NCBI GenBank assembly: GCA_003213375.1
Contig: QCNA01000007.1
Coordinates: 1 to 46,094 of the forward strand
DNA: 46,094 bases
Source: Prochlorococcus sp. AG-424-A03
GTDB lineage: Bacteria > Cyanobacteriota > Cyanobacteriia > PCC-6307 > Cyanobiaceae
Direction of reading: 5' to 3'
The notes under the pieces: generated by a model
Seen by the model: only the letters and a program-made list of their open reading frames with translations
Told to the model about the DNA's origin: nothing
The model's database searches: none
Translations under genes and position numbers: made by a program
Shown here: in pieces, positions 1-46,094 of the stretch
Position numbering within the stretch: the first letter of the stretch is position 1
Layout: each line of letters begins with the position of its first letter

Positions 1-749
1 AAAATGCATCAAAGGCAAATTTATTTCAAAAAATTAATTCAAATATTCTAGAAAATAGTGTTCCAAATAATTTAAGAGATCCTAGAAATAAATGGTTTGG
101 CCTTACTAGGCGCTTAAGGGTAATCATCACAAATCCGGATATTGTGGATATTACAAAAATCAAAAATTTTGAGGATCTAACCAATCCTTCTTTTAAAGGA
201 AAAGTATGTCTAAGAAATAGAAAAAGTCCTTATAATCAATCTTTGGTTTCTAATCAAATAGCAAGGAAAGGCGTTGGCCAAACAAAAATTTGGCTTAAGG
301 GTTTGATATCAAATGTCTCCACTCCCTATTTTTCTGGAGATTCTTCATTAATAAGAGCTGTAGGGCAGGGAACGTGCGGTATTGGAATCGTTAATCATTA
401 TTATGTCGCAAGGATGCTTGATGGAGTTAAAGGCCCAAGAGATGCTTCTTTAGCAGAAAAAATAAAATTAATAATACCCAATCCTGCGCATGTAAATATA
501 ACTGCTGGGGGCGTATATAAATATGCAGAAAACAAGACTGAGGCTATTAAACTTCTTGAATATTTAGCTTCTAGTGAAGGTAGTCAAGGTTTAGCTAATA
601 AAACTTATGAGCACCCTTTAAAGGAATCAAGTCAAAATAGAATTGTTAGTAAATTTGGAGATTTCACTCCAGATAATGTGACTATAAAAGAAATTGGCAA
701 ATTCAATAGTAAGGCAATAGAAATAATGAAAGAAACTGGTTGGAATTAA
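1..749 (+). CDS. futA: Iron(III) ABC transporter substrate-binding protein, 3' part (FutA/IdiA-like)
   Basis: This is the C-terminal part of a periplasmic Fe(III)-binding protein. The frame is open from base 3, so the gene starts upstream of the window, and the GTG at 144 is internal. Before it the frame reads NLFQKINSNILEN and then VPNNLRDPRNKWFGLTRR, the typical segment of the FutA/IdiA family before the lobe crossover. Later segments are also typical: SLIRAVGQGTCGIGIVNHYY, with the paired tyrosines expected for iron coordination, and the PNPAHVNITAGGVYKYAENK region. Family members bind ferric iron for a FutBC-type importer. The gene ends about 55 bp before tRNA-Ser. The family call is firm; FutA versus another iron-binding paralogue is inferred. 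Confidence 0.88.
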   Translation, partial: NASKANLFQKINSNILENSVPNNLRDPRNKWFGLTRRLRVIITNPDIVDITKIKNFEDLTNPSFKGKVCLRNRKSPYNQSLVSNQIARKGVGQTKIWLKGLISNVSTPYFSGDSSLIRAVGQGTCGIGIVNHYYVARMLDGVKGPRDASLAEKIKLIIPNPAHVNITAGGVYKYAENKTEAIKLLEYLASSEGSQGLANKTYEHPLKESSQNRIVSKFGDFTPDNVTIKEIGKFNSKAIEIMKETGWN

Positions 750-803
750 CAAAAATCTAAATATATTTTTAGTATAAATTTTTTAATTTATATTTTAAAT
801 ATG

Positions 804-888
804 GGAGAGGTGGCTGAGTGGTCGAAAGCGAACGACTCGAAATCGTTTAATAGGTAACTATTCGTGGGTTCGAATCCCACCCTCTCCG
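804..888 (+). tRNA. trnS-CGA: tRNA-Ser (anticodon CGA)
   Basis: This is a complete class II tRNA. The acceptor strands GGAGAGG (804-810) and CCTCTCC (881-887) pair perfectly. The anticodon stem AACGA/TCGTT encloses the loop CTCGAAA, giving anticodon CGA for UCG codons. A long variable arm typical of tRNA-Ser follows, then the T arm GTGGG-TTCGAAT-CCCAC and discriminator G. CCA is not encoded. The last bases are copied at 2655-2666, so this tRNA looks like the attachment site of the element that follows. Confidence 0.96.
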
Positions 889-889
889 T
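878..889 (+). repeat. attL-like direct repeat, tRNA-Ser 3' end
   Basis: CACCCTCTCCGT here spans the end of the T arm and the acceptor strand of tRNA-Ser. The same 12 bases recur exactly at 2655-2666 outside any tRNA. Such a copied tRNA 3' end is the usual trace of tyrosine-integrase insertion. No integrase gene is present between the copies. Confidence 0.65.
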
Positions 890-1325
890 AACGACTTCAT
901 TTGCAGACTAAAGTTATGCTGTAATAAGTCCTCCAACTAGACTGCAATCACAGGATAGTTGGATATTTTTCTTATGGTAAGATAACTTTTTGATTTTGAA
1001 ATATAAGGTATTTCTAGGGAAAATATGGGTAACAAATAAGTGGTACATGTTTTATTTTCATGGGGTATGAAAAGCACCCATGGGGTACATAAAAATACCA
1101 GTGCGATTTCAGCAATTTAGGAGATAGTTCAAGTGACACCTTCTTATGATGGGGGACAAGAAATTTTGATGTGGTACAGAATATTTTGATGGGGTTTATT
1201 GGTTGACAGTTGATCTAAAGTTTAGAATAAACATCTATTTTATATGGTGTATTCAGGTGACATTTAGAGAACGCGAGAATGATATCGACTTTCAGTTACA
1301 TCAAATTTCAAAATTTTTTTCGGAC
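890..1325. other. Non-coding left flank of the island with ATGGGGTAC-like repeats
   Basis: I see no convincing gene here. From about 1040 to 1200 the segment has six or seven loosely spaced versions of a word near ATGGGGTAC: GTGGTACATG, ATGGGGTATG, TGGGGTACAT, ATGGGGGAC, ATGTGGTACAG and ATGGGGTTTA. Two more copies lie at about 2565-2587 on the far side of the lyase gene. They could be protein-binding iterons or degenerate repeats of the element. Confidence 0.4.
932..970 (+). terminator. Rho-independent terminator after tRNA-Ser
   Basis: TCCAACTA (932-939) pairs perfectly with TAGTTGGA (956-963) around a 16-nt loop, and a T-rich tail follows (TATTTTTCTT). It lies about 45 bp past the tRNA, just inside the element, so the inserted DNA may supply the tRNA's terminator. 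Confidence 0.55.
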
Positions 1326-2243
1326 ATGAAAAAACTTGTTATCCTTTTTCTCATATTGATATGTTTTACCAGTGGTAATTCATACTCAAAGGGTCGATCT
1401 CCTTGGAATTTCTCTGAGGACTTTGAAAATGAAAAAGAAGGAAGATTGAGAACCAACAAATTTACGACCAACAATAAGGGTACAGGTCGAAAACCATTCA
1501 AAATTAGAAAAGATCCTGATGGCAATCAGTATCTTGAAGTGACAGTGAAAGATGGATGGAATGTTGATCAAAAAGGAAGAGAAAAGGAAACAACTGAAAG
1601 AGCAGAATTTCAGGTCAAACCCAAAAAAGCATTAGGTAAAGAAATATGGATCAGTTTCAAAAAAAGACTTCCAGAGGATTTTACTCATATCGACGACAGA
1701 GTATTATTTTTTCAATTCAAAAACACAATGCATATTGATGATGGAAAAAATGGTCCTCTGATAGGATTACGTTATTATGAAAATGGAAATAGATTGCAAA
1801 TAGGAGGAGATACCGGAGGAGATGCAGGTCGATCTATAAGTCGAAAGGAAGAGCGCCTTCATCGTATTGAAACAAAGTATAAAAACTATGGAGGAAAATA
1901 TTGGTTTCAAAAATGGAAAAAGTACCGAAATGAAAGTAAAGACAGAGATGTTGATGGTACAGCGAGTGTCACTCCATTAGGGAAATGGAGTACATATAAG
2001 ATTGGAATTCATAATACAAAGAATGATGATGGTTTTGTGAAAGTTTATAAAGATGGCGAATTGATGTTTGATTATAATGGTGTCACTTATGATTGGCGTG
2101 GACGTTATTATCAAAGTCATATCAGAATCGGTATCTATCGAGATCGAGTATTTGGAGTGAGTTACCCCGATCAAACAATTCACTTTGATGATTTCATTGT
2201 TGTTTCAGATGAAAAGACTTTAGATCAGATACTCGCCAGATAG
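1326..2243 (+). CDS. Secreted polysaccharide lyase-like protein (heparin lyase I / PL20-like fold)
   Basis: The mature protein resembles the Polysacc_lyase family (Pfam PF14099), jelly-roll enzymes that cleave uronic-acid polysaccharides by beta-elimination. I chose the ATG at 1326 (305 aa) over the earlier in-frame codon at 1203. It gives an immediate signal peptide, MKKLVILFLILICFTSG, cleaved near SYS, and the 41 residues before it are unlike a protein. Fold landmarks are WNFSEDFE near the start, a charged ETTERAEFQV strand, EIWISFKKRLPEDF, VLFFQFKN, PLIGLRYYENGNRLQIGG, GKWSTYKIGIH, and a closing strand with IRIGIYRD and IHFDDFIVV. It is the only gene of the tRNA-Ser island and looks horizontally acquired. 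The exact substrate cannot be told from sequence. Confidence 0.72.
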   Translation: MKKLVILFLILICFTSGNSYSKGRSPWNFSEDFENEKEGRLRTNKFTTNNKGTGRKPFKIRKDPDGNQYLEVTVKDGWNVDQKGREKETTERAEFQVKPKKALGKEIWISFKKRLPEDFTHIDDRVLFFQFKNTMHIDDGKNGPLIGLRYYENGNRLQIGGDTGGDAGRSISRKEERLHRIETKYKNYGGKYWFQKWKKYRNESKDRDVDGTASVTPLGKWSTYKIGIHNTKNDDGFVKVYKDGELMFDYNGVTYDWRGRYYQSHIRIGIYRDRVFGVSYPDQTIHFDDFIVVSDEKTLDQILAR

Positions 2244-2654
2244 TCTGCGATCTTTTGATGAGCAGGTTCAAGTGGGTGTTTCTCGGTCGTGTTGATAAAG
2301 TGTTTTATTGCAGTTCTAATCTTGATTTCTCAGATAGAAATGTTTATATTTTTTGATTGATTTCTTATCTTTACTGTCGGAAAGTAATAGATTATTCTTT
2401 TTATAAAGAACTTAAAAATAGTCCGACTTAGATACCAATATTTTAGTATACAAACTCAGTTATATCAAACGAACTGACGGAATTTAGAGTATTATTTTAG
2501 CGTTCCCTAACACCTAAAAAAGTGTTATTTTAGGGGGCAGACAAAATAACACTTACCGATTTCATGTGGTACAAAATGGGGTTATTTTTGTAATTTCTCT
2601 ATTCTTTCCCTAAGATTAGCGATGTAGACTGGGATGTATTCTGAGTTCAGATTA

Positions 2655-2666
2655 CACCCTCTCCGT
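2655..2666 (+). repeat. attR-like direct repeat of tRNA-Ser 3' end
   Basis: This is an exact copy of CACCCTCTCCGT from 878-889. The bases upstream do not form a tRNA. It marks the right end of the island. Confidence 0.62.
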
Positions 2667-2701
2667 TAATTTATCGTTTCTGGAAGTCCCAATAATAAAA
2701 T

Positions 2702-2733
2702 AAGAGGGCATTTATTTGCCCTCTTCGAGTCTT
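2702..2733 (+). terminator. Hairpin, probable former tRNA-Ser terminator
   Basis: AAGAGGGCA (2702-2710) pairs perfectly with TGCCCTCTT (2717-2725). The tail (CGAGTCTT) is poor in T. It lies 35 bp past the right repeat, where the tRNA terminator would have been before insertion. Confidence 0.4.
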
Positions 2734-2911
2734 ATGCACCTCGCTGTCCACAAAGTCGATGAAGTTCTTTTGACTCCTGAATTATTTCTACTCCTACTTA
2801 ATTAGAAAAGATAGTAGCGACAACCGCAAAGCACTAATACTCGGGTATTAATACTCTATTAATTTCATATGAATAAGAGGATAATAAAGGAGTAGAGATA
2901 TAGGAGGTTTT

Positions 2912-3070
2912 ATGAGACTCACCACTCCATTCACTGCCCTTAGAAATGCGACTTCAGATATTTGGAGAATGCATGATTTTAATTATCAACTGCCAAAAGA
3001 TTCAAGACAAGATTATTGGGAGAAAGAGTGCATAGATCACCCAACAAGTTCTCATTGCAAAGTTTACTAA
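2912..3070 (+). CDS. Conserved small hypothetical protein, 52 aa
   Basis: The ATG at 2912 follows a strong ribosome site (TAGGAGG, 2901-2907), which decides the start. The 52-residue product begins MRLTTPFTALRNATSDIW. It ends in an acidic, aromatic segment (DYWEKECIDHPTSSHCKVY) with cysteines at residues 40 and 49. The W-x2-EC-x3-P-x-S-x2-C spacing looks like a preserved short motif, but I do not recognise a named family. There is no signal peptide or membrane segment. It stands alone between the island and the rhomboid gene. Confidence 0.75.
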   Translation: MRLTTPFTALRNATSDIWRMHDFNYQLPKDSRQDYWEKECIDHPTSSHCKVY

Positions 3071-3162
3071 AGGTAATATAAATTCAAGACATTAAAAAAC
3101 TTTTGAGGTTATGTACTTCTATAAGTAAGCAGATATTCTTTTAGTATAAAACTAAAGAAAAT

Positions 3163-3768
3163 ATGGCAATTAATAATTCAATATCTAAATATGACTGGCA
3201 GTTTCTTGCAACAGGATTTTTTTTAATTTCAGTTTATATTTTTACAGATTTAATTGGCGTCATTGATAAAGAATATTTTTACTTTGTACCTAGATTAATT
3301 AGTGATCAACCCCATAGGATTTTCACATCAATTTTAATCCATGCAGATCTAAATCATTTATTAAGTAATCTTGGAGGAATAATCATTACTAGATATTTTT
3401 TGATGAAACTTGGAATAGAAAGCAGATTTTTTTATCTGAAATTTATTTTTATTTGTTCTTTTATTAATTTCTTTATTATTTGGGTTTACGAAAAGATTTT
3501 ATCGTACTTTCTTAATTTCTATCCCAAATATGCTGCTTTAGGATTTAGTGGAATAATTTATGCTTTATTTGGATTCATACTATTAAGCTCTTTTTATGGA
3601 AAGAAATATTTTTTAGGTAAAAAAATCGGTTTTAAGTCCAATTATGAAGTTCAGAAAATGTCAAAAACAATATGCTTTATAGGTTTGATTTTCTCCTTTT
3701 TGCCAGGGGTAAGTTTATTAGGTCATTTAAGTGGTTTTATTGCAGGGTGTTTTTTATTCTTGATCTAA
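3163..3768 (+). CDS. Rhomboid-family intramembrane serine protease
   Basis: At 201 aa with about six hydrophobic helices this is a minimal rhomboid. The diagnostic motifs are all present. HADLNHLLSN (60-69) is the N-terminal His/Asn oxyanion helix. GFSG (127-130) carries the nucleophile Ser129. GHLSGFIAG (187-195) carries the catalytic His188. Rhomboids cut transmembrane substrates within the bilayer; the substrate here is unknown. It is not in an obvious operon: a 52-aa gene lies upstream and an oppositely oriented small membrane gene downstream. Confidence 0.88.
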   Translation: MAINNSISKYDWQFLATGFFLISVYIFTDLIGVIDKEYFYFVPRLISDQPHRIFTSILIHADLNHLLSNLGGIIITRYFLMKLGIESRFFYLKFIFICSFINFFIIWVYEKILSYFLNFYPKYAALGFSGIIYALFGFILLSSFYGKKYFLGKKIGFKSNYEVQKMSKTICFIGLIFSFLPGVSLLGHLSGFIAGCFLFLI

Positions 3769-3835
3769 ATAAGATAATTCTTTATTGATCAAATTAATAT
3801 AGATATTCACCCAGATATTCAACCTTTTTTTAAAA

Positions 3836-3937
3836 TTATTTACTTTTAAACTGATCAATTTTGATATCGAAAGTAACTACTATTCCAATACTTATAAGGA
3901 TTAGTCCAATCGCAATTTGGGGTGAAGGTAATACCAT
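3836..3937 (-). CDS. Small single-helix membrane protein, 33 aa
   Basis: The 33-residue ORF starts MVLPSPQIAIGLILISIG, has one transmembrane helix, and ends in a charged tail (DIKIDQFKSK). It resembles the 37-aa product at 43822-43935 (MLFPPPQVIFGLLLLSIAVV followed by WDIR) almost position by position through the helix. That supports both as real genes. It looks like the very small membrane subunits of photosynthetic complexes, but I cannot match it to a named Psb, Psa or Pet protein. Confidence 0.6.
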   Translation of the reverse strand: MVLPSPQIAIGLILISIGIVVTFDIKIDQFKSK

Positions 3938-4030
3938 ATTAGAATTATTTACAGCAACTCTATCGAATCTTTACCAGTTACTAAGAAAGATTGAGTAATA
4001 TTAACTTTGAATAAAGTATCACCTTAAAAA

Positions 4031-4225
4031 ATGGCAAAAGTAGAAAATGATCTTGATATATATTATGCAGTTGGAAATGCAAATACTCAAAGACAAGAAA
4101 ACGAACTTGCAGCAATTATGAAAAAACGTAATTCTGCAGGATGGAAGTTGATCTCAACAAGTAGCGCAATAGTAGATACTAAAAACCAGTTTTCAAATCT
4201 TTATCTATTTTGGGAAAAAAATTAG
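4031..4225 (+). CDS. Small DUF4177-like protein, 64 aa
   Basis: The product is a soluble 64-residue protein. The pattern NELAAIMKKRNSAGWKLIST, a variable loop, then SNLYLFWEKN matches the short alpha/beta layout of DUF4177-type proteins: a helix, then GW(E/K)L, then a C-terminal strand ending in an aromatic-Glu-Lys. No catalytic residues are evident. It stands alone, with a long non-coding stretch downstream that leads to the ncRNA. Function unknown; the family call is moderate. Confidence 0.65.
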   Translation: MAKVENDLDIYYAVGNANTQRQENELAAIMKKRNSAGWKLISTSSAIVDTKNQFSNLYLFWEKN

Positions 4226-4361
4226 TAATTAATATTGTAGATACTTTATGTGTTTCCCCAGTAAGTTTTACAAATTAGAAACTCTTCGCACGTTAATCTC
4301 TTATAAGTAAATCCCCTTCTCTCTGAATTAGGGTGATTTTTCTTTATGTCCACAAATGGGA

Positions 4362-4381
4362 AACTGTCACATGTGACAGTT
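4362..4381. promoter_or_regulatory. Perfect 20-bp palindrome, possible operator
   Basis: AACTGTCACATGTGACAGTT is exactly self-complementary. It lies about 60-80 bp before the inferred start of the Yfr2-like RNA. The half-site TGTGAC recalls CRP/NtcA-superfamily or GntR-type sites, but the NtcA spacing (GTA-N8-TAC) is not met. Its position suggests an operator for the ncRNA promoter. Confidence 0.5.
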
Positions 4382-4444
4382 AAGTAACATTACATTCAGC
4401 GCTTCCACGAAATAGAATTTAATGGCATAGTTTATATATGTGTG

Positions 4445-4534
4445 AAGGAGTGGATTTACTGAAGCAGTGGAAACAAGGAAACACTTGTTTTGGTAGAACC
4501 ATAAAAGACCCAATTATCAGGGGTCTTTTTTTTT
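4445..4534 (+). ncRNA. yfr2-like: Yfr2-family (Cyano-1-like) small RNA
   Basis: A hairpin AAACAAG (4471-4477) / CTTGTTT (4484-4490) presents the loop GAAACA, so the transcript carries the GGAAACA element known for the cyanobacterial Yfr2-5 RNAs. A second hairpin, AAAAGACCC (4503-4511) / GGGTCTTTT (4521-4529), with a T tail forms the terminator. A TATATA at 4433-4438 fits a -10 box, which places the 5' end near 4445. Total length is about 90 nt. An ORF from ATG 4438 runs through the structure and is taken as accidental. The loop motif and terminator are seen; the family name rests on recalled literature. Confidence 0.75.
4503..4534 (+). terminator. Terminator of the Yfr2-like RNA
   Basis: A nine-pair stem AAAAGACCC/GGGTCTTTT with a nine-base loop runs into an uninterrupted T run. 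This is a textbook rho-independent terminator. Confidence 0.85.
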
Positions 4535-4714
4535 GCAAATTCTTTGCTTCTAATTACTTTCATGTCGTTCCAAGGATTTCTTATAAAAAATTTGATATTT
4601 GATAAAATGAGTTACTTTCTAAATATTCCCTGTTTGTTTCTATAATTTCCCCTGTAGGAAAAGATGTTATTTGCCCTCTACGTTTTTGATAATCATCATT
4701 AATGTTCATCTAAT

Positions 4715-5257
4715 ATGAATAAAAAAGATCTAAATTTTAAATCAGTAATTTTTAAAATATTTTTTACCTATTTAGGGGTTTATTTTCTTGCTCTAATATT
4801 CAAGTATACCTATGATCTTGAGTCCCTATTTAATAATATTCAATACAAATATTTGATTGCTTTAAATATAGTTTCTATATTTTTAGGCCTTCCTTTATCA
4901 ATTATTTTTGATTTTATCTTAATAAAGATTTATGGGTTGAAATATGTTTTATTCTTTTCTCCTGCTTTAACCATTTTAAGTGTAATTCAAGTTCTTATTC
5001 TGAGGAAAATTAAATTTAAATTTTCTAGAAATATATTATTTTTAAAAAACCCAGAAAAAAATAATCTTTATAAATTTTTTGACAATATTACTTTCAAATC
5101 TTTTTATATTTTAATCATAAGATCTTTCCCAATCCTACCTCATGTTTTGGGTAGCTATATCATTGCCTCGTCAAAAATTAAAAAGAAAGTTATTCTATTA
5201 AACACATTTTTTGGATCATTTTTTTACTATGTTTTCCTTTATCTAATAATTAGATAA
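4715..5257 (+). CDS. VTT/DedA-like (SNARE-associated) membrane protein
   Basis: The 180-aa integral membrane protein has about four to five hydrophobic helices. The C-terminal part, IIRSFPILPHVLGSYIIAS followed by IKKKVILLNTFFGSFFYYV, has the R-x-(F/I)P-x-(L/I)P...G layout of the TVP38/TMEM64/DedA (VTT) domain. The central LPLSIIFDFILIKIYG also fits that family's re-entrant helix. Such proteins are linked to lipid scrambling and membrane homeostasis. It is shorter than usual (about 200-250 aa) and rich in Lys, Phe and Ile. Isolated, with convergent ferredoxin downstream. Confidence 0.55.
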   Translation: MNKKDLNFKSVIFKIFFTYLGVYFLALIFKYTYDLESLFNNIQYKYLIALNIVSIFLGLPLSIIFDFILIKIYGLKYVLFFSPALTILSVIQVLILRKIKFKFSRNILFLKNPEKNNLYKFFDNITFKSFYILIIRSFPILPHVLGSYIIASSKIKKKVILLNTFFGSFFYYVFLYLIIR

Positions 5258-5269
5258 TCTTTAGTGAAA

Positions 5270-5524
5270 TTATTTTTCCCAAAAGGGGTCTGTAGTTAAA
5301 GAAACCCTTAATGTAGATTCTTTATAATTTTTAATTTCACTGATACAAGCCCTCACTGTTTCACCATTTACATCTATTTCACAGGCTCCACAACTTCCTG
5401 TGAGGCAGCCAGTAGGGATATCTAAACCTGCTTTTTCAGCAGAAGAAAACCAGTCATCACCATCTGAAACAAATGTTTCTTTATCGTTTGGCCATATTAC
5501 TTTTATATTTTTTTTCTCTTTCAA
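5270..5524 (-). CDS. [2Fe-2S] ferredoxin
   Basis: An 84-aa protein with a cluster-binding pattern C40-x4-C45-x2-C48 (GCLTGSCGAC) and a fourth cysteine at 60. The C48-to-C60 gap is short compared with plant-type ferredoxins (about 29 residues) and nearer that of oxidoreductase-type [2Fe-2S] domains. The IPTGCLTGSCGAC context is typical of a soluble electron carrier. Its start codon overlaps the cobQ stop by four bases (5521-5524), so the two are translated together. Cobalamin synthesis needs a cobalt reduction step, so a link to the corrin pathway is possible, but this is inference from position. Confidence 0.82.
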   Translation of the reverse strand: MKEKKNIKVIWPNDKETFVSDGDDWFSSAEKAGLDIPTGCLTGSCGACEIDVNGETVRACISEIKNYKESTLRVSLTTDPFWEK

Positions 5525-7050
5525 CTTAAAAATGATTTGAGATTTAAATGTTTGTGGAATTCATTCGCAAGATTATCAATAATGGATTGTCTCTTCTCTT
5601 TATAAGATATTGACTTTTTATTTAATATTGGTAGATTTTTACTCTTCCTTATTAAATTAATATATTGTGCTCTCCAACTGTCATTTTCAAAGATCCCATG
5701 AATGTAAGTTCCTGCAATAGTTCCTCCTTTATTATTTTCTTTGTACCAACCAAGATCTGAATCTTCAAAAATAGGATTAATCTTTAATGAACTTTGGATT
5801 TCATCTAATACAGTTTGACCATTATGAATTTCAAATCCATTAATTTCTGATTGGCACGGCCATATAGATTTAGAGTTAATTTGACGTGTTAATTTTTTTT
5901 TAAAGAAAGTCGTTTTTAATGGTAGTAATCCAATACCTTTAATTTTTTGTTCAGAATAATTTTTGGAACCCTCTTTGAAATGCGGATCTTCAAGTGTAGT
6001 TCCTAACATTTGTAAACCTCCACATATTCCAATAATATTTCCTTCGCTTTTTGAATAGTCCCTTATGTCTTGAGATAAGCCAGAATTTTCAAGAAATATT
6101 TGATCTTTAATCGTTTGTTTGCTGCCCGGCAGAATAATGAAGTCATACTTACTTAGGTTTTGTGATTTTCTAATCCATTCCATTAAAATTGTTTCTTCAT
6201 TTTCTAGGGGATCAAAATCCGAGAAGTTACTAATAGATGGTAATTTTATAATTCCAACTTTGATTTCAGGATTTTTAGAAAGTGATTTTTTTTCTATTAA
6301 ATCTAAAGAATCCTCTGGAGGAAATGAATCATTTAACCAAGGAATAATTCCAATAACAGGGATTTGAGTTTTATTCTCTATCCATTTTTTTCCATTTTCA
6401 AATAATGAAAGGTCTCCTCTGAATCTATTTATAATAATTCCCTTAATAAGTTTCTTTTCTTCAGGCTTCATTAATTCAAGAGTACCAATTATTTGTGCAA
6501 ATACACCTCCCCTTTCAATATCAGTAACTAATATGCAATTTGCATTTAAATATTTTGCAATTCTTAAATTAGTAAGGTCTCTATGAATTAAATTCATTTC
6601 TACTGGACTGCCTGCCCCTTCGATAATTAAGCGGCAATTCGGATTCCTTTCGTAAATAGAATTTAAACTTTTTTTAATTACTTTCCAGCCTGGAATAAAC
6701 CAATCTTTATAGTAATTTTGTGCGGTTGTGGTGCCTATGCTTTTGCCAAGGTGAATCACCTCGCTTACTGAGTTTCCTTGTGGTTTTAATAAAATGGGAT
6801 TCATCTCTGCAGAGGGATTAATACCACAAGCAAAAGCTTGAAGTGCTTGTGAATATGCCATCTCTCCACCTTCCCAATCAACCCAAGCGTTGTTACTCAT
6901 ATTTTGTCCTTTAAAAGGTATTGGTTCTTCTCCTAAATTTTTAAGAATCCTGCAAATAGCAGTAACCGTTAACGATTTCCCTGCTCCACTGGAAGTACCT
7001 AAGACCATTATTGGTTGCCTTATTTCATGTAATTTTGCTTCTAACTCCAT
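5521..7050 (-). CDS. cobQ: Cobyric acid synthase
   Basis: At 509 aa it has the expected length and both domains. The N-terminal ATP-binding amidoligase has a modified P loop (GTSSGAGKS, 18-26), KGQNMSNNAW at 47-56, and LIIEGAGSPVEMNL with the magnesium-binding acidic residue. The C-terminal class I glutaminase has the nucleophile Cys343 (GICGGLQMLG) and the late GTYIHGIFEND segment with its His. It amidates side chains of adenosylcobyrinic a,c-diamide in B12 (pseudocobalamin) synthesis. The ferredoxin gene follows with an ATGA overlap. It is divergent from maf, leaving a 66-bp shared promoter region. Confidence 0.95.
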   Translation of the reverse strand: MELEAKLHEIRQPIMVLGTSSGAGKSLTVTAICRILKNLGEEPIPFKGQNMSNNAWVDWEGGEMAYSQALQAFACGINPSAEMNPILLKPQGNSVSEVIHLGKSIGTTTAQNYYKDWFIPGWKVIKKSLNSIYERNPNCRLIIEGAGSPVEMNLIHRDLTNLRIAKYLNANCILVTDIERGGVFAQIIGTLELMKPEEKKLIKGIIINRFRGDLSLFENGKKWIENKTQIPVIGIIPWLNDSFPPEDSLDLIEKKSLSKNPEIKVGIIKLPSISNFSDFDPLENEETILMEWIRKSQNLSKYDFIILPGSKQTIKDQIFLENSGLSQDIRDYSKSEGNIIGICGGLQMLGTTLEDPHFKEGSKNYSEQKIKGIGLLPLKTTFFKKKLTRQINSKSIWPCQSEINGFEIHNGQTVLDEIQSSLKINPIFEDSDLGWYKENNKGGTIAGTYIHGIFENDSWRAQYINLIRKSKNLPILNKKSISYKEKRQSIIDNLANEFHKHLNLKSFLS

Positions 7051-7116
7051 TAGTAATTTATATTAATTTTAAAATTTATTAATTATTAAATTGAATTATA
7101 ATTTGGTAAAAAATTT

Positions 7117-7728
7117 GTGTTAATTCTAGCCTCTGCTTCTCAATCTAGAAAGAAATTACTAGAAAATTGTCAAATCGAATTTATCCAAATAGCAAGTAAA
7201 TTTGATGAAACTACTATTCAAGAAAAGAATATATTTAATTTAGCTTTGGAATTATCTTTTCAAAAGGCTAATAGTTTATCTGAAAATATCCAAAACTTAT
7301 CATTGCCCGAAGAATTTAATTATGGAACTATGGAAATACTTGGGTGCGATTCAATTTTTGAATTTAAAGGAGAAGCTTATGGAAAACCATCTAATAAAGA
7401 GGAGGCATTTATTAGATGGAAAAAAATGTCTGGAGAATTTGGATTTTTACATACTGGTCATACTCTAATAATTGGGAATTTTGATTCAACTTCCAATATT
7501 TTTAAAATCACTGAAATAATAAAAAAAACAGTAAGTTCAAGAGTTTATTTTTCTAATTTGGAGGATTGGGAAATCAAGAGTTATGTAGATACAAATGAAC
7601 CTTTATATTGCGCAGGAGGATTTGCCTTGGAAGGTATTGGTGGTAAATATATAAAAAAAATAGAGGGTTGTTTTAGTAATGTAATGGGTTTAAGTTTGCC
7701 ATGGCTCAGAGAAAATTTATATAGATAA
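7117..7728 (+). CDS. maf: Maf-like nucleotide pyrophosphatase
   Basis: The 203-aa Maf/Ham1-fold protein begins (GTG at 7117) with [14 protein letters not shown], the family's N-terminal substrate loop. It continues with the FDET and GCDSIFEF motifs carrying the acidic metal-binding residues, [26 protein letters not shown], and [10 protein letters not shown]. Maf proteins hydrolyse non-canonical or modified nucleoside triphosphates and protect nucleic acids. No ATG lies in frame nearby, and GTG places the LxLAS motif right at the N-terminus as in the family. It converges on psbC, with a two-way terminator between. Confidence 0.93.
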
Positions 7729-7740
7729 TAAAATTGAGCA

Positions 7741-7773
7741 AAAAAAAACCCTATCTAAAGATAGGGCTTTTTT
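7741..7773. terminator. Bidirectional terminator between maf and psbC
   Basis: CCCTATCT (7749-7756) and AGATAGGG (7759-7766) form a perfect eight-pair stem. It is flanked by eight As on the left and a T run on the right, so it can stop maf (+) and psbDC (-) transcripts. Confidence 0.9.
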
Positions 7774-7789
7774 AAAGATGAAATAGAAA

Positions 7790-9172
7790 TTAATCTAGAT
7801 CAGGCATTTCTAGAGCTGGTTCACTCTTTCTGTCGATTCCTTTCTCGAAACCAGCAGCGGCAGCTCTAGCACGTCCAGCATGCCAAAGATGACCGATAAA
7901 TGTAAACCATCCTAGGAAGAATTGAGCTGCAGCTAACCATTGTCTTAAGTTAACGAAGTTAACAGCATTTGGCTCTGTAATGATTCCACCAACAGAGTTG
8001 ATAGAAGCGTTAGGAGCATGAGTCATATATTCAGCTGCTCTTCTTACCTGCCAAGGCTGAATATCATTTTGAATTTTCTCAAGGCTCAATCCATTAGGAC
8101 CTCTTAAAGGCTCTAACCATGGACCTCTGAAATCCCAAAATCTCATTGTTTCACCACCAAATATAATTTCACCAGTAGGAGATCTCATGAGATACTTACC
8201 TAGACCTGTTGGTCCCATTGTTGAACCTACGTTAGCTCCAATTCTTTGGTCTCTCACAAGGAAAGTAAAGCTTTGAGCCTGTGAAGCTTCAGCATTTGTT
8301 GGGCCATAAAATTCTGAAGGGTAAGCAGTATTGTTAAACCAGATGAATGTTGAAGCAATAAAACTTGCTACACAAATTCCACCAAGAGCATAACTTAGTA
8401 GTCCTTCACCGTTCCAAATGAATGCTCTTCTTGCCCATCCAAAAGGTTTAGTAAAGATATGGAATATTCCTCCAATAATTGCAGTAATACCCACATAAAC
8501 ATGCCCACCAACAATATCTTCAATAGAGTTAACACCGATTATTGAACCAGCTCCACCCCATGGAGATCTGAATAGATAACCAAGAATAACCCTTGGATCT
8601 AAAGTTGGATTAACAAGCCTCACTTCACCACCACCAGGTGCCCATGTGTCATATGCTCCGCCGATAAAACACCAGTTTACTGACCATGCTAATGCACCTA
8701 CACCGAGAACAATCAAATGATATCCAAGGATATTTGTCATTTGATTTTTATCTCTCCAGTCAGTGGAGAAAAATGGAAAATCTTCTTCAAGTTTTTCTGG
8801 ACCTGCTAATGAATGGTAAATGCCACCAAAACCAAGAACAGCAGAAGCTATCAAGTGAACCACGCCTGCTTGGAAGAAAGGCATGATATCAGTAACTTCA
8901 CCACCAGGGCCTATTCCGTAACCAAACATTGCGACGTGTGGCATGCAGATTAAACCTTGCTCCCACATTGGTTTATCAAAAGTAAAATGATTAACCTCAA
9001 AGAGCATCATTGCTCCCGCCCAAAAGACTATTAGTCCAGAGTGAGCAATGTGAGCTCCTAATAAACGTCCAGATAAATTGATTAATCTAGCATTACCTAC
9101 ATACCAGGCATAACCAGTTTCCTCAATACTTTGGTTTGGAGCTCTTAATAAATTATTAAAGGGCGTTTCCAC
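7790..9172 (-). CDS. psbC: Photosystem II CP43 chlorophyll-binding protein
   Basis: CP43 is a core antenna of photosystem II and a ligand to the oxygen-evolving cluster. Family signatures include [36 protein letters not shown], the long lumenal loop with [13 protein letters not shown] and [20 protein letters not shown] (supplying the Glu and Arg near the Mn4Ca site), and the C-terminal [19 protein letters not shown] chose the GTG start at 9172 (460 aa). It follows an ideal ribosome site GAGGAGG and gives the classic 17-bp overlap with psbD. An ATG at 9199 would put that ribosome site inside the gene. It is co-transcribed with psbD. Confidence 0.96.
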
Positions 9173-10232
9173 GTGGAAGAACCTCCTCAGGGAATACAAA
9201 GTTTTCGTGTGGTTGATCCACAGAAGACATCCATGCTCGCATACCTTCGTTCAAAAGTATATTTTTTGTATAGAAAGTTTCAAATTCTGGATCTTCTGCT
9301 GCACGGATTTCTTGGCTTACGAAATCATAAGCTCTTAAGTTTAGTGCTAAGCCGACAATACCTATTGAAGATGTCCACATACCCATAACAGGTACAAATA
9401 GCATCAAGAAATGTAAGAAACGCTTGTTTGAGAAAGCAATACCGAAGATTTGACTCCAGAATCTATTCGCTGTAATCATCGAATAAGTTTCTTCTTCTTG
9501 AGTTGGATCAAATGCTCTAAATGTTGAACTTTGAACCTTACCATCTGTATAGATACTTGTATCTTCATACAAAGTGTTTTGTACTGTAGCTCCATGGATA
9601 GCACAAAGTAGAGCACCACCAAGAATTCCAGCAACACCCATCATGTGGAATGGATTTAAAGTAATATTGTGAAAACCTTGAATGAACAGAATGTAACGGA
9701 AGATTGCTGCAACACCGAATGAAGGTGCGAAGAACCAACTATGCTGTCCTAAAGGATAAATAAGGAAAATACTTGTGAATACTGCAATTACTGCTGAGAA
9801 TGCTAAAGCGTTGTATGGTCTAATTCCAACAAGGCCAGCAATTTCAAACTGACGAAGCATAAAACCAATAAGGCCAAATACTCCATGTAATGCAACGAAG
9901 TTCCAAAGTCCACCAAGCTGTAGCCATCTTACGAAGCTACCTTGGGCTTCAGGACCCCATAAAAATAGAAGACTGTGTCCCATGGCATCACCAGGGGTGC
10001 TTACAGCTGCTGTTAAAAAGTTACAACCTTCAAGGTATGAGCTTGCAACTCCATGTGTGTACCAAGAGGTAACAAATGTTGTTCCGACGAACCAACCACC
10101 TATAGCAAGATATGCACAAGGAAGTAAAAGTAGTCCGGACCAACCAATAAATACAAAGCGGTCGCGCTTCAACCAATCATCGAGGACATCAAACCATCCT
10201 CTTTGTGGGGCGCTACCAACTGCGATCGTCAT
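9156..10232 (-). CDS. psbD: Photosystem II reaction centre protein D2
   Basis: The 358-aa D2 subunit of the reaction-centre heterodimer binds P680, pheophytin, plastoquinone QA and the non-haem iron. It begins [20 protein letters not shown]. It shows [18 protein letters not shown], the chlorophyll-axial-ligand region in [15 protein letters not shown], the iron/QA segment [20 protein letters not shown], and the C-terminal [20 protein letters not shown]. Length is near the usual 352. Its 3' end overlaps the psbC start. The psbD promoter must lie in the 183-bp gap to divergent ycf4; I cannot pick it by eye. Confidence 0.98.
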
Positions 10233-10415
10233 GAGAAATCGTTTTTAGCTTCGGGATACGCAGTGACTGTAACAAAGATTGAGAGTAATGTGGGGAAATA
10301 TTTGTATATCTGAAATGCCTTGTAAAGCTTTCCTGACTTTTTTATTAAAAATTAGGTAAGAATACTCCCTTAGTTTGTTAAATTATCTGAATTAGGCTCT
10401 AAAAAAAGATAAAAA

Positions 10416-10973
10416 ATGAATTCAGACCTCACGTCATTCGATAAAATCGAACAAAAAATTGGTGGATCAAGAAAAATTTCAAATTATATTATTGGAGGAA
10501 TGTTGACTATAGGAGGTATTGGTTTTCTTTTGGCCTCTATATCTAGTTACACAGGAAGGGATTTATTACCTTTAGGAAATCCTTCAACTTTGTTGTTTAT
10601 TCCTCAAGGAATTATAATGGGAGCATACGGAGTAATAGCTAATTTATTAAATTTTTACTTGTGGTATTTGGTTTACATAAACTTTGGTTCAGGAAGTAAT
10701 TATTTTGATAAATCCTCAAAATCTGTAGAAATAAAAAGAAAGGGATTATTTAAAGATGTTGAAGTTAAATTAAATTTTGATGAAATTAAATCTGTTAAGT
10801 TGGATATAAGTGAGGGATTTAATCCTAGAAGAAGAATTGCTTTAGTATTAAAAGGTAGAAAAAAACCTCTCCCTTTAAGCGGAGCAGGTGAACTTAAACC
10901 ACTGCTTCAAGTTGAAGAAGAAGGAGCTCGTCTAGCTAAATTTTTAGATGTTAATTTGGAGGGCTTAAAATAA
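10416..10973 (+). CDS. ycf4: Photosystem I assembly protein Ycf4
   Basis: The 185-aa thylakoid protein has two adjacent transmembrane helices (about residues 23-45 and 60-88) and a soluble C-terminal domain. Typical pieces are NYIIGGMLTIGGIGFLLAS, a segment ending LPLGNPSTLLFIPQGI, MGAYGVIANLLNFYLWYLVY, and RIALVLKGRKKPLPLSGAGELKPL. Ycf4 is a scaffold for photosystem I assembly. Length matches the family. It is divergent from psbD and directly followed by a cyclophilin-like lipoprotein whose frame begins inside the ycf4 stop region. Confidence 0.95.
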   Translation: MNSDLTSFDKIEQKIGGSRKISNYIIGGMLTIGGIGFLLASISSYTGRDLLPLGNPSTLLFIPQGIIMGAYGVIANLLNFYLWYLVYINFGSGSNYFDKSSKSVEIKRKGLFKDVEVKLNFDEIKSVKLDISEGFNPRRRIALVLKGRKKPLPLSGAGELKPLLQVEEEGARLAKFLDVNLEGLK

Positions 10974-11626
10974 AAAAAAAAATTTTTTTAAAAACATTAT
11001 CTTTTATACAGGTTTTGTTTTTGGTTCAAGCTTGTAGTTATAAAAGTAAGATTGATTCAAATTATTACTGCCAAAAACTTAAATTAAATTGTATTCAGAG
11101 TAATAAAGTAATTAATTTTAAAACTTCAAAAGGTGATTTTGAGGTAAAATTATTTGGTAAAGATAACCCAGTAACAGTTTCAAATTTTCTGGAAAACATA
11201 GACAATAATATTTATGAAAATAAAAAATTTTATAAAATAATAAATTATCCCCAAATAAGGTTTATACATGGCGGCGTTAATCCAGAAAATAAATCTTATA
11301 TAGAACGAAAACAAATCCTGAATAAGACAAGTCCAACAATACCTTTGGAAATAAAATTCAAAGAAGAAATAAAACCAAGATATAACTATCAAATAAAGAA
11401 TCCTAGTGAAACAGTAAATTTAGTTAATACTTTTGAGAGTGGATCAATCGCTATGGTTAAAAACGGTAAGAATAAGTCTTCATCTACTGAATTTTTTTTT
11501 GTAACGACTAAAATCCCAGCACTAGATGGAAGATATTCGATTTTTGGAAAGATTATTAAAGGATTAGACGTACTCGAAAAAATCAATAAAGAAGATTACA
11601 TCAAGGCAGTCCAGATATCTAATTAA
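10970..11626 (+). CDS. Cyclophilin-type peptidyl-prolyl isomerase, lipoprotein
   Basis: A cyclophilin domain fills most of the protein: [25 protein letters not shown], later [18 protein letters not shown], and [22 protein letters not shown]. The N-terminus reads [13 protein letters not shown] then [12 protein letters not shown], a lipoprotein signal with a lipobox cysteine. That signal is upstream of the only standard start in frame (TTG 11015), which would leave just four residues before the lipobox. The open frame runs back to an ATA at 10970, six bases after GGAGGG inside ycf4. I take ATA as the probable start: the sequence AATAA looks like an ATGA stop/start overlap changed by one G-to-A. 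The domain call is firm; the start is inference. Confidence 0.75.
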
Positions 11627-12147
11627 ATTTCTAGAGAATATTTATTTATTTTCAACATTTCTGTATTAACTCCTGAAGAGCGTTTAAGAGCTACCTTACC
11701 AGTCCTCGCTATTTCAAGGATGCCATATGGCTCGAGTAATTTCTCTAGAGCAACTAACTTCCCAGGATCTCCAACTACCTCTAGAGTTAAGGCCATATCT
11801 GATACATCAACAACTTTAGCACGGAAAATCTGTACTATATCAAGGATATTACTCCTAGTATCTTCTTTCGATGAAACTTTTAGTAACATCAATTCCCTTT
11901 CAACAGCTGCGAGATTAGTAAAATCTACAACTCCCAGAACATTAAATAACTTATTAAGTTGCTTAGTCATTTGTTGAAGAGTTTCATCATCACCCTCTAC
12001 TACCATTGTTAACCTTGAAATCCCTTTAGATTCTGCAGGTCCTACTGCAAGGCTATCTATGTTGAATCCCCTTCTAGCGAAGAGACCTGAGATTCTACTC
12101 AAGGCTCCAGATTCATCTTCTACAAGAACTGATAATGTATGTTTCAT
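11623..12147 (-). CDS. ilvH: Acetolactate synthase, small regulatory subunit
   Basis: The 174-aa protein begins [20 protein letters not shown] followed by [17 protein letters not shown], the ACT domain that binds valine. RELMLLKV and a second alpha/beta domain ending near [16 protein letters not shown] follow. IlvH activates IlvB and gives it feedback inhibition in branched-chain amino acid synthesis. Length and both domains are standard. It is three bases downstream of the alpha/beta hydrolase gene, so they probably share a transcript, and its end overlaps the cyclophilin stop by four bases on the other strand. Confidence 0.96.
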
Positions 12148-12150
12148 ATT

Positions 12151-13110
12151 TTAAAAGGTTTTTAAATCTCTAATCCATTCATAAGAAATTCTATTGAATA
12201 CTGAAGGGTCTTCATCATGGATACAATGCCCTGAATTGGATACTATTTTTAATTTTACCCATCTATGAAAATTTGCAATCTTTTTACCAACAAATAAAGG
12301 TATGAAATTATCTTTTTCGCCCCAAATCAATAAAAAAGGAACTTTTTTTGAGGCGCTAAGTTTTCTCAAAAGGTGAGAAGCTTTAAATTTTTTATCTCGA
12401 GAAGACATTCCAATACACATTGCTCTTAATGATCTAGCTGAAGTTCTCCTTAGAACTGGTTTTGTAACCAAATCTATTAGTTCGCGATCAATATTATCTT
12501 TTTTGAAATAGGCAGAATTTAGTCCCAGTTTAATAACCCCTAATTTAGTTATTAAAAATAAAATAATCTCTAAAGGGAAAAACAAAAAAAATATTGTTAT
12601 GAATCTATCTTGAAATTTCTTAAATGATGATTTTTTTGTTATGGAATTTTTATTTTCTTGAATTTGATCTGGCAAAGGCGATGCAATGACTGCTGCAATC
12701 TGATCCTCTAATGAAACTGCACATGTTAAAGCAACTAGCGATCCAAGGGAATTGCCAATAAGAATTACTTTCCCAGAATTCTTTGGTCTTATTACCTGTG
12801 CAATAAAGTCTTTCACTTGATCACACCAAATCTCATTATTTAATTTTCCAATTTGTCTAATCCCAGGTTGATCTGAATCCCCAAATCCTATTAAATCCAG
12901 AGAATAAGAGGCAAAATTCTTTTTCGCAAAATACTCTAAATTGTTTCTCCAATGTTTTCGACTTGCTCCAAATCCATGGAGAAAGATAATTGGAATCTCA
13001 TTTTCTTCGCCTGTAACACTCCAACAAATTTTAAAACCATTCCAATTCCAGTAATTAGGAATGTTTATATTTTTTTTTAAATCATTATTCATATATTCAA
13101 AAATTTTCAA
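12151..13110 (-). CDS. Alpha/beta hydrolase
   Basis: The 319-aa alpha/beta-fold hydrolase has an oxyanion segment IIFLHGFGASRKHW (41-54), a nucleophile elbow GNSLGS with Ser121, the acid in LLIWGEKDNFIP, and the catalytic His in SNSGHCIHDEDP. A hydrophobic lid around residues 165-195 (FFLFFPLEIILFLITKLG) suggests a lipophilic substrate or membrane contact. Cyanobacteria have many such enzymes and the substrate cannot be inferred. It sits three bases upstream of ilvH on the same strand. Confidence 0.9.
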   Translation of the reverse strand: MKIFEYMNNDLKKNINIPNYWNWNGFKICWSVTGEENEIPIIFLHGFGASRKHWRNNLEYFAKKNFASYSLDLIGFGDSDQPGIRQIGKLNNEIWCDQVKDFIAQVIRPKNSGKVILIGNSLGSLVALTCAVSLEDQIAAVIASPLPDQIQENKNSITKKSSFKKFQDRFITIFFLFFPLEIILFLITKLGVIKLGLNSAYFKKDNIDRELIDLVTKPVLRRTSARSLRAMCIGMSSRDKKFKASHLLRKLSASKKVPFLLIWGEKDNFIPLFVGKKIANFHRWVKLKIVSNSGHCIHDEDPSVFNRISYEWIRDLKTF

Positions 13111-13185
13111 GATATTTGAATTATCTACATTTTTAACAAATAAATGTATTTTGAATGTAAATTATAGTAATCATTAAATTTTACT

Positions 13186-13284
13186 ATGGCTAAAGAAATT
13201 TTTAGTATTGCAGCAGTTTTTTGGATACTGATACCAATAGGATTAGTAGGTGGTGCTTTGTTATTAAAGTTTCAGGGAGACTGA
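13186..13284 (+). CDS. petM: Cytochrome b6f complex subunit PetM
   Basis: This 32-residue single-helix protein reads [19 protein letters not shown] then [13 protein letters not shown], which I recognise as PetM (subunit VII) of the cytochrome b6f complex. Length and topology are standard. The ATG at 13186 is the only candidate. ycf39 follows 57 bp downstream on the same strand. The gene belongs to the thylakoid electron-transfer chain together with psbD and psbC in this window. Confidence 0.95.
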
Positions 13285-13341
13285 TTCTCACGGATACATC
13301 ACAATTTGAGTTATGGTCTTAAAGTTAAGTAAATCTTAAGT

Positions 13342-14304
13342 ATGAAGATTCTTTTAGTAGGAGCAACAGGGACACTTGGTAGACAAATAGCAAAGCAAGC
13401 TATAGAAGAGGGACATGAAGTAAGATGCTTTGTAAGAAATCCAAGAAAAGCTTCCTTTCTACAAGAATGGGGTTGTGAACTAACAAAGGGTAATTTATTA
13501 AATTCCTCTGATATTGAATATGCATTGCAAGATATTGAAGTAGTTATTGATGCAGCGACTAGCAGGCCAGATGATCCTAAAAGTATTTATGAAATAGATT
13601 GGGATGGAAAACTTAACTTGTTTAATGCTTGCGAATCTTTAAACGTAAAAAGGGTAATATTCCTTTCTATCCTCCTAACAGAAAAGTTTAGAAATGTTCC
13701 TTTAATGGATGTTAAATTTTGCACTGAAAAACTTCTTGAAAAATCTGATTTAGACTATACAATCTTCAAATGTGCAGCTTTTATGCAAGGTGTTATTGGT
13801 CAATTCGCAATCCCAATCTTGGATAGTCAAGCAGTGTGGATGAGTGGGACTCCAACTAAAATTGCTTATATGAATACTCAAGATATGGCGAAAGTTGTTG
13901 TAGCAGCAGTAAATAATCCAAAAACTCACAGAACATCTTTGCCATTAGTAGGTCCAAAAGCATGGGATTCAAATGAAGTTATATCTTTATGTGAAAAATT
14001 TAGTGAAAAAAAGGCGAAAATTTTTAGAGTTTCCCCCTTCCTTATTAGCATCACTCAAAAAGTAGTTTCTTTTTTCCAGGACTCTTTAAATGTTGCTGAA
14101 AGATTGGCTTTTGCCGAAGTAACTAGTAGTGGTGAATCATTAGATGCTGACATGAGCAAAACTTACGAAATATTGGAACTTAAAAAAGATGATATGACCT
14201 CACTAGAAAGTTATATAAAGGAGTACTACCAACAAATACTTAAAAGATTAAGGGAAATGGAAGCAGATCTAAATATTGAGGAAAAAAAGAGATTGCCTTT
14301 CTAA
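13342..14304 (+). CDS. ycf39: Ycf39-like atypical SDR (HCF244 homologue)
   Basis: The 320-aa NAD(P)-binding protein starts MKILLVGATGTLGRQIAKQA, an atypical SDR dinucleotide motif (GATGTLGR). Ycf39/HCF244 features follow: CFVRNPRKASFLQEWGCELT, IDAATSRPDD, KFCTEKLLEKSDLDYTIFK, and the FMQGVIGQFAIPILDSQAVW segment. Ycf39 binds high-light-inducible proteins and helps deliver chlorophyll to newly made D1 in photosystem II assembly. That fits a window that also holds psbD, psbC and four hli genes. Length matches the family. Confidence 0.93.
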   Translation: MKILLVGATGTLGRQIAKQAIEEGHEVRCFVRNPRKASFLQEWGCELTKGNLLNSSDIEYALQDIEVVIDAATSRPDDPKSIYEIDWDGKLNLFNACESLNVKRVIFLSILLTEKFRNVPLMDVKFCTEKLLEKSDLDYTIFKCAAFMQGVIGQFAIPILDSQAVWMSGTPTKIAYMNTQDMAKVVVAAVNNPKTHRTSLPLVGPKAWDSNEVISLCEKFSEKKAKIFRVSPFLISITQKVVSFFQDSLNVAERLAFAEVTSSGESLDADMSKTYEILELKKDDMTSLESYIKEYYQQILKRLREMEADLNIEEKKRLPF

Positions 14305-14358
14305 TATTGCAATCTTAGACTTATATAGTATATTTGTACTATATAAATATTTTTTATT

Positions 14359-14571
14359 ATGTCTGTTTCTAAGTCTAAAAACCTTGAACGAAAACTAGAT
14401 AATTTTGCAAAAGAAGCAAAAAATGAATTGAATAATGTTTGTGGATCTTCACTATGGGAAAGTCTTGGGTTTGTTTTTTTTGATCAATTAGAAGATTCTG
14501 AAAAAATTGCGAAAGCAAATTTTTACTATGGACAACTTCAAATAATTAATGAAATTAAATTTTCAATTTGA
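14359..14571 (+). CDS. Small hypothetical protein, 70 aa
   Basis: The 70-residue soluble protein begins MSVSKSKNLERKLDNFAKEA. A first, lysine-rich amphipathic half is followed by an aromatic second half (ESLGFVFFDQLEDSE, then NFYYGQLQIINEIK). I do not recognise a family. It is on the same strand as ycf39 and infA, 54 bp after the former, which may make it part of that transcript. Confidence 0.65.
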   Translation: MSVSKSKNLERKLDNFAKEAKNELNNVCGSSLWESLGFVFFDQLEDSEKIAKANFYYGQLQIINEIKFSI

Positions 14572-14662
14572 ATTGAATTGCATATTTTTACGTATCTAAT
14601 TTTTTTAAATCAATTTTGGCCAATCTTTTTCTGATAATATGAACTTAGTAAAAGATTAATTA

Positions 14663-14929
14663 ATGATTGAAACTTCAGGTGTAATAGAAAAAGAGCAGGG
14701 GAATGGATTTTATTTGGTTACCTTAGAACAACCTGAAGGACATCAATGTTTATGTAGAGCTGCAGGTAAATTGACAAAATTTAGAATTAAATTATTAGCT
14801 GGAGACAAAGTTTTAGTTGAGATAAGTCCTTATGATCTTTCTAGAGGGAGGATAACTTATAGAGAGAGGAATGCAGGCGGTGCAAAACCTGCTACTAATA
14901 AAAACAATCCCAAGAGAAATAATAAATAA
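14663..14929 (+). CDS. infA: Translation initiation factor IF-1
   Basis: The 88-aa protein carries the S1/OB fold of IF-1: IETSGVIEKEQGNGFYLVTL, then CLCRAAGKLTKFRIKLLAGDKVLVEISPYDLSRGRITYR. A basic Asn/Lys/Arg-rich tail of about 17 residues extends past the normal 71-73 aa. IF-1 occupies the ribosomal A site at initiation. CLCRAAGKLTK differs from the usual AHISGKMRK, a deviation I believe picocyanobacteria share. It converges on the trxB gene with a 9-bp gap. Confidence 0.88.
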   Translation: MIETSGVIEKEQGNGFYLVTLEQPEGHQCLCRAAGKLTKFRIKLLAGDKVLVEISPYDLSRGRITYRERNAGGAKPATNKNNPKRNNK

Positions 14930-14938
14930 AAAGTTACT

Positions 14939-16315
14939 TTAGATAATATTTTTTATCGCTTCTTTAAACTCACTTCTTTGTTTCACACCTTGCCATTGTT
15001 TTTTTAATAATTTTTCTTTAAAAAGTTGTACTGTTGGTGTGCCATTAATACCAGCTTGTTTTGCAATATCTTGATCTTTATCAATATCTATTTCAACTCC
15101 AAGAACTGCACCATCAAGTTCTTTAATTACCCTTTTTAACTGAGGTTTCAAAACATGACATGGACCGCAGCTAGGGGAACTAAAAATTACTAAGATAGGT
15201 TTTTTACTCTCGTGATAAAGTTTCCTTAATGCATAACTGCCTTTTTGCCATTCAGAATTTGAATCGAAAGTATCTTCATTAACTTCTTCTTCATTAAAAT
15301 CTGATGAATTAAGCTTTTTTTCTGGTTCTGGTGTTTCTCTGACTATAGTTTTTGCTAAGTTTTTCTTGGCTAGCCATCTTTCAGTAGCTAATGCTGCCAT
15401 GCATCCAGTTCCTGCAGCAGTAACTCCTTGTCTCCACTCAGAATCAACAACATCACCTGCAGCGAAGATGCCTTCAATAGATGTTTCTGGCCTTCCTGAT
15501 TTGCAATCAATATAGCCTTTATTGTCTAAATCAATTTTATTGCCCAAGAATTTCGTATTGGGTGTGTGCCCTATCGCGTAAAAAAGACCTTTTATATTGA
15601 TTTCCCTTTTACCTTCTTGAGAGTGAATAGTTTCTATTCTCTCAAGCCATTCAGTACCATCCGCTTTATCAACTTTTGTATTCCAATGAATTTCTATCTT
15701 TGGATTAGCTTTCACTCTATCAACCATTGCTGCGCTAGCCCTTAATTTTTCTGATCGAACAATCAAATGCACTTTGCTCCCATACTTTGTGAGATATGCT
15801 GCTTCTTCACATGCAGAGTCGCCCCCTCCAATAACAGCTAATTCTTCATCTCTAAATTGTGGGGTGGCTCCATCACATATTGCACAAGCACTTATTCCTT
15901 TACTCCAGAATTTATCTTCATTTATCACGCCTAATCTATTTGCACTTGCTCCAGTTGCAATAATAATTGAGTTAGATTTTATAGTTCCTTCTAAAGTTTT
16001 TAATTCAAAGGGATGAGAATCGGTATTAATTGAGACAACATCACTTTCGCATAAATTAGTGCCCCATCTTTCCGCTTGAGCCTTCATTAGATCCATCAAT
16101 TCAGGACCAAGGACTCCATCTGGGAAGCCTGGATAATTTTCAACAAATGTTGTAGTCATTAATTGCCCACCAGGAATTCCACCAGAATTAAATCCTGTTA
16201 CAAGTAATGGTTGAAGATTTGCTCTTGCGGCATAAATTGCAGCTGTATATCCTGCAGGACCTGAACCAATAATTACAACATTTTCTACGTTTGAAAACTT
16301 CTCTTTATTTTCCAT
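14939..16315 (-). CDS. trxB: NADPH-thioredoxin reductase with C-terminal thioredoxin domain (NTRC type)
   Basis: The 458-aa fusion begins with a reductase. It has the FAD dinucleotide motif IIGSGPAGYTAAIYAA (15-30), the redox pair C144-A-I-C147, the NADPH motif IGGGDSACEEAAYLT, and the FAD-binding GIFAAGDVVD. After a linker of about 45 residues a thioredoxin domain follows, with SPSCGPCHVLKP and a cis-proline region NGTPTVQLF. The active site reads SCGPC rather than WCGPC. NTRC passes electrons from NADPH to 2-Cys peroxiredoxin and chlorophyll-synthesis enzymes in chloroplasts and some cyanobacteria. It is a minus-strand single gene. Confidence 0.95.
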   Translation of the reverse strand: MENKEKFSNVENVVIIGSGPAGYTAAIYAARANLQPLLVTGFNSGGIPGGQLMTTTFVENYPGFPDGVLGPELMDLMKAQAERWGTNLCESDVVSINTDSHPFELKTLEGTIKSNSIIIATGASANRLGVINEDKFWSKGISACAICDGATPQFRDEELAVIGGGDSACEEAAYLTKYGSKVHLIVRSEKLRASAAMVDRVKANPKIEIHWNTKVDKADGTEWLERIETIHSQEGKREINIKGLFYAIGHTPNTKFLGNKIDLDNKGYIDCKSGRPETSIEGIFAAGDVVDSEWRQGVTAAGTGCMAALATERWLAKKNLAKTIVRETPEPEKKLNSSDFNEEEVNEDTFDSNSEWQKGSYALRKLYHESKKPILVIFSSPSCGPCHVLKPQLKRVIKELDGAVLGVEIDIDKDQDIAKQAGINGTPTVQLFKEKLLKKQWQGVKQRSEFKEAIKNII

Positions 16316-16394
16316 TTATTTGCTAATTTCACTATTAATAATAATAAACTAACCCAAATTATGTAGGGCGGATTTCACTCGATAAATTTATTAC

Positions 16395-16619
16395 TTAATC
16401 GTTGACTTTTTGGTCTAATAACTTTTTTAATTCCTTTGGGAAGTTTAAAACAGAATCTTTTAAATTTTCGTTCTTTTCTCCAATATGTAATATCCACTCT
16501 CTAAATTCTTCTGCGATTGCATAACTGTCTTCATACCTTTCTAAGGTGTCCATTGCAGAAATTCTATTGGTTGCCCAACATGTCGCTATGTCTAACCTTT
16601 TTCTAATGAAATTGTCCAT
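16395..16619 (-). CDS. Small hypothetical protein, 74 aa
   Basis: I take the ATG at 16619, giving MDNFIRKRLDIATCWATNRI, rather than the earlier in-frame ATG at 16652. The extra 11 residues (MFIYIHNLNLS) look like translated leader. The product is helical and charged, with a motif-like TLERYEDSYAIAEEFREWIL. No family recognised. It lies between trxB and the 192-aa gene, all on the minus strand. Confidence 0.6.
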   Translation of the reverse strand: MDNFIRKRLDIATCWATNRISAMDTLERYEDSYAIAEEFREWILHIGEKNENLKDSVLNFPKELKKLLDQKVND

Positions 16620-16776
16620 TGAAAGATTTAAGTTGTGTATATAGATAAACACATCAGAGAACTTATATATTGTTTAATAAGTTACAACTTTGTACTTCCA
16701 AACAATAATTTAATCTTTAATTTATATTTGAGCTAATTTTGGGAGGGGATTATAAAGAAAATATAAAGAAATAGAG

Positions 16777-17355
16777 CTAGACTGCCTCGCTGTGATTTGC
16801 AAGTAACCTTTCAACTTCCTCAAAACCCTCTTTAGCTGAATTTATTGCAAGTTCCTCGCTAACTTTTTCTTCTGACATTAATTTTGCGGATATTTTCTTT
16901 AAAAGAGTTTCTTTCTTTTCTCTTAGTGAACTAACAATCTCTTCTTCAATGATTGATTTTATTGCTTTAGAAATTATTTTTTTATCATTTGCTTCCTCGA
17001 ATGTTCCCTGGACTAATTCTTGAATAAATAATCGATGCACCTCACTACTCCTTAGAAAGCTTTCTGTGGCATTAATAATTCCTTCAACAAGAGCTTCATC
17101 AGGTTCAGAATCATTTTCTGCCAGCTTAAATTCCCAATCTAGATGTCTTCTTTGCCAACCTGCCGAGTGAAGGCTGGGCATGACTGTCTGTGAATAAGTA
17201 TCAACTGACATTTCATAAATTCTCTCTGCTAATTTCTCGCACCAGTCTTTACCATGCTTTTCTAGATTTTTCTGCATAGCTTGCCTTGGAACAGCATGAC
17301 CACCATGATGACTGTGGCACACTCCATCAGGACATTCGATTGCTTTTATACTCAT
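16777..17355 (-). CDS. Conserved cyanobacterial hypothetical protein with Cys/His-rich N-terminus, 192 aa
   Basis: The 192-residue soluble protein starts MSIKAIECPDGVCHSHHGGH, so C8 and C13 are followed by a His cluster that could bind a metal. The middle has W-rich stretches (SAGWQRRHLDWEFKLAE). The C-terminal half is helical and acidic, ending in an amphipathic region (EEIVSSLREKKETLLKKIS). It looks conserved rather than spurious, but I do not know its function. It is divergent from pntA across 127 bp. Confidence 0.72.
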   Translation of the reverse strand: MSIKAIECPDGVCHSHHGGHAVPRQAMQKNLEKHGKDWCEKLAERIYEMSVDTYSQTVMPSLHSAGWQRRHLDWEFKLAENDSEPDEALVEGIINATESFLRSSEVHRLFIQELVQGTFEEANDKKIISKAIKSIIEEEIVSSLREKKETLLKKISAKLMSEEKVSEELAINSAKEGFEEVERLLANHSEAV

Positions 17356-17482
17356 TGGATTATTTAGTACTTATATATTCTAGATAGCTATTTTTTAAAG
17401 AAAAGAAAATATTTTTTTAACAAAAATCCAAGACTTTTGACTTTCTTCAATTTATATTTAGTATGTTAAAAAAATAAATAAA

Positions 17483-18613
17483 TTGACAAAAATACTTATT
17501 CCTTCCGAAACAAGCTCTGGTGAAAGGAGAGTTTCAGCGACACCAGAAGCGGTAAAGAAATTAAAAAGCCTTGGATGTGATGTTTATATTGAAAGTTCAG
17601 CAGGAAAATTATCAGGATTTAGTGACTTATTATATGAAGAATCCGGTGGAACAATAATAAGTAACTTTGATCAAAAAATTTGGAGTGAAGCAGACCTAAT
17701 TTTTTGTGTTCAAATTCCACCAGAGGATTATTTAACTAAATTAAAGAAAGGCGCTGTTCTTCTTGGTCTTCTTAATCCATATGGTAATAAGGATCTTCTC
17801 AGGATTATAAATAATAATAAGATTTCAGCTTTATCACTAGAGTTGCTTCCTAGGATTAGTAGAGCTCAATCTTCTGATGTTCTTTCGTCACAGGCCAATA
17901 TCGCCGGATATAAAGCAGTTCTTTTGGCTGCAAGTGAGTTGGATAGATATTTTCCAATGCTCATGACTGCAGCAGGCACTGTCCAACCTGCCAAAGTAGT
18001 GGTTCTTGGAGGAGGAGTTGCAGGCTTGCAGGCAGTAGCAACAGCAAAAAGACTTGGTGCAATAGTATTTGTATCTGATATTAGACCTGCTGTTAAAGAA
18101 CAAGTAGAGTCCCTAGGAGCAAGATTTATAGAACTTCCTGAAGTGGACGAAAAACCAGGAGAGGCTGGAGGTTATGCAAAAGCTGTAACACCCGAATTCC
18201 TCTCAAAACAGAAGGCTACTTTAACTAAATATTTATCTGAAGCTGATGTTGCTATATGTACTGCACAAGTTCTTGGTAAAAAGGCCCCTGTTTTAATTGA
18301 CTCTCCCATGATTGAAAAAATGAGACCTGGTGCAGTAGTTATTGACTTAGCAGTTTCTCAGGGAGGGAACTGCGAAGGAACAAAATCAAATGAAACTATT
18401 ATCAAAGATGGGGTAAAACTTATAGGAGCGGGCGAATTGCCATCATCAGTTCCTTATGATGCAAGTTCACTTTATGCTAAGAACTTAACATCTTTGATTA
18501 CACCATTTATAAAAGATGGTCTAATTAAATTGGATAAAGAGGATGAACTCATTGCTGGATGTTTATTAAGCGATGAAGGAGTTGTCCTTCAAAATAAAGT
18601 TTTTGAAAATTGA
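17483..18613 (+). CDS. pntAa: NAD(P) transhydrogenase alpha subunit, soluble part
   Basis: The 376-aa NAD(H)-binding domain I of proton-translocating transhydrogenase carries TSSGERRVSATPEAVKKLKS near the N-terminus, GGGVAGLQAVATAKRLGA then FVSDIRP for NAD, the mobile loop GGYAKAVTPEFL, and IDLAVSQGGNCEGT. No in-frame ATG fits, and the TTG at 17483 starts at the conserved N-terminus. The alpha subunit is split, as in other cyanobacteria: the membrane part is the next gene. Together with pntB it couples the proton gradient to NADPH formation. Confidence 0.95.
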   Translation: MTKILIPSETSSGERRVSATPEAVKKLKSLGCDVYIESSAGKLSGFSDLLYEESGGTIISNFDQKIWSEADLIFCVQIPPEDYLTKLKKGAVLLGLLNPYGNKDLLRIINNNKISALSLELLPRISRAQSSDVLSSQANIAGYKAVLLAASELDRYFPMLMTAAGTVQPAKVVVLGGGVAGLQAVATAKRLGAIVFVSDIRPAVKEQVESLGARFIELPEVDEKPGEAGGYAKAVTPEFLSKQKATLTKYLSEADVAICTAQVLGKKAPVLIDSPMIEKMRPGAVVIDLAVSQGGNCEGTKSNETIIKDGVKLIGAGELPSSVPYDASSLYAKNLTSLITPFIKDGLIKLDKEDELIAGCLLSDEGVVLQNKVFEN

Positions 18614-18626
18614 GGTTTTTAAACTT

Positions 18627-18920
18627 ATGTCTTTTATAAGTCTTCTGTGGGTTCTTTTACTTGGTAGTTTATTAGGCCTCGAGTTAATTGGAAAAGTTCC
18701 TCCTACTCTTCACACACCTCTAATGAGTGGAGCAAATGCAATTTCAGGAATAACAATGCTGGCAGCATTGACTTTAATTGTAAAAGCAGATGGTAACGTG
18801 CCACTTTTAATCATTGGTTCAGTTTCTCTTGGATTTGCTCTTTTCAATGTTGTAGGCGGTTTCTTTGTAACTGATCGAATGCTCGCAATGTTTAGTCGTA
18901 AACCCTTAAATAAGAAGTAA
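18627..18920 (+). CDS. pntAb: NAD(P) transhydrogenase alpha subunit, membrane part
   Basis: The 97-aa protein has three transmembrane helices and contains KVPPTLHTPLMSGANAISGI, the conserved segment of transhydrogenase domain II. I chose the ATG at 18627, preceded by TGAGG, rather than the in-frame ATG at 18573, which would overlap pntAa and add residues with no place in the family. It sits 13 bp after pntAa and 8 bp before pntB in one operon. Confidence 0.95.
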   Translation: MSFISLLWVLLLGSLLGLELIGKVPPTLHTPLMSGANAISGITMLAALTLIVKADGNVPLLIIGSVSLGFALFNVVGGFFVTDRMLAMFSRKPLNKK

Positions 18921-18928
18921 TTTTTAAC

Positions 18929-20368
18929 ATGAATCTGCCTGTAATCATTAAATTCGTTATTGACCTACTAGCTGTCCTTTTACTGGCTTTGGGAATAAAA
19001 GGATTGTCAAAAGTAAAATCAGCAAGGGATGCCAATAGATTAGCTGCATTTGCGATGTCGCTATCAGTAGTAGGATTACTTTCTTATTATTTGGGTACAT
19101 CTGGAATTGCTATTCAGTCTTGGATTTGGATAATAATTGGATCAATCATAGGTAGTTTATTCGGAGCAATACTCGCAAAAAAAGTACCGATGACCTCCAT
19201 GCCTGAGACAGTGGCATTGTTCAATGGTTGTGGTGGAATGTCATCACTTTTAGTGGCCTTAGGAGTTGCTATTTTTCCTATATCTGGTAGCCCAGAAAAT
19301 TTTGATTTTTTTAAGTCACTTATTAACGAAGTTTCAATATCTGTTTCTATATTTGTTGGTGCCATAACTTTCACAGGTTCAATTGTGGCGATGGCAAAGT
19401 TACAGGGTTGGTTGTCAACTCCAGGATGGACTCAGAGCAAAGTTAGACATTTTGTAAATATTGTTTTTGCAGTTGCTTCCTTGATAGCCTTTTTTGATTT
19501 GATAAACGGCAATACAAGTTCTATTTGGCTTTTAGTTATAGTTTCTTCTTTATTAGGTATTGGAGTTACTTTGCCAATTGGTGGAGCTGATATGCCAGTC
19601 GTAATATCTTTATTAAATAGCTATTCAGGGATTGCAGCAGCAGCAGCAGGTTTCGTTGTAGATAGTCAGCTTTTGATAGTAGCAGGCGCAATGGTTGGAG
19701 CGGCAGGTCTAATACTTACTCAAGTAATGTGCAAGGGTATGAATAGATCATTGGTCTCAGTTCTTTTTGGGGGATCTTTATCTGCACAAAGTACAGCTTC
19801 TTCTGGTTCAGGAGAATATACAAATATAACTTCTTGCAGTGTTGAAGAATGTGCGTTGACTTTAGAGGCAGCCAACAAGGTAATTATTGTTCCTGGTTAT
19901 GGTCTGGCAGTAGCTCAAGCTCAACACACTTTAAGGGAAGTGACAAAAAAACTAGAGCAAAATGGTATTGAGGTTGTTTACGCAATTCATCCTGTGGCAG
20001 GGAGGATGCCTGGACATATGAATGTTCTTTTAGCAGAAGCAGATGTTCCTTACGAACAACTTAAAGAGATGGACGTTGTAAATCCTGATTTTCCAGCAAC
20101 GGATGTTGTTTTAGTTTTAGGAGCAAATGATGTGGTTAATCCTCAAGCTAAAAATGATAGCTCTTCTCCTTTATATGGCATGCCAGTTCTTGATGTGCAG
20201 GAAGCAAGAACGGTATTTGTAATTAAACGTGGTATGAGTGCAGGTTACTCCGGAATAAAAAATGATTTATTTGATCTGCCAAATACCTCAATGGTATTTG
20301 GTGATGCAAAAAAGGTACTGAATGATTTGATTGGAGAATTAAAGGATCTTGGAGTTGGGGAGAAATAA
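18929..20368 (+). CDS. pntB: NAD(P) transhydrogenase beta subunit
   Basis: The 479-aa protein has an N-terminal bundle of about eight to nine helices, with the conserved VPMTSMPETVALFNGCGG and IGGADMPVVISLLNSYSG. The C-terminal NADP(H) domain III has VIIVPGYGLAVAQAQHT, IHPVAGRMPGHMNVLLAEA, and VLVLGANDVVNPQAKND. Length is normal. It completes the pntAa-pntAb-pntB operon; the YheT-like hydrolase overlaps its end by 20 bp and may be co-expressed. Confidence 0.97.
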   Translation: MNLPVIIKFVIDLLAVLLLALGIKGLSKVKSARDANRLAAFAMSLSVVGLLSYYLGTSGIAIQSWIWIIIGSIIGSLFGAILAKKVPMTSMPETVALFNGCGGMSSLLVALGVAIFPISGSPENFDFFKSLINEVSISVSIFVGAITFTGSIVAMAKLQGWLSTPGWTQSKVRHFVNIVFAVASLIAFFDLINGNTSSIWLLVIVSSLLGIGVTLPIGGADMPVVISLLNSYSGIAAAAAGFVVDSQLLIVAGAMVGAAGLILTQVMCKGMNRSLVSVLFGGSLSAQSTASSGSGEYTNITSCSVEECALTLEAANKVIIVPGYGLAVAQAQHTLREVTKKLEQNGIEVVYAIHPVAGRMPGHMNVLLAEADVPYEQLKEMDVVNPDFPATDVVLVLGANDVVNPQAKNDSSSPLYGMPVLDVQEARTVFVIKRGMSAGYSGIKNDLFDLPNTSMVFGDAKKVLNDLIGELKDLGVGEK

Positions 20369-21437
20369 TAGTATATCTTTTAGTTTTTCAGATTACTTAA
20401 AAAATAAGCCATTTCGAGAAGTTTTACCTTGGATAGGTGGCGACTTACAAACTTTGAGAGATACTTTTGTTATTGATTTTAGTAAATCAAAAAAAAATAA
20501 AAAAATATTATTTCCAATTAATAAAATTCTTTCTGAAAAATTTGAATGTGATTATCTTCTAGGGTTTTTAGAATTACCTGAAAACTTAAACTCACTTAGG
20601 GGTTTTGTAATCGTTACGCATGGTTTAGGGGGCTCAACTAAACGGTATGGTTTAAGAAGAATCTCTAGTAAATTAGCAACAAATGGTTTTGGAGTTCTTA
20701 AATTAAACCTAAGAGGATCTGGATCTGCGAGATATTTAGCTAAAGGAAATTATTGTGCTAGATGCTCCAGTGATGTTATTTCTGCAATTAATTATTTTAA
20801 AAAATTGATTAATTTAGAGTTCAAAGATCTTATGAATAGGAATAATAACCTTCCAATTTATGGAGTTGGATTATCTTTAGGCGGAACAATTCTTTTAAAT
20901 GCCTGTCTAGATTACGATGAAAACAAAGGAGAAAAACTTTTAGATGGCCTTGCCTGCGTGAGTACCCCTTTAGATTTATCTTCATGTAGTCTCTGTATTG
21001 AAAAACCTAGAAATTCTATCTACCAAAAATGGTTACTTCACCGCTTAAAAAATCAGTTATGGGAGGGATTTAATGATGAAGGCAAACTCCTTGATAACGA
21101 GAAATTAAGAATAAAAATTAGAAATTTAAAAAGTATAAGAGAATTTGATCAGAAATTTACAGCTCCTAGTTGGGGATTTAATTCTTTAGAGGATTATTAT
21201 ATTAAAGCTTCTCCAATATTTAGAATCCAAAACTCATTAAAAAAATTACCTCCAATGCTTTTTATTCATGCCAAGGATGATCCCTGGGTTCCATATAAAG
21301 ATACTTTGAATTTAAGTAAAAAATCTATTGATAAATTCACTATTTTTATAACTGAAAAAGGAGGACATAATGGCTTTCATTCGATCAATGGCTGCTGGTC
21401 AGACGTAGTCGTAAAGAACTGGTTTATGAGTATCTAG
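20349..21437 (+). CDS. YheT-like alpha/beta hydrolase (UPF0017/ABHD1-3 type)
   Basis: The 362-aa hydrolase has VIVTHGLGGSTKRYG (oxyanion region), LKLNLRGSG, nucleophile elbow GVGLSLGGTIL, the acid in FIHAKDDPWVP, and the His in KGGHNGFHS. The N-terminal PFREVLPWIGGDLQTLRDTF segment is characteristic of the YheT/ABHD family, which acts on lipids or esters. The TTG start at 20349 overlaps pntB by 20 bp, implying translational coupling. Its 3' end overlaps the convergent [2Fe-2S] gene by 14 bp. Confidence 0.88.
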   Translation: MELGRNNSISFSFSDYLKNKPFREVLPWIGGDLQTLRDTFVIDFSKSKKNKKILFPINKILSEKFECDYLLGFLELPENLNSLRGFVIVTHGLGGSTKRYGLRRISSKLATNGFGVLKLNLRGSGSARYLAKGNYCARCSSDVISAINYFKKLINLEFKDLMNRNNNLPIYGVGLSLGGTILLNACLDYDENKGEKLLDGLACVSTPLDLSSCSLCIEKPRNSIYQKWLLHRLKNQLWEGFNDEGKLLDNEKLRIKIRNLKSIREFDQKFTAPSWGFNSLEDYYIKASPIFRIQNSLKKLPPMLFIHAKDDPWVPYKDTLNLSKKSIDKFTIFITEKGGHNGFHSINGCWSDVVVKNWFMSI

Positions 21438-21768
21438 GACTATTTAAAAATGGTGTTTTTTTGAAAATCCATTTTTCTATTGGCTTACCGTTAATAATAT
21501 GTGAGGTAAAAATTTCAGAAATTTTTTCTGGAGAAACTTTCTCATACCAAATACCATCAGGCCAAATAAGAAGAATTGGACCGTTCTTACATACCCTTAA
21601 ACAGTCAGCTTTTGATCTTAATATATGAACTTTTTTTGTAGAAGGATCATTTTCAAATTTTTTTAAAGTCTTTTTCAGACATTCCCATGTTTTTTGACCT
21701 TCATTGCCTTTAAAGCATTTCTGTTTTGTGGGTGTTGCGCATAGTAGAAGATGTTTTTTTATATTCAT
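21424..21768 (-). CDS. Thioredoxin-like [2Fe-2S] ferredoxin-domain protein
   Basis: The 114-aa protein starts NIKKHLLLCATPTKQKCF, giving the first two cysteines, and later has SKADCLRVCKNGPILLIWPDGIWY, giving the second pair. That spacing matches the thioredoxin-like [2Fe-2S] proteins related to the NuoE/HoxE C-terminal domain. The WPDGIWY and VSPEKISEIF elements are standard for this cyanobacterial family. Electron-transfer function is likely; the partner is unknown. Two bases separate it from dxr, so they form an operon. Confidence 0.85.
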   Translation of the reverse strand: MNIKKHLLLCATPTKQKCFKGNEGQKTWECLKKTLKKFENDPSTKKVHILRSKADCLRVCKNGPILLIWPDGIWYEKVSPEKISEIFTSHIINGKPIEKWIFKKTPFLNSPRYS

Positions 21769-21770
21769 TT

Positions 21771-23000
21771 TTATCCAATACTTACGTATTTTTTCCCTTT
21801 TTTAATTTCTTGCTTAACAAAAAGTCTGGCCCAATTGTCTACTTCAAGAATATCCTCCAATTCGGGACTCAAATTCAAATTCTCCATATGTGATTCACAA
21901 GCTTTACTTATAAATGTTGGAATTTCCTGAAAAGAAATTTTTTCTTTGAGGAATTGTTCAACAGCCATTTCATTAGCAGCATTTAAGACTGCAGGCATAG
22001 TCCCAGAAGATTTTCCTGCAGCATAGGCAAGTCCCATGCAGGGATATTTAAACTCGTCTGGCTCTTTAAAAGTTAATTTTCCAATTTCACTTAGGTTTAA
22101 TCTTTTCCAATTTGTTTTAAATCTTTCAGGCCAACTCATCGCATATAAAATGGGTAGTTTCATATCTGGCCAACCTAATTGAGCTAATACTGAAGAATCT
22201 TCCATCTCAATCATTGAATGAATAATACTTTGAGGGTGGATAACTATTTCGATATTTTCGTAAGAGGTCCCAAATAAATAATGAGCTTCTATAACTTCTA
22301 ATCCTTTATTCATAAGAGTTGCAGAATCTACAGTTATTTTTTTTCCCATATCCCAATTAGGATGTGAAGTCGCATCTTCCACTGTGACATGCTTTAAATC
22401 CTCAACATCCCAATCTCTGAAAGCACCACCAGAAGCTGTTAAGTGTATGGCTTTTAAACCTTTAGGCATCTCTCCTGTTGAAAAATCTGCATTTTCATAA
22501 TTAGGTAATCCTTGTAAACATTGAAAGATAGCAGAGTGTTCTGAATCAGCAGGTAAAAGCCTACTATTATTTTTCTTTAATGCAGGAATAACAATTGGTC
22601 CTGCTGCAATTAAAGTTTCTTTGTTAGCAAGTGCAATATTTTTCCCCGCATTAATTGCTGACATTGTTGGCATTAAGCCCGCACAGCCTACTATCCCTGT
22701 TACCACAGTATCTGCTTTATCCCATGCTGCAACTGCGTTAATCCCCTGCTTTCCACCTAAAACCAAGGGAGCATCATCCAAATCTAAGTTATTAATATTA
22801 TCTTTTAAATCTTCTATAAGACTTTCATCCTCAATAGCAACTACCTCTGGTTTATGTTCTTTAACTTGTTCAGTTAATAAATTAATATTTCTTCCTGCAG
22901 AAAGAGCTACGGCTTTAAACTTATCAGGCTGCTCAATAGCTATTTCGAGAGTTTGAGTCCCTATTGAACCAGTAGAACCCAGCACAGTAATGTATTTCAA
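21771..23000 (-). CDS. dxr: 1-Deoxy-D-xylulose 5-phosphate reductoisomerase
   Basis: The 409-aa enzyme shows the NADPH motif [16 protein letters not shown] at the N-terminus, [12 protein letters not shown], the metal-binding DSEHSAIFQ, the flexible-loop [11 protein letters not shown], and [20 protein letters not shown]. It catalyses the first committed step of the MEP isoprenoid pathway, which supplies chlorophyll and carotenoid side chains. Length is typical. It is followed closely by the [2Fe-2S] protein and preceded by cysS on the same strand. Confidence 0.97.
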
Positions 23001-23082
23001 TTTTCTCTGATATTTCTAATATCTTCCCATTTAAAGGTGTATTTAAAAAACAAAAATTTAAAATTGGTTTTTTTCTTAAAAT

Positions 23083-24552
23083 TTAGACCCTTATCCATGT
23101 TGTTATTTCATTTGATTGATCAATAAGTTCAATACCTTTTTCATTTAACAAATTTCTTATTTCATCGGCCTTCGCATAATTCTTTTCTATTTTTGCTTTC
23201 AATCTTTCATTAATAAGAGATGATATTTCTTCTTCTGTTATTTTACTCTCTTTTACTAAAACTTCTTTTTTAAGACCAAGTACCTCAGTCAACTTTTCAA
23301 GAGTTTTAAAATTTTCAAGTAGAAAGAATTTTTGATTTAGGTCTATTTTAAAACCTTCAACCCTTTGAAATTGGTTTAAAAAGTTTTTTAATGGTTTCGC
23401 TAAATCGTAAATAATTGCAATAGCACCTGCTGTATTGAGGTCATTTCCCAGAGCCTCAGAAAACTTAAGCTTTTTTTGAGATAATTCAAAACTTATTTTC
23501 TCTTTATATTCTTCTTCGATAGATTCATTTTTATCAATAGATCTAAAAACACCTTTTGTAAGATCCATAAAAGAAAGGGCTACATTAATATTTTTCCAAG
23601 CTTCTGCAGCACTCCTTAAAGCTTCTTCAGTGAAATCAAGTGGTTTTCTATAATTCACAGTCATAACAAAATATCGCAAAGTCATAGGGCTTATACCTGA
23701 CTTAATTAGCTCTCTGATAGTTTTAAAATTTTTAAGGGATTTACTCATCTTTTGTCCATTTACATTGACCATCCCATTGTGTAACCAATAGTTCGCTAGC
23801 TTTTTGCCATTGGCTGCTTCTGATTGGGCGATTTCATTCTCATGATGTGGAAAAATCAAATCAGAACCACCTAAATGGATATCGATAGTATCTCCTAATT
23901 CATCTTTAACCATCGCCGAACATTCAATATGCCATCCTGGCCTACCTTTACCCCATGGCGAATCAAAAAATGGTTCATCATCTTTGGCTTTTTTCCACAG
24001 CGCAAAATCTTGCGGATTAAGTTTTTTACTATTTTCTTCATTAACCATTCTTCCTTGCTGATTGATATTTTGTTCTTGTAAATTTTGATTACTTAGCTTT
24101 CCATAATTTTTATTTTTGAAAACAGAATAATAAACGTCTCCATCCCTAGAGTATGCATAACCTTTGTCCTCAAGGATTGTTATGAAGGAGCAGATATTGC
24201 ATATATGATTCGTTGCTCTTGGCATGCTATCCGGACGCATTATCCCTAAAGAATCCATATCTTTATGAAATTCAATGATATTTTTTTCAGATACTTCCTT
24301 CATTGAACTGCTTTCTTCTTTCGCTCTTTTTAAGATCTTGTCATCAATATCTGTAAAATTTTGAACATACTTCACTTTGAAATCACTGTAAATTAAAAAT
24401 CTTCTCAATACATCCCAAGCGATATAACTTCTGGCATGACCAAGATGACATAAATCATAAACAGTTACCCCACAACAATAAATTTTTACTAAATCATCAA
24501 TAGGCTTAAAAACCTCAACTTTTTTGCTTAAAGTATTAAAAAGTTTGATCAT
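23083..24552 (-). CDS. cysS: Cysteinyl-tRNA synthetase
   Basis: The 489-aa class I synthetase has IYCCGVTVYDLCHLGHARSY containing the HLGH signature (36-39), the zinc-ligand context GRPGWHIECSAM and HLGGSDLIFPHHENEIAQ, and the KMSKS loop in NGQKMSKSLKNF. Length is normal. It charges tRNA-Cys. It lies between dxr and polA on the same strand, 24 bp after polA ends, so it is probably read through from polA. Confidence 0.97.
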   Translation of the reverse strand: MIKLFNTLSKKVEVFKPIDDLVKIYCCGVTVYDLCHLGHARSYIAWDVLRRFLIYSDFKVKYVQNFTDIDDKILKRAKEESSSMKEVSEKNIIEFHKDMDSLGIMRPDSMPRATNHICNICSFITILEDKGYAYSRDGDVYYSVFKNKNYGKLSNQNLQEQNINQQGRMVNEENSKKLNPQDFALWKKAKDDEPFFDSPWGKGRPGWHIECSAMVKDELGDTIDIHLGGSDLIFPHHENEIAQSEAANGKKLANYWLHNGMVNVNGQKMSKSLKNFKTIRELIKSGISPMTLRYFVMTVNYRKPLDFTEEALRSAAEAWKNINVALSFMDLTKGVFRSIDKNESIEEEYKEKISFELSQKKLKFSEALGNDLNTAGAIAIIYDLAKPLKNFLNQFQRVEGFKIDLNQKFFLLENFKTLEKLTEVLGLKKEVLVKESKITEEEISSLINERLKAKIEKNYAKADEIRNLLNEKGIELIDQSNEITTWIRV

Positions 24553-24576
24553 CTTAAAATAAGTATTTCATAAGGT

Positions 24577-27507
24577 TTATTTTGTCTCCATCCAATTGTC
24601 TCCAATTCCAATATCAACTAAAAGAGGCACATTTAATTTTACACAATCTTCCATAGTCTTCTTTACTAATTTCGTTGTAATTTCCAAAGAATCTGGTTCA
24701 ACTTCAAACAATAATTCATCATGTACTTGTAAAAGCATTTTTGCTGGAACATTCATTTCTATGAATTTTTTATTTAGTTGAACCATTGCAATTTTAATAA
24801 TATCTGCACTTGAACCCTGAATTGGGGCATTGGCTGCGGCTCTTAGTGACTGTGCTTCCATGCCAGCTCTTCTTGCGGATTGTAAGTCAATTTCGTAAGG
24901 ATCTTTTCCTATTAGTCTTCCAAGTCCATTTTTATCAAACTTAAATTCTCTCTTTCTACCAAAAATTGTTTTTACATAACCTTTTGATAAGGCAAGCCTT
25001 TCTTGAAGTTCAAGAAATTTGAAAATTTTTGAATATCTTTCTTTATATTTTATTAGGAATTCTTTTGCTTCTGGAGTACTTACTCCTGTAGAACGTGCAA
25101 ACTTTTTAATTCCCATACCATAGATAACTCCAAAATTTATTGTTTTCCCAACTCTCCTCTCATCAGAAGAAATTTCTTCTTTCTCAAAAATTAATCTTGC
25201 AGTCAAAGAATGAATGTCGTCATTTTTATGAAATGCGTTTATTAGTATTTCTTCATCAGCTAAGTGAGCGAGTATTCTTAATTCGATCTGAGAATAATCA
25301 GCTGATAAAAGTTTCCAATTTTTTTCAGGCAAGAATGCTTTTCTGATTCTCCTACTAAATTCAGTCCTAACCGGGATATTTTGAAGATTAGGATTGCTAC
25401 TACTTAGTCTCCCAGTCGCTGTAGCAGCTTGATTAAAGTTTGTATGAACTCTTCCTGTCTTTTCGTTAATAAGATTTGGAAGAGCATCAATATAGGTGCT
25501 AAGTAATTTGCTAAGAGTTCTATGTTTTATTAAATGTTTGATTATTTCATGTTCATCGACTAATCTTTCCAGAACTACTGCATCTGTACTCCATCCTGTT
25601 TTTGTTTTACGTGATTTTTTCTTATCCAAATTTAATTTTTCAAACAAGATCTCACCAAGTTGTTTTGGTGAAGATAGATTGAAACTCTCCTCTGCTAACT
25701 CATAAACTTTACTTTCAATATCTTCTAAGGTACTTTTTAATTCTTTTGAGAGTTTATCCAAATAAGGGATGTCGATGGTTATGCCATTCATTTCCATTTG
25801 GGACAATACCGGCTCTAAAGGTAGCTCGATTTCTTCGAACAATTTGATTAATTCATCTTTTTCCTTTGAAAAACTTTCTTTAAAAATTTTGACAATCTTA
25901 AAAGTTAGAAAAACATCATAACCGCAGTAAATACTTGCTTCATCAATATCAACAAATGAAAAGTCTTTATTTTTTCCAACTGTCTCCTTAAATGAAGGAG
26001 GCTTAAATCCAAATAATCTAAAACTAATTTCACCTAACCCATGTTTCTCCTGATTATTAAGAAGGTAGTCTGCTAACAAGGTGTCAAAGGTTACGCCTTT
26101 AAGATCAAGTCCATGATTTAAAAATATTTGCCTATCAAATTTTGAATTTTGGAGTGCCTTTTCTTTTTTTGGATCTTCTATCCAATTTCTTAGCTTTGAG
26201 AAAACATCTTCTATTGATAATTGATTGGAGGTCTCCTTTTTTGTTTGATGACCAAGAGGTATATAAAATAAATCATCATTTTCTTCTCCAAGACATAACC
26301 CTATCCCAACAAGTTCCGCATCGATTGGATTCAAACTATTGGTCTCTGTATCTAAAGAAACTATTTGATTAGTCTTGTCTAATCTTTGAATTAATTTATC
26401 AAGTAATTCGAAATCATTTACGAGAATTACGTTGATTTTAGGGATTTTATTTTCACTATTTTCTAATTCATTATTGCCTGCGACTTTTGGTTCCTTCTCC
26501 TCCTCTTTAGCTACATTATTTTTGTTAAAACCACCTTTGCTGAAAGTTGAATTGAAAATATCAATTTGTCTTAGTAGTGTTGATAGTTCTAATTTTTTCA
26601 GTGACTCTGAAAGTAGTTTTTGATTTATATTTTTTAATTCATAACCGTTACTCAAAATTAAAGGCACCTCAGTATTTATTTTTGCTAAATCCCTGGAAAG
26701 AAAAGCATTATGTTTATCGTTTCTTAGCTTTTCTATAACTGAACCTTTGATGAATCCTTTATATTTCTTATCGTTGTTCTGCTGAATCTTGTCCAAAGTC
26801 TGATAGATTCCATCAAGCGTGTCGTTCTCTTTTAGTAGATTAATTGCAGTTTTTGGACCTACCCCTTTAATACCTGGAATATTATCAGAACTATCACCAG
26901 TTAGGGCTTTAAGATCAACTACTCTTTCTGGCACAACACCTAATTTTTCTTTTACTCCATTTTCATTCATAAGAGTTGGATTTCCACTTTTCGCATATGG
27001 ACCACCACCCATATAAAGTACATAAATATCTTTTTGATCATCTACTAATTGAAATAAGTCCCTATCTCCAGAAAGAATATTCACGCACCATCCTTTAGAA
27101 GAAGCATCATTTGCAATTGTACCTAGGAGATCATCTGCTTCGTATCCTGGAGATTTAAAAATTGGTAAATTAAGGCTTTCTTCTAAAATGATTTCTAATT
27201 GTTCAATATCCTGAAAAAAAACATCTGGTGCCACATCTCTATTGGCCTTATAATTTGGATCTAATTCATGTCTGAAAGTTGGTTTTTCGGTATCAAACGT
27301 AATACAAACACCCTCAGGACTAATATTTTTGCAATTATCCAGAAGACTTTTTAGGAATCCATAAGTGACACTTGTTGGAAATCCCTCTTTGGTAGTTAAA
27401 CCTCCATCAATCCCTTTGCTAAATGCATAGAAGCTTCTAAAAGCAAGTGAGTGGCCATCGACTAAAAGTAAAATTGGTTTTTTAGAGTTTTCAGATTTTA
27501 AACTCAT
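24577..27507 (-). CDS. polA: DNA polymerase I
   Basis: The 976-aa protein has all three domains. The 5' nuclease has LLVDGHSLAFRSFYAF, PGYEADDLLGTIA, and the H3TH region KGVGPKTAI. The 3'-5' exonuclease keeps its acidic residues (SLDTETNSLNP, later YCGYDVFLTFK), so proofreading is probably active, which is not true of all bacterial PolA. The polymerase has SADYSQIELRILAHL, RRVGKTINFGVIYG, and QVHDELLFEVE. It starts four bases inside the end of the HlyD-type gene (ATGA), so it is translated after it. Confidence 0.98.
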   Translation of the reverse strand: MSLKSENSKKPILLLVDGHSLAFRSFYAFSKGIDGGLTTKEGFPTSVTYGFLKSLLDNCKNISPEGVCITFDTEKPTFRHELDPNYKANRDVAPDVFFQDIEQLEIILEESLNLPIFKSPGYEADDLLGTIANDASSKGWCVNILSGDRDLFQLVDDQKDIYVLYMGGGPYAKSGNPTLMNENGVKEKLGVVPERVVDLKALTGDSSDNIPGIKGVGPKTAINLLKENDTLDGIYQTLDKIQQNNDKKYKGFIKGSVIEKLRNDKHNAFLSRDLAKINTEVPLILSNGYELKNINQKLLSESLKKLELSTLLRQIDIFNSTFSKGGFNKNNVAKEEEKEPKVAGNNELENSENKIPKINVILVNDFELLDKLIQRLDKTNQIVSLDTETNSLNPIDAELVGIGLCLGEENDDLFYIPLGHQTKKETSNQLSIEDVFSKLRNWIEDPKKEKALQNSKFDRQIFLNHGLDLKGVTFDTLLADYLLNNQEKHGLGEISFRLFGFKPPSFKETVGKNKDFSFVDIDEASIYCGYDVFLTFKIVKIFKESFSKEKDELIKLFEEIELPLEPVLSQMEMNGITIDIPYLDKLSKELKSTLEDIESKVYELAEESFNLSSPKQLGEILFEKLNLDKKKSRKTKTGWSTDAVVLERLVDEHEIIKHLIKHRTLSKLLSTYIDALPNLINEKTGRVHTNFNQAATATGRLSSSNPNLQNIPVRTEFSRRIRKAFLPEKNWKLLSADYSQIELRILAHLADEEILINAFHKNDDIHSLTARLIFEKEEISSDERRVGKTINFGVIYGMGIKKFARSTGVSTPEAKEFLIKYKERYSKIFKFLELQERLALSKGYVKTIFGRKREFKFDKNGLGRLIGKDPYEIDLQSARRAGMEAQSLRAAANAPIQGSSADIIKIAMVQLNKKFIEMNVPAKMLLQVHDELLFEVEPDSLEITTKLVKKTMEDCVKLNVPLLVDIGIGDNWMETK

Positions 27508-28565
27508 TTTCTCTTCTTAGCCCAAGGTGGAATATCAATAAAGATTTGCTCTCCAGGTTCTAATCCATCAATGACTGAAGTTTTATTTCCACTACTAATA
27601 CCAATTTCGATTTTTTCAAATTTCGGAGAATTGTTTTTATCAACTTTCAAAATTCCTTTTTCACCTTTTTCAGTGACAATAGAAACTGTTGGTACTAAGA
27701 TTTTTTCTTCATTACCTTCGACTCTAAATTCAAGATCTGCAGTCATTCCAATTTTAATTTCTTCAGAAATATCTTTAAAATTTAAAGTTACTTCGAATGA
27801 GGTTACATTATTATCTTTTACAGCTCTTGCAGCTATTTTTTTAACTATGGCAATATATTTTTTTGAGGGATAAGCCTCAATTCTTACTGAGGCTTCTTGA
27901 CCTATTTTTATTCTGCCAATGTCACTCTCAGGAACTTTAGCAACAATTTCTAGGCCCTCTGATAGTTCAAAAATAAAGTTTTTGGTTTTAGGGTCTGAAC
28001 CTAAGTTTGTACTTGGAGTGACATAAGATCCTATCTCAGCATATTTTGCAGTTATCTTTCCTCCATAAGGAGCTTTAATTAGATAGAAACTTTTTTCAGC
28101 TTTTGCATCATTAAGTTTTGCGCTACTAATGTTGTAGTTATTTTTATAACTTTCATAGTCTTCTTTACTTACCGCGCCTTCTTGATATAAATATTCCCTT
28201 CTTAAAAATTCAGATTTTTGTTTTTCTACATTTAATTCAAGTTCTTCAATTTTATAGATAAAGTCTTCATCATCAAGAGAAGCTAAAACCTGATCTTTTT
28301 TTACAAGATCGCCCTCATCTACTTTGATTTCTTTTATAACGCCTTGCTTCCGAGGCCCAATATTGCTTGTCCTTATTGCTTTTACTTCACCACTAGTATT
28401 AATTGAATCTGAGAGGATTCCTTTTTCAACTTGAACTACAAAATCAGAAATATCTTTTGACTTATTTTTCTTGAAGGAATTAGCTATAAAAACGAAAAAT
28501 ATAGCTAAAGAAAGCAGTATAATTCCATTTCTCAAATTAATATTTTTTTTTATTAAATCAAACAT
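27504..28565 (-). CDS. HlyD/RND-type membrane fusion protein
   Basis: The 353-aa periplasmic adaptor has a single N-terminal transmembrane segment (about residues 13-30). A beta/lipoyl half follows (GPRKQGVIKEIKVDEGDLVKKDQ). Next come a coiled-coil hairpin with YLYQEGAVSKEDYESYK, the second lipoyl half (IKAPYGGKITAKYAEIGSYV), and a beta-barrel domain (IGQEASVRIEAYPSKKYIA). Such proteins link an inner-membrane pump (ABC, RND or MacB/DevC-like) to an outer-membrane channel. No pump gene is next to it. Overlap with polA is unusual but clear. Confidence 0.9.
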   Translation of the reverse strand: MFDLIKKNINLRNGIILLSLAIFFVFIANSFKKNKSKDISDFVVQVEKGILSDSINTSGEVKAIRTSNIGPRKQGVIKEIKVDEGDLVKKDQVLASLDDEDFIYKIEELELNVEKQKSEFLRREYLYQEGAVSKEDYESYKNNYNISSAKLNDAKAEKSFYLIKAPYGGKITAKYAEIGSYVTPSTNLGSDPKTKNFIFELSEGLEIVAKVPESDIGRIKIGQEASVRIEAYPSKKYIAIVKKIAARAVKDNNVTSFEVTLNFKDISEEIKIGMTADLEFRVEGNEEKILVPTVSIVTEKGEKGILKVDKNNSPKFEKIEIGISSGNKTSVIDGLEPGEQIFIDIPPWAKKRK

Positions 28566-28709
28566 TTCTTTTTAAAAGCAGGAGTAGAGAATATTTAGGA
28601 ACTAAATAAATAATCAAGACGATTATAATTAACTTATCCAAGATTGGTTAAGTAAATACTATATTACTAGAAGATGTTTTCTTGATAATTTTTCCATAAG
28701 TTTTTTCAA

Positions 28710-29801
28710 ATGTTAAAAGCAGGTATTATTGGATTACCAAATGTTGGAAAATCAACTCTATTTAATGCGCTTGTAGAAAATGCTAAGGCCCAAGCGGCTA
28801 ATTTTCCCTTTTGTACTATAGAACCTAATAAAGGCATAGTTTCAGTCCCAGATCAAAGGTTGCAAGAGTTAGGTAATTTAAGTTCTAGCCAAAATATTAT
28901 CCCAACAAAAATTGAATTTGTAGATATCGCAGGACTAGTAAAAGGAGCTAGTAAAGGGGAAGGTTTGGGAAATAAATTTTTATCAAATATTAGGGAGGTT
29001 GATGCAATAGTTCATGTTGTAAGGTGTTTTGAAGATAGTGATGTAATTCATGTTTCTGGAAAGGTAGATCCCCTGGATGATATTGAGATAATTAATCTGG
29101 AATTGAATTTAGCTGATTTATCTCAACTCCAAAAAAGAAGAGAAAGAATTAAAAAACAGGTTAGAACTAGTAAAGAGGCAGCTAAAGAAGATACCTTACT
29201 AGAAAAAATTGAAGAAGAGCTAGAGAAAGGCCTTTCAGTTAGATCAATATCTTTGAATGAAGAAGAAAATTTAATAATTAAGCAATTAGGCTTCCTAACT
29301 GCTAAACCAATTATTTACGCAACTAATTTGAATGAAAATGATTTAGCTGAAGGTAATGATTTTTCATCAAAAGTTCAGATTTTTGCAAGCAATGAAAATA
29401 CAGAATGTATAAAAATATCAGCGCAAGTCGAATCTGAATTAATAGAGTTAGAACCAGAAGATAAAAAAGACTACCTTATTGGCTTAGGAGTAGAAGAAGG
29501 GGGATTAAGTTCATTAATTAGATCAACATATAAATTATTGGGATTAAAAACTTATTTCACTACCGGAGAAAAGGAGACAAAAGCTTGGACAATAAAAGAT
29601 GGGATGACTGCGCCACAGGCAGCAGGAGTAATTCATACTGATTTTGAAAAAGGATTTATAAGAGCTCAGACTATTTCGTATCAAAATTTAATTGATTCAG
29701 GTTCAATTGCCAATGCAAAAACTAAAGGTCTTTTAAGAAGTGAAGGTAAGGAATATATTGTTAACGAAGGTGATGTAATGGAGTTCTTATTTAACGTTTA
29801 G
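28710..29801 (+). CDS. ychF: Redox-regulated ATPase YchF
   Basis: The 363-aa Obg-like P-loop protein starts MLKAGIIGLPNVGKSTLFNA (G1). It has the switch DIAGLVKGASKGEGLGNKFL, a coiled-coil helical arm (about 130-200), and a C-terminal TGS domain (LKTYFTTGEKETKAWTIKDG). It lacks the NKxD motif of GTPases, having YATNLNE instead, which is the hallmark of the ATP-preferring YchF group. Length is exact for the family. It is divergent from the HlyD gene over 144 bp. Confidence 0.97.
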   Translation: MLKAGIIGLPNVGKSTLFNALVENAKAQAANFPFCTIEPNKGIVSVPDQRLQELGNLSSSQNIIPTKIEFVDIAGLVKGASKGEGLGNKFLSNIREVDAIVHVVRCFEDSDVIHVSGKVDPLDDIEIINLELNLADLSQLQKRRERIKKQVRTSKEAAKEDTLLEKIEEELEKGLSVRSISLNEEENLIIKQLGFLTAKPIIYATNLNENDLAEGNDFSSKVQIFASNENTECIKISAQVESELIELEPEDKKDYLIGLGVEEGGLSSLIRSTYKLLGLKTYFTTGEKETKAWTIKDGMTAPQAAGVIHTDFEKGFIRAQTISYQNLIDSGSIANAKTKGLLRSEGKEYIVNEGDVMEFLFNV

Positions 29802-29809
29802 TAAGTCTC

Positions 29810-29968
29810 TTAAGGCTTACTATTTTGCTTTTTGAATTTAAATTCAAAAAATGAAATTAATAAAATTAAGATACATCCTAAGCAACTTCCTATTAACCCA
29901 AAAACAATGGTTGTAAAGCCATCATCGTAGCCATATTGTAGTTGTGGTAAGTGAGGCGGTATTGGCAT
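29810..29968 (-). CDS. Small membrane protein, 52 aa
   Basis: The ORF begins MPIPPHLPQLQYGYDDGFTT, has one transmembrane helix (IVFGLIGSCLGCILILLISFF) and ends in a basic tail. Its start codon overlaps the stop of the upstream 53-aa gene (TAATG, 29968-29970), a sign of coupled translation. No family recognised. The Pro/Tyr-rich N-terminus before a helix recalls small thylakoid subunits. Confidence 0.62.
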   Translation of the reverse strand: MPIPPHLPQLQYGYDDGFTTIVFGLIGSCLGCILILLISFFEFKFKKQNSKP

Positions 29969-30129
29969 TATTTTTCAACAGAATTTTCAATATCTTCCAG
30001 TAAATGTTTAGTTGATCTACTAAAACCATTCGTTTTTAAATAGTTTTGAGCCTCTCTAAATTTTTCAGCTACTCTTTTTGCATAAGGAGTATTCATGGAA
30101 TTTTGAGTCATGTTGAAAATGCGACTCAT
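29968..30129 (-). CDS. Small hypothetical protein, 53 aa
   Basis: The ORF begins MSRIFNMTQNSMNTPYAKRV and is basic and helical (VAEKFREAQNYLKTNGFSRS, then LLEDIENSVEK). Met7 or Met12 could be the true start. It is soluble and overlaps the next gene by TAATG. No family recognised. Confidence 0.58.
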   Translation of the reverse strand: MSRIFNMTQNSMNTPYAKRVAEKFREAQNYLKTNGFSRSTKHLLEDIENSVEK

Positions 30130-30272
30130 TTTATAATCTGATTTAGGTAACCCCTTGATAAGTATTCAAAAATACAAGAATATAAAAATAGGATTTTTTA
30201 CTTACTAATAAATTTATTGTGAAAAGTTCTTGATTCTCAAAGTAAAGTTTTTTCAAATTAGAAAAATTAACA

Positions 30273-30557
30273 ATGACAAATATATTATTAATTCTTTTTT
30301 TTGTACTTTTATTTTTATTACTTTTTTATTCAAAACGAAATAGATGGTTAGCCCAAAAAACAACAATTAGTCCAACTTATTTTCCTTTCTTAAAAGAACA
30401 AGAATTTAATCCTGACATAAGTACTGATAATTGGGATTTACACAAACTTAGATTAGATAAATTTAAAAGATCACAATATAAGGGATTAACTTTCTTCGTA
30501 AGTTCAGAAAATAAAATTTACTATCTTTCTGAAGGAGGGGATAAGGTTTATTGCTAA
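30273..30557 (+). CDS. Membrane-anchored hypothetical protein, 94 aa
   Basis: An N-terminal transmembrane anchor (ILLILFFVLLFLLLFY, 4-19) precedes a soluble segment with NWDLHKLRLDKFKRSQYKG and a C-terminal beta-like part (LTFFVSSENKIYYLSEGG). The TFFVSSENKIYYLSEGGDKV pattern looks conserved. It heads a run of three small plus-strand membrane genes. Function unknown. Confidence 0.65.
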   Translation: MTNILLILFFVLLFLLLFYSKRNRWLAQKTTISPTYFPFLKEQEFNPDISTDNWDLHKLRLDKFKRSQYKGLTFFVSSENKIYYLSEGGDKVYC

Positions 30558-30610
30558 CAGGTGAAATTAATTTTATAAATAAGAAAAGCCGATAGAAATT
30601 AATAATATTA

Positions 30611-30862
30611 ATGAAGTATTTATTTTTATTATCAGAAAAATTCTACAGGCTTATTCAATGGGAGTGGAATACCTTAAAAAATCTAAGAAGAACAAAAAGA
30701 AAGAATTATTTTTTAAGAGGATCATTTGCTTTATTTAGTTTATTCTCTATTCTTTTTTTAATATTTTCGCCTCCTATTACTTTCGGAATATTATTTGGAG
30801 AGGGATTAAAATTTAGTATATTTTTTATTTGGATATGGATTTTAAATTTAAAGTTTTTTTGA
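30611..30862 (+). CDS. Small membrane protein, 83 aa
   Basis: Two hydrophobic segments at about 38-55 and 67-80 follow a basic N-terminal half (NLRRTKRKNYFLRGSFALF). No family recognised. It lies 53 bp after the 94-aa gene and may share its transcript. Confidence 0.5.
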   Translation: MKYLFLLSEKFYRLIQWEWNTLKNLRRTKRKNYFLRGSFALFSLFSILFLIFSPPITFGILFGEGLKFSIFFIWIWILNLKFF

Positions 30863-30920
30863 AAATGTATAATTTACTTCCCAAGGTTATTTAAAATTAA
30901 GATTAAAAAATAATTAACTT

Positions 30921-31136
30921 ATGCCAAAAATATTCAAACAAAATAAGTTCGCTTTGTTGGGAGCAAATATATTAATAATTTTACTTTGGGTAGCTATATC
31001 TTCCTTTTTGATGAATTTATTTCAAAGTGAAAATGCCCCATTTTATATGTATAAAATTTCTTTTTTAATAAGATTCCTCCCTCCTATTTGGGTTACATGG
31101 TTCCTTTGGATAAAAAGAGGTGGTTTAAAAAGATAA
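30921..31136 (+). CDS. Small membrane protein, 71 aa
   Basis: Two predicted helices (LLGANILIILLWVAISSFLM and the IRFLPPIWVTWFLWI region) have basic residues at both ends. It is third in the run of small plus-strand membrane genes. A strong terminator lies about 95 bp downstream. No family recognised. Confidence 0.55.
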   Translation: MPKIFKQNKFALLGANILIILLWVAISSFLMNLFQSENAPFYMYKISFLIRFLPPIWVTWFLWIKRGGLKR

Positions 31137-31229
31137 ATTACAAAAGCATTTTTGCGGATTTACTATAAAAAAAAATCAGTTAAGATCTGAAAGCTTACTT
31201 GAAATTGTCATGTAAGAATTAGGTAATTG

Positions 31230-31268
31230 AGAGATTGTTTTTAGCTAAGAAACAATCTCTTTTTTTTA
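31230..31268 (+). terminator. Strong rho-independent terminator
   Basis: AGAGATTGTTT (31230-31240) pairs perfectly with AAACAATCTCT (31250-31260) and runs into a T tract. It ends the 30273-31136 transcript, or a short RNA that might start within the 93-bp gap. Confidence 0.88.
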
Positions 31269-31283
31269 CAAATATTTTTTCTC

Positions 31284-31322
31284 AAAAAAAAGTGTTTGTC
31301 AGTATCCCTATTGACAAACACT
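31284..31322 (-). terminator. Terminator of the minus-strand hli operon
   Basis: AGTGTTTGTCA (31291-31301) and TGACAAACACT (31312-31322) form an 11-pair perfect stem. On the minus strand it is followed by seven Ts (31290-31284). It lies 23 bp past the last gene of the hli operon. Confidence 0.9.
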
Positions 31323-31344
31323 CATGACGATCATTTTTTAAAAA

Positions 31345-31524
31345 TTAAACAGGCAATCTATTATCAATTTCTACTACTCCAGAATCCATAAGACGGCCGA
31401 TCTTAATAACTAAAGCCATATCTAACCTTGAAAATTCAGATTGATGGTTAGTTATCCAATCAAGTTCATAAAGAGTTATAACTCCCAAAGTATTTACTTT
31501 AAGAAAAAGTAAGCCTAAATTCAT
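31345..31524 (-). CDS. Small hypothetical protein, 59 aa, last gene of the hli operon
   Basis: The ORF reads MNLGLLFLKVNTLGVITLYE, then WITNHQSEFSRLD, then ALVIKIGRLMDSGVVEIDNR. It is soluble, with a short helix-turn layout at the C-terminus. It starts two bases past the end of the 42-aa hli gene, so it is part of the same transcript and may be light- or stress-induced with it. Family unknown. Confidence 0.68.
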   Translation of the reverse strand: MNLGLLFLKVNTLGVITLYELDWITNHQSEFSRLDMALVIKIGRLMDSGVVEIDNRLPV

Positions 31525-31525
31525 T

Positions 31526-31654
31526 TTAAAAAATTCCTGGGATTATCCATCCGAATAAGCCATAATTTACAACTAATGCAAATAAGCCCATCATTGCCAT
31601 TCTTCCATTAGTTCTCTCGGCGTTTTGCCAATAAGTTGTTTTTGAATTTTCCAT
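31526..31654 (-). CDS. hli: High-light-inducible protein, 42 aa
   Basis: The product carries the single chlorophyll-binding helix of HLIPs: AERTNGRMAMMGLFALVVNY, then GWIIPGIF. The E-x-x-N-G-R core, which pairs two helices and ligates chlorophyll, is intact. HLIPs protect photosystem II assembly intermediates under excess light. The short 42-residue form and the GxIIPGIF end are typical of the multicopy Prochlorococcus and phage-type genes. It is third in the minus-strand operon. Confidence 0.92.
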   Translation of the reverse strand: MENSKTTYWQNAERTNGRMAMMGLFALVVNYGLFGWIIPGIF

Positions 31655-31689
31655 TTTTCTGATTTGTATAAATGTTAAATAGTAAGTTT

Positions 31690-31950
31690 TTAAACGAAAC
31701 CAGGAATTATTTGACCTGTTGTTAGGTATGCTCCAACAGCAGCAATTAATCCAAGCATTGCGAATCTGCCGTTAAGAGTTTCAGCAACAACTTTTTCTTT
31801 TTCGATTGTTTTGACCTTTGTGTTTGTGTTTTTCATTTGATTAGAAGATGAATAGTTTAAATTTTCGTTTTGAAATTGCTTGGTTAAATAAGCAACGAGG
31901 ATGGCAGTAAAGAATACAATTACGGCTAAGAAACCTGAAAGTGGACTCAT
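31690..31950 (-). CDS. hli: High-light-inducible protein with extra N-terminal helix, 86 aa
   Basis: I use the ATG at 31950, which overlaps the stop of the preceding hli gene by one base (TAATG). The longer frame back to 32025 would read through that gene. An extra transmembrane segment (GFLAVIVFFTAILVAYL, 6-22) and a polar linker precede a normal HLIP domain (AETLNGRFAMLGLIAAVGAY, then TGQIIPGF). A two-helix HLIP like this differs from the one-helix norm and could pair within one chain or anchor a partner. Confidence 0.88.
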   Translation of the reverse strand: MSPLSGFLAVIVFFTAILVAYLTKQFQNENLNYSSSNQMKNTNTKVKTIEKEKVVAETLNGRFAMLGLIAAVGAYLTTGQIIPGFV

Positions 31951-32156
31951 TAAAAAATGCCAGGAATAATTTGTCCGGTTGAAACGTAAGCACCTACTAA
32001 CGCAACAAGGCCAATCATTGCCCAACGACCGTTAACTTTTTCTGCATTTTGTGGATAGCTGTCGTAAGAAACAGACTCATCTATGTAAGGACGTGTCTCA
32101 GTAGGAAACATATTCTGTCTGCCACCTGATTCAGTAGTAACGTTTGAATTAGCCAT
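31950..32156 (-). CDS. hli: High-light-inducible protein, 68 aa
   Basis: The first gene of the minus-strand hli operon has a 37-residue polar N-terminal extension ending in ESVSYDSYPQNAEK. The HLIP helix follows (VNGRWAMIGLVALVGAYVS, then GQIIPGIF), with an intact E-x-x-N-G-R. Its promoter lies in the 306-bp gap shared with the divergent hli gene at 32463. Confidence 0.93.
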   Translation of the reverse strand: MANSNVTTESGGRQNMFPTETRPYIDESVSYDSYPQNAEKVNGRWAMIGLVALVGAYVSTGQIIPGIF

Positions 32157-32462
32157 TTAAGTTGTGTAATTGTTAATTAATGTAACACTACTATTAACAA
32201 ATGTAAAGTATTAAGCTGAAATTAAGTTATTTTCAGGATATTTACTACATAACTGTTACAGAGCCGTGACATAAATATTTAAATAGTTGTTTTTTAGGCT
32301 TGCTACGCTTTACAGATTCGCTCGAAAAATAATTAGAGTTCAATTTGTTGTTTAAGTATTTATCTTTAAATCCTTTGAAAGATATCAATTTGGTAGAAAA
32401 AACTACATCATTCTGAAATTTGAATAATTAGTTTTTAGATATAATTTATTTCACTTTTTATT
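32157..32462. promoter_or_regulatory. Divergent hli promoter region
   Basis: The 306-bp gap separates two divergent hli transcription units and contains no ORF I trust. It holds AT-rich stretches with several TATAAT-like boxes and a GCTTGCTACGC segment near 32300. High-light control regions are expected here, but I cannot assign individual sites by eye. Confidence 0.4.
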
Positions 32463-32591
32463 ATGGAATTCGCAAAAAAAATCATGACCGAAAAAGCTGA
32501 AAAGCTTAATGGTAAAGCAGCAATGCTTGGAATGTTTGCTCTTGTAGGAGCCTACTATTTTACTGGTCAAATTCTTCCAGGTATTTTCTAA
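32463..32591 (+). CDS. hli: High-light-inducible protein, 42 aa, NGK variant
   Basis: The product reads MEFAKKIMTEKAEKLNGKAA, then MLGMFALVGAYYF and TGQILPGIF. It has the HLIP helix with E-x-x-N-G-K in place of E-x-x-N-G-R, so the Arg that normally forms the inter-helix ion pair is replaced by Lys. It is divergent from the minus-strand hli operon and has its own terminator directly downstream, so it is a single-gene transcript. Confidence 0.92.
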   Translation: MEFAKKIMTEKAEKLNGKAAMLGMFALVGAYYFTGQILPGIF

Positions 32592-32615
32592 TAAAAATCC
32601 TTTTTAAATTTTTTC

Positions 32616-32638
32616 AGGGCTTTATCAAGCCCTTTTTT
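32616..32638 (+). terminator. Terminator of the plus-strand hli gene
   Basis: AGGGCTT (32616-32622), loop TATC, AAGCCCT (32627-32633), then a T run. It lies 25 bp after the hli stop. Confidence 0.9.
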
Positions 32639-32655
32639 ACTAGATTATGCCCTTT

Positions 32656-33393
32656 TTAATTATCTAATAATTCAAATAATTTATTTATTAGAAGCTTTCT
32701 TTTTGAAAAAGTTTTATCAATATATTTTTTATTCTCTTCTTTTAAAATTTCCTGACCATTTAAGCCTAATCCTTTAATGACAAACTCTTTATCTTCTTTA
32801 ATCCAGTTATTTATCATTCCCTCCGTCGTCTCTATATGGAATTGTAATCCGTAAGCAAAATTACCAATCCTAAAAAACTGTTCCTTACAACGTGCACTAC
32901 TAGCAATGAGTACTGCTTTATTAGGTAATAAAATTCTATCTCCATGCCAATGTAGTACATGAAAAGGGTCTTCAAACAGTGCTTTAAAGTCTTTATTCGA
33001 TTTGTCTATAAAAATTTGAGACCATCCAATTTCTGGTAATGCTTTTGGAGGTGATCCATATTTAAGAATTTCTACATCTCCCCCAGCAGCACTCGCAAGC
33101 AACTGAGCACCTAAGCAAACACCGACTATAGGTCTCTCATTTTCTAATTCTTTTTTTATAAAATCTTTTTCTAACTTAAGCCAAGGATATTTTCCGCTTC
33201 CAATATCCTTAACACCCATTGGTCCACCCATAATTAAAATTAAGTCACCTTTTTTTGTTTGCGGCAGAGCATTTTTATTATCTAAACGAATAATTTCTAT
33301 TTTTAAATCTCTTTCTTTAGCAAATTGTTCAAAAAGACCAGGCCCCTCTATTCCTAAATGCTGCAAAACTAATAGGCGTTTTATTTGCTTCAT
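32656..33393 (-). CDS. Class I glutamine amidotransferase (GMP synthase-like domain)
   Basis: The 245-aa stand-alone GATase has MGGPMGVKD, the nucleophile elbow GVCLGAQLLASAAGG, VLHWHGDRILLP, and the FAYGLQFHIETT segment supplying the catalytic His and Glu. Such YfeJ/GuaA-like proteins hydrolyse glutamine, or act on gamma-glutamyl compounds, without a fused synthetase. It is the last gene of a three-gene minus-strand set; its ATG overlaps the stop of the 98-aa secreted protein by four bases. Confidence 0.88.
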   Translation of the reverse strand: MKQIKRLLVLQHLGIEGPGLFEQFAKERDLKIEIIRLDNKNALPQTKKGDLILIMGGPMGVKDIGSGKYPWLKLEKDFIKKELENERPIVGVCLGAQLLASAAGGDVEILKYGSPPKALPEIGWSQIFIDKSNKDFKALFEDPFHVLHWHGDRILLPNKAVLIASSARCKEQFFRIGNFAYGLQFHIETTEGMINNWIKEDKEFVIKGLGLNGQEILKEENKKYIDKTFSKRKLLINKLFELLDN

Positions 33394-33686
33394 TCACTTT
33401 CCATTATTTCAGCTGATTCAGAACAGACATTAACGCTAAACCACTTCATTGCCGACCAAGTATCTTCTTGGTATGTACCTGCTGCAATACTTACAAAACA
33501 ATCATTTTCATACCAACTTCGATAACTGGGAGTTACTCCCGTTCCTTTTAATCTATTTTCTAAGCCTTTTCCATATTTTTTAATAACAAGATTTATAGCT
33601 TCATTCTCAATTTCTCTTTGCTTTTCATCAGCAAAACCTCCTAGTGGAGTAAAAAAAAGAATTGATGCAATAACTAAACGTATCAT
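33390..33686 (-). CDS. Secreted hypothetical protein, 98 aa
   Basis: An N-terminal signal peptide (MIRLVIASILFFTPLGGFAD) precedes a small mature domain with NLVIKKYGKGLENRLKGTG, SWYENDCFVSIAAGTY, and KWFSVNVCSES. The two cysteines could form a disulphide in the periplasm. It overlaps the amidotransferase start (ATGA). Family not recognised. Confidence 0.68.
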   Translation of the reverse strand: MIRLVIASILFFTPLGGFADEKQREIENEAINLVIKKYGKGLENRLKGTGVTPSYRSWYENDCFVSIAAGTYQEDTWSAMKWFSVNVCSESAEIMESE

Positions 33687-33698
33687 GGAGTCTTTAGT

Positions 33699-33989
33699 TT
33701 ATATGTAGCTAATTTCATATTGATTAATTAATTTTTTAAAATCATATACTCTATTTTGTCCATTTTTTAATGGTCTTGAGGAGTCAAGAACGGCTGCACA
33801 ACATAATTGCCAGCAAGAATTTTCATCTAGTCCCAATTTCTTGCATATATTTTTTGGAGCTTTGATAACTGTATTTATTTCTGCAATATGTTGAGTGGTT
33901 TCCCATAATTCTCCTTCAAGAAAATCAATTTCAATACTTGATAATAATTCTGTAGCAACGTAATCCTTAATTAGCTCAGTTAATTCCAC
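33699..33989 (-). CDS. Hypothetical protein, 96 aa
   Basis: The soluble 96-aa protein has an acidic N-terminal half (LSSIEIDFLEGELWETTQHI) and a Cys-rich middle (CKKLGLDENSCWQLCCAAVL), followed by a basic end. It is first of the three-gene minus-strand set, 12 bp before the secreted gene. No family recognised. Confidence 0.62.
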   Translation of the reverse strand: MELTELIKDYVATELLSSIEIDFLEGELWETTQHIAEINTVIKAPKNICKKLGLDENSCWQLCCAAVLDSSRPLKNGQNRVYDFKKLINQYEISYI

Positions 33990-34100
33990 GATATTTTATT
34001 AAAGCAGAGAAGTTAAATAATCTCTTAGTATTTTTTATAGCAGGATAAAAAAAGGAACTAATTTCTACCTCATCTTGAATATACTGTAGATTTTAAGAGA

Positions 34101-34237
34101 CTACATCATTTCGTATTGATCAAGTTTGGTTTTTAATTTTGTTGCTTGTTTAATCAATGACAAACCTTCTTTTCTGCCAGTTGAATTATTAGCCTGGACT
34201 ATAAGATCGGCGTATTTCTTTGCGATTTTTTTTCCAT
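34101..34237 (-). pseudogene. Frameshifted copy of a 45-aa micro-protein (paralogue of 38984-39118)
   Basis: The open frame ending at 34101 encodes KIAKKYADLIVQANNSTGRK, then EGLSLIKQATKLKTK. It aligns with the intact 44-aa product at 38984 (INKKYAEIMRQADNAVGRKE, then VVSLLKKAAII). No start codon exists in that frame. The ATG at 34237 lies one frame away, separated by a run of eight As (Ts at 34226-34233 on the given strand). With nine As the reading would be MEKKIAKKYADL, matching the paralogue's length. It is either an inactivated gene or one expressed through slippage on the A run. A sequencing error is also possible. Confidence 0.62.
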
Positions 34238-34262
34238 AATTTAAGATAAATAAATACGGTTT

Positions 34263-34370
34263 TTGAATCTTATAACTAGCGAGTCACAACTAGAAGTAGA
34301 TAAGGAATCAACGGTTAAAACCTCAGAGCCAACAAATTGGAACGGGTTAACTCGTGTTTTTAATTCATAA
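34263..34370 (+). CDS. Possible 35-aa protein with TTG start
   Basis: The open frame reads LNLITSESQLEVDKESTVKT, then EPTNWNGLTRVFNS. The NWNGLTRVF end is unlike translated noise, and GGAACGGG in the same stretch recurs at 39928. There is no ATG and the ribosome site is weak. It could instead be a decayed gene fragment. Confidence 0.3.
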   Translation: MNLITSESQLEVDKESTVKTSEPTNWNGLTRVFNS

Positions 34371-34694
34371 TCAATTAATAAAAAAGCTGTTGGTATCTAC
34401 GATTACATTGTTTTCAAACCCTGATTTAATTTATAGTTATCCATGAATTGGTTTGAAAATTTTCAATCATCTTTTTCCGCCTTTTGCTTTTCAATTTTAT
34501 TTAATTTTTTATCGTTTAAATAATATTGCATATTTATTTTTTTTCTTTTATTCTTATGAGATTTTAGACAATTTAATGTTTCATCATATACAAATGTCAA
34601 TAAATATTGATTATTTATTTTTGAAACCGAATTCCATATTTTAGGAAACTTTTAAGCTCATAAAAACATAAAGGCTTTTTCTTTGCCGGATTCC
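34371..34694. other. AT-rich intergenic stretch
   Basis: A low-complexity T-rich segment. A 63-codon frame (34453-34644, TTG start) is nearly all Phe, Leu, Ile, Tyr and Asn and is not believed. No hairpin with a proper T tail was found. Confidence 0.35.
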
Positions 34695-34964
34695 TTATCC
34701 AAAATTATGAGATACTTCTGTCCATCCTTTTTGGTGAAGTTCGTGCCACTTTTCCCAAGCTGAATCTATGTTGAGTTTTTCAGAGGATTTGTACCCTCCA
34801 GGTTCTCCAAGGTGATTTGTGTAGAAAAGATGAGTATGAATTTTCAAATTAGGTTTAGGAGAATTTTTGCATTCTTCGAAAAAGATAATTCTGCTGCCTT
34901 CGGGATTTAGTAGGCATCCGTTGGGTTTGCTCGTGCTACAACCAAATGAGTACTTAGGCTCCAT
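34695..34964 (-). CDS. DUF1651-like protein, 89 aa
   Basis: The 89-aa protein contains PNGCLLNPEGSRIIFFEECK near the start and ends with a segment around SAWEKWHELHQKGWTEV. The (G/N)-x-L-x-(N/D)P-x-G...F motif and the final W-x2-L-x3-GW match the DUF1651 family of picocyanobacteria. A second member is at 44220-44468. The middle THLFYTNHLGEPGGYKSS is unique to this copy. Function unknown. Confidence 0.68.
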   Translation of the reverse strand: MEPKYSFGCSTSKPNGCLLNPEGSRIIFFEECKNSPKPNLKIHTHLFYTNHLGEPGGYKSSEKLNIDSAWEKWHELHQKGWTEVSHNFG

Positions 34965-35113
34965 ACTTTATCTTTAATTGACTGGTTGATTATTGATACA
35001 TTTGTACTATAAATTATATCCTCCTTGTTTTGCTGTCAATCCTTTTAAGGTTAAGTACTTATTTACTAATAATTATTTTGTTTTTTAATAAATAAGATAA
35101 TTTATTTAAGCTT

Positions 35114-35296
35114 ATGAATTACAGGGAAGATTTAGAAATCAAACTACAAAAAGTAAAACTTGCAATGCAGGAAGTTGTAGATGATAGCAATAAAACTGAT
35201 CCTGAGAAGCAAAGAACAATTTCCAAACTTATTGAATTTAAAGAAGCAATCATTTCAAAGGGAATTGAACTTAACATTGAATTAGAGGCAGCCTAG
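35114..35296 (+). CDS. Small coiled-coil hypothetical protein, 60 aa
   Basis: A charged, fully helical 60-aa protein (NYREDLEIKLQKVKLAMQEV, then KTDPEKQRTISKLIEFKEAI). A Pro-centred turn between two helices suggests a helical hairpin. No family recognised. The ATG at 35114 is the only reasonable start. Confidence 0.65.
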   Translation: MNYREDLEIKLQKVKLAMQEVVDDSNKTDPEKQRTISKLIEFKEAIISKGIELNIELEAA

Positions 35297-35369
35297 AAAT
35301 ATTGAATATCTCATGAATGTTTAATAACTTCTAGAATAAAGTTATTAACAAAGAAGGGTTATTTATCAA

Positions 35370-35531
35370 ATGCAGCCTGGTACTTTTGAATTATTGATCC
35401 TAGTATTTATATTTTTAGGTCTTCAAGCCTGGTGGATTATCCCACTAGTTATTAAGAATAATAAATTAAACAATAGAGGTAAGGATTTAAGAGAGGAAAT
35501 TAAGCAATTAGAAAAGTTATACAAAAAATAA
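35370..35531 (+). CDS. Small membrane protein with coiled-coil tail, 53 aa
   Basis: The ORF begins MQPGTFELLILVFIFLGLQA, so one transmembrane helix continues into WWIIPLVIKN, then a charged helix (LREEIKQLEKLYKK). AGAAGGG precedes the ATG. It is too short for usual gene cut-offs, but composition and membrane/coil layout support it. It may be co-transcribed with the 60-aa gene 73 bp upstream. Confidence 0.65.
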   Translation: MQPGTFELLILVFIFLGLQAWWIIPLVIKNNKLNNRGKDLREEIKQLEKLYKK

Positions 35532-35584
35532 ATTAGTTTATTATTTTTGCAAACTACCTATTATTAGTAAAACTCAAATATCTA

Positions 35585-36007
35585 ATGAAATTAAAAAAAT
35601 TTATACCATTTTGCTTCCTTTTTATTGGGACTTTAGCTTTACCACAACCTTCTCTTGCTGAAGAAAAGATTGAAGTTATACCTATTATTCAAAGTTCAAA
35701 AGGGCTAAGTGGTAAAAATTTTAATTATCTCGAGGGTAAGCCTGAATTAAGACTTTTAAAAGTAAAAATTCCAGTTGGCTTGAAAACTCCAATTCATACT
35801 CATCCTTCCCCAATGTTGATTCATGTCACAAGAGGAAGATTAAAGCATGTGAGGGGTGAAGAAATTAATTTCTTTAAAGCAGGTGATGCATTTATAGAGA
35901 GTAATAATGGAGGCCCCCACTATGTGAAAAATGTTGGAAAGAAGCCGGCCATACTTCATGTGGGAGTTGTATCAGTAGTTGGAATGCCTACGGCCATAAA
36001 TAAATAA
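35585..36007 (+). CDS. Secreted cupin-domain protein
   Basis: The 140-aa protein has a signal peptide cleaved near SLAEE (about 24-27), followed by one cupin barrel. Motif 1 is VGLKTPIHTHPSPMLIHVTR then GRLKHV, with the H-x-H metal ligands. Motif 2 is AGDAFIESNNGGPHYVKN, with a histidine ligand. A periplasmic single-domain metal-binding cupin; reaction unknown. It converges on the selO gene with 42 bp between. Confidence 0.85.
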   Translation: MKLKKFIPFCFLFIGTLALPQPSLAEEKIEVIPIIQSSKGLSGKNFNYLEGKPELRLLKVKIPVGLKTPIHTHPSPMLIHVTRGRLKHVRGEEINFFKAGDAFIESNNGGPHYVKNVGKKPAILHVGVVSVVGMPTAINK

Positions 36008-36049
36008 GATTTTTCTCAAAGTTTTTCTATCAGTATGAGGATTAAACTT

Positions 36050-37756
36050 TTATGAAGAACAGCTGTAGTGAGATACTCCTCCATAGTTAAAATACTGGCT
36101 TGGCTTTAGTCGATTATATTTTTGATCTATTTCAGGGGGTTGTTCTATATATGGGTTGCTAAAGACATCCTGTAACTCTTTTATTTTTTTGTAATTTCCC
36201 TTTTCAGCTTCTTCATATGCGGGAACGACCATCCATTCGCGCCAAGTGTAGACTGGATTAAGGGATTTCATTGATGCCGATTTTGCTTTGATATTTCCCT
36301 CTTTCTTCAAGACTGATTGCCATTTTTCAAGCCATACTTCCCACCTATTATTGAGCTCTTCATCAATTGGTAAATAAAAACTGTCTTTTAAAGAATCTAA
36401 GTTATCAGGTATTTCAGAGAGTTTACGGAACAAAATTGTGTAGTCTGCTTTTGAAATGACCATTAGATTAAAAAATTCATTTATTAGAGTTTCGTTGTAG
36501 TGTTCTAAACCAAGCTTGTTTGCCCACATTTTCATCAATTCCTTATTCATTAATTCAGAAAAGTCTTTTTCGATTTGATCTAACTTTTCTTGATCTTGTT
36601 TGCTTTCTGAAAGTAACGGACTTAGAGATGAACAGAATGTTTTAAAGTTGATTGCCGCTGCAGAAGGCTGGTTAAAAAATGAGAAATGTTCACCTCCACC
36701 AGTCCATGGCTGAAACTTAGGATCAAATAATTCACAGAATCCAAAGGGGCCATAATCCAAGGTATAACCTCCAGCAGCACAATTATCACTATTGAAATTA
36801 CCCTGGCAATAACCAACTCTCATCCAGTTGGCTATAAGTGATATAAGTCTTGATCTGTATAGAGAAGCCAGTTTTATTACTTGCCTTTCAATTGAAATCT
36901 CATATTCAATTTCATCTTTATAATTTCTATCAATTAGATGTTGAACTATCATCTTTAGTTCATTGAGGGCCTCGTCATGTGCATTATTACGAACTCGTCT
37001 TGCAAAAAGTTCAATCTGGCCTACACGTAAAAAAGATGGAGCGACTCTCGTAGTAATTGCCGCTTGATTATCAATCATGATATCAGGTTCAAAATATCTG
37101 GACCCTTTGGAATACCACGGTCTTCTAACTATTTCTGAACGTGAGACATAAAGTGTTAAAGATCTTGAGGTACAGATTCCCAAGGAATCCATTAATTCCT
37201 GTGCGAGAAATTCTCGTACGCTAGACCTTAAGACAGCTCTACCATCTGCTCCACGACAGTAGGGAGTTGGCCCTCCTCCTTTAAGTTGCATTTCCATTCT
37301 TTTCCCATTAAATAAACCTTCAAAAACAGAAATTGCTCTGCCATCGCCATAACCATTGCCAGTGCCAAAGGGACATTGCTGGGTATATTCAGTCCCGTAA
37401 ATTGATAATGCATAACCTGTTGCCCAACCAACTGAACTCATTGGATAATTAGCAACAGAAATATCACCTGAGAAAAAACGACAAAAATTCTTGTCTTTAG
37501 TAAGTTCTGAACTTAGCCTTAGTTCTTTAAAAAGTTTGTTGCTATGGGAAATATATTCTGGATCTGGAATAGCAGTTGGAACAACTGGTACGTAATGACC
37601 CGAATATACTGAACGCGGTTTATGATCGTTTCCATCTTTTGTTGATTGAGGATCTGCTTTAAGAGAATCCATAAAAGAATAGTCAGATAGTTGAGAAAAT
37701 TCAGAAAAATTTTCTGTAAGCTTTCCTTTTAATGAATCAGATTTGGTTGACATCAA
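36050..37756 (-). CDS. selO: SelO/YdiU (UPF0061) pseudokinase, protein AMPylase
   Basis: The 568-aa SelO-family protein has SNYPMSSVGWATGYALSIYG, GTGNGYGDGRAISVFEG, QLKGGGPTPYCRGADGRAVL followed by RSSVREFLAQE, and the metal-binding RVGYCQGNFNSDNCAAGG and TLDYGPFGFCELFDPKF. SelO transfers AMP to Ser/Thr/Tyr of redox proteins through an inverted nucleotide position. The C-terminal SHYSCSS has Cys where animal SelO has selenocysteine. It is somewhat longer than E. coli YdiU (about 480 aa). Stand-alone gene. Confidence 0.95.
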   Translation of the reverse strand: MMSTKSDSLKGKLTENFSEFSQLSDYSFMDSLKADPQSTKDGNDHKPRSVYSGHYVPVVPTAIPDPEYISHSNKLFKELRLSSELTKDKNFCRFFSGDISVANYPMSSVGWATGYALSIYGTEYTQQCPFGTGNGYGDGRAISVFEGLFNGKRMEMQLKGGGPTPYCRGADGRAVLRSSVREFLAQELMDSLGICTSRSLTLYVSRSEIVRRPWYSKGSRYFEPDIMIDNQAAITTRVAPSFLRVGQIELFARRVRNNAHDEALNELKMIVQHLIDRNYKDEIEYEISIERQVIKLASLYRSRLISLIANWMRVGYCQGNFNSDNCAAGGYTLDYGPFGFCELFDPKFQPWTGGGEHFSFFNQPSAAAINFKTFCSSLSPLLSESKQDQEKLDQIEKDFSELMNKELMKMWANKLGLEHYNETLINEFFNLMVISKADYTILFRKLSEIPDNLDSLKDSFYLPIDEELNNRWEVWLEKWQSVLKKEGNIKAKSASMKSLNPVYTWREWMVVPAYEEAEKGNYKKIKELQDVFSNPYIEQPPEIDQKYNRLKPSQYFNYGGVSHYSCSS

Positions 37757-37933
37757 ATTTGTTATCTATTCTTGTAGGTGTTCTAATTTCTTTAATTAAA
37801 CACCTAAATGTATCTTATATAGATTCTATTAGGGATGTTTTTTGCCGATAAGTTTGATTATAAAAAATAATGAAAGGGTTGATTTTTTTTCAGAATTCGT
37901 TTCTCTAAAGATATATCATTTTTGCTACTACTC

Positions 37934-38047
37934 ATGGTTATGCCCCAATCCACTTTGGAAAGCTTATTATTTTTTTTGATACTTTCTCTCGTTGCAACTT
38001 ACATTGTTAATTTAAAGTATTCTTCAAAATTAAAAATACAGAAGTAG
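37934..38047 (+). CDS. Small single-helix membrane protein, 37 aa
   Basis: The product starts MVMPQSTLESLLFFLILSLV, then ATYIVNLKYSSKLKIQK: one transmembrane helix followed by a basic tail. Met1 or Met3 (37940) could be the start. It is convergent with the 65-aa gene 29 bp away. Called on topology and composition only. Confidence 0.45.
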   Translation: MVMPQSTLESLLFFLILSLVATYIVNLKYSSKLKIQK

Positions 38048-38076
38048 TTTTAATTTATCTTTTGTCTTAATTAGAT

Positions 38077-38274
38077 TTATTTCCTTGGATCACTCCAAGT
38101 TTCTTTGTATAACCAGCTCAAAAAAGTAAGAGTAAGTATATTCCCAAATGCATAACTTATTCCTAATAATGGGTCATAAATATTGGCAATAATCGTCGAC
38201 ATTATAAAGATTATTAACCCTGAAACAACCAAATCCTGAATAGGCAAATGGCTAAAATTTACCGAATTAATCAT
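38077..38274 (-). CDS. Small membrane protein, 65 aa
   Basis: Two helices (QDLVVSGLIIFIMSTIIANI and AFGNILTLTFLSWLY) are joined by a YDPLLGIS loop and end in KETWSDPRK. Family unknown. It is divergent from the 38357 gene over 82 bp. Confidence 0.6.
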   Translation of the reverse strand: MINSVNFSHLPIQDLVVSGLIIFIMSTIIANIYDPLLGISYAFGNILTLTFLSWLYKETWSDPRK

Positions 38275-38356
38275 TTGATAATTGTTTTTAATAGTTTAAA
38301 TTAATTATAAAACCAACAAGTACCTTATTTATTTATAAGGCAATATCATCTAAGAT

Positions 38357-38587
38357 ATGAATAATTTTAGGATTGCTAAAATAATTGTAGTTTTTTCATC
38401 ATTAACGTATTTGAGTGTTTCTTTTTTAAGAAATTATAATTCTCAAGAAAATATAGAAAAAAGATGTATCCTTAAATTTGAAAAAGATTTTACAAATAAT
38501 TTGGAAACATCTCATGAAGAATGGAATCAAATTTTAGATTTAGCTGATAACAATTATTTAAAATGTATGGGAATACCTCATTTTTAA
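38357..38587 (+). CDS. Membrane-anchored hypothetical protein with two cysteines, 76 aa
   Basis: An N-terminal helix (IAKIIVVFSSLTYLSVSFL) anchors a small acidic domain. It has RCILKFEKDF near the start and NYLKCMG at the end, giving two Cys that could pair outside the membrane. The layout resembles the 76-aa product at 42786 (anchor, ~20 residues, Cys, ~30-40 residues, Cys). It is two bases upstream of the MGEAKRR gene. Confidence 0.6.
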   Translation: MNNFRIAKIIVVFSSLTYLSVSFLRNYNSQENIEKRCILKFEKDFTNNLETSHEEWNQILDLADNNYLKCMGIPHF

Positions 38588-38589
38588 TT

Positions 38590-38805
38590 ATGGGAGAGGC
38601 AAAGAGAAGAAAAAATTTAGGTATTCCGCCTAGAAAAAAAACTGAAGATATAAAATTGCCTCAACTTGATAAAAAAGCCATACAACAAAAAGTAAGGTCT
38701 ACTTTGTATAAATATCCAATTATCCCTTTTCTTTTTTATGGAGCTGCAATATTGATCCTAATCGGAGGTTTATTTTATGTTTTTAAATCCTTCAATATAG
38801 CTTAA
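38590..38805 (+). CDS. MGEAKRR-type (DUF2839-like) membrane protein, 71 aa
   Basis: I use the ATG at 38590, giving MGEAKRRKNLGIPPRKK, rather than the frame's earlier ATG (38563) inside the preceding gene. A basic N-terminal motif, a linker, and a C-terminal transmembrane helix (FLFYGAAILILIGGLFYVF) match DUF2839 of cyanobacteria. A second copy lies at 41014. Function unknown. Confidence 0.82.
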   Translation: MGEAKRRKNLGIPPRKKTEDIKLPQLDKKAIQQKVRSTLYKYPIIPFLFYGAAILILIGGLFYVFKSFNIA

Positions 38806-38983
38806 TTCAAAGGATTATTAATTTTGATATTTATGATTTTTTGGCATCATCAATAAAAAAACTTGAAGGATAATAAATGAGCAATTTTTATTGTGAAAAT
38901 AATCAAAGAAATAATATATAATAATTATTTACGATTGACACCATCTTTAGGTGCTGTAATTTTAGATTAAATTAAAACTATTT

Positions 38984-39118
38984 ATGAAAAAAATAAATAA
39001 AAAATATGCTGAAATAATGCGTCAAGCTGATAATGCAGTTGGAAGAAAAGAAGTAGTTAGTTTATTAAAAAAAGCTGCAATAATTATGTCTAAATCTGAG
39101 GAAAACTTAGCTGCTTAA
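38984..39118 (+). CDS. Micro-protein, 44 aa (intact member of the KYAEI/GRKE family)
   Basis: The product reads MKKINKKYAEIMRQADNAVG, then RKEVVSLLKKAAIIMSKSEE. It is basic and helical. It is clearly related to the frameshifted sequence at 34101-34237, sharing KKYA-D/E, QA-(N/D)N, GRKE and SL-(I/L)-K-(Q/K)-A. That pairing supports it as a true coding family despite its length. Function unknown. Confidence 0.68.
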   Translation: MKKINKKYAEIMRQADNAVGRKEVVSLLKKAAIIMSKSEENLAA

Positions 39119-39127
39119 GTTAGAAAA

Positions 39128-39259
39128 CTATTTTATTAGGATAAATAAAACACCATAAAGAATGATTGATGAGGATGCAGCCATAATGATAAATGGTAGT
39201 ATCATGCCTGAGTTTAACCATCTTAAAAGTCTAATTTTTTTGTTAATTACTCTTGGCAT
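39128..39259 (-). CDS. Small membrane protein, 43 aa
   Basis: The product starts MPRVINKKIRLLRWLNSGMI, then LPFIIMAASSSIILYGVLFI: a basic N-terminus and one long transmembrane helix. The layout is that of small photosynthetic-complex subunits. No name can be assigned. It is convergent with the 44-aa gene. Confidence 0.58.
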   Translation of the reverse strand: MPRVINKKIRLLRWLNSGMILPFIIMAASSSIILYGVLFILIK

Positions 39260-39483
39260 TTTTTCTGAATCCCTTTATTGCAACCTAACTAGTAAATAAA
39301 TGGTGTAAATGATTAATTAATCTTTTTAAATATCATTCTTTGGCTATTTTGGAATTTAATTTTTTAAAGAAAATTATTTTAATTTCGTACGAATTTTTAT
39401 TTTGAAAGAAATTTTTAGGTAATTAATACCTTGTATTCTTCAAATTTATTATGCAAGATTTAGAAACATTAGATTTCTAAATA

Positions 39484-39759
39484 ATGATTGAAAATTTAAA
39501 AGATAGCCCTGAAGAATTTAAAGAATATGATTCGGAACTGTTACTTAAAATTCTAAATAAGACATCACTGGAGAATGAAAAAGGTGATGATAAAGAACCC
39601 TTTGTTGATGAAAATTGGAAAATTAATTCAAAAAATATGAGTAATATAATTCCTTCAGATAATTCAAATTTGAAAAGAATATTATCGAATATTTTCCCAA
39701 ATAAAAAAATAGTGATTCAGGATAATAATGATGGGTCGCAAACAATTTTCTTATCCTAA
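39484..39759 (+). CDS. Hypothetical acidic protein, 91 aa
   Basis: The soluble, acidic 91-aa protein begins IENLKDSPEEFKEYDSELLL and ends with a compact segment (LKRILSNIFPNKKIVIQDNN followed by DGSQTIFLS). Family not recognised. It stands alone. A nine-codon frame directly upstream (39452-39481) is not called. Confidence 0.6.
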   Translation: MIENLKDSPEEFKEYDSELLLKILNKTSLENEKGDDKEPFVDENWKINSKNMSNIIPSDNSNLKRILSNIFPNKKIVIQDNNDGSQTIFLS

Positions 39760-39856
39760 TTTAGGAAATATTAAAAACTTATTTATACTATCTATTCAAT
39801 ATTTATTTTTTTGAGAAAAATTTAGTAAAAATTACTCTCGCGGAATTTTTATAAAG

Positions 39857-39952
39857 ATGTTATTGTTCAATAACGTTCATCCAAGTTTATATCTCTGGAC
39901 GCATGAAATGGGAGTAGGGAACGGGATTCTCATTAACTGCAAAAGACCATGA
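39857..39952 (+). CDS. Possible 31-aa leader-like peptide overlapping the next gene
   Basis: The frame reads MLLFNNVHPSLYLWTHEMGV, then GNGILINCKRP. It ends in an ATGA overlap with the 56-aa gene (39949-39952). The stretch around TGGACGCATGAAATGGGAG and GGGAACGGGATTCTCATTAA is less AT-rich than its surroundings, which suggests constraint, either as peptide or as RNA. Confidence 0.42.
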   Translation: MLLFNNVHPSLYLWTHEMGVGNGILINCKRP

Positions 39953-40119
39953 ATAACCTCTTACAAATAAGAGAAAAAATCAAAAGAGCCAATAGGGTAT
40001 ATGAAGCCCAACTTTTGGCTACTAAAAATGGAGAAGTTACTCCATACAGAAGATCCGTCTTTGAAGAAAGAATCAGGAAAACACAAAAAGAAATGAAATT
40101 GAAAGACTCAAAAAATTAA
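39949..40119 (+). CDS. Small basic protein, 56 aa
   Basis: The product reads MNNLLQIREKIKRANRVYEA, then QLLATKNGEVTPYRRSVFEE, then RIRKTQKEM. It is helical and Arg/Lys-rich, so nucleic-acid binding is possible. It overlaps the preceding 31-aa frame by ATGA and is followed by a terminator. Family unknown. Confidence 0.65.
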   Translation: MNNLLQIREKIKRANRVYEAQLLATKNGEVTPYRRSVFEERIRKTQKEMKLKDSKN

Positions 40120-40143
40120 ATTCTTTTTTGAAACTGATCAATT

Positions 40144-40172
40144 AAGAGGGGGTTTTAGCTCTCTCTTTTTTT
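40144..40172 (+). terminator. Terminator after the 56-aa gene
   Basis: AAGAGGG (40144-40150) pairs with CTCTCTT (40161-40167) with one G-U pair, followed by a T tract. It is 24 bp after the stop. Confidence 0.72.
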
Positions 40173-40311
40173 ATTTTTATAAAAACAAAGTAATCATTAA
40201 TTTATTTTTTCGATTATCGATTATTAAAAACAACATAATTTTGATGCTTTTACTATTGATTTAATTTATCTAAATGGCAAATTTAATTCAGTAATTAAGA
40301 GTTAAACAAAT

Positions 40312-40602
40312 ATGTTTAAAGAGAAAAATAAACAAATTAAAACCTCACCCAATAAATCAAATTTAGATCAAGTTTTATGGTTTATAGAAAATTATTTGCC
40401 CCAAAAGAAAGATCAAGGTGTTCAAAAAAAATTGTATATGGATAATCTAGAAGCAGAGACTATTAATATATTTTCTAAATTAGCCTCTTCACGTTCTAAA
40501 ACATTATTACCAACTACAAAAAATACTACAATCTCTTTTACCTTTGGTAATTGGGCCTTGCCTTATCTGAAATTGCTGAAGAAAATAGGAATAGCTAAGT
40601 AA
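40312..40602 (+). CDS. Hypothetical protein, 96 aa
   Basis: A basic, soluble protein. A Lys/Asn-rich N-terminus is followed by SNLDQVLWFIENYLPQKKDQ and a C-terminal ISFTFGNWALPYLKLLKKIG. No family recognised. ATG 40312 fits the first residues of the frame. Monocistronic as far as can be seen. Confidence 0.58.
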   Translation: MFKEKNKQIKTSPNKSNLDQVLWFIENYLPQKKDQGVQKKLYMDNLEAETINIFSKLASSRSKTLLPTTKNTTISFTFGNWALPYLKLLKKIGIAK

Positions 40603-40681
40603 GAAAATTGTAATCCGCTAGAACTAGATTTATCCCGCAAATAAAAATAAATAAAGATTAAAAAGTCTCAAAAAGTTCTTT

Positions 40682-40903
40682 TTGAAATTTAAGGAGGAAT
40701 ACTTACTTTACATAAAAAATACAATTGCTAAGTTTAAAATAAGAGATCTTTTGATTATGTTTCTAAATTATCTGCCCAGTGAAATGGTTGAAGTTGTTGG
40801 TTTGACAATGATTTTTTCATTTCTAGTTGGAACTATATTAATTTTGTTATTTACATCAGATCAGGCAAACACAAAGAATCTATATTTAAAGAAGGCTAAA
40901 TAA
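40682..40903 (+). CDS. Small membrane protein, up to 73 aa, start uncertain
   Basis: One transmembrane helix (VVGLTMIFSFLVGTILILLF) is followed by a polar tail (SDQANTKNLYLKKAK). The frame opens at TTG 40682. A good ribosome site (AAGGAGG, 40691-40697) lies inside it with no standard start at the right distance, and the next in-frame ATG is 40757 (48 aa). ATA at 40712 would fit poorly. The helix region is trustworthy, the start is not. Confidence 0.5.
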   Translation: MKFKEEYLLYIKNTIAKFKIRDLLIMFLNYLPSEMVEVVGLTMIFSFLVGTILILLFTSDQANTKNLYLKKAK

Positions 40904-41013
40904 ATTTTAAATAATTTATTTTTCTATAAAGGACCTCTGTCCTTAATAAAGTTTACTCGCAGGTGTAGAACATAATTTTTAATATTGATAAATAAATAAA
41001 TAAATTTAAGATT

Positions 41014-41214
41014 ATGGGCGAAGCTAAAAGAAGAGAAGAATTAGGATTACCACCTAGACCAAAAAAAAATGAATTAAATAAATCTGATAGATACCTTTCA
41101 TGGCTTCCAATTACTAAATCAAGAATTAAGAAATACCCTTATATGGGTGTAGCAACAATGGCACTAGGAGCGATAATTTTCTTAGTAAGTGGGGGAGCAA
41201 ATAGGATTAATTAA
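41014..41214 (+). CDS. MGEAKRR-type (DUF2839-like) membrane protein, 66 aa
   Basis: The product starts MGEAKRREELGLPPRPKKNE and ends in a transmembrane helix (GVATMALGAIIFLVSGG), as in the copy at 38590. It is the more canonical of the pair. Function unknown. It converges on the CopG/MauE operon. Confidence 0.87.
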   Translation: MGEAKRREELGLPPRPKKNELNKSDRYLSWLPITKSRIKKYPYMGVATMALGAIIFLVSGGANRIN

Positions 41215-41246
41215 TTAATTAAATTTTGGCTTGGCTTAGAATATAT

Positions 41247-41507
41247 CTAAGATTTTTTTTGTAATAGTTTAACGCCAGATATTATTGAGATTATTGAAGT
41301 TATACCTAGAAAAATCGAGTAAAAAGGTTGCAAATTAATAATGCCAAAATTACCTGTATGCCATTTTATTAACCAAAAAGCATCTATTCCTAGTGGCTGA
41401 AGAATACTATAAATAGTTCCAGATAAAATAGTAATTAGTAATGGGATTGCTGAAATTGCGGTTATTTTTCTGTGAATTTTTCTTTGATTTGCTTTTAATT
41501 TTTCCAT
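41247..41507 (-). CDS. PepSY-TM-like membrane protein, 86 aa
   Basis: The sequence HRKITAISAIPLLITILSGT, then IKWHTGNFGI, then YSIFLGITSIISIISGVKLL gives two helices with conserved-looking His near the first helix and in WHTG. This resembles the TM pair of PepSY-associated proteins, some of which bind haem or metal. It starts directly after the stop of the DUF3721-like gene, so it is the last gene of the operon. Confidence 0.58.
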   Translation of the reverse strand: MEKLKANQRKIHRKITAISAIPLLITILSGTIYSILQPLGIDAFWLIKWHTGNFGIINLQPFYSIFLGITSIISIISGVKLLQKKS

Positions 41508-41729
41508 CTATTTCCTCAAATAGATATGTAATTCTTTTTCGTTTTTGCACGGCATCCATTTATCTTGATTCTTATGTATTCCTTCGCAACCAAGTTCTAA
41601 AGATCTATTTTCGGCCTCCTCTTCAGAAAGAAATGTACCCCTCATATGTGCATGCGAATAACTATTGAAATTTAGAGATAAGGAAAATATAAAAATAAAA
41701 AATTTAAAATTTCTAAGAAAAATATGCAT
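41508..41729 (-). CDS. DUF3721-like secreted small protein, 73 aa
   Basis: A signal peptide (MHIFLRNFKFFIFIFSLSL...SHA) is followed by HMRGTFLSEEEAENRSLELG, CEGIHKNQDKWMPC (C48, C61), and ELHIYLRK. The GCxGxH and WMPC elements are those of DUF3721, found in marine cyanobacteria. Cysteines and histidines could bind metal. It lies between the CopG-like protein (21 bp) and the PepSY-like gene (0 bp). Confidence 0.75.
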   Translation of the reverse strand: MHIFLRNFKFFIFIFSLSLNFNSYSHAHMRGTFLSEEEAENRSLELGCEGIHKNQDKWMPCKNEKELHIYLRK

Positions 41730-41750
41730 TATTTCAAATAAGTATTTGTA

Positions 41751-42269
41751 TTAAGGAGAGATTTTATCAAATATTTTTGTTTTGCCAGTTTTACTAAATG
41801 AAACTACTTTGTAGTTCTCATAATCATGAGAGTGCGATTGGTGAGAATGTATTTCCATCCCTGGAGAGCCAATTGGCATGCCCGGAACTGCTATCCCATT
41901 AATATTTGGTTTTTCTATAAAAAGTTTGTTGATTGATTCAATCGGGACATGTCCTTCAATCGTATAGTTAGCTATTTGAGCAGAGTGACATGATCTCAGA
42001 TTATTGGGAATTTGATATTGGTTTTTAATTGCTGAAACATCTTCAACTATATTATCAACAACTTGTAATCCATTATCTCTTAAATGATTGATCCATTTTT
42101 TGCAACAACCACATGATGCTGATCTGTAAGAAACAACTTTTGGGATATCTATATTTTCTAACGTTTCTGCACTAATCCTATGAACGTTATTTGTATTTGC
42201 AAAAAGCATTCCAGAAGCAATTAGATAATTTAAAAATCTGGTTTTTATAAGTACTTTATTAATTGCCAT
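41751..42269 (-). CDS. CopG/DUF411-family periplasmic metal-binding protein
   Basis: The 172-aa protein has an N-terminal signal or anchor (to about residue 29), then the DUF411 core: YRSASCGCCKKWINHLRDNG with C53, C55 and C56, LRSCHSAQ with C94, YTIEGHVPI, and VPGMPIGSPGME (128-139). A His-rich tail HSHQSHSHD (141-149) follows. CopG proteins of this family bind copper at the Cys cluster and act in envelope copper handling. In cyanobacteria the role is untested as far as I know. It is central in the seven-gene minus-strand operon. Confidence 0.85.
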   Translation of the reverse strand: MAINKVLIKTRFLNYLIASGMLFANTNNVHRISAETLENIDIPKVVSYRSASCGCCKKWINHLRDNGLQVVDNIVEDVSAIKNQYQIPNNLRSCHSAQIANYTIEGHVPIESINKLFIEKPNINGIAVPGMPIGSPGMEIHSHQSHSHDYENYKVVSFSKTGKTKIFDKISP

Positions 42270-42330
42270 ACAAATTAAGACGATTAAATTCTATTTTTTA
42301 ATTAACAATAAATGAAAATTTGTAAAAGTG

Positions 42331-42783
42331 CTATTTAATCAAAAGCAGGACACTCATAATTGCCATTAAAAGATTTTCTATAAAACTAATAATTCCCAAA
42401 GGAGTTTTTGCATATCCACCGATACATGCACAATTTAATTTTAACTTATCCAAATAAACAGCCTTAAATACTGAAATCATTCCAGAAATCCCTAAAATTA
42501 GGGCAATAAAAATAATTAAAGAGGGTGGAGAAGATTTAAGAAAACTTATTCCAATTAATAATTCGCAAAAAGGATAAATATATATCCAACCATTAAATTT
42601 AGAAGATATTAAATCATATTTCTTATAACTTGTTCCAAAAGCTTCAATATCCATAAGCTTGAGCATTGCTAAAAGACAAATTGATATCCCCATAAAAATT
42701 TGGAAACTTTTAAGCAATGAAATGGTTATCAGAAATGAAGTACCAAAGACTGCAATTAAGGGGGTAAATGACTTAATCTTCAT
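42331..42783 (-). CDS. MauE/DoxX-like membrane protein
   Basis: The 150-aa protein has four helices. It has AMLKLMDIEAFGTSYKKYDL, YIYPFCELLIGISFL, and a C-x-C pair in LNCACIGGYAKTPLGIISFI (C118, C120). This is the layout of MauE/DoxX-type redox membrane proteins, which help form or pass disulphides. Next to a CopG-like protein it could keep metal-binding thiols reduced; that is inference. It is two bases after the 76-aa gene and 61 bp before the CopG-like gene. Confidence 0.72.
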   Translation of the reverse strand: MKIKSFTPLIAVFGTSFLITISLLKSFQIFMGISICLLAMLKLMDIEAFGTSYKKYDLISSKFNGWIYIYPFCELLIGISFLKSSPPSLIIFIALILGISGMISVFKAVYLDKLKLNCACIGGYAKTPLGIISFIENLLMAIMSVLLLIK

Positions 42784-42785
42784 TT

Positions 42786-43016
42786 TTAACTTTTAAGGAT
42801 AGAATCACAAATACTGGATGGATTTGCTTGTTTAACTATTTTCAGTCTTTTGATAAGTTTGTCTCGATCTATTTGATGTTTTAAATATTTAATACATAAA
42901 TTTTTTTCCTGATATACCTTTGCTATTGGAGCAATCTTTATAGCAATAGAAAAAGTACCAATAACTAAAAGAATATTTGTAGCTAGTCGAATATTTGGTC
43001 TAAAATTTGATCTCAT
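42786..43016 (-). CDS. Membrane-anchored two-cysteine protein, 76 aa
   Basis: An N-terminal helix (ATNILLVIGTFSIAIKI) anchors a basic helical domain with Cys in KNLCIKYLKHQ and SSICDSILKS. The start overlaps the stop of the 38-aa gene (ATGA). It is in the operon leading to the MauE- and CopG-like genes, so an envelope thiol role is possible. Family unknown. Confidence 0.62.
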   Translation of the reverse strand: MRSNFRPNIRLATNILLVIGTFSIAIKIAPIAKVYQEKNLCIKYLKHQIDRDKLIKRLKIVKQANPSSICDSILKS

Positions 43017-43129
43017 TCGTATTCTTTATTTCTGTCAATAACTTCCCTTAAATATATATCTTTTAGCTCGTCATTGTATCCATTTTCTTTCGCAAATTTC
43101 TCTAATTCCTTCAACTCTTTTTCTGTCAT
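43013..43129 (-). CDS. Micro-protein, 38 aa, in the CopG operon
   Basis: The product reads MTEKELKELEKFAKENGYND, then ELKDIYLREVIDRNKEYE: charged and helical. It overlaps the upstream gene by TAATG and the downstream gene by ATGA. Tight coupling on both sides supports it. Function unknown. Confidence 0.62.
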   Translation of the reverse strand: MTEKELKELEKFAKENGYNDELKDIYLREVIDRNKEYE

Positions 43130-43272
43130 TAAGCAGATTTGGAAATATTGTTTTTCATATCTTCAATTTGGTTGATTAATTCATCTAACCATTCTGTATT
43201 ATTTTCGGATCTTTTCTGAAAATAAGTAATTTTAGGTTGATTGATTTCTAGCGTCTCATAATCTCCACTCAT
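43129..43272 (-). CDS. Micro-protein, 47 aa, first gene of the CopG operon
   Basis: The product reads MSGDYETLEINQPKITYFQK, then RSENNTEWLDELINQIEDMK: acidic and soluble. It starts the chain of overlapping genes that leads to the CopG-like gene. The promoter should lie in the 144-bp gap to the divergent 34-aa gene. Confidence 0.6.
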   Translation of the reverse strand: MSGDYETLEINQPKITYFQKRSENNTEWLDELINQIEDMKNNISKSA

Positions 43273-43416
43273 AAATTAACCTTAAATTTATACTCTGCAT
43301 AATTTATCTAGAGAAATAATGCTCATCAATAGGCTCTAATACTTATTTGAGATTTTCATGGGTAACAAGTCACTTTTTTAATAGTATAAATATCAAGGAA
43401 TTTATCTTTAAGAAAT

Positions 43417-43521
43417 ATGGCAACTAATGAAGAACTAGAAAAAAGAATTGAGACTTTAGAAAAAGAAGTAAAACATCTAAAAGCTGTTCTGCAATATCAA
43501 ATGAGAAATAAGAAAAAGTGA
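43417..43521 (+). CDS. Coiled-coil micro-protein, 34 aa
   Basis: The product reads MATNEELEKRIETLEKEVKH, then LKAVLQYQMRNKKK. A clean heptad pattern (L, I, L, V, L, L) predicts a short coiled coil of the SlyX type. Divergent from the CopG operon. Very likely coding because of the regular heptads. Confidence 0.62.
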   Translation: MATNEELEKRIETLEKEVKHLKAVLQYQMRNKKK

Positions 43522-43701
43522 TTCTTATTGCATAGCAATTCCTTTTGGTCAGATAAGCATTTTCTTTTGGTTGTTTTAGGTACCTAATGAAAAAAAGCTC
43601 AATATTAAAAATTAGTACTTAATTAATCACTTTTTGAAAAAATAACTTTAATCATTGATATTTAGAACATATTTGTTTTTATATATATATAACTACTTGA
43701 T

Positions 43702-43818
43702 ATGATTAACTCAATAGCTATTACATTGTTATTTTTAGGCTCTTTAGTCGCTTACAAAAGACTCAAAAGAAAGAAACGGCGATTTCACGCACCACCTACA
43801 AATCAGCTTCCTAGTTGA
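43702..43818 (+). CDS. Small membrane protein with basic tail, 38 aa
   Basis: One short helix (SIAITLLFLGSLVAY) is followed by a run of Lys/Arg (KRLKRKKRRFHAPPTNQLP). The layout suggests a membrane anchor with a cytoplasmic cationic tail. It is convergent with the 37-aa gene, three bases away. Confidence 0.55.
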   Translation: MINSIAITLLFLGSLVAYKRLKRKKRRFHAPPTNQLPS

Positions 43819-43821
43819 AGA

Positions 43822-43935
43822 TTAAATTCCGTCTTCGTCTTCTCCAAATGGATTGTATCTAATATCCCAAATGAGAACTACTGCTATAGATAAAAGCAAT
43901 AGCCCAAAAATAACTTGAGGAGGAGGAAATAACAT
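43822..43935 (-). CDS. Small single-helix membrane protein, 37 aa (paralogue of 3836-3937)
   Basis: The product reads MLFPPPQVIFGLLLLSIAVV, then LIWDIRYNPFGEDEDGI. It matches the 33-aa product at 3836 in the P-x-PQ start, the G-L-x-L-L/I-S-I helix and the DI-(K/R) exit, but has an acidic rather than basic end. It is preceded by an AGGAGGAG-like stretch only within its own codons. Function unknown. Confidence 0.6.
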   Translation of the reverse strand: MLFPPPQVIFGLLLLSIAVVLIWDIRYNPFGEDEDGI

Positions 43936-43968
43936 CAAGGAACTACAACAATTTTCAATAAGCTTTGC

Positions 43969-44136
43969 TTATGAAAATTTTAATGGGTAATCGATATTGT
44001 TTGGCTCTAAATGTTTTACATAACATGCTGTTGTGCAATCCACTCCCTCACTATTGATGCTACAAGAAGTTATACATTCGAAAAAACTTTCCAAAGCATC
44101 TGAATCTTTAATATTTGAATAAATGTCTTTTTTCAT
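43969..44136 (-). CDS. Cysteine-containing small protein, 55 aa
   Basis: I prefer the ATG at 44136 (MKKDIYSNIKDSDALESFFE) over 44169, whose extra residues MLDKLQNGRLN look non-coding. Four Cys occur in ECITSCSINSEGVDCTTACY with a C-x3-C...C-x3-C pattern that could bind metal or form two disulphides. It is soluble. No name known to me. Confidence 0.62.
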   Translation of the reverse strand: MKKDIYSNIKDSDALESFFECITSCSINSEGVDCTTACYVKHLEPNNIDYPLKFS

Positions 44137-44219
44137 GTTCAATCTTCCATTTTGAAGCTTATCTAGCAATTAATTTTTAATAATGTCAAATTTTAGGTAA
44201 AGTACCTATTCACCATTTT

Positions 44220-44468
44220 TTAAAAAAAACTATTAAATCTATAAGTTTTTTTCCACCCTTCCTCCAATAGTTTTTTATATTCGTTTCTCGCTTCTTCTAT
44301 AGATTCAACCCTAGAGCCTTTCATAACTGGCTTACTTGATCGCTTAAAAACACAACCATAAGAGATTAAAATTGCATTAATCATAGAAGAGTTGTTTGAA
44401 CTATCTTCAAAAGGTTCAAATACTTTAATCCTCGATCTGGCTTTATTGATTAAAGTAAATTTTTCCAT
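44220..44468 (-). CDS. DUF1651-like protein, 82 aa
   Basis: The 82-aa protein has RSRIKVFEPFED near the start, then VFKRSSKPVMKGSRVESIEE followed by ARNEYKKLLEEGWKK. The final A-x2-x-Y-K-x-L-L-x-x-GW is the DUF1651 ending also seen at 34695. Its ATG is only about eight bases past a strong minus-strand terminator. Confidence 0.66.
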   Translation of the reverse strand: MEKFTLINKARSRIKVFEPFEDSSNNSSMINAILISYGCVFKRSSKPVMKGSRVESIEEARNEYKKLLEEGWKKTYRFNSFF

Positions 44469-44495
44469 AAAAAAAGGGCGTTAGCTTCGCCCTAA
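44469..44495 (-). terminator. Hairpin with T run upstream of the DUF1651 gene
   Basis: AGGGCG and CGCCCT pair around TTAGCTT-like bases at about 44477-44495. The A run at 44469-44476 reads as Ts on the minus strand. It is oriented to stop minus-strand transcripts before 44468, either as attenuator or as ncRNA terminator. Confidence 0.75.
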
Positions 44496-44640
44496 TCAAA
44501 AAGCGGGATAATCCCCATCACCCAGCCTTTTTAAAATCCTAGCACTACATATGGTGTTTGTAAGTATTAAAAATTACCTATTGATGGGGTTGTTTGTTTC
44601 TGTTTAATTTGTCATTATAGGAGTCCCCATCACCTAGGCT
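44469..44640 (-). ncRNA. Candidate minus-strand RNA with repeated GGTGATGGGGA element
   Basis: On the minus strand, GGTGATGGGGA occurs twice: at about 44623-44636 (in CCTAGGTGATGGGGACTCC) and about 44512-44527 (in GCTGGGTGATGGGGATTATC). The stretch ends in a terminator-like hairpin (AGGGCGAAGC...GCCC then Ts) at 44470-44495, just before the DUF1651 start. No ORF is visible. The element could be a short RNA or the leader of the DUF1651 gene. Boundaries are approximate. Confidence 0.42.
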
Positions 44641-44759
44641 CGCAAGAGTCTTTTTTTTGTTTTCTTGCCCTTAGGTTAATGAATTTTTAATTAGTGTTTA
44701 AAGACTTTTTATTTAATTTTTAAATTTGATAATTAATAATTAAAAAAATAATTTTATTC

Positions 44760-45071
44760 ATGCAAACTTACATCGTACACTGGCAATTTCCAGATCAAGA
44801 AAGTCATATGCAAGGGGCTGAAGCTTTTGCGGGTTTTGTTGAAGGAGGTTGCGAAGGTGATGAATTTGATGGGTTTAAAGTTCTTAATCGAGTAGTAAAT
44901 CCTGAAGGGGCTAATGGGTGGGCAATAGTTGAATCTTCAAACCATCAGAACATTTGGAAATGGAGTAGTATCTGGGTCGATAATTTTGGCGTAGAAATTG
45001 AAGTTACACCAGTTCTAACGGATAAAGAATTTCTTTCCGTTCATAAAGAAATTGCAGCAGCCTCTAACTAA
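44760..45071 (+). CDS. DUF3303-like protein, 103 aa
   Basis: The product starts MQTYIVHWQFPDQESHMQGA, with FAGFVEGGCEGDEFDGFKVL, NGWAIVESSNHQNIWKWSSI, and VEIEVTPVLTDKEFLSVHKE. It is the ferredoxin-like alpha/beta barrel pattern of DUF3303, common in cyanobacteria. Function unknown. Monocistronic. Confidence 0.82.
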   Translation: MQTYIVHWQFPDQESHMQGAEAFAGFVEGGCEGDEFDGFKVLNRVVNPEGANGWAIVESSNHQNIWKWSSIWVDNFGVEIEVTPVLTDKEFLSVHKEIAAASN

Positions 45072-45131
45072 TAGTTAATCTTATATGTGTTTGACTGTTG
45101 ATTTAATATTAAAGTGTAATACATATTTTTT

Positions 45132-45299
45132 ATGGGAAAATTTTCTTCTGAAGAAATTGAAAGTCAATACAATTTAATAAAAATGCTTTTAGCTGAACCT
45201 GAAAAGTATAAAGATGCTATTAATGCAATAAAAAAAGATATTGCATATATGCTAATAGAGCTTAAAAAAAGACTTGAGGAAGAAAAAATTATCTTATGA
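45132..45299 (+). CDS. Small helical protein, 55 aa
   Basis: The product starts MGKFSSEEIESQYNLIKMLL, then EPEKYKDAINAIKKDIAYML, then IELKKRLEEEKIIL. A charged helical hairpin. It is 60 bp after the DUF3303 gene on the same strand. No family recognised. Confidence 0.6.
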   Translation: MGKFSSEEIESQYNLIKMLLAEPEKYKDAINAIKKDIAYMLIELKKRLEEEKIIL

Positions 45300-45367
45300 A
45301 TTAATTGAAGATCGCTTTAATTATGATCTTTAATTTTTAAAAATTAGTAAATATCATTTCTAGTAAA

Positions 45368-45532
45368 CTAACCTAGAGAGTCTAAATCTCTACGATGGTG
45401 AACTGTATTTCCACTATCTTGTGGAACTTTCTGTTCTCTCATTAAATCTGCAATTGTTGGATAATCCTTTGTATTATCAAGATCTCTTGCATTTTTATCT
45501 TGAATTGCAAATGGTGATCTTTTTAAATTCAT
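45368..45532 (-). CDS. Small polar protein, 54 aa
   Basis: The product starts MNLKRSPFAIQDKNARDLDN, then YPTIADLMREQKVP and NTVHHRRDLDSLG. It is polar and probably disordered. It is 11 bp downstream of the 61-aa gene, suggesting an operon. Not recognised. Confidence 0.6.
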   Translation of the reverse strand: MNLKRSPFAIQDKNARDLDNTKDYPTIADLMREQKVPQDSGNTVHHRRDLDSLG

Positions 45533-45543
45533 AATTAAATTCC

Positions 45544-45729
45544 TCAAAATTTTTGTTTGATTCTAATTACAGATCCTGGATTGTCATGTACGTAAGAGTT
45601 GAATTCTCTCGCAAGCATCAGGCAATCATATGCATCGCGCGCGTAGAAGCCAACTTCATGTGTCTTATTTGTTGAATCTTTGAAACTCAACACATATTTA
45701 TTACATGATTTTATTGGTGTTGAAGGCAT
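45544..45729 (-). CDS. Small hypothetical protein, 61 aa
   Basis: The product starts MPSTPIKSCNKYVLSFKDST, then HEVGFYARDAYDCLMLAREF followed by NSYVHDNPGSVIRIKQKF. A small beta-alpha-beta domain is plausible, with the YARDAYDCLMLAREFN helix central. Family unknown. Upstream of the 54-aa gene. Confidence 0.68.
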   Translation of the reverse strand: MPSTPIKSCNKYVLSFKDSTNKTHEVGFYARDAYDCLMLAREFNSYVHDNPGSVIRIKQKF

Positions 45730-45766
45730 TTAATTTATCTCGATTACTACTAAGTTCTAACTAGGG

Positions 45767-45868
45767 ATGCTTATCAATCGATTAATAAAAATGTACGGTT
45801 TAAGGCACAAACATATACGGATAGAGGACCAACAACCTAATTTAAAAATTAATATAATAATCAAGTAA
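45767..45868 (+). CDS. Possible micro-protein, 33 aa
   Basis: The frame reads MLINRLIKMYGLRHKHIRIE, then DQQPNLKINIIIK. The RHKHIRIEDQQPN core is less AT-biased than neighbouring non-coding DNA. The ATG follows a weak GGG. Listed as a candidate only. Confidence 0.35.
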   Translation: MLINRLIKMYGLRHKHIRIEDQQPNLKINIIIK

Positions 45869-45977
45869 ATTTTGCAAAGAAAGAAAATATTTTCGTTACT
45901 CCTATAGAACTATTTTCAGTGGAAGCCTGTTTTTGCAAGAAACTTTCGAAGATAAAGTGTTTTTATAAACAAATCAA

Positions 45978-46094
45978 CTATCTCGCTAAATAAGTTTGTT
46001 CGAGATTATAAATATATTTTTCTCCATCATCATCACCATCGTCATCATCATGGAACGAAGAGATTAATACATAAACTCCTCCAAGTCCCAATAA
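45978..46094 (-). CDS. C-terminal part of a small membrane protein with Asp-rich tail
   Basis: On the minus strand the frame open to the window edge reads LLGLGGVYVLISSF, then HDDDDGDDDGEKYIYN, then LEQTYLAR. It is the end of a gene that starts beyond 46094. The helix followed by seven Asp in nine residues could bind divalent cations. Family not recognised. Confidence 0.5.
   Translation of the reverse strand, partial: LLGLGGVYVLISSFHDDDDGDDDGEKYIYNLEQTYLAR

Follow-up and report, generated by a model that had tools for sequence, protein, structure and literature searches.

A probable copper-handling envelope operon with an accessory MauE-CopG block in Prochlorococcus sp. AG-424-A03

Among the picophytoplankton that one recent study tested, Prochlorococcus showed the highest sensitivity to copper (PMC13374865). 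The window analyzed here (46,094 nucleotides, contig QCNA01000007.1 of Prochlorococcus sp. AG-424-A03) contains a compact row of small genes whose products combine Cys and His residues with membrane helices, and raises the question of whether they form one envelope system and whether that system handles copper. A sequence-only reading had proposed a seven-gene operon with copper as its leading guess, and all seven open reading frames were recovered where it had placed them:

43129..43272, minus strand: gene 1, soluble micro-protein of 47 aa, no family match
43013..43129, minus strand: gene 2, soluble micro-protein of 38 aa, no family match, overlapping genes 1 and 3
42786..43016, minus strand: gene 3, 76 aa, one predicted membrane helix (8-35), no family match
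42331..42783, minus strand: gene 4, MauE-like, 150 aa, four predicted membrane helices, CxC (NCACIGG)
41751..42269, minus strand: gene 5, CopG (DUF411), 172 aa, CxCC, PGMPxGSPGM and HSHQSHSH insert
41508..41729, minus strand: gene 6, DUF3721, 73 aa, GCxGxH...WMPC, H28, H52 and H68, probably exported
41247..41507, minus strand: gene 7, minimal PepSY_TM-like, 86 aa, two membrane helices, invariant H12 and H50
41734..42780, minus strand: accessory MauE-CopG block, missing from the short allele
43285..43346 (approximate bounds), minus strand: conserved upstream block, from an alignment of 72 upstream regions

Layout, alleles and genomic sites

Genes 1 and 2 overlap by 1 base and genes 2 and 3 by 4 bases, followed by gaps of 2 (gene 3-MauE), 61 (MauE-CopG), 21 (CopG-DUF3721) and 0 bases (DUF3721-gene 7). 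Conservation was assessed in the best 80 of 149 loci with MauE, which was itself the query, so that the sample is biased toward its carriers. The seven-gene set was found by tblastn with its order kept in 69 of these 80 loci (with single genes truncated in some of them), while three were interrupted by a contig end (L022, L051, L073) and eight were situated at other genomic sites. Chance does not account for this arrangement, and the operon is confirmed as real. The dN/dS values for genes 1 to 7 were 0.137, 0.226, 0.222, 0.184, 0.318, 0.330, and 0.197 (65–73 full-length ungapped sequences per gene; n = 67 for gene 1 and n = 70 for gene 2), and as judged by these ratios all seven genes are under purifying selection, genes 1 and 2 thus still being conserved at the home site. 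The conserved upstream block is probably the promoter or a regulatory region of the operon; a consensus promoter scan of its operon strand gave no passing candidate.

The idea of one fixed seven-gene system did not hold. Genes 1 and 2 were rejected as integral parts of the recurrent unit because they did not adjoin the cassette in any of the eight other-site copies; gene 2 was absent there, a gene 1 relative was located > 4 kb from the cassette in L076, and others were found as fragments at C19 and C8 of the window's own genome. Gene 3, with conserved C41, H47 and C70, has a homologue in seven of the eight copies. In addition, MauE-CopG is missing from relatives with an otherwise intact operon. 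Of 200 genomes of the genus, 91 carry CopG and about 144 carry the PepSY-like gene (strong match in 58 of 66 near-complete genomes, counted by eye), while the exact junction lacking the MauE-CopG block was present in 32 of 200 (reversed-pattern control: 0). DUF3721 begins in this short allele where the ATG of MauE would be, and the remaining frames are intact. An assembly gap as the reason for CopG absence was ruled out for 30 of the 200 genomes (short junction, no DUF411 match), and two genomes (G174 and G291) had both the short junction and a DUF411 match. MauE-CopG is therefore an accessory block that differs among close relatives.

The tRNA-anchored mobile islands of Prochlorococcus are known as tycheposons, and some cassette copies resemble them in their location: those in L048 and L074 adjoin 46-bp repeats of the tRNA-Pro 3' end, although on one side only, and those in L077-L079 are near tRNA-Thr/Tyr. 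No tRNA was present in the examined stretches of L071, L075, and L076. The only tRNA in the window is at 804-888 and no tRNA repeat was found for the window copy; a gene 7 relic was seen in the tRNA-Pro region of the same genome. One gene in L048 (8451-9839) had a weak PHROG integrase match (E 8.6e-6) and no Pfam family, and another in L235 (18525-19757) matched neither a PHROG integrase nor Pfam. Carriage by phages or plasmids was unsupported: 18 CopG pattern matches in IMG/VR yielded no confirmed case, annotated phages had no match for MauE and only two distant human-gut records for CopG, and plasmids had none for the PepSY-like relative from L182.

Families and conserved residues of the four main proteins

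The families proposed from sequence were upheld for MauE, CopG/DUF411 and DUF3721, which all score above their Pfam cut-offs, whereas the PepSY_TM assignment of gene 7 remained below its own; the Cys and His residues pointed out in that reading were conserved in the alignments of relatives. Gene 5 passes DUF411 (PF04214; 84.2 bits vs. cut-off 27), matches PDB 6wis/6wje by profile (E 4.1e-46), and shares with Pseudomonas aeruginosa CopG the whole thioredoxin-like domain together with CxCC, SCH, EGHVP and PGMPxGSPGM. C53, C55, and C56 were kept in 77, 76, and 77 of 79 rows and M131 and M138 in 76 and 78 of 79, while CxCC and the two Met were invariant in all 29 rows of a second alignment. The His-rich HSHQSHSH insert sets the window protein apart from P. 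aeruginosa CopG and Rhodobacter capsulatus CutG, occurring in 7/7 Prochlorococcus-type rows and 0/22 others; genus g56 was counted here as Prochlorococcus-type, which we take it to be, partly on the alignment and tree. A CueO-type oxidase is often adjacent to CopG and CutG (cutFOG), as it is to relatives of the window CopG, whereas the window operon has no multicopper oxidase gene. Pseudomonas CopG contributes to copper resistance and coordinates a tetranuclear Cu cluster by its CxCC and a pair of Met (PMC7558416, PMC8456105), and it was proposed to hand copper to CueO (PMC7558416). By analogy, M131 and M138 would be the copper-ligand Met pair.

Gene 4 passes MauE (PF07291; 40.3 bits vs. cut-off 27) and has the four predicted helices and CxC of the methylamine-utilisation protein, but lacks the N-terminal glutaredoxin-like domain (CPWG/CPYG) carried by MauE relatives in other genera. 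Unlike methylamine-utilisation MauE, some of these glutaredoxin-bearing relatives adjoin copper genes, and no methylamine dehydrogenase family was found among nine products scanned with Pfam. L196 and L206 have a broken MauE, L199 has a trace of it and none was seen in L207, with CopG kept in all four, and the gene is truncated in L060, L069, L070, L072, and L081. A literature search for Prochlorococcus and MauE returned no paper on this operon among the matches listed.

Gene 6 passes DUF3721 (PF12518; 59.5 bits vs. cut-off 27), W58, P60, and C61 of its WMPC motif are conserved, and its export was judged by eye. The predicted structure is a helix, a beta-hairpin and a helix (pLDDT 82), and comparison with the PDB gave neither a sequence match nor a significant fold match. 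The family occurs in 132 of 151 Cyanobiaceae genomes and was absent from the literature searched.

Gene 7 scores 15.4 bits against PepSY_TM (PF03929; cut-off 28.8), the weak match covering its last membrane segment, while a 100-aa relative (L264:6271-6573) passes with 31.5 bits. H12 and H50 were present in 78/78 rows, and in 25/25 of a second alignment. PepSY_TM proteins are described as heme-dependent reductases with axial His, CrpH being linked to copper (PMC13038864). The two invariant His of gene 7 parallel the heme-binding His of FoxB, FpvG, and CrpH, but its two helices leave no room for a PepSY domain, and its structure model, which is weak (pLDDT 72, pTM 0.36), matched no PDB fold significantly; no PDB sequence matched either.

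Copper genes around relatives

All DUF411 sites of the 151-genome sample were examined with their flanks, and those outside the window's genus and genus g56 comprised 27 CopG regions. Twenty of them contained at least one of the following: multicopper oxidase, CopM-like gene, copper-type ATPase, MauE, or DUF3721/PepSY-like pair. A CueO-like multicopper oxidase was found in 15/27, a DUF305/CopM-like gene in 16/27 (the oxidase and CopM-like neighbours score under the NCBIfam CueO and CopM cut-offs) and RppA/RppB-type two-component genes in 6/27, while seven (L177, L178, L181, L185, L188, L190, L191) had no marker gene. The order in L179, L184, and L186 is RppA-RppB-CopG-MauE-oxidase-(divergent MerR)-CopM-DUF3721-PepSY-like, with 4-base overlaps at CopM-DUF3721 and DUF3721-PepSY-like. 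A TIGR01511 copper ATPase was also among the neighbours; two neighbouring P-ATPases that were scanned pass both the Cd and Cu models, with lower Cd scores. The MerR neighbours scanned scored best with CadR/PbrR, ahead of CueR, one (L209:1269-1709) passing that cut-off and four remaining below.

Thirteen DUF3721-only regions were chosen blind to CopG; one (L226) proved to have a PepSY-like partner, and the other 12 contained no oxidase, CopM-like, ATPase or CopG gene, a contrast that counts in favour of copper. The DUF3721/PepSY-like pair stood alone in the stretch read outside the genus in L226, L274, and L275. Distant PepSY-like relatives from other cyanobacteria had copper-type or two-component genes in 7 of 12 regions (L258, L259, L260, L263, L264, L265, L267) and neither in the other five (L256, L257, L261, L262, L266). 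Another 16 PepSY-like regions were not counted as unbiased evidence, since CopG or MauE close by was the reason for including most of them.

These CopG regions recall Synechocystis copMRS/copBAC in their CopM-like and RppA/RppB-type genes, but DUF305 had no match in 10 genomes of the genus and two of genus g56, which is consistent with the apparent absence of CopM-type chaperones from Prochlorococcus given in an earlier study (PMC4894872). In Synechocystis, CopM is a Cu(I)-binding protein that makes the cell resistant to copper (PMC4335983). A copper-type P-ATPase was present in 12/12 genomes searched (genus and g56). The portion of the copper-resistance literature examined did not describe the CopG/MauE/DUF3721 set.

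Proposed function and alternatives

Copper is the best reading of the operon because in other Cyanobiaceae the combination of CopG, MauE, DUF3721 and PepSY-like genes is met again, among copper genes. This context supports the initial guess, whose refuting condition, a lack of co-occurrence elsewhere, did not hold. We consider it rather probable that these genes make up a minimal copper-handling module of the envelope, combining periplasmic copper binding with redox buffering; copper as the metal, detoxification rather than supply, the export of DUF3721 and each electron-transfer step are what we infer. Copper, probably Cu(I), would be bound by exported DUF3721, in which two Cys and three His are conserved. 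CopG, with its CxCC and Met site and His-rich patch, would hold copper as a thiolate cluster and alter its redox state, the CxC of MauE would trade thiol/disulfide electrons with CopG or DUF3721, and the PepSY-like protein would relay electrons across the membrane by its two invariant His, perhaps by heme. Excess copper would thus be kept bound and less harmful in a cell that lacks CopM-type chaperones, with MauE-CopG as an optional upgrade.

Several observations were counted against the copper model, namely the broken MauE genes with CopG kept, the truncated MauE genes of other loci, the lack of CopG in about half of the genus, the marker-free CopG regions, the lone DUF3721/PepSY-like pairs, the sub-cut-off neighbours, the two scanned ATPases passing the Cd model too, the MerR proteins scoring best as CadR/PbrR, gene 7 being under the PepSY_TM cut-off, and the copper-type P-ATPase already present in all 12 genomes searched.

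The operon could instead serve copper supply, reducing scarce copper or delivering it to plastocyanin or cytochrome oxidase in a CrpH-like manner, which we regard as unlikely. The open ocean is copper-poor, which counts for this alternative. So does the description of PepSY_TM proteins as extracytoplasmic metal reductases and of CrpH as being up under copper starvation and supporting copper oxidases (PMC13038864), as well as the proposed transfer of copper from CopG to CueO (PMC7558416). However, relatives adjoin CueO-like oxidase, CopM-like and copper-ATPase genes, whose families are linked to resistance where studied, and the lack of CopG in about half of the genus would be odd if the operon supplied an essential metal. 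Even less probable is a general envelope thiol-redox or other soft-metal (Cd, Hg, Ag, Zn) module to which copper is incidental; the CadR/PbrR scores, the Cd-model matches of the two P-ATPases, and MauE and glutaredoxin domains as thiol-redox parts would fit it, but CopG, CopM-like, CueO-like oxidase and TIGR01511 copper ATPase genes jointly indicate copper. Very improbable is a decaying piece of island cargo that persists by chance and is not selected for any function in this genome. In its favour are the broken MauE genes of several genomes, the frequent occurrence of the short allele and the gene 7 relic in the tRNA-Pro region, but dN/dS is 0.14–0.33 for all seven genes, the PepSY-like match is strong in most near-complete genomes, and the short allele keeps its remaining frames.

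Within the favoured reading of a copper-handling module, we tentatively suggest, with more doubt than belief, a previously undescribed base unit of a two-helix PepSY-derived heme protein and an exported DUF3721 binder, to which a swappable CopG-MauE block may add copper-thiol redox chemistry. On this suggestion, copper tolerance would be naturally polymorphic, the long and short alleles recombining through wild populations. Since the operon is well delimited and occurs in two natural forms, cultures and ocean surveys offer a direct test of how Prochlorococcus deals with copper, and one subgroup of DUF3721 would thereby be tied to copper.

Composition and conservation of the operon

The sequence-only reading described seven minus-strand genes as a candidate envelope metal/thiol system, with copper as the leading guess, and all seven open reading frames were borne out at their positions:

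41247–43272, minus strand: micro-proteins (genes 1 and 2), gene 3, MauE (gene 4), CopG/DUF411 (gene 5), DUF3721 (gene 6) and a PepSY-like protein (gene 7)
41014–41214, convergent neighbour: DUF2839 protein (31.1 bits, cut-off 22)

Its assignments to MauE, DUF411 and DUF3721 held above the Pfam cut-offs, while PepSY_TM for gene 7 fell below and is a hint only; one gene 7 relative exceeds this cut-off, and of 244 cyanobacterial genomes searched with the gene 7 profile, 74 have relatives, a count that takes in weaker paralogues. Simple hydropathy gave one membrane helix for gene 3, two segments for gene 7 and four for MauE. CopG and DUF3721 are predicted, judging their sequences by eye, to be exported. 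Relatives of gene 1 (~64% identical) occur elsewhere in the same genome (L002:1485–1619 on C19 and L003:1508–1591 on C8), so gene 1 may be a member of a small family with multiple copies.

In a scan with MauE as query, the best 80 of 149 loci, from Prochlorococcus-type genomes (some titled Synechococcaceae), were considered. Genes 1–7 all matched in order in 69 of these 80 (counted from the table), three of the remaining 11 stop at a contig edge, and eight lie at other genomic places. Purifying selection acts on each of the seven genes (dN/dS 0.137–0.330). With truncated rows included, the CxCC, the Met pair of PGMPxGSPGM and the four His of the C-terminal patch of CopG were conserved in 75–78 of 79 rows, C48, C61, H28, H52 and H68 of DUF3721 in 78–79 of 79, and H12 and H50 of gene 7 in 78/78.

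The window's CopG matched the solved P. aeruginosa CopG across the whole domain (E 4.1e-46), which is described, in PMC7558416 and PMC8456105, as a periplasmic thioredoxin-like protein that holds a tetranuclear Cu cluster via CxCC and two Met and is linked to copper resistance. The His-rich patch distinguishes Prochlorococcus-type CopG (7/7 rows) from the others (0/22). An N-terminal glutaredoxin-like domain with CPWG or CPYG, present in all 14 other-genera rows of the MauE alignment, is missing from the window's MauE; the CxC is conserved in 13 of these 14, and a further MauE relative (L186) scored above the Pfam glutaredoxin cut-off. The predicted DUF3721 structure consists of a helix, a beta-hairpin and a helix, and a fold search with this model returned no significant match.

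Copper genes around CopG and DUF3721 in relatives

Among 151 Cyanobiaceae genomes, DUF3721 was found in 132, DUF411 in 32 and MauE above cut-off in 32. Flanks were examined at all 37 DUF411 places, the window's own included, and 27 of these CopG regions lie outside the window's genus and g56, a Prochlorococcus-type genus. They contained a multicopper oxidase (15/27), a CopM-like gene (16/27), a copper-type P-ATPase (10/27), MerR (16/27), MauE (10/27, one a 70-aa fragment in L194) and the DUF3721/PepSY-like pair (13/27), counts that describe and do not test, because the clusters behind the region models come from the regions counted. In 7/27 there was no oxidase, CopM-like, ATPase, MauE, DUF3721 or PepSY-like gene. 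For the family names, representatives were scanned separately against Pfam and NCBIfam; DUF305, oxidase domains and the copper ATPase passed the cut-offs, and the oxidase and CopM-like proteins remained below the NCBIfam CueO and CopM cut-offs. Three regions (L179, L184, L186) share the order RppA-RppB-CopG-MauE-oxidase, a divergent MerR and CopM-DUF3721-PepSY-like, with CopM-DUF3721 and DUF3721-PepSY-like each overlapping by 4 bases. In L181, L185, L188 and L191, a CopG of another group stands directly 3' of a gene from one cluster, whose L188 member resembles type III polyketide synthases (chalcone synthase family).

By contrast, 12 regions with DUF3721 and no PepSY-like partner held no oxidase, CopM-like gene, ATPase or CopG, and MerR in one only. 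The copper link therefore lies with DUF3721 paired with gene 7; it is frequent and not universal, as three pairs outside the genus (L226, L274, L275) had none of the copper-context genes within the stretch examined. For the MerR neighbours of DUF3721/CopM, Cd/Pb sensor models ran slightly ahead of Cu sensors, all below cut-off. A copper-type P-ATPase was present in all 10 genomes of the genus and two of g56 searched, and DUF305 in none of these 12; completeness of the window's genome is only 64%. Tandem DUF3721 pairs occurred in 8/12 partnerless regions, one copy ending in a His-rich tail (e.g., HGHHHH) in L228:7359–7610, L230:6876–7133, L232:6680–6919 and L233:6671–6928. Two records from human fecal samples, named 'Bacteriophage sp.' and lacking annotation, also encode DUF411/CopG-like proteins (MT838112.1:103–426, MT835550.1:17992–18330).

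Absence of the MauE-CopG block and cassette copies at other places

DUF411 was matched in only 91/200 genomes of the genus (35/66 near-complete). The PepSY-like gene is commoner, with best matches, read by eye and irrespective of site, of ~1e-24 or better in 144/200 genomes (58/66 near-complete) and 1e-37 or better in 134/200 (55/66); the ten weaker matches may be another subtype. G172, outside the DUF411-match genomes, had no strong PepSY-like match. In L288, L289 and L290, which have no CopG, genes 1–3, DUF3721 and gene 7 are retained and MauE-CopG is cleanly absent, and L291 carries a fused relic of the MauE start and CopG end. The short junction without MauE-CopG (≤3 mismatches) was found in 32/200 genomes, a reversed control pattern giving no match; 30 of the 32 are without DUF411, and G174 and G291 have both.

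Quick trees were built for DUF3721 + gene 7 and for genes 1–3, with the L291 relic and the duplicate L288 labelled short. In the former, 24/30 distinct short-junction loci fell into one group (support 96; 25 rows, one duplicate). Required long/short state changes numbered 8 on this tree vs 20 on that of genes 1–3; many branches are weak, and the supported branches of the DUF3721 + gene 7 tree force only 2–3 changes. This pattern suggests, without proving, one main loss of MauE-CopG followed by recombination between alleles.

MauE is the weakest link. CopG was retained where MauE was broken (L196, L206), only a trace (L199) or not seen (L207), so it can evidently persist without MauE. MauE was also truncated in L060, L069, L070, L072 and L081, where single-cell sequencing errors are possible.

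The eight copies at other places are MauE-CopG-DUF3721-gene 7 cassettes, seven with a gene 3 homologue. Those of L048 and L074 adjoin, on one side only, a repeat of the tRNA-Pro 3' end, those of L077–L079 lie near tRNA-Thr and tRNA-Tyr, and L071, L075 and L076 had no tRNA within the stretch. AG-355-P07 (home MauE shortened to 61 aa) and AG-355-N16 each carry one copy at the home site and one elsewhere, with assembly contamination possible, and the window's own genome carries a relic of the gene 7 end adjoining a tRNA-Pro repeat. In L048:8451–12450 a tRNA-Pro, a weak match to an integrase and a VapE/helicase-like gene lie close to the cassette, which is probably copper cargo carried by a mobile element.

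A putative periplasmic copper and redox set

In the best reading, the genes would form a periplasmic set for copper binding and redox buffering, copper being favoured as the metal because of the identity of CopG and the neighbour genes of its relatives. By family analogy, electrons might pass via MauE and gene 7; PMC13038864 describes axial His and heme in PepSY_TM proteins and links CrpH to copper supply. The role could be copper defence or copper supply, in either direction. No description of the DUF3721 + two-helix PepSY-like set, with CopG-MauE as an insertable block, appeared among the open-licence papers listed in the literature searches. CopG is already known, and the operon would be a variant of CopG-type copper handling, new in its make-up.
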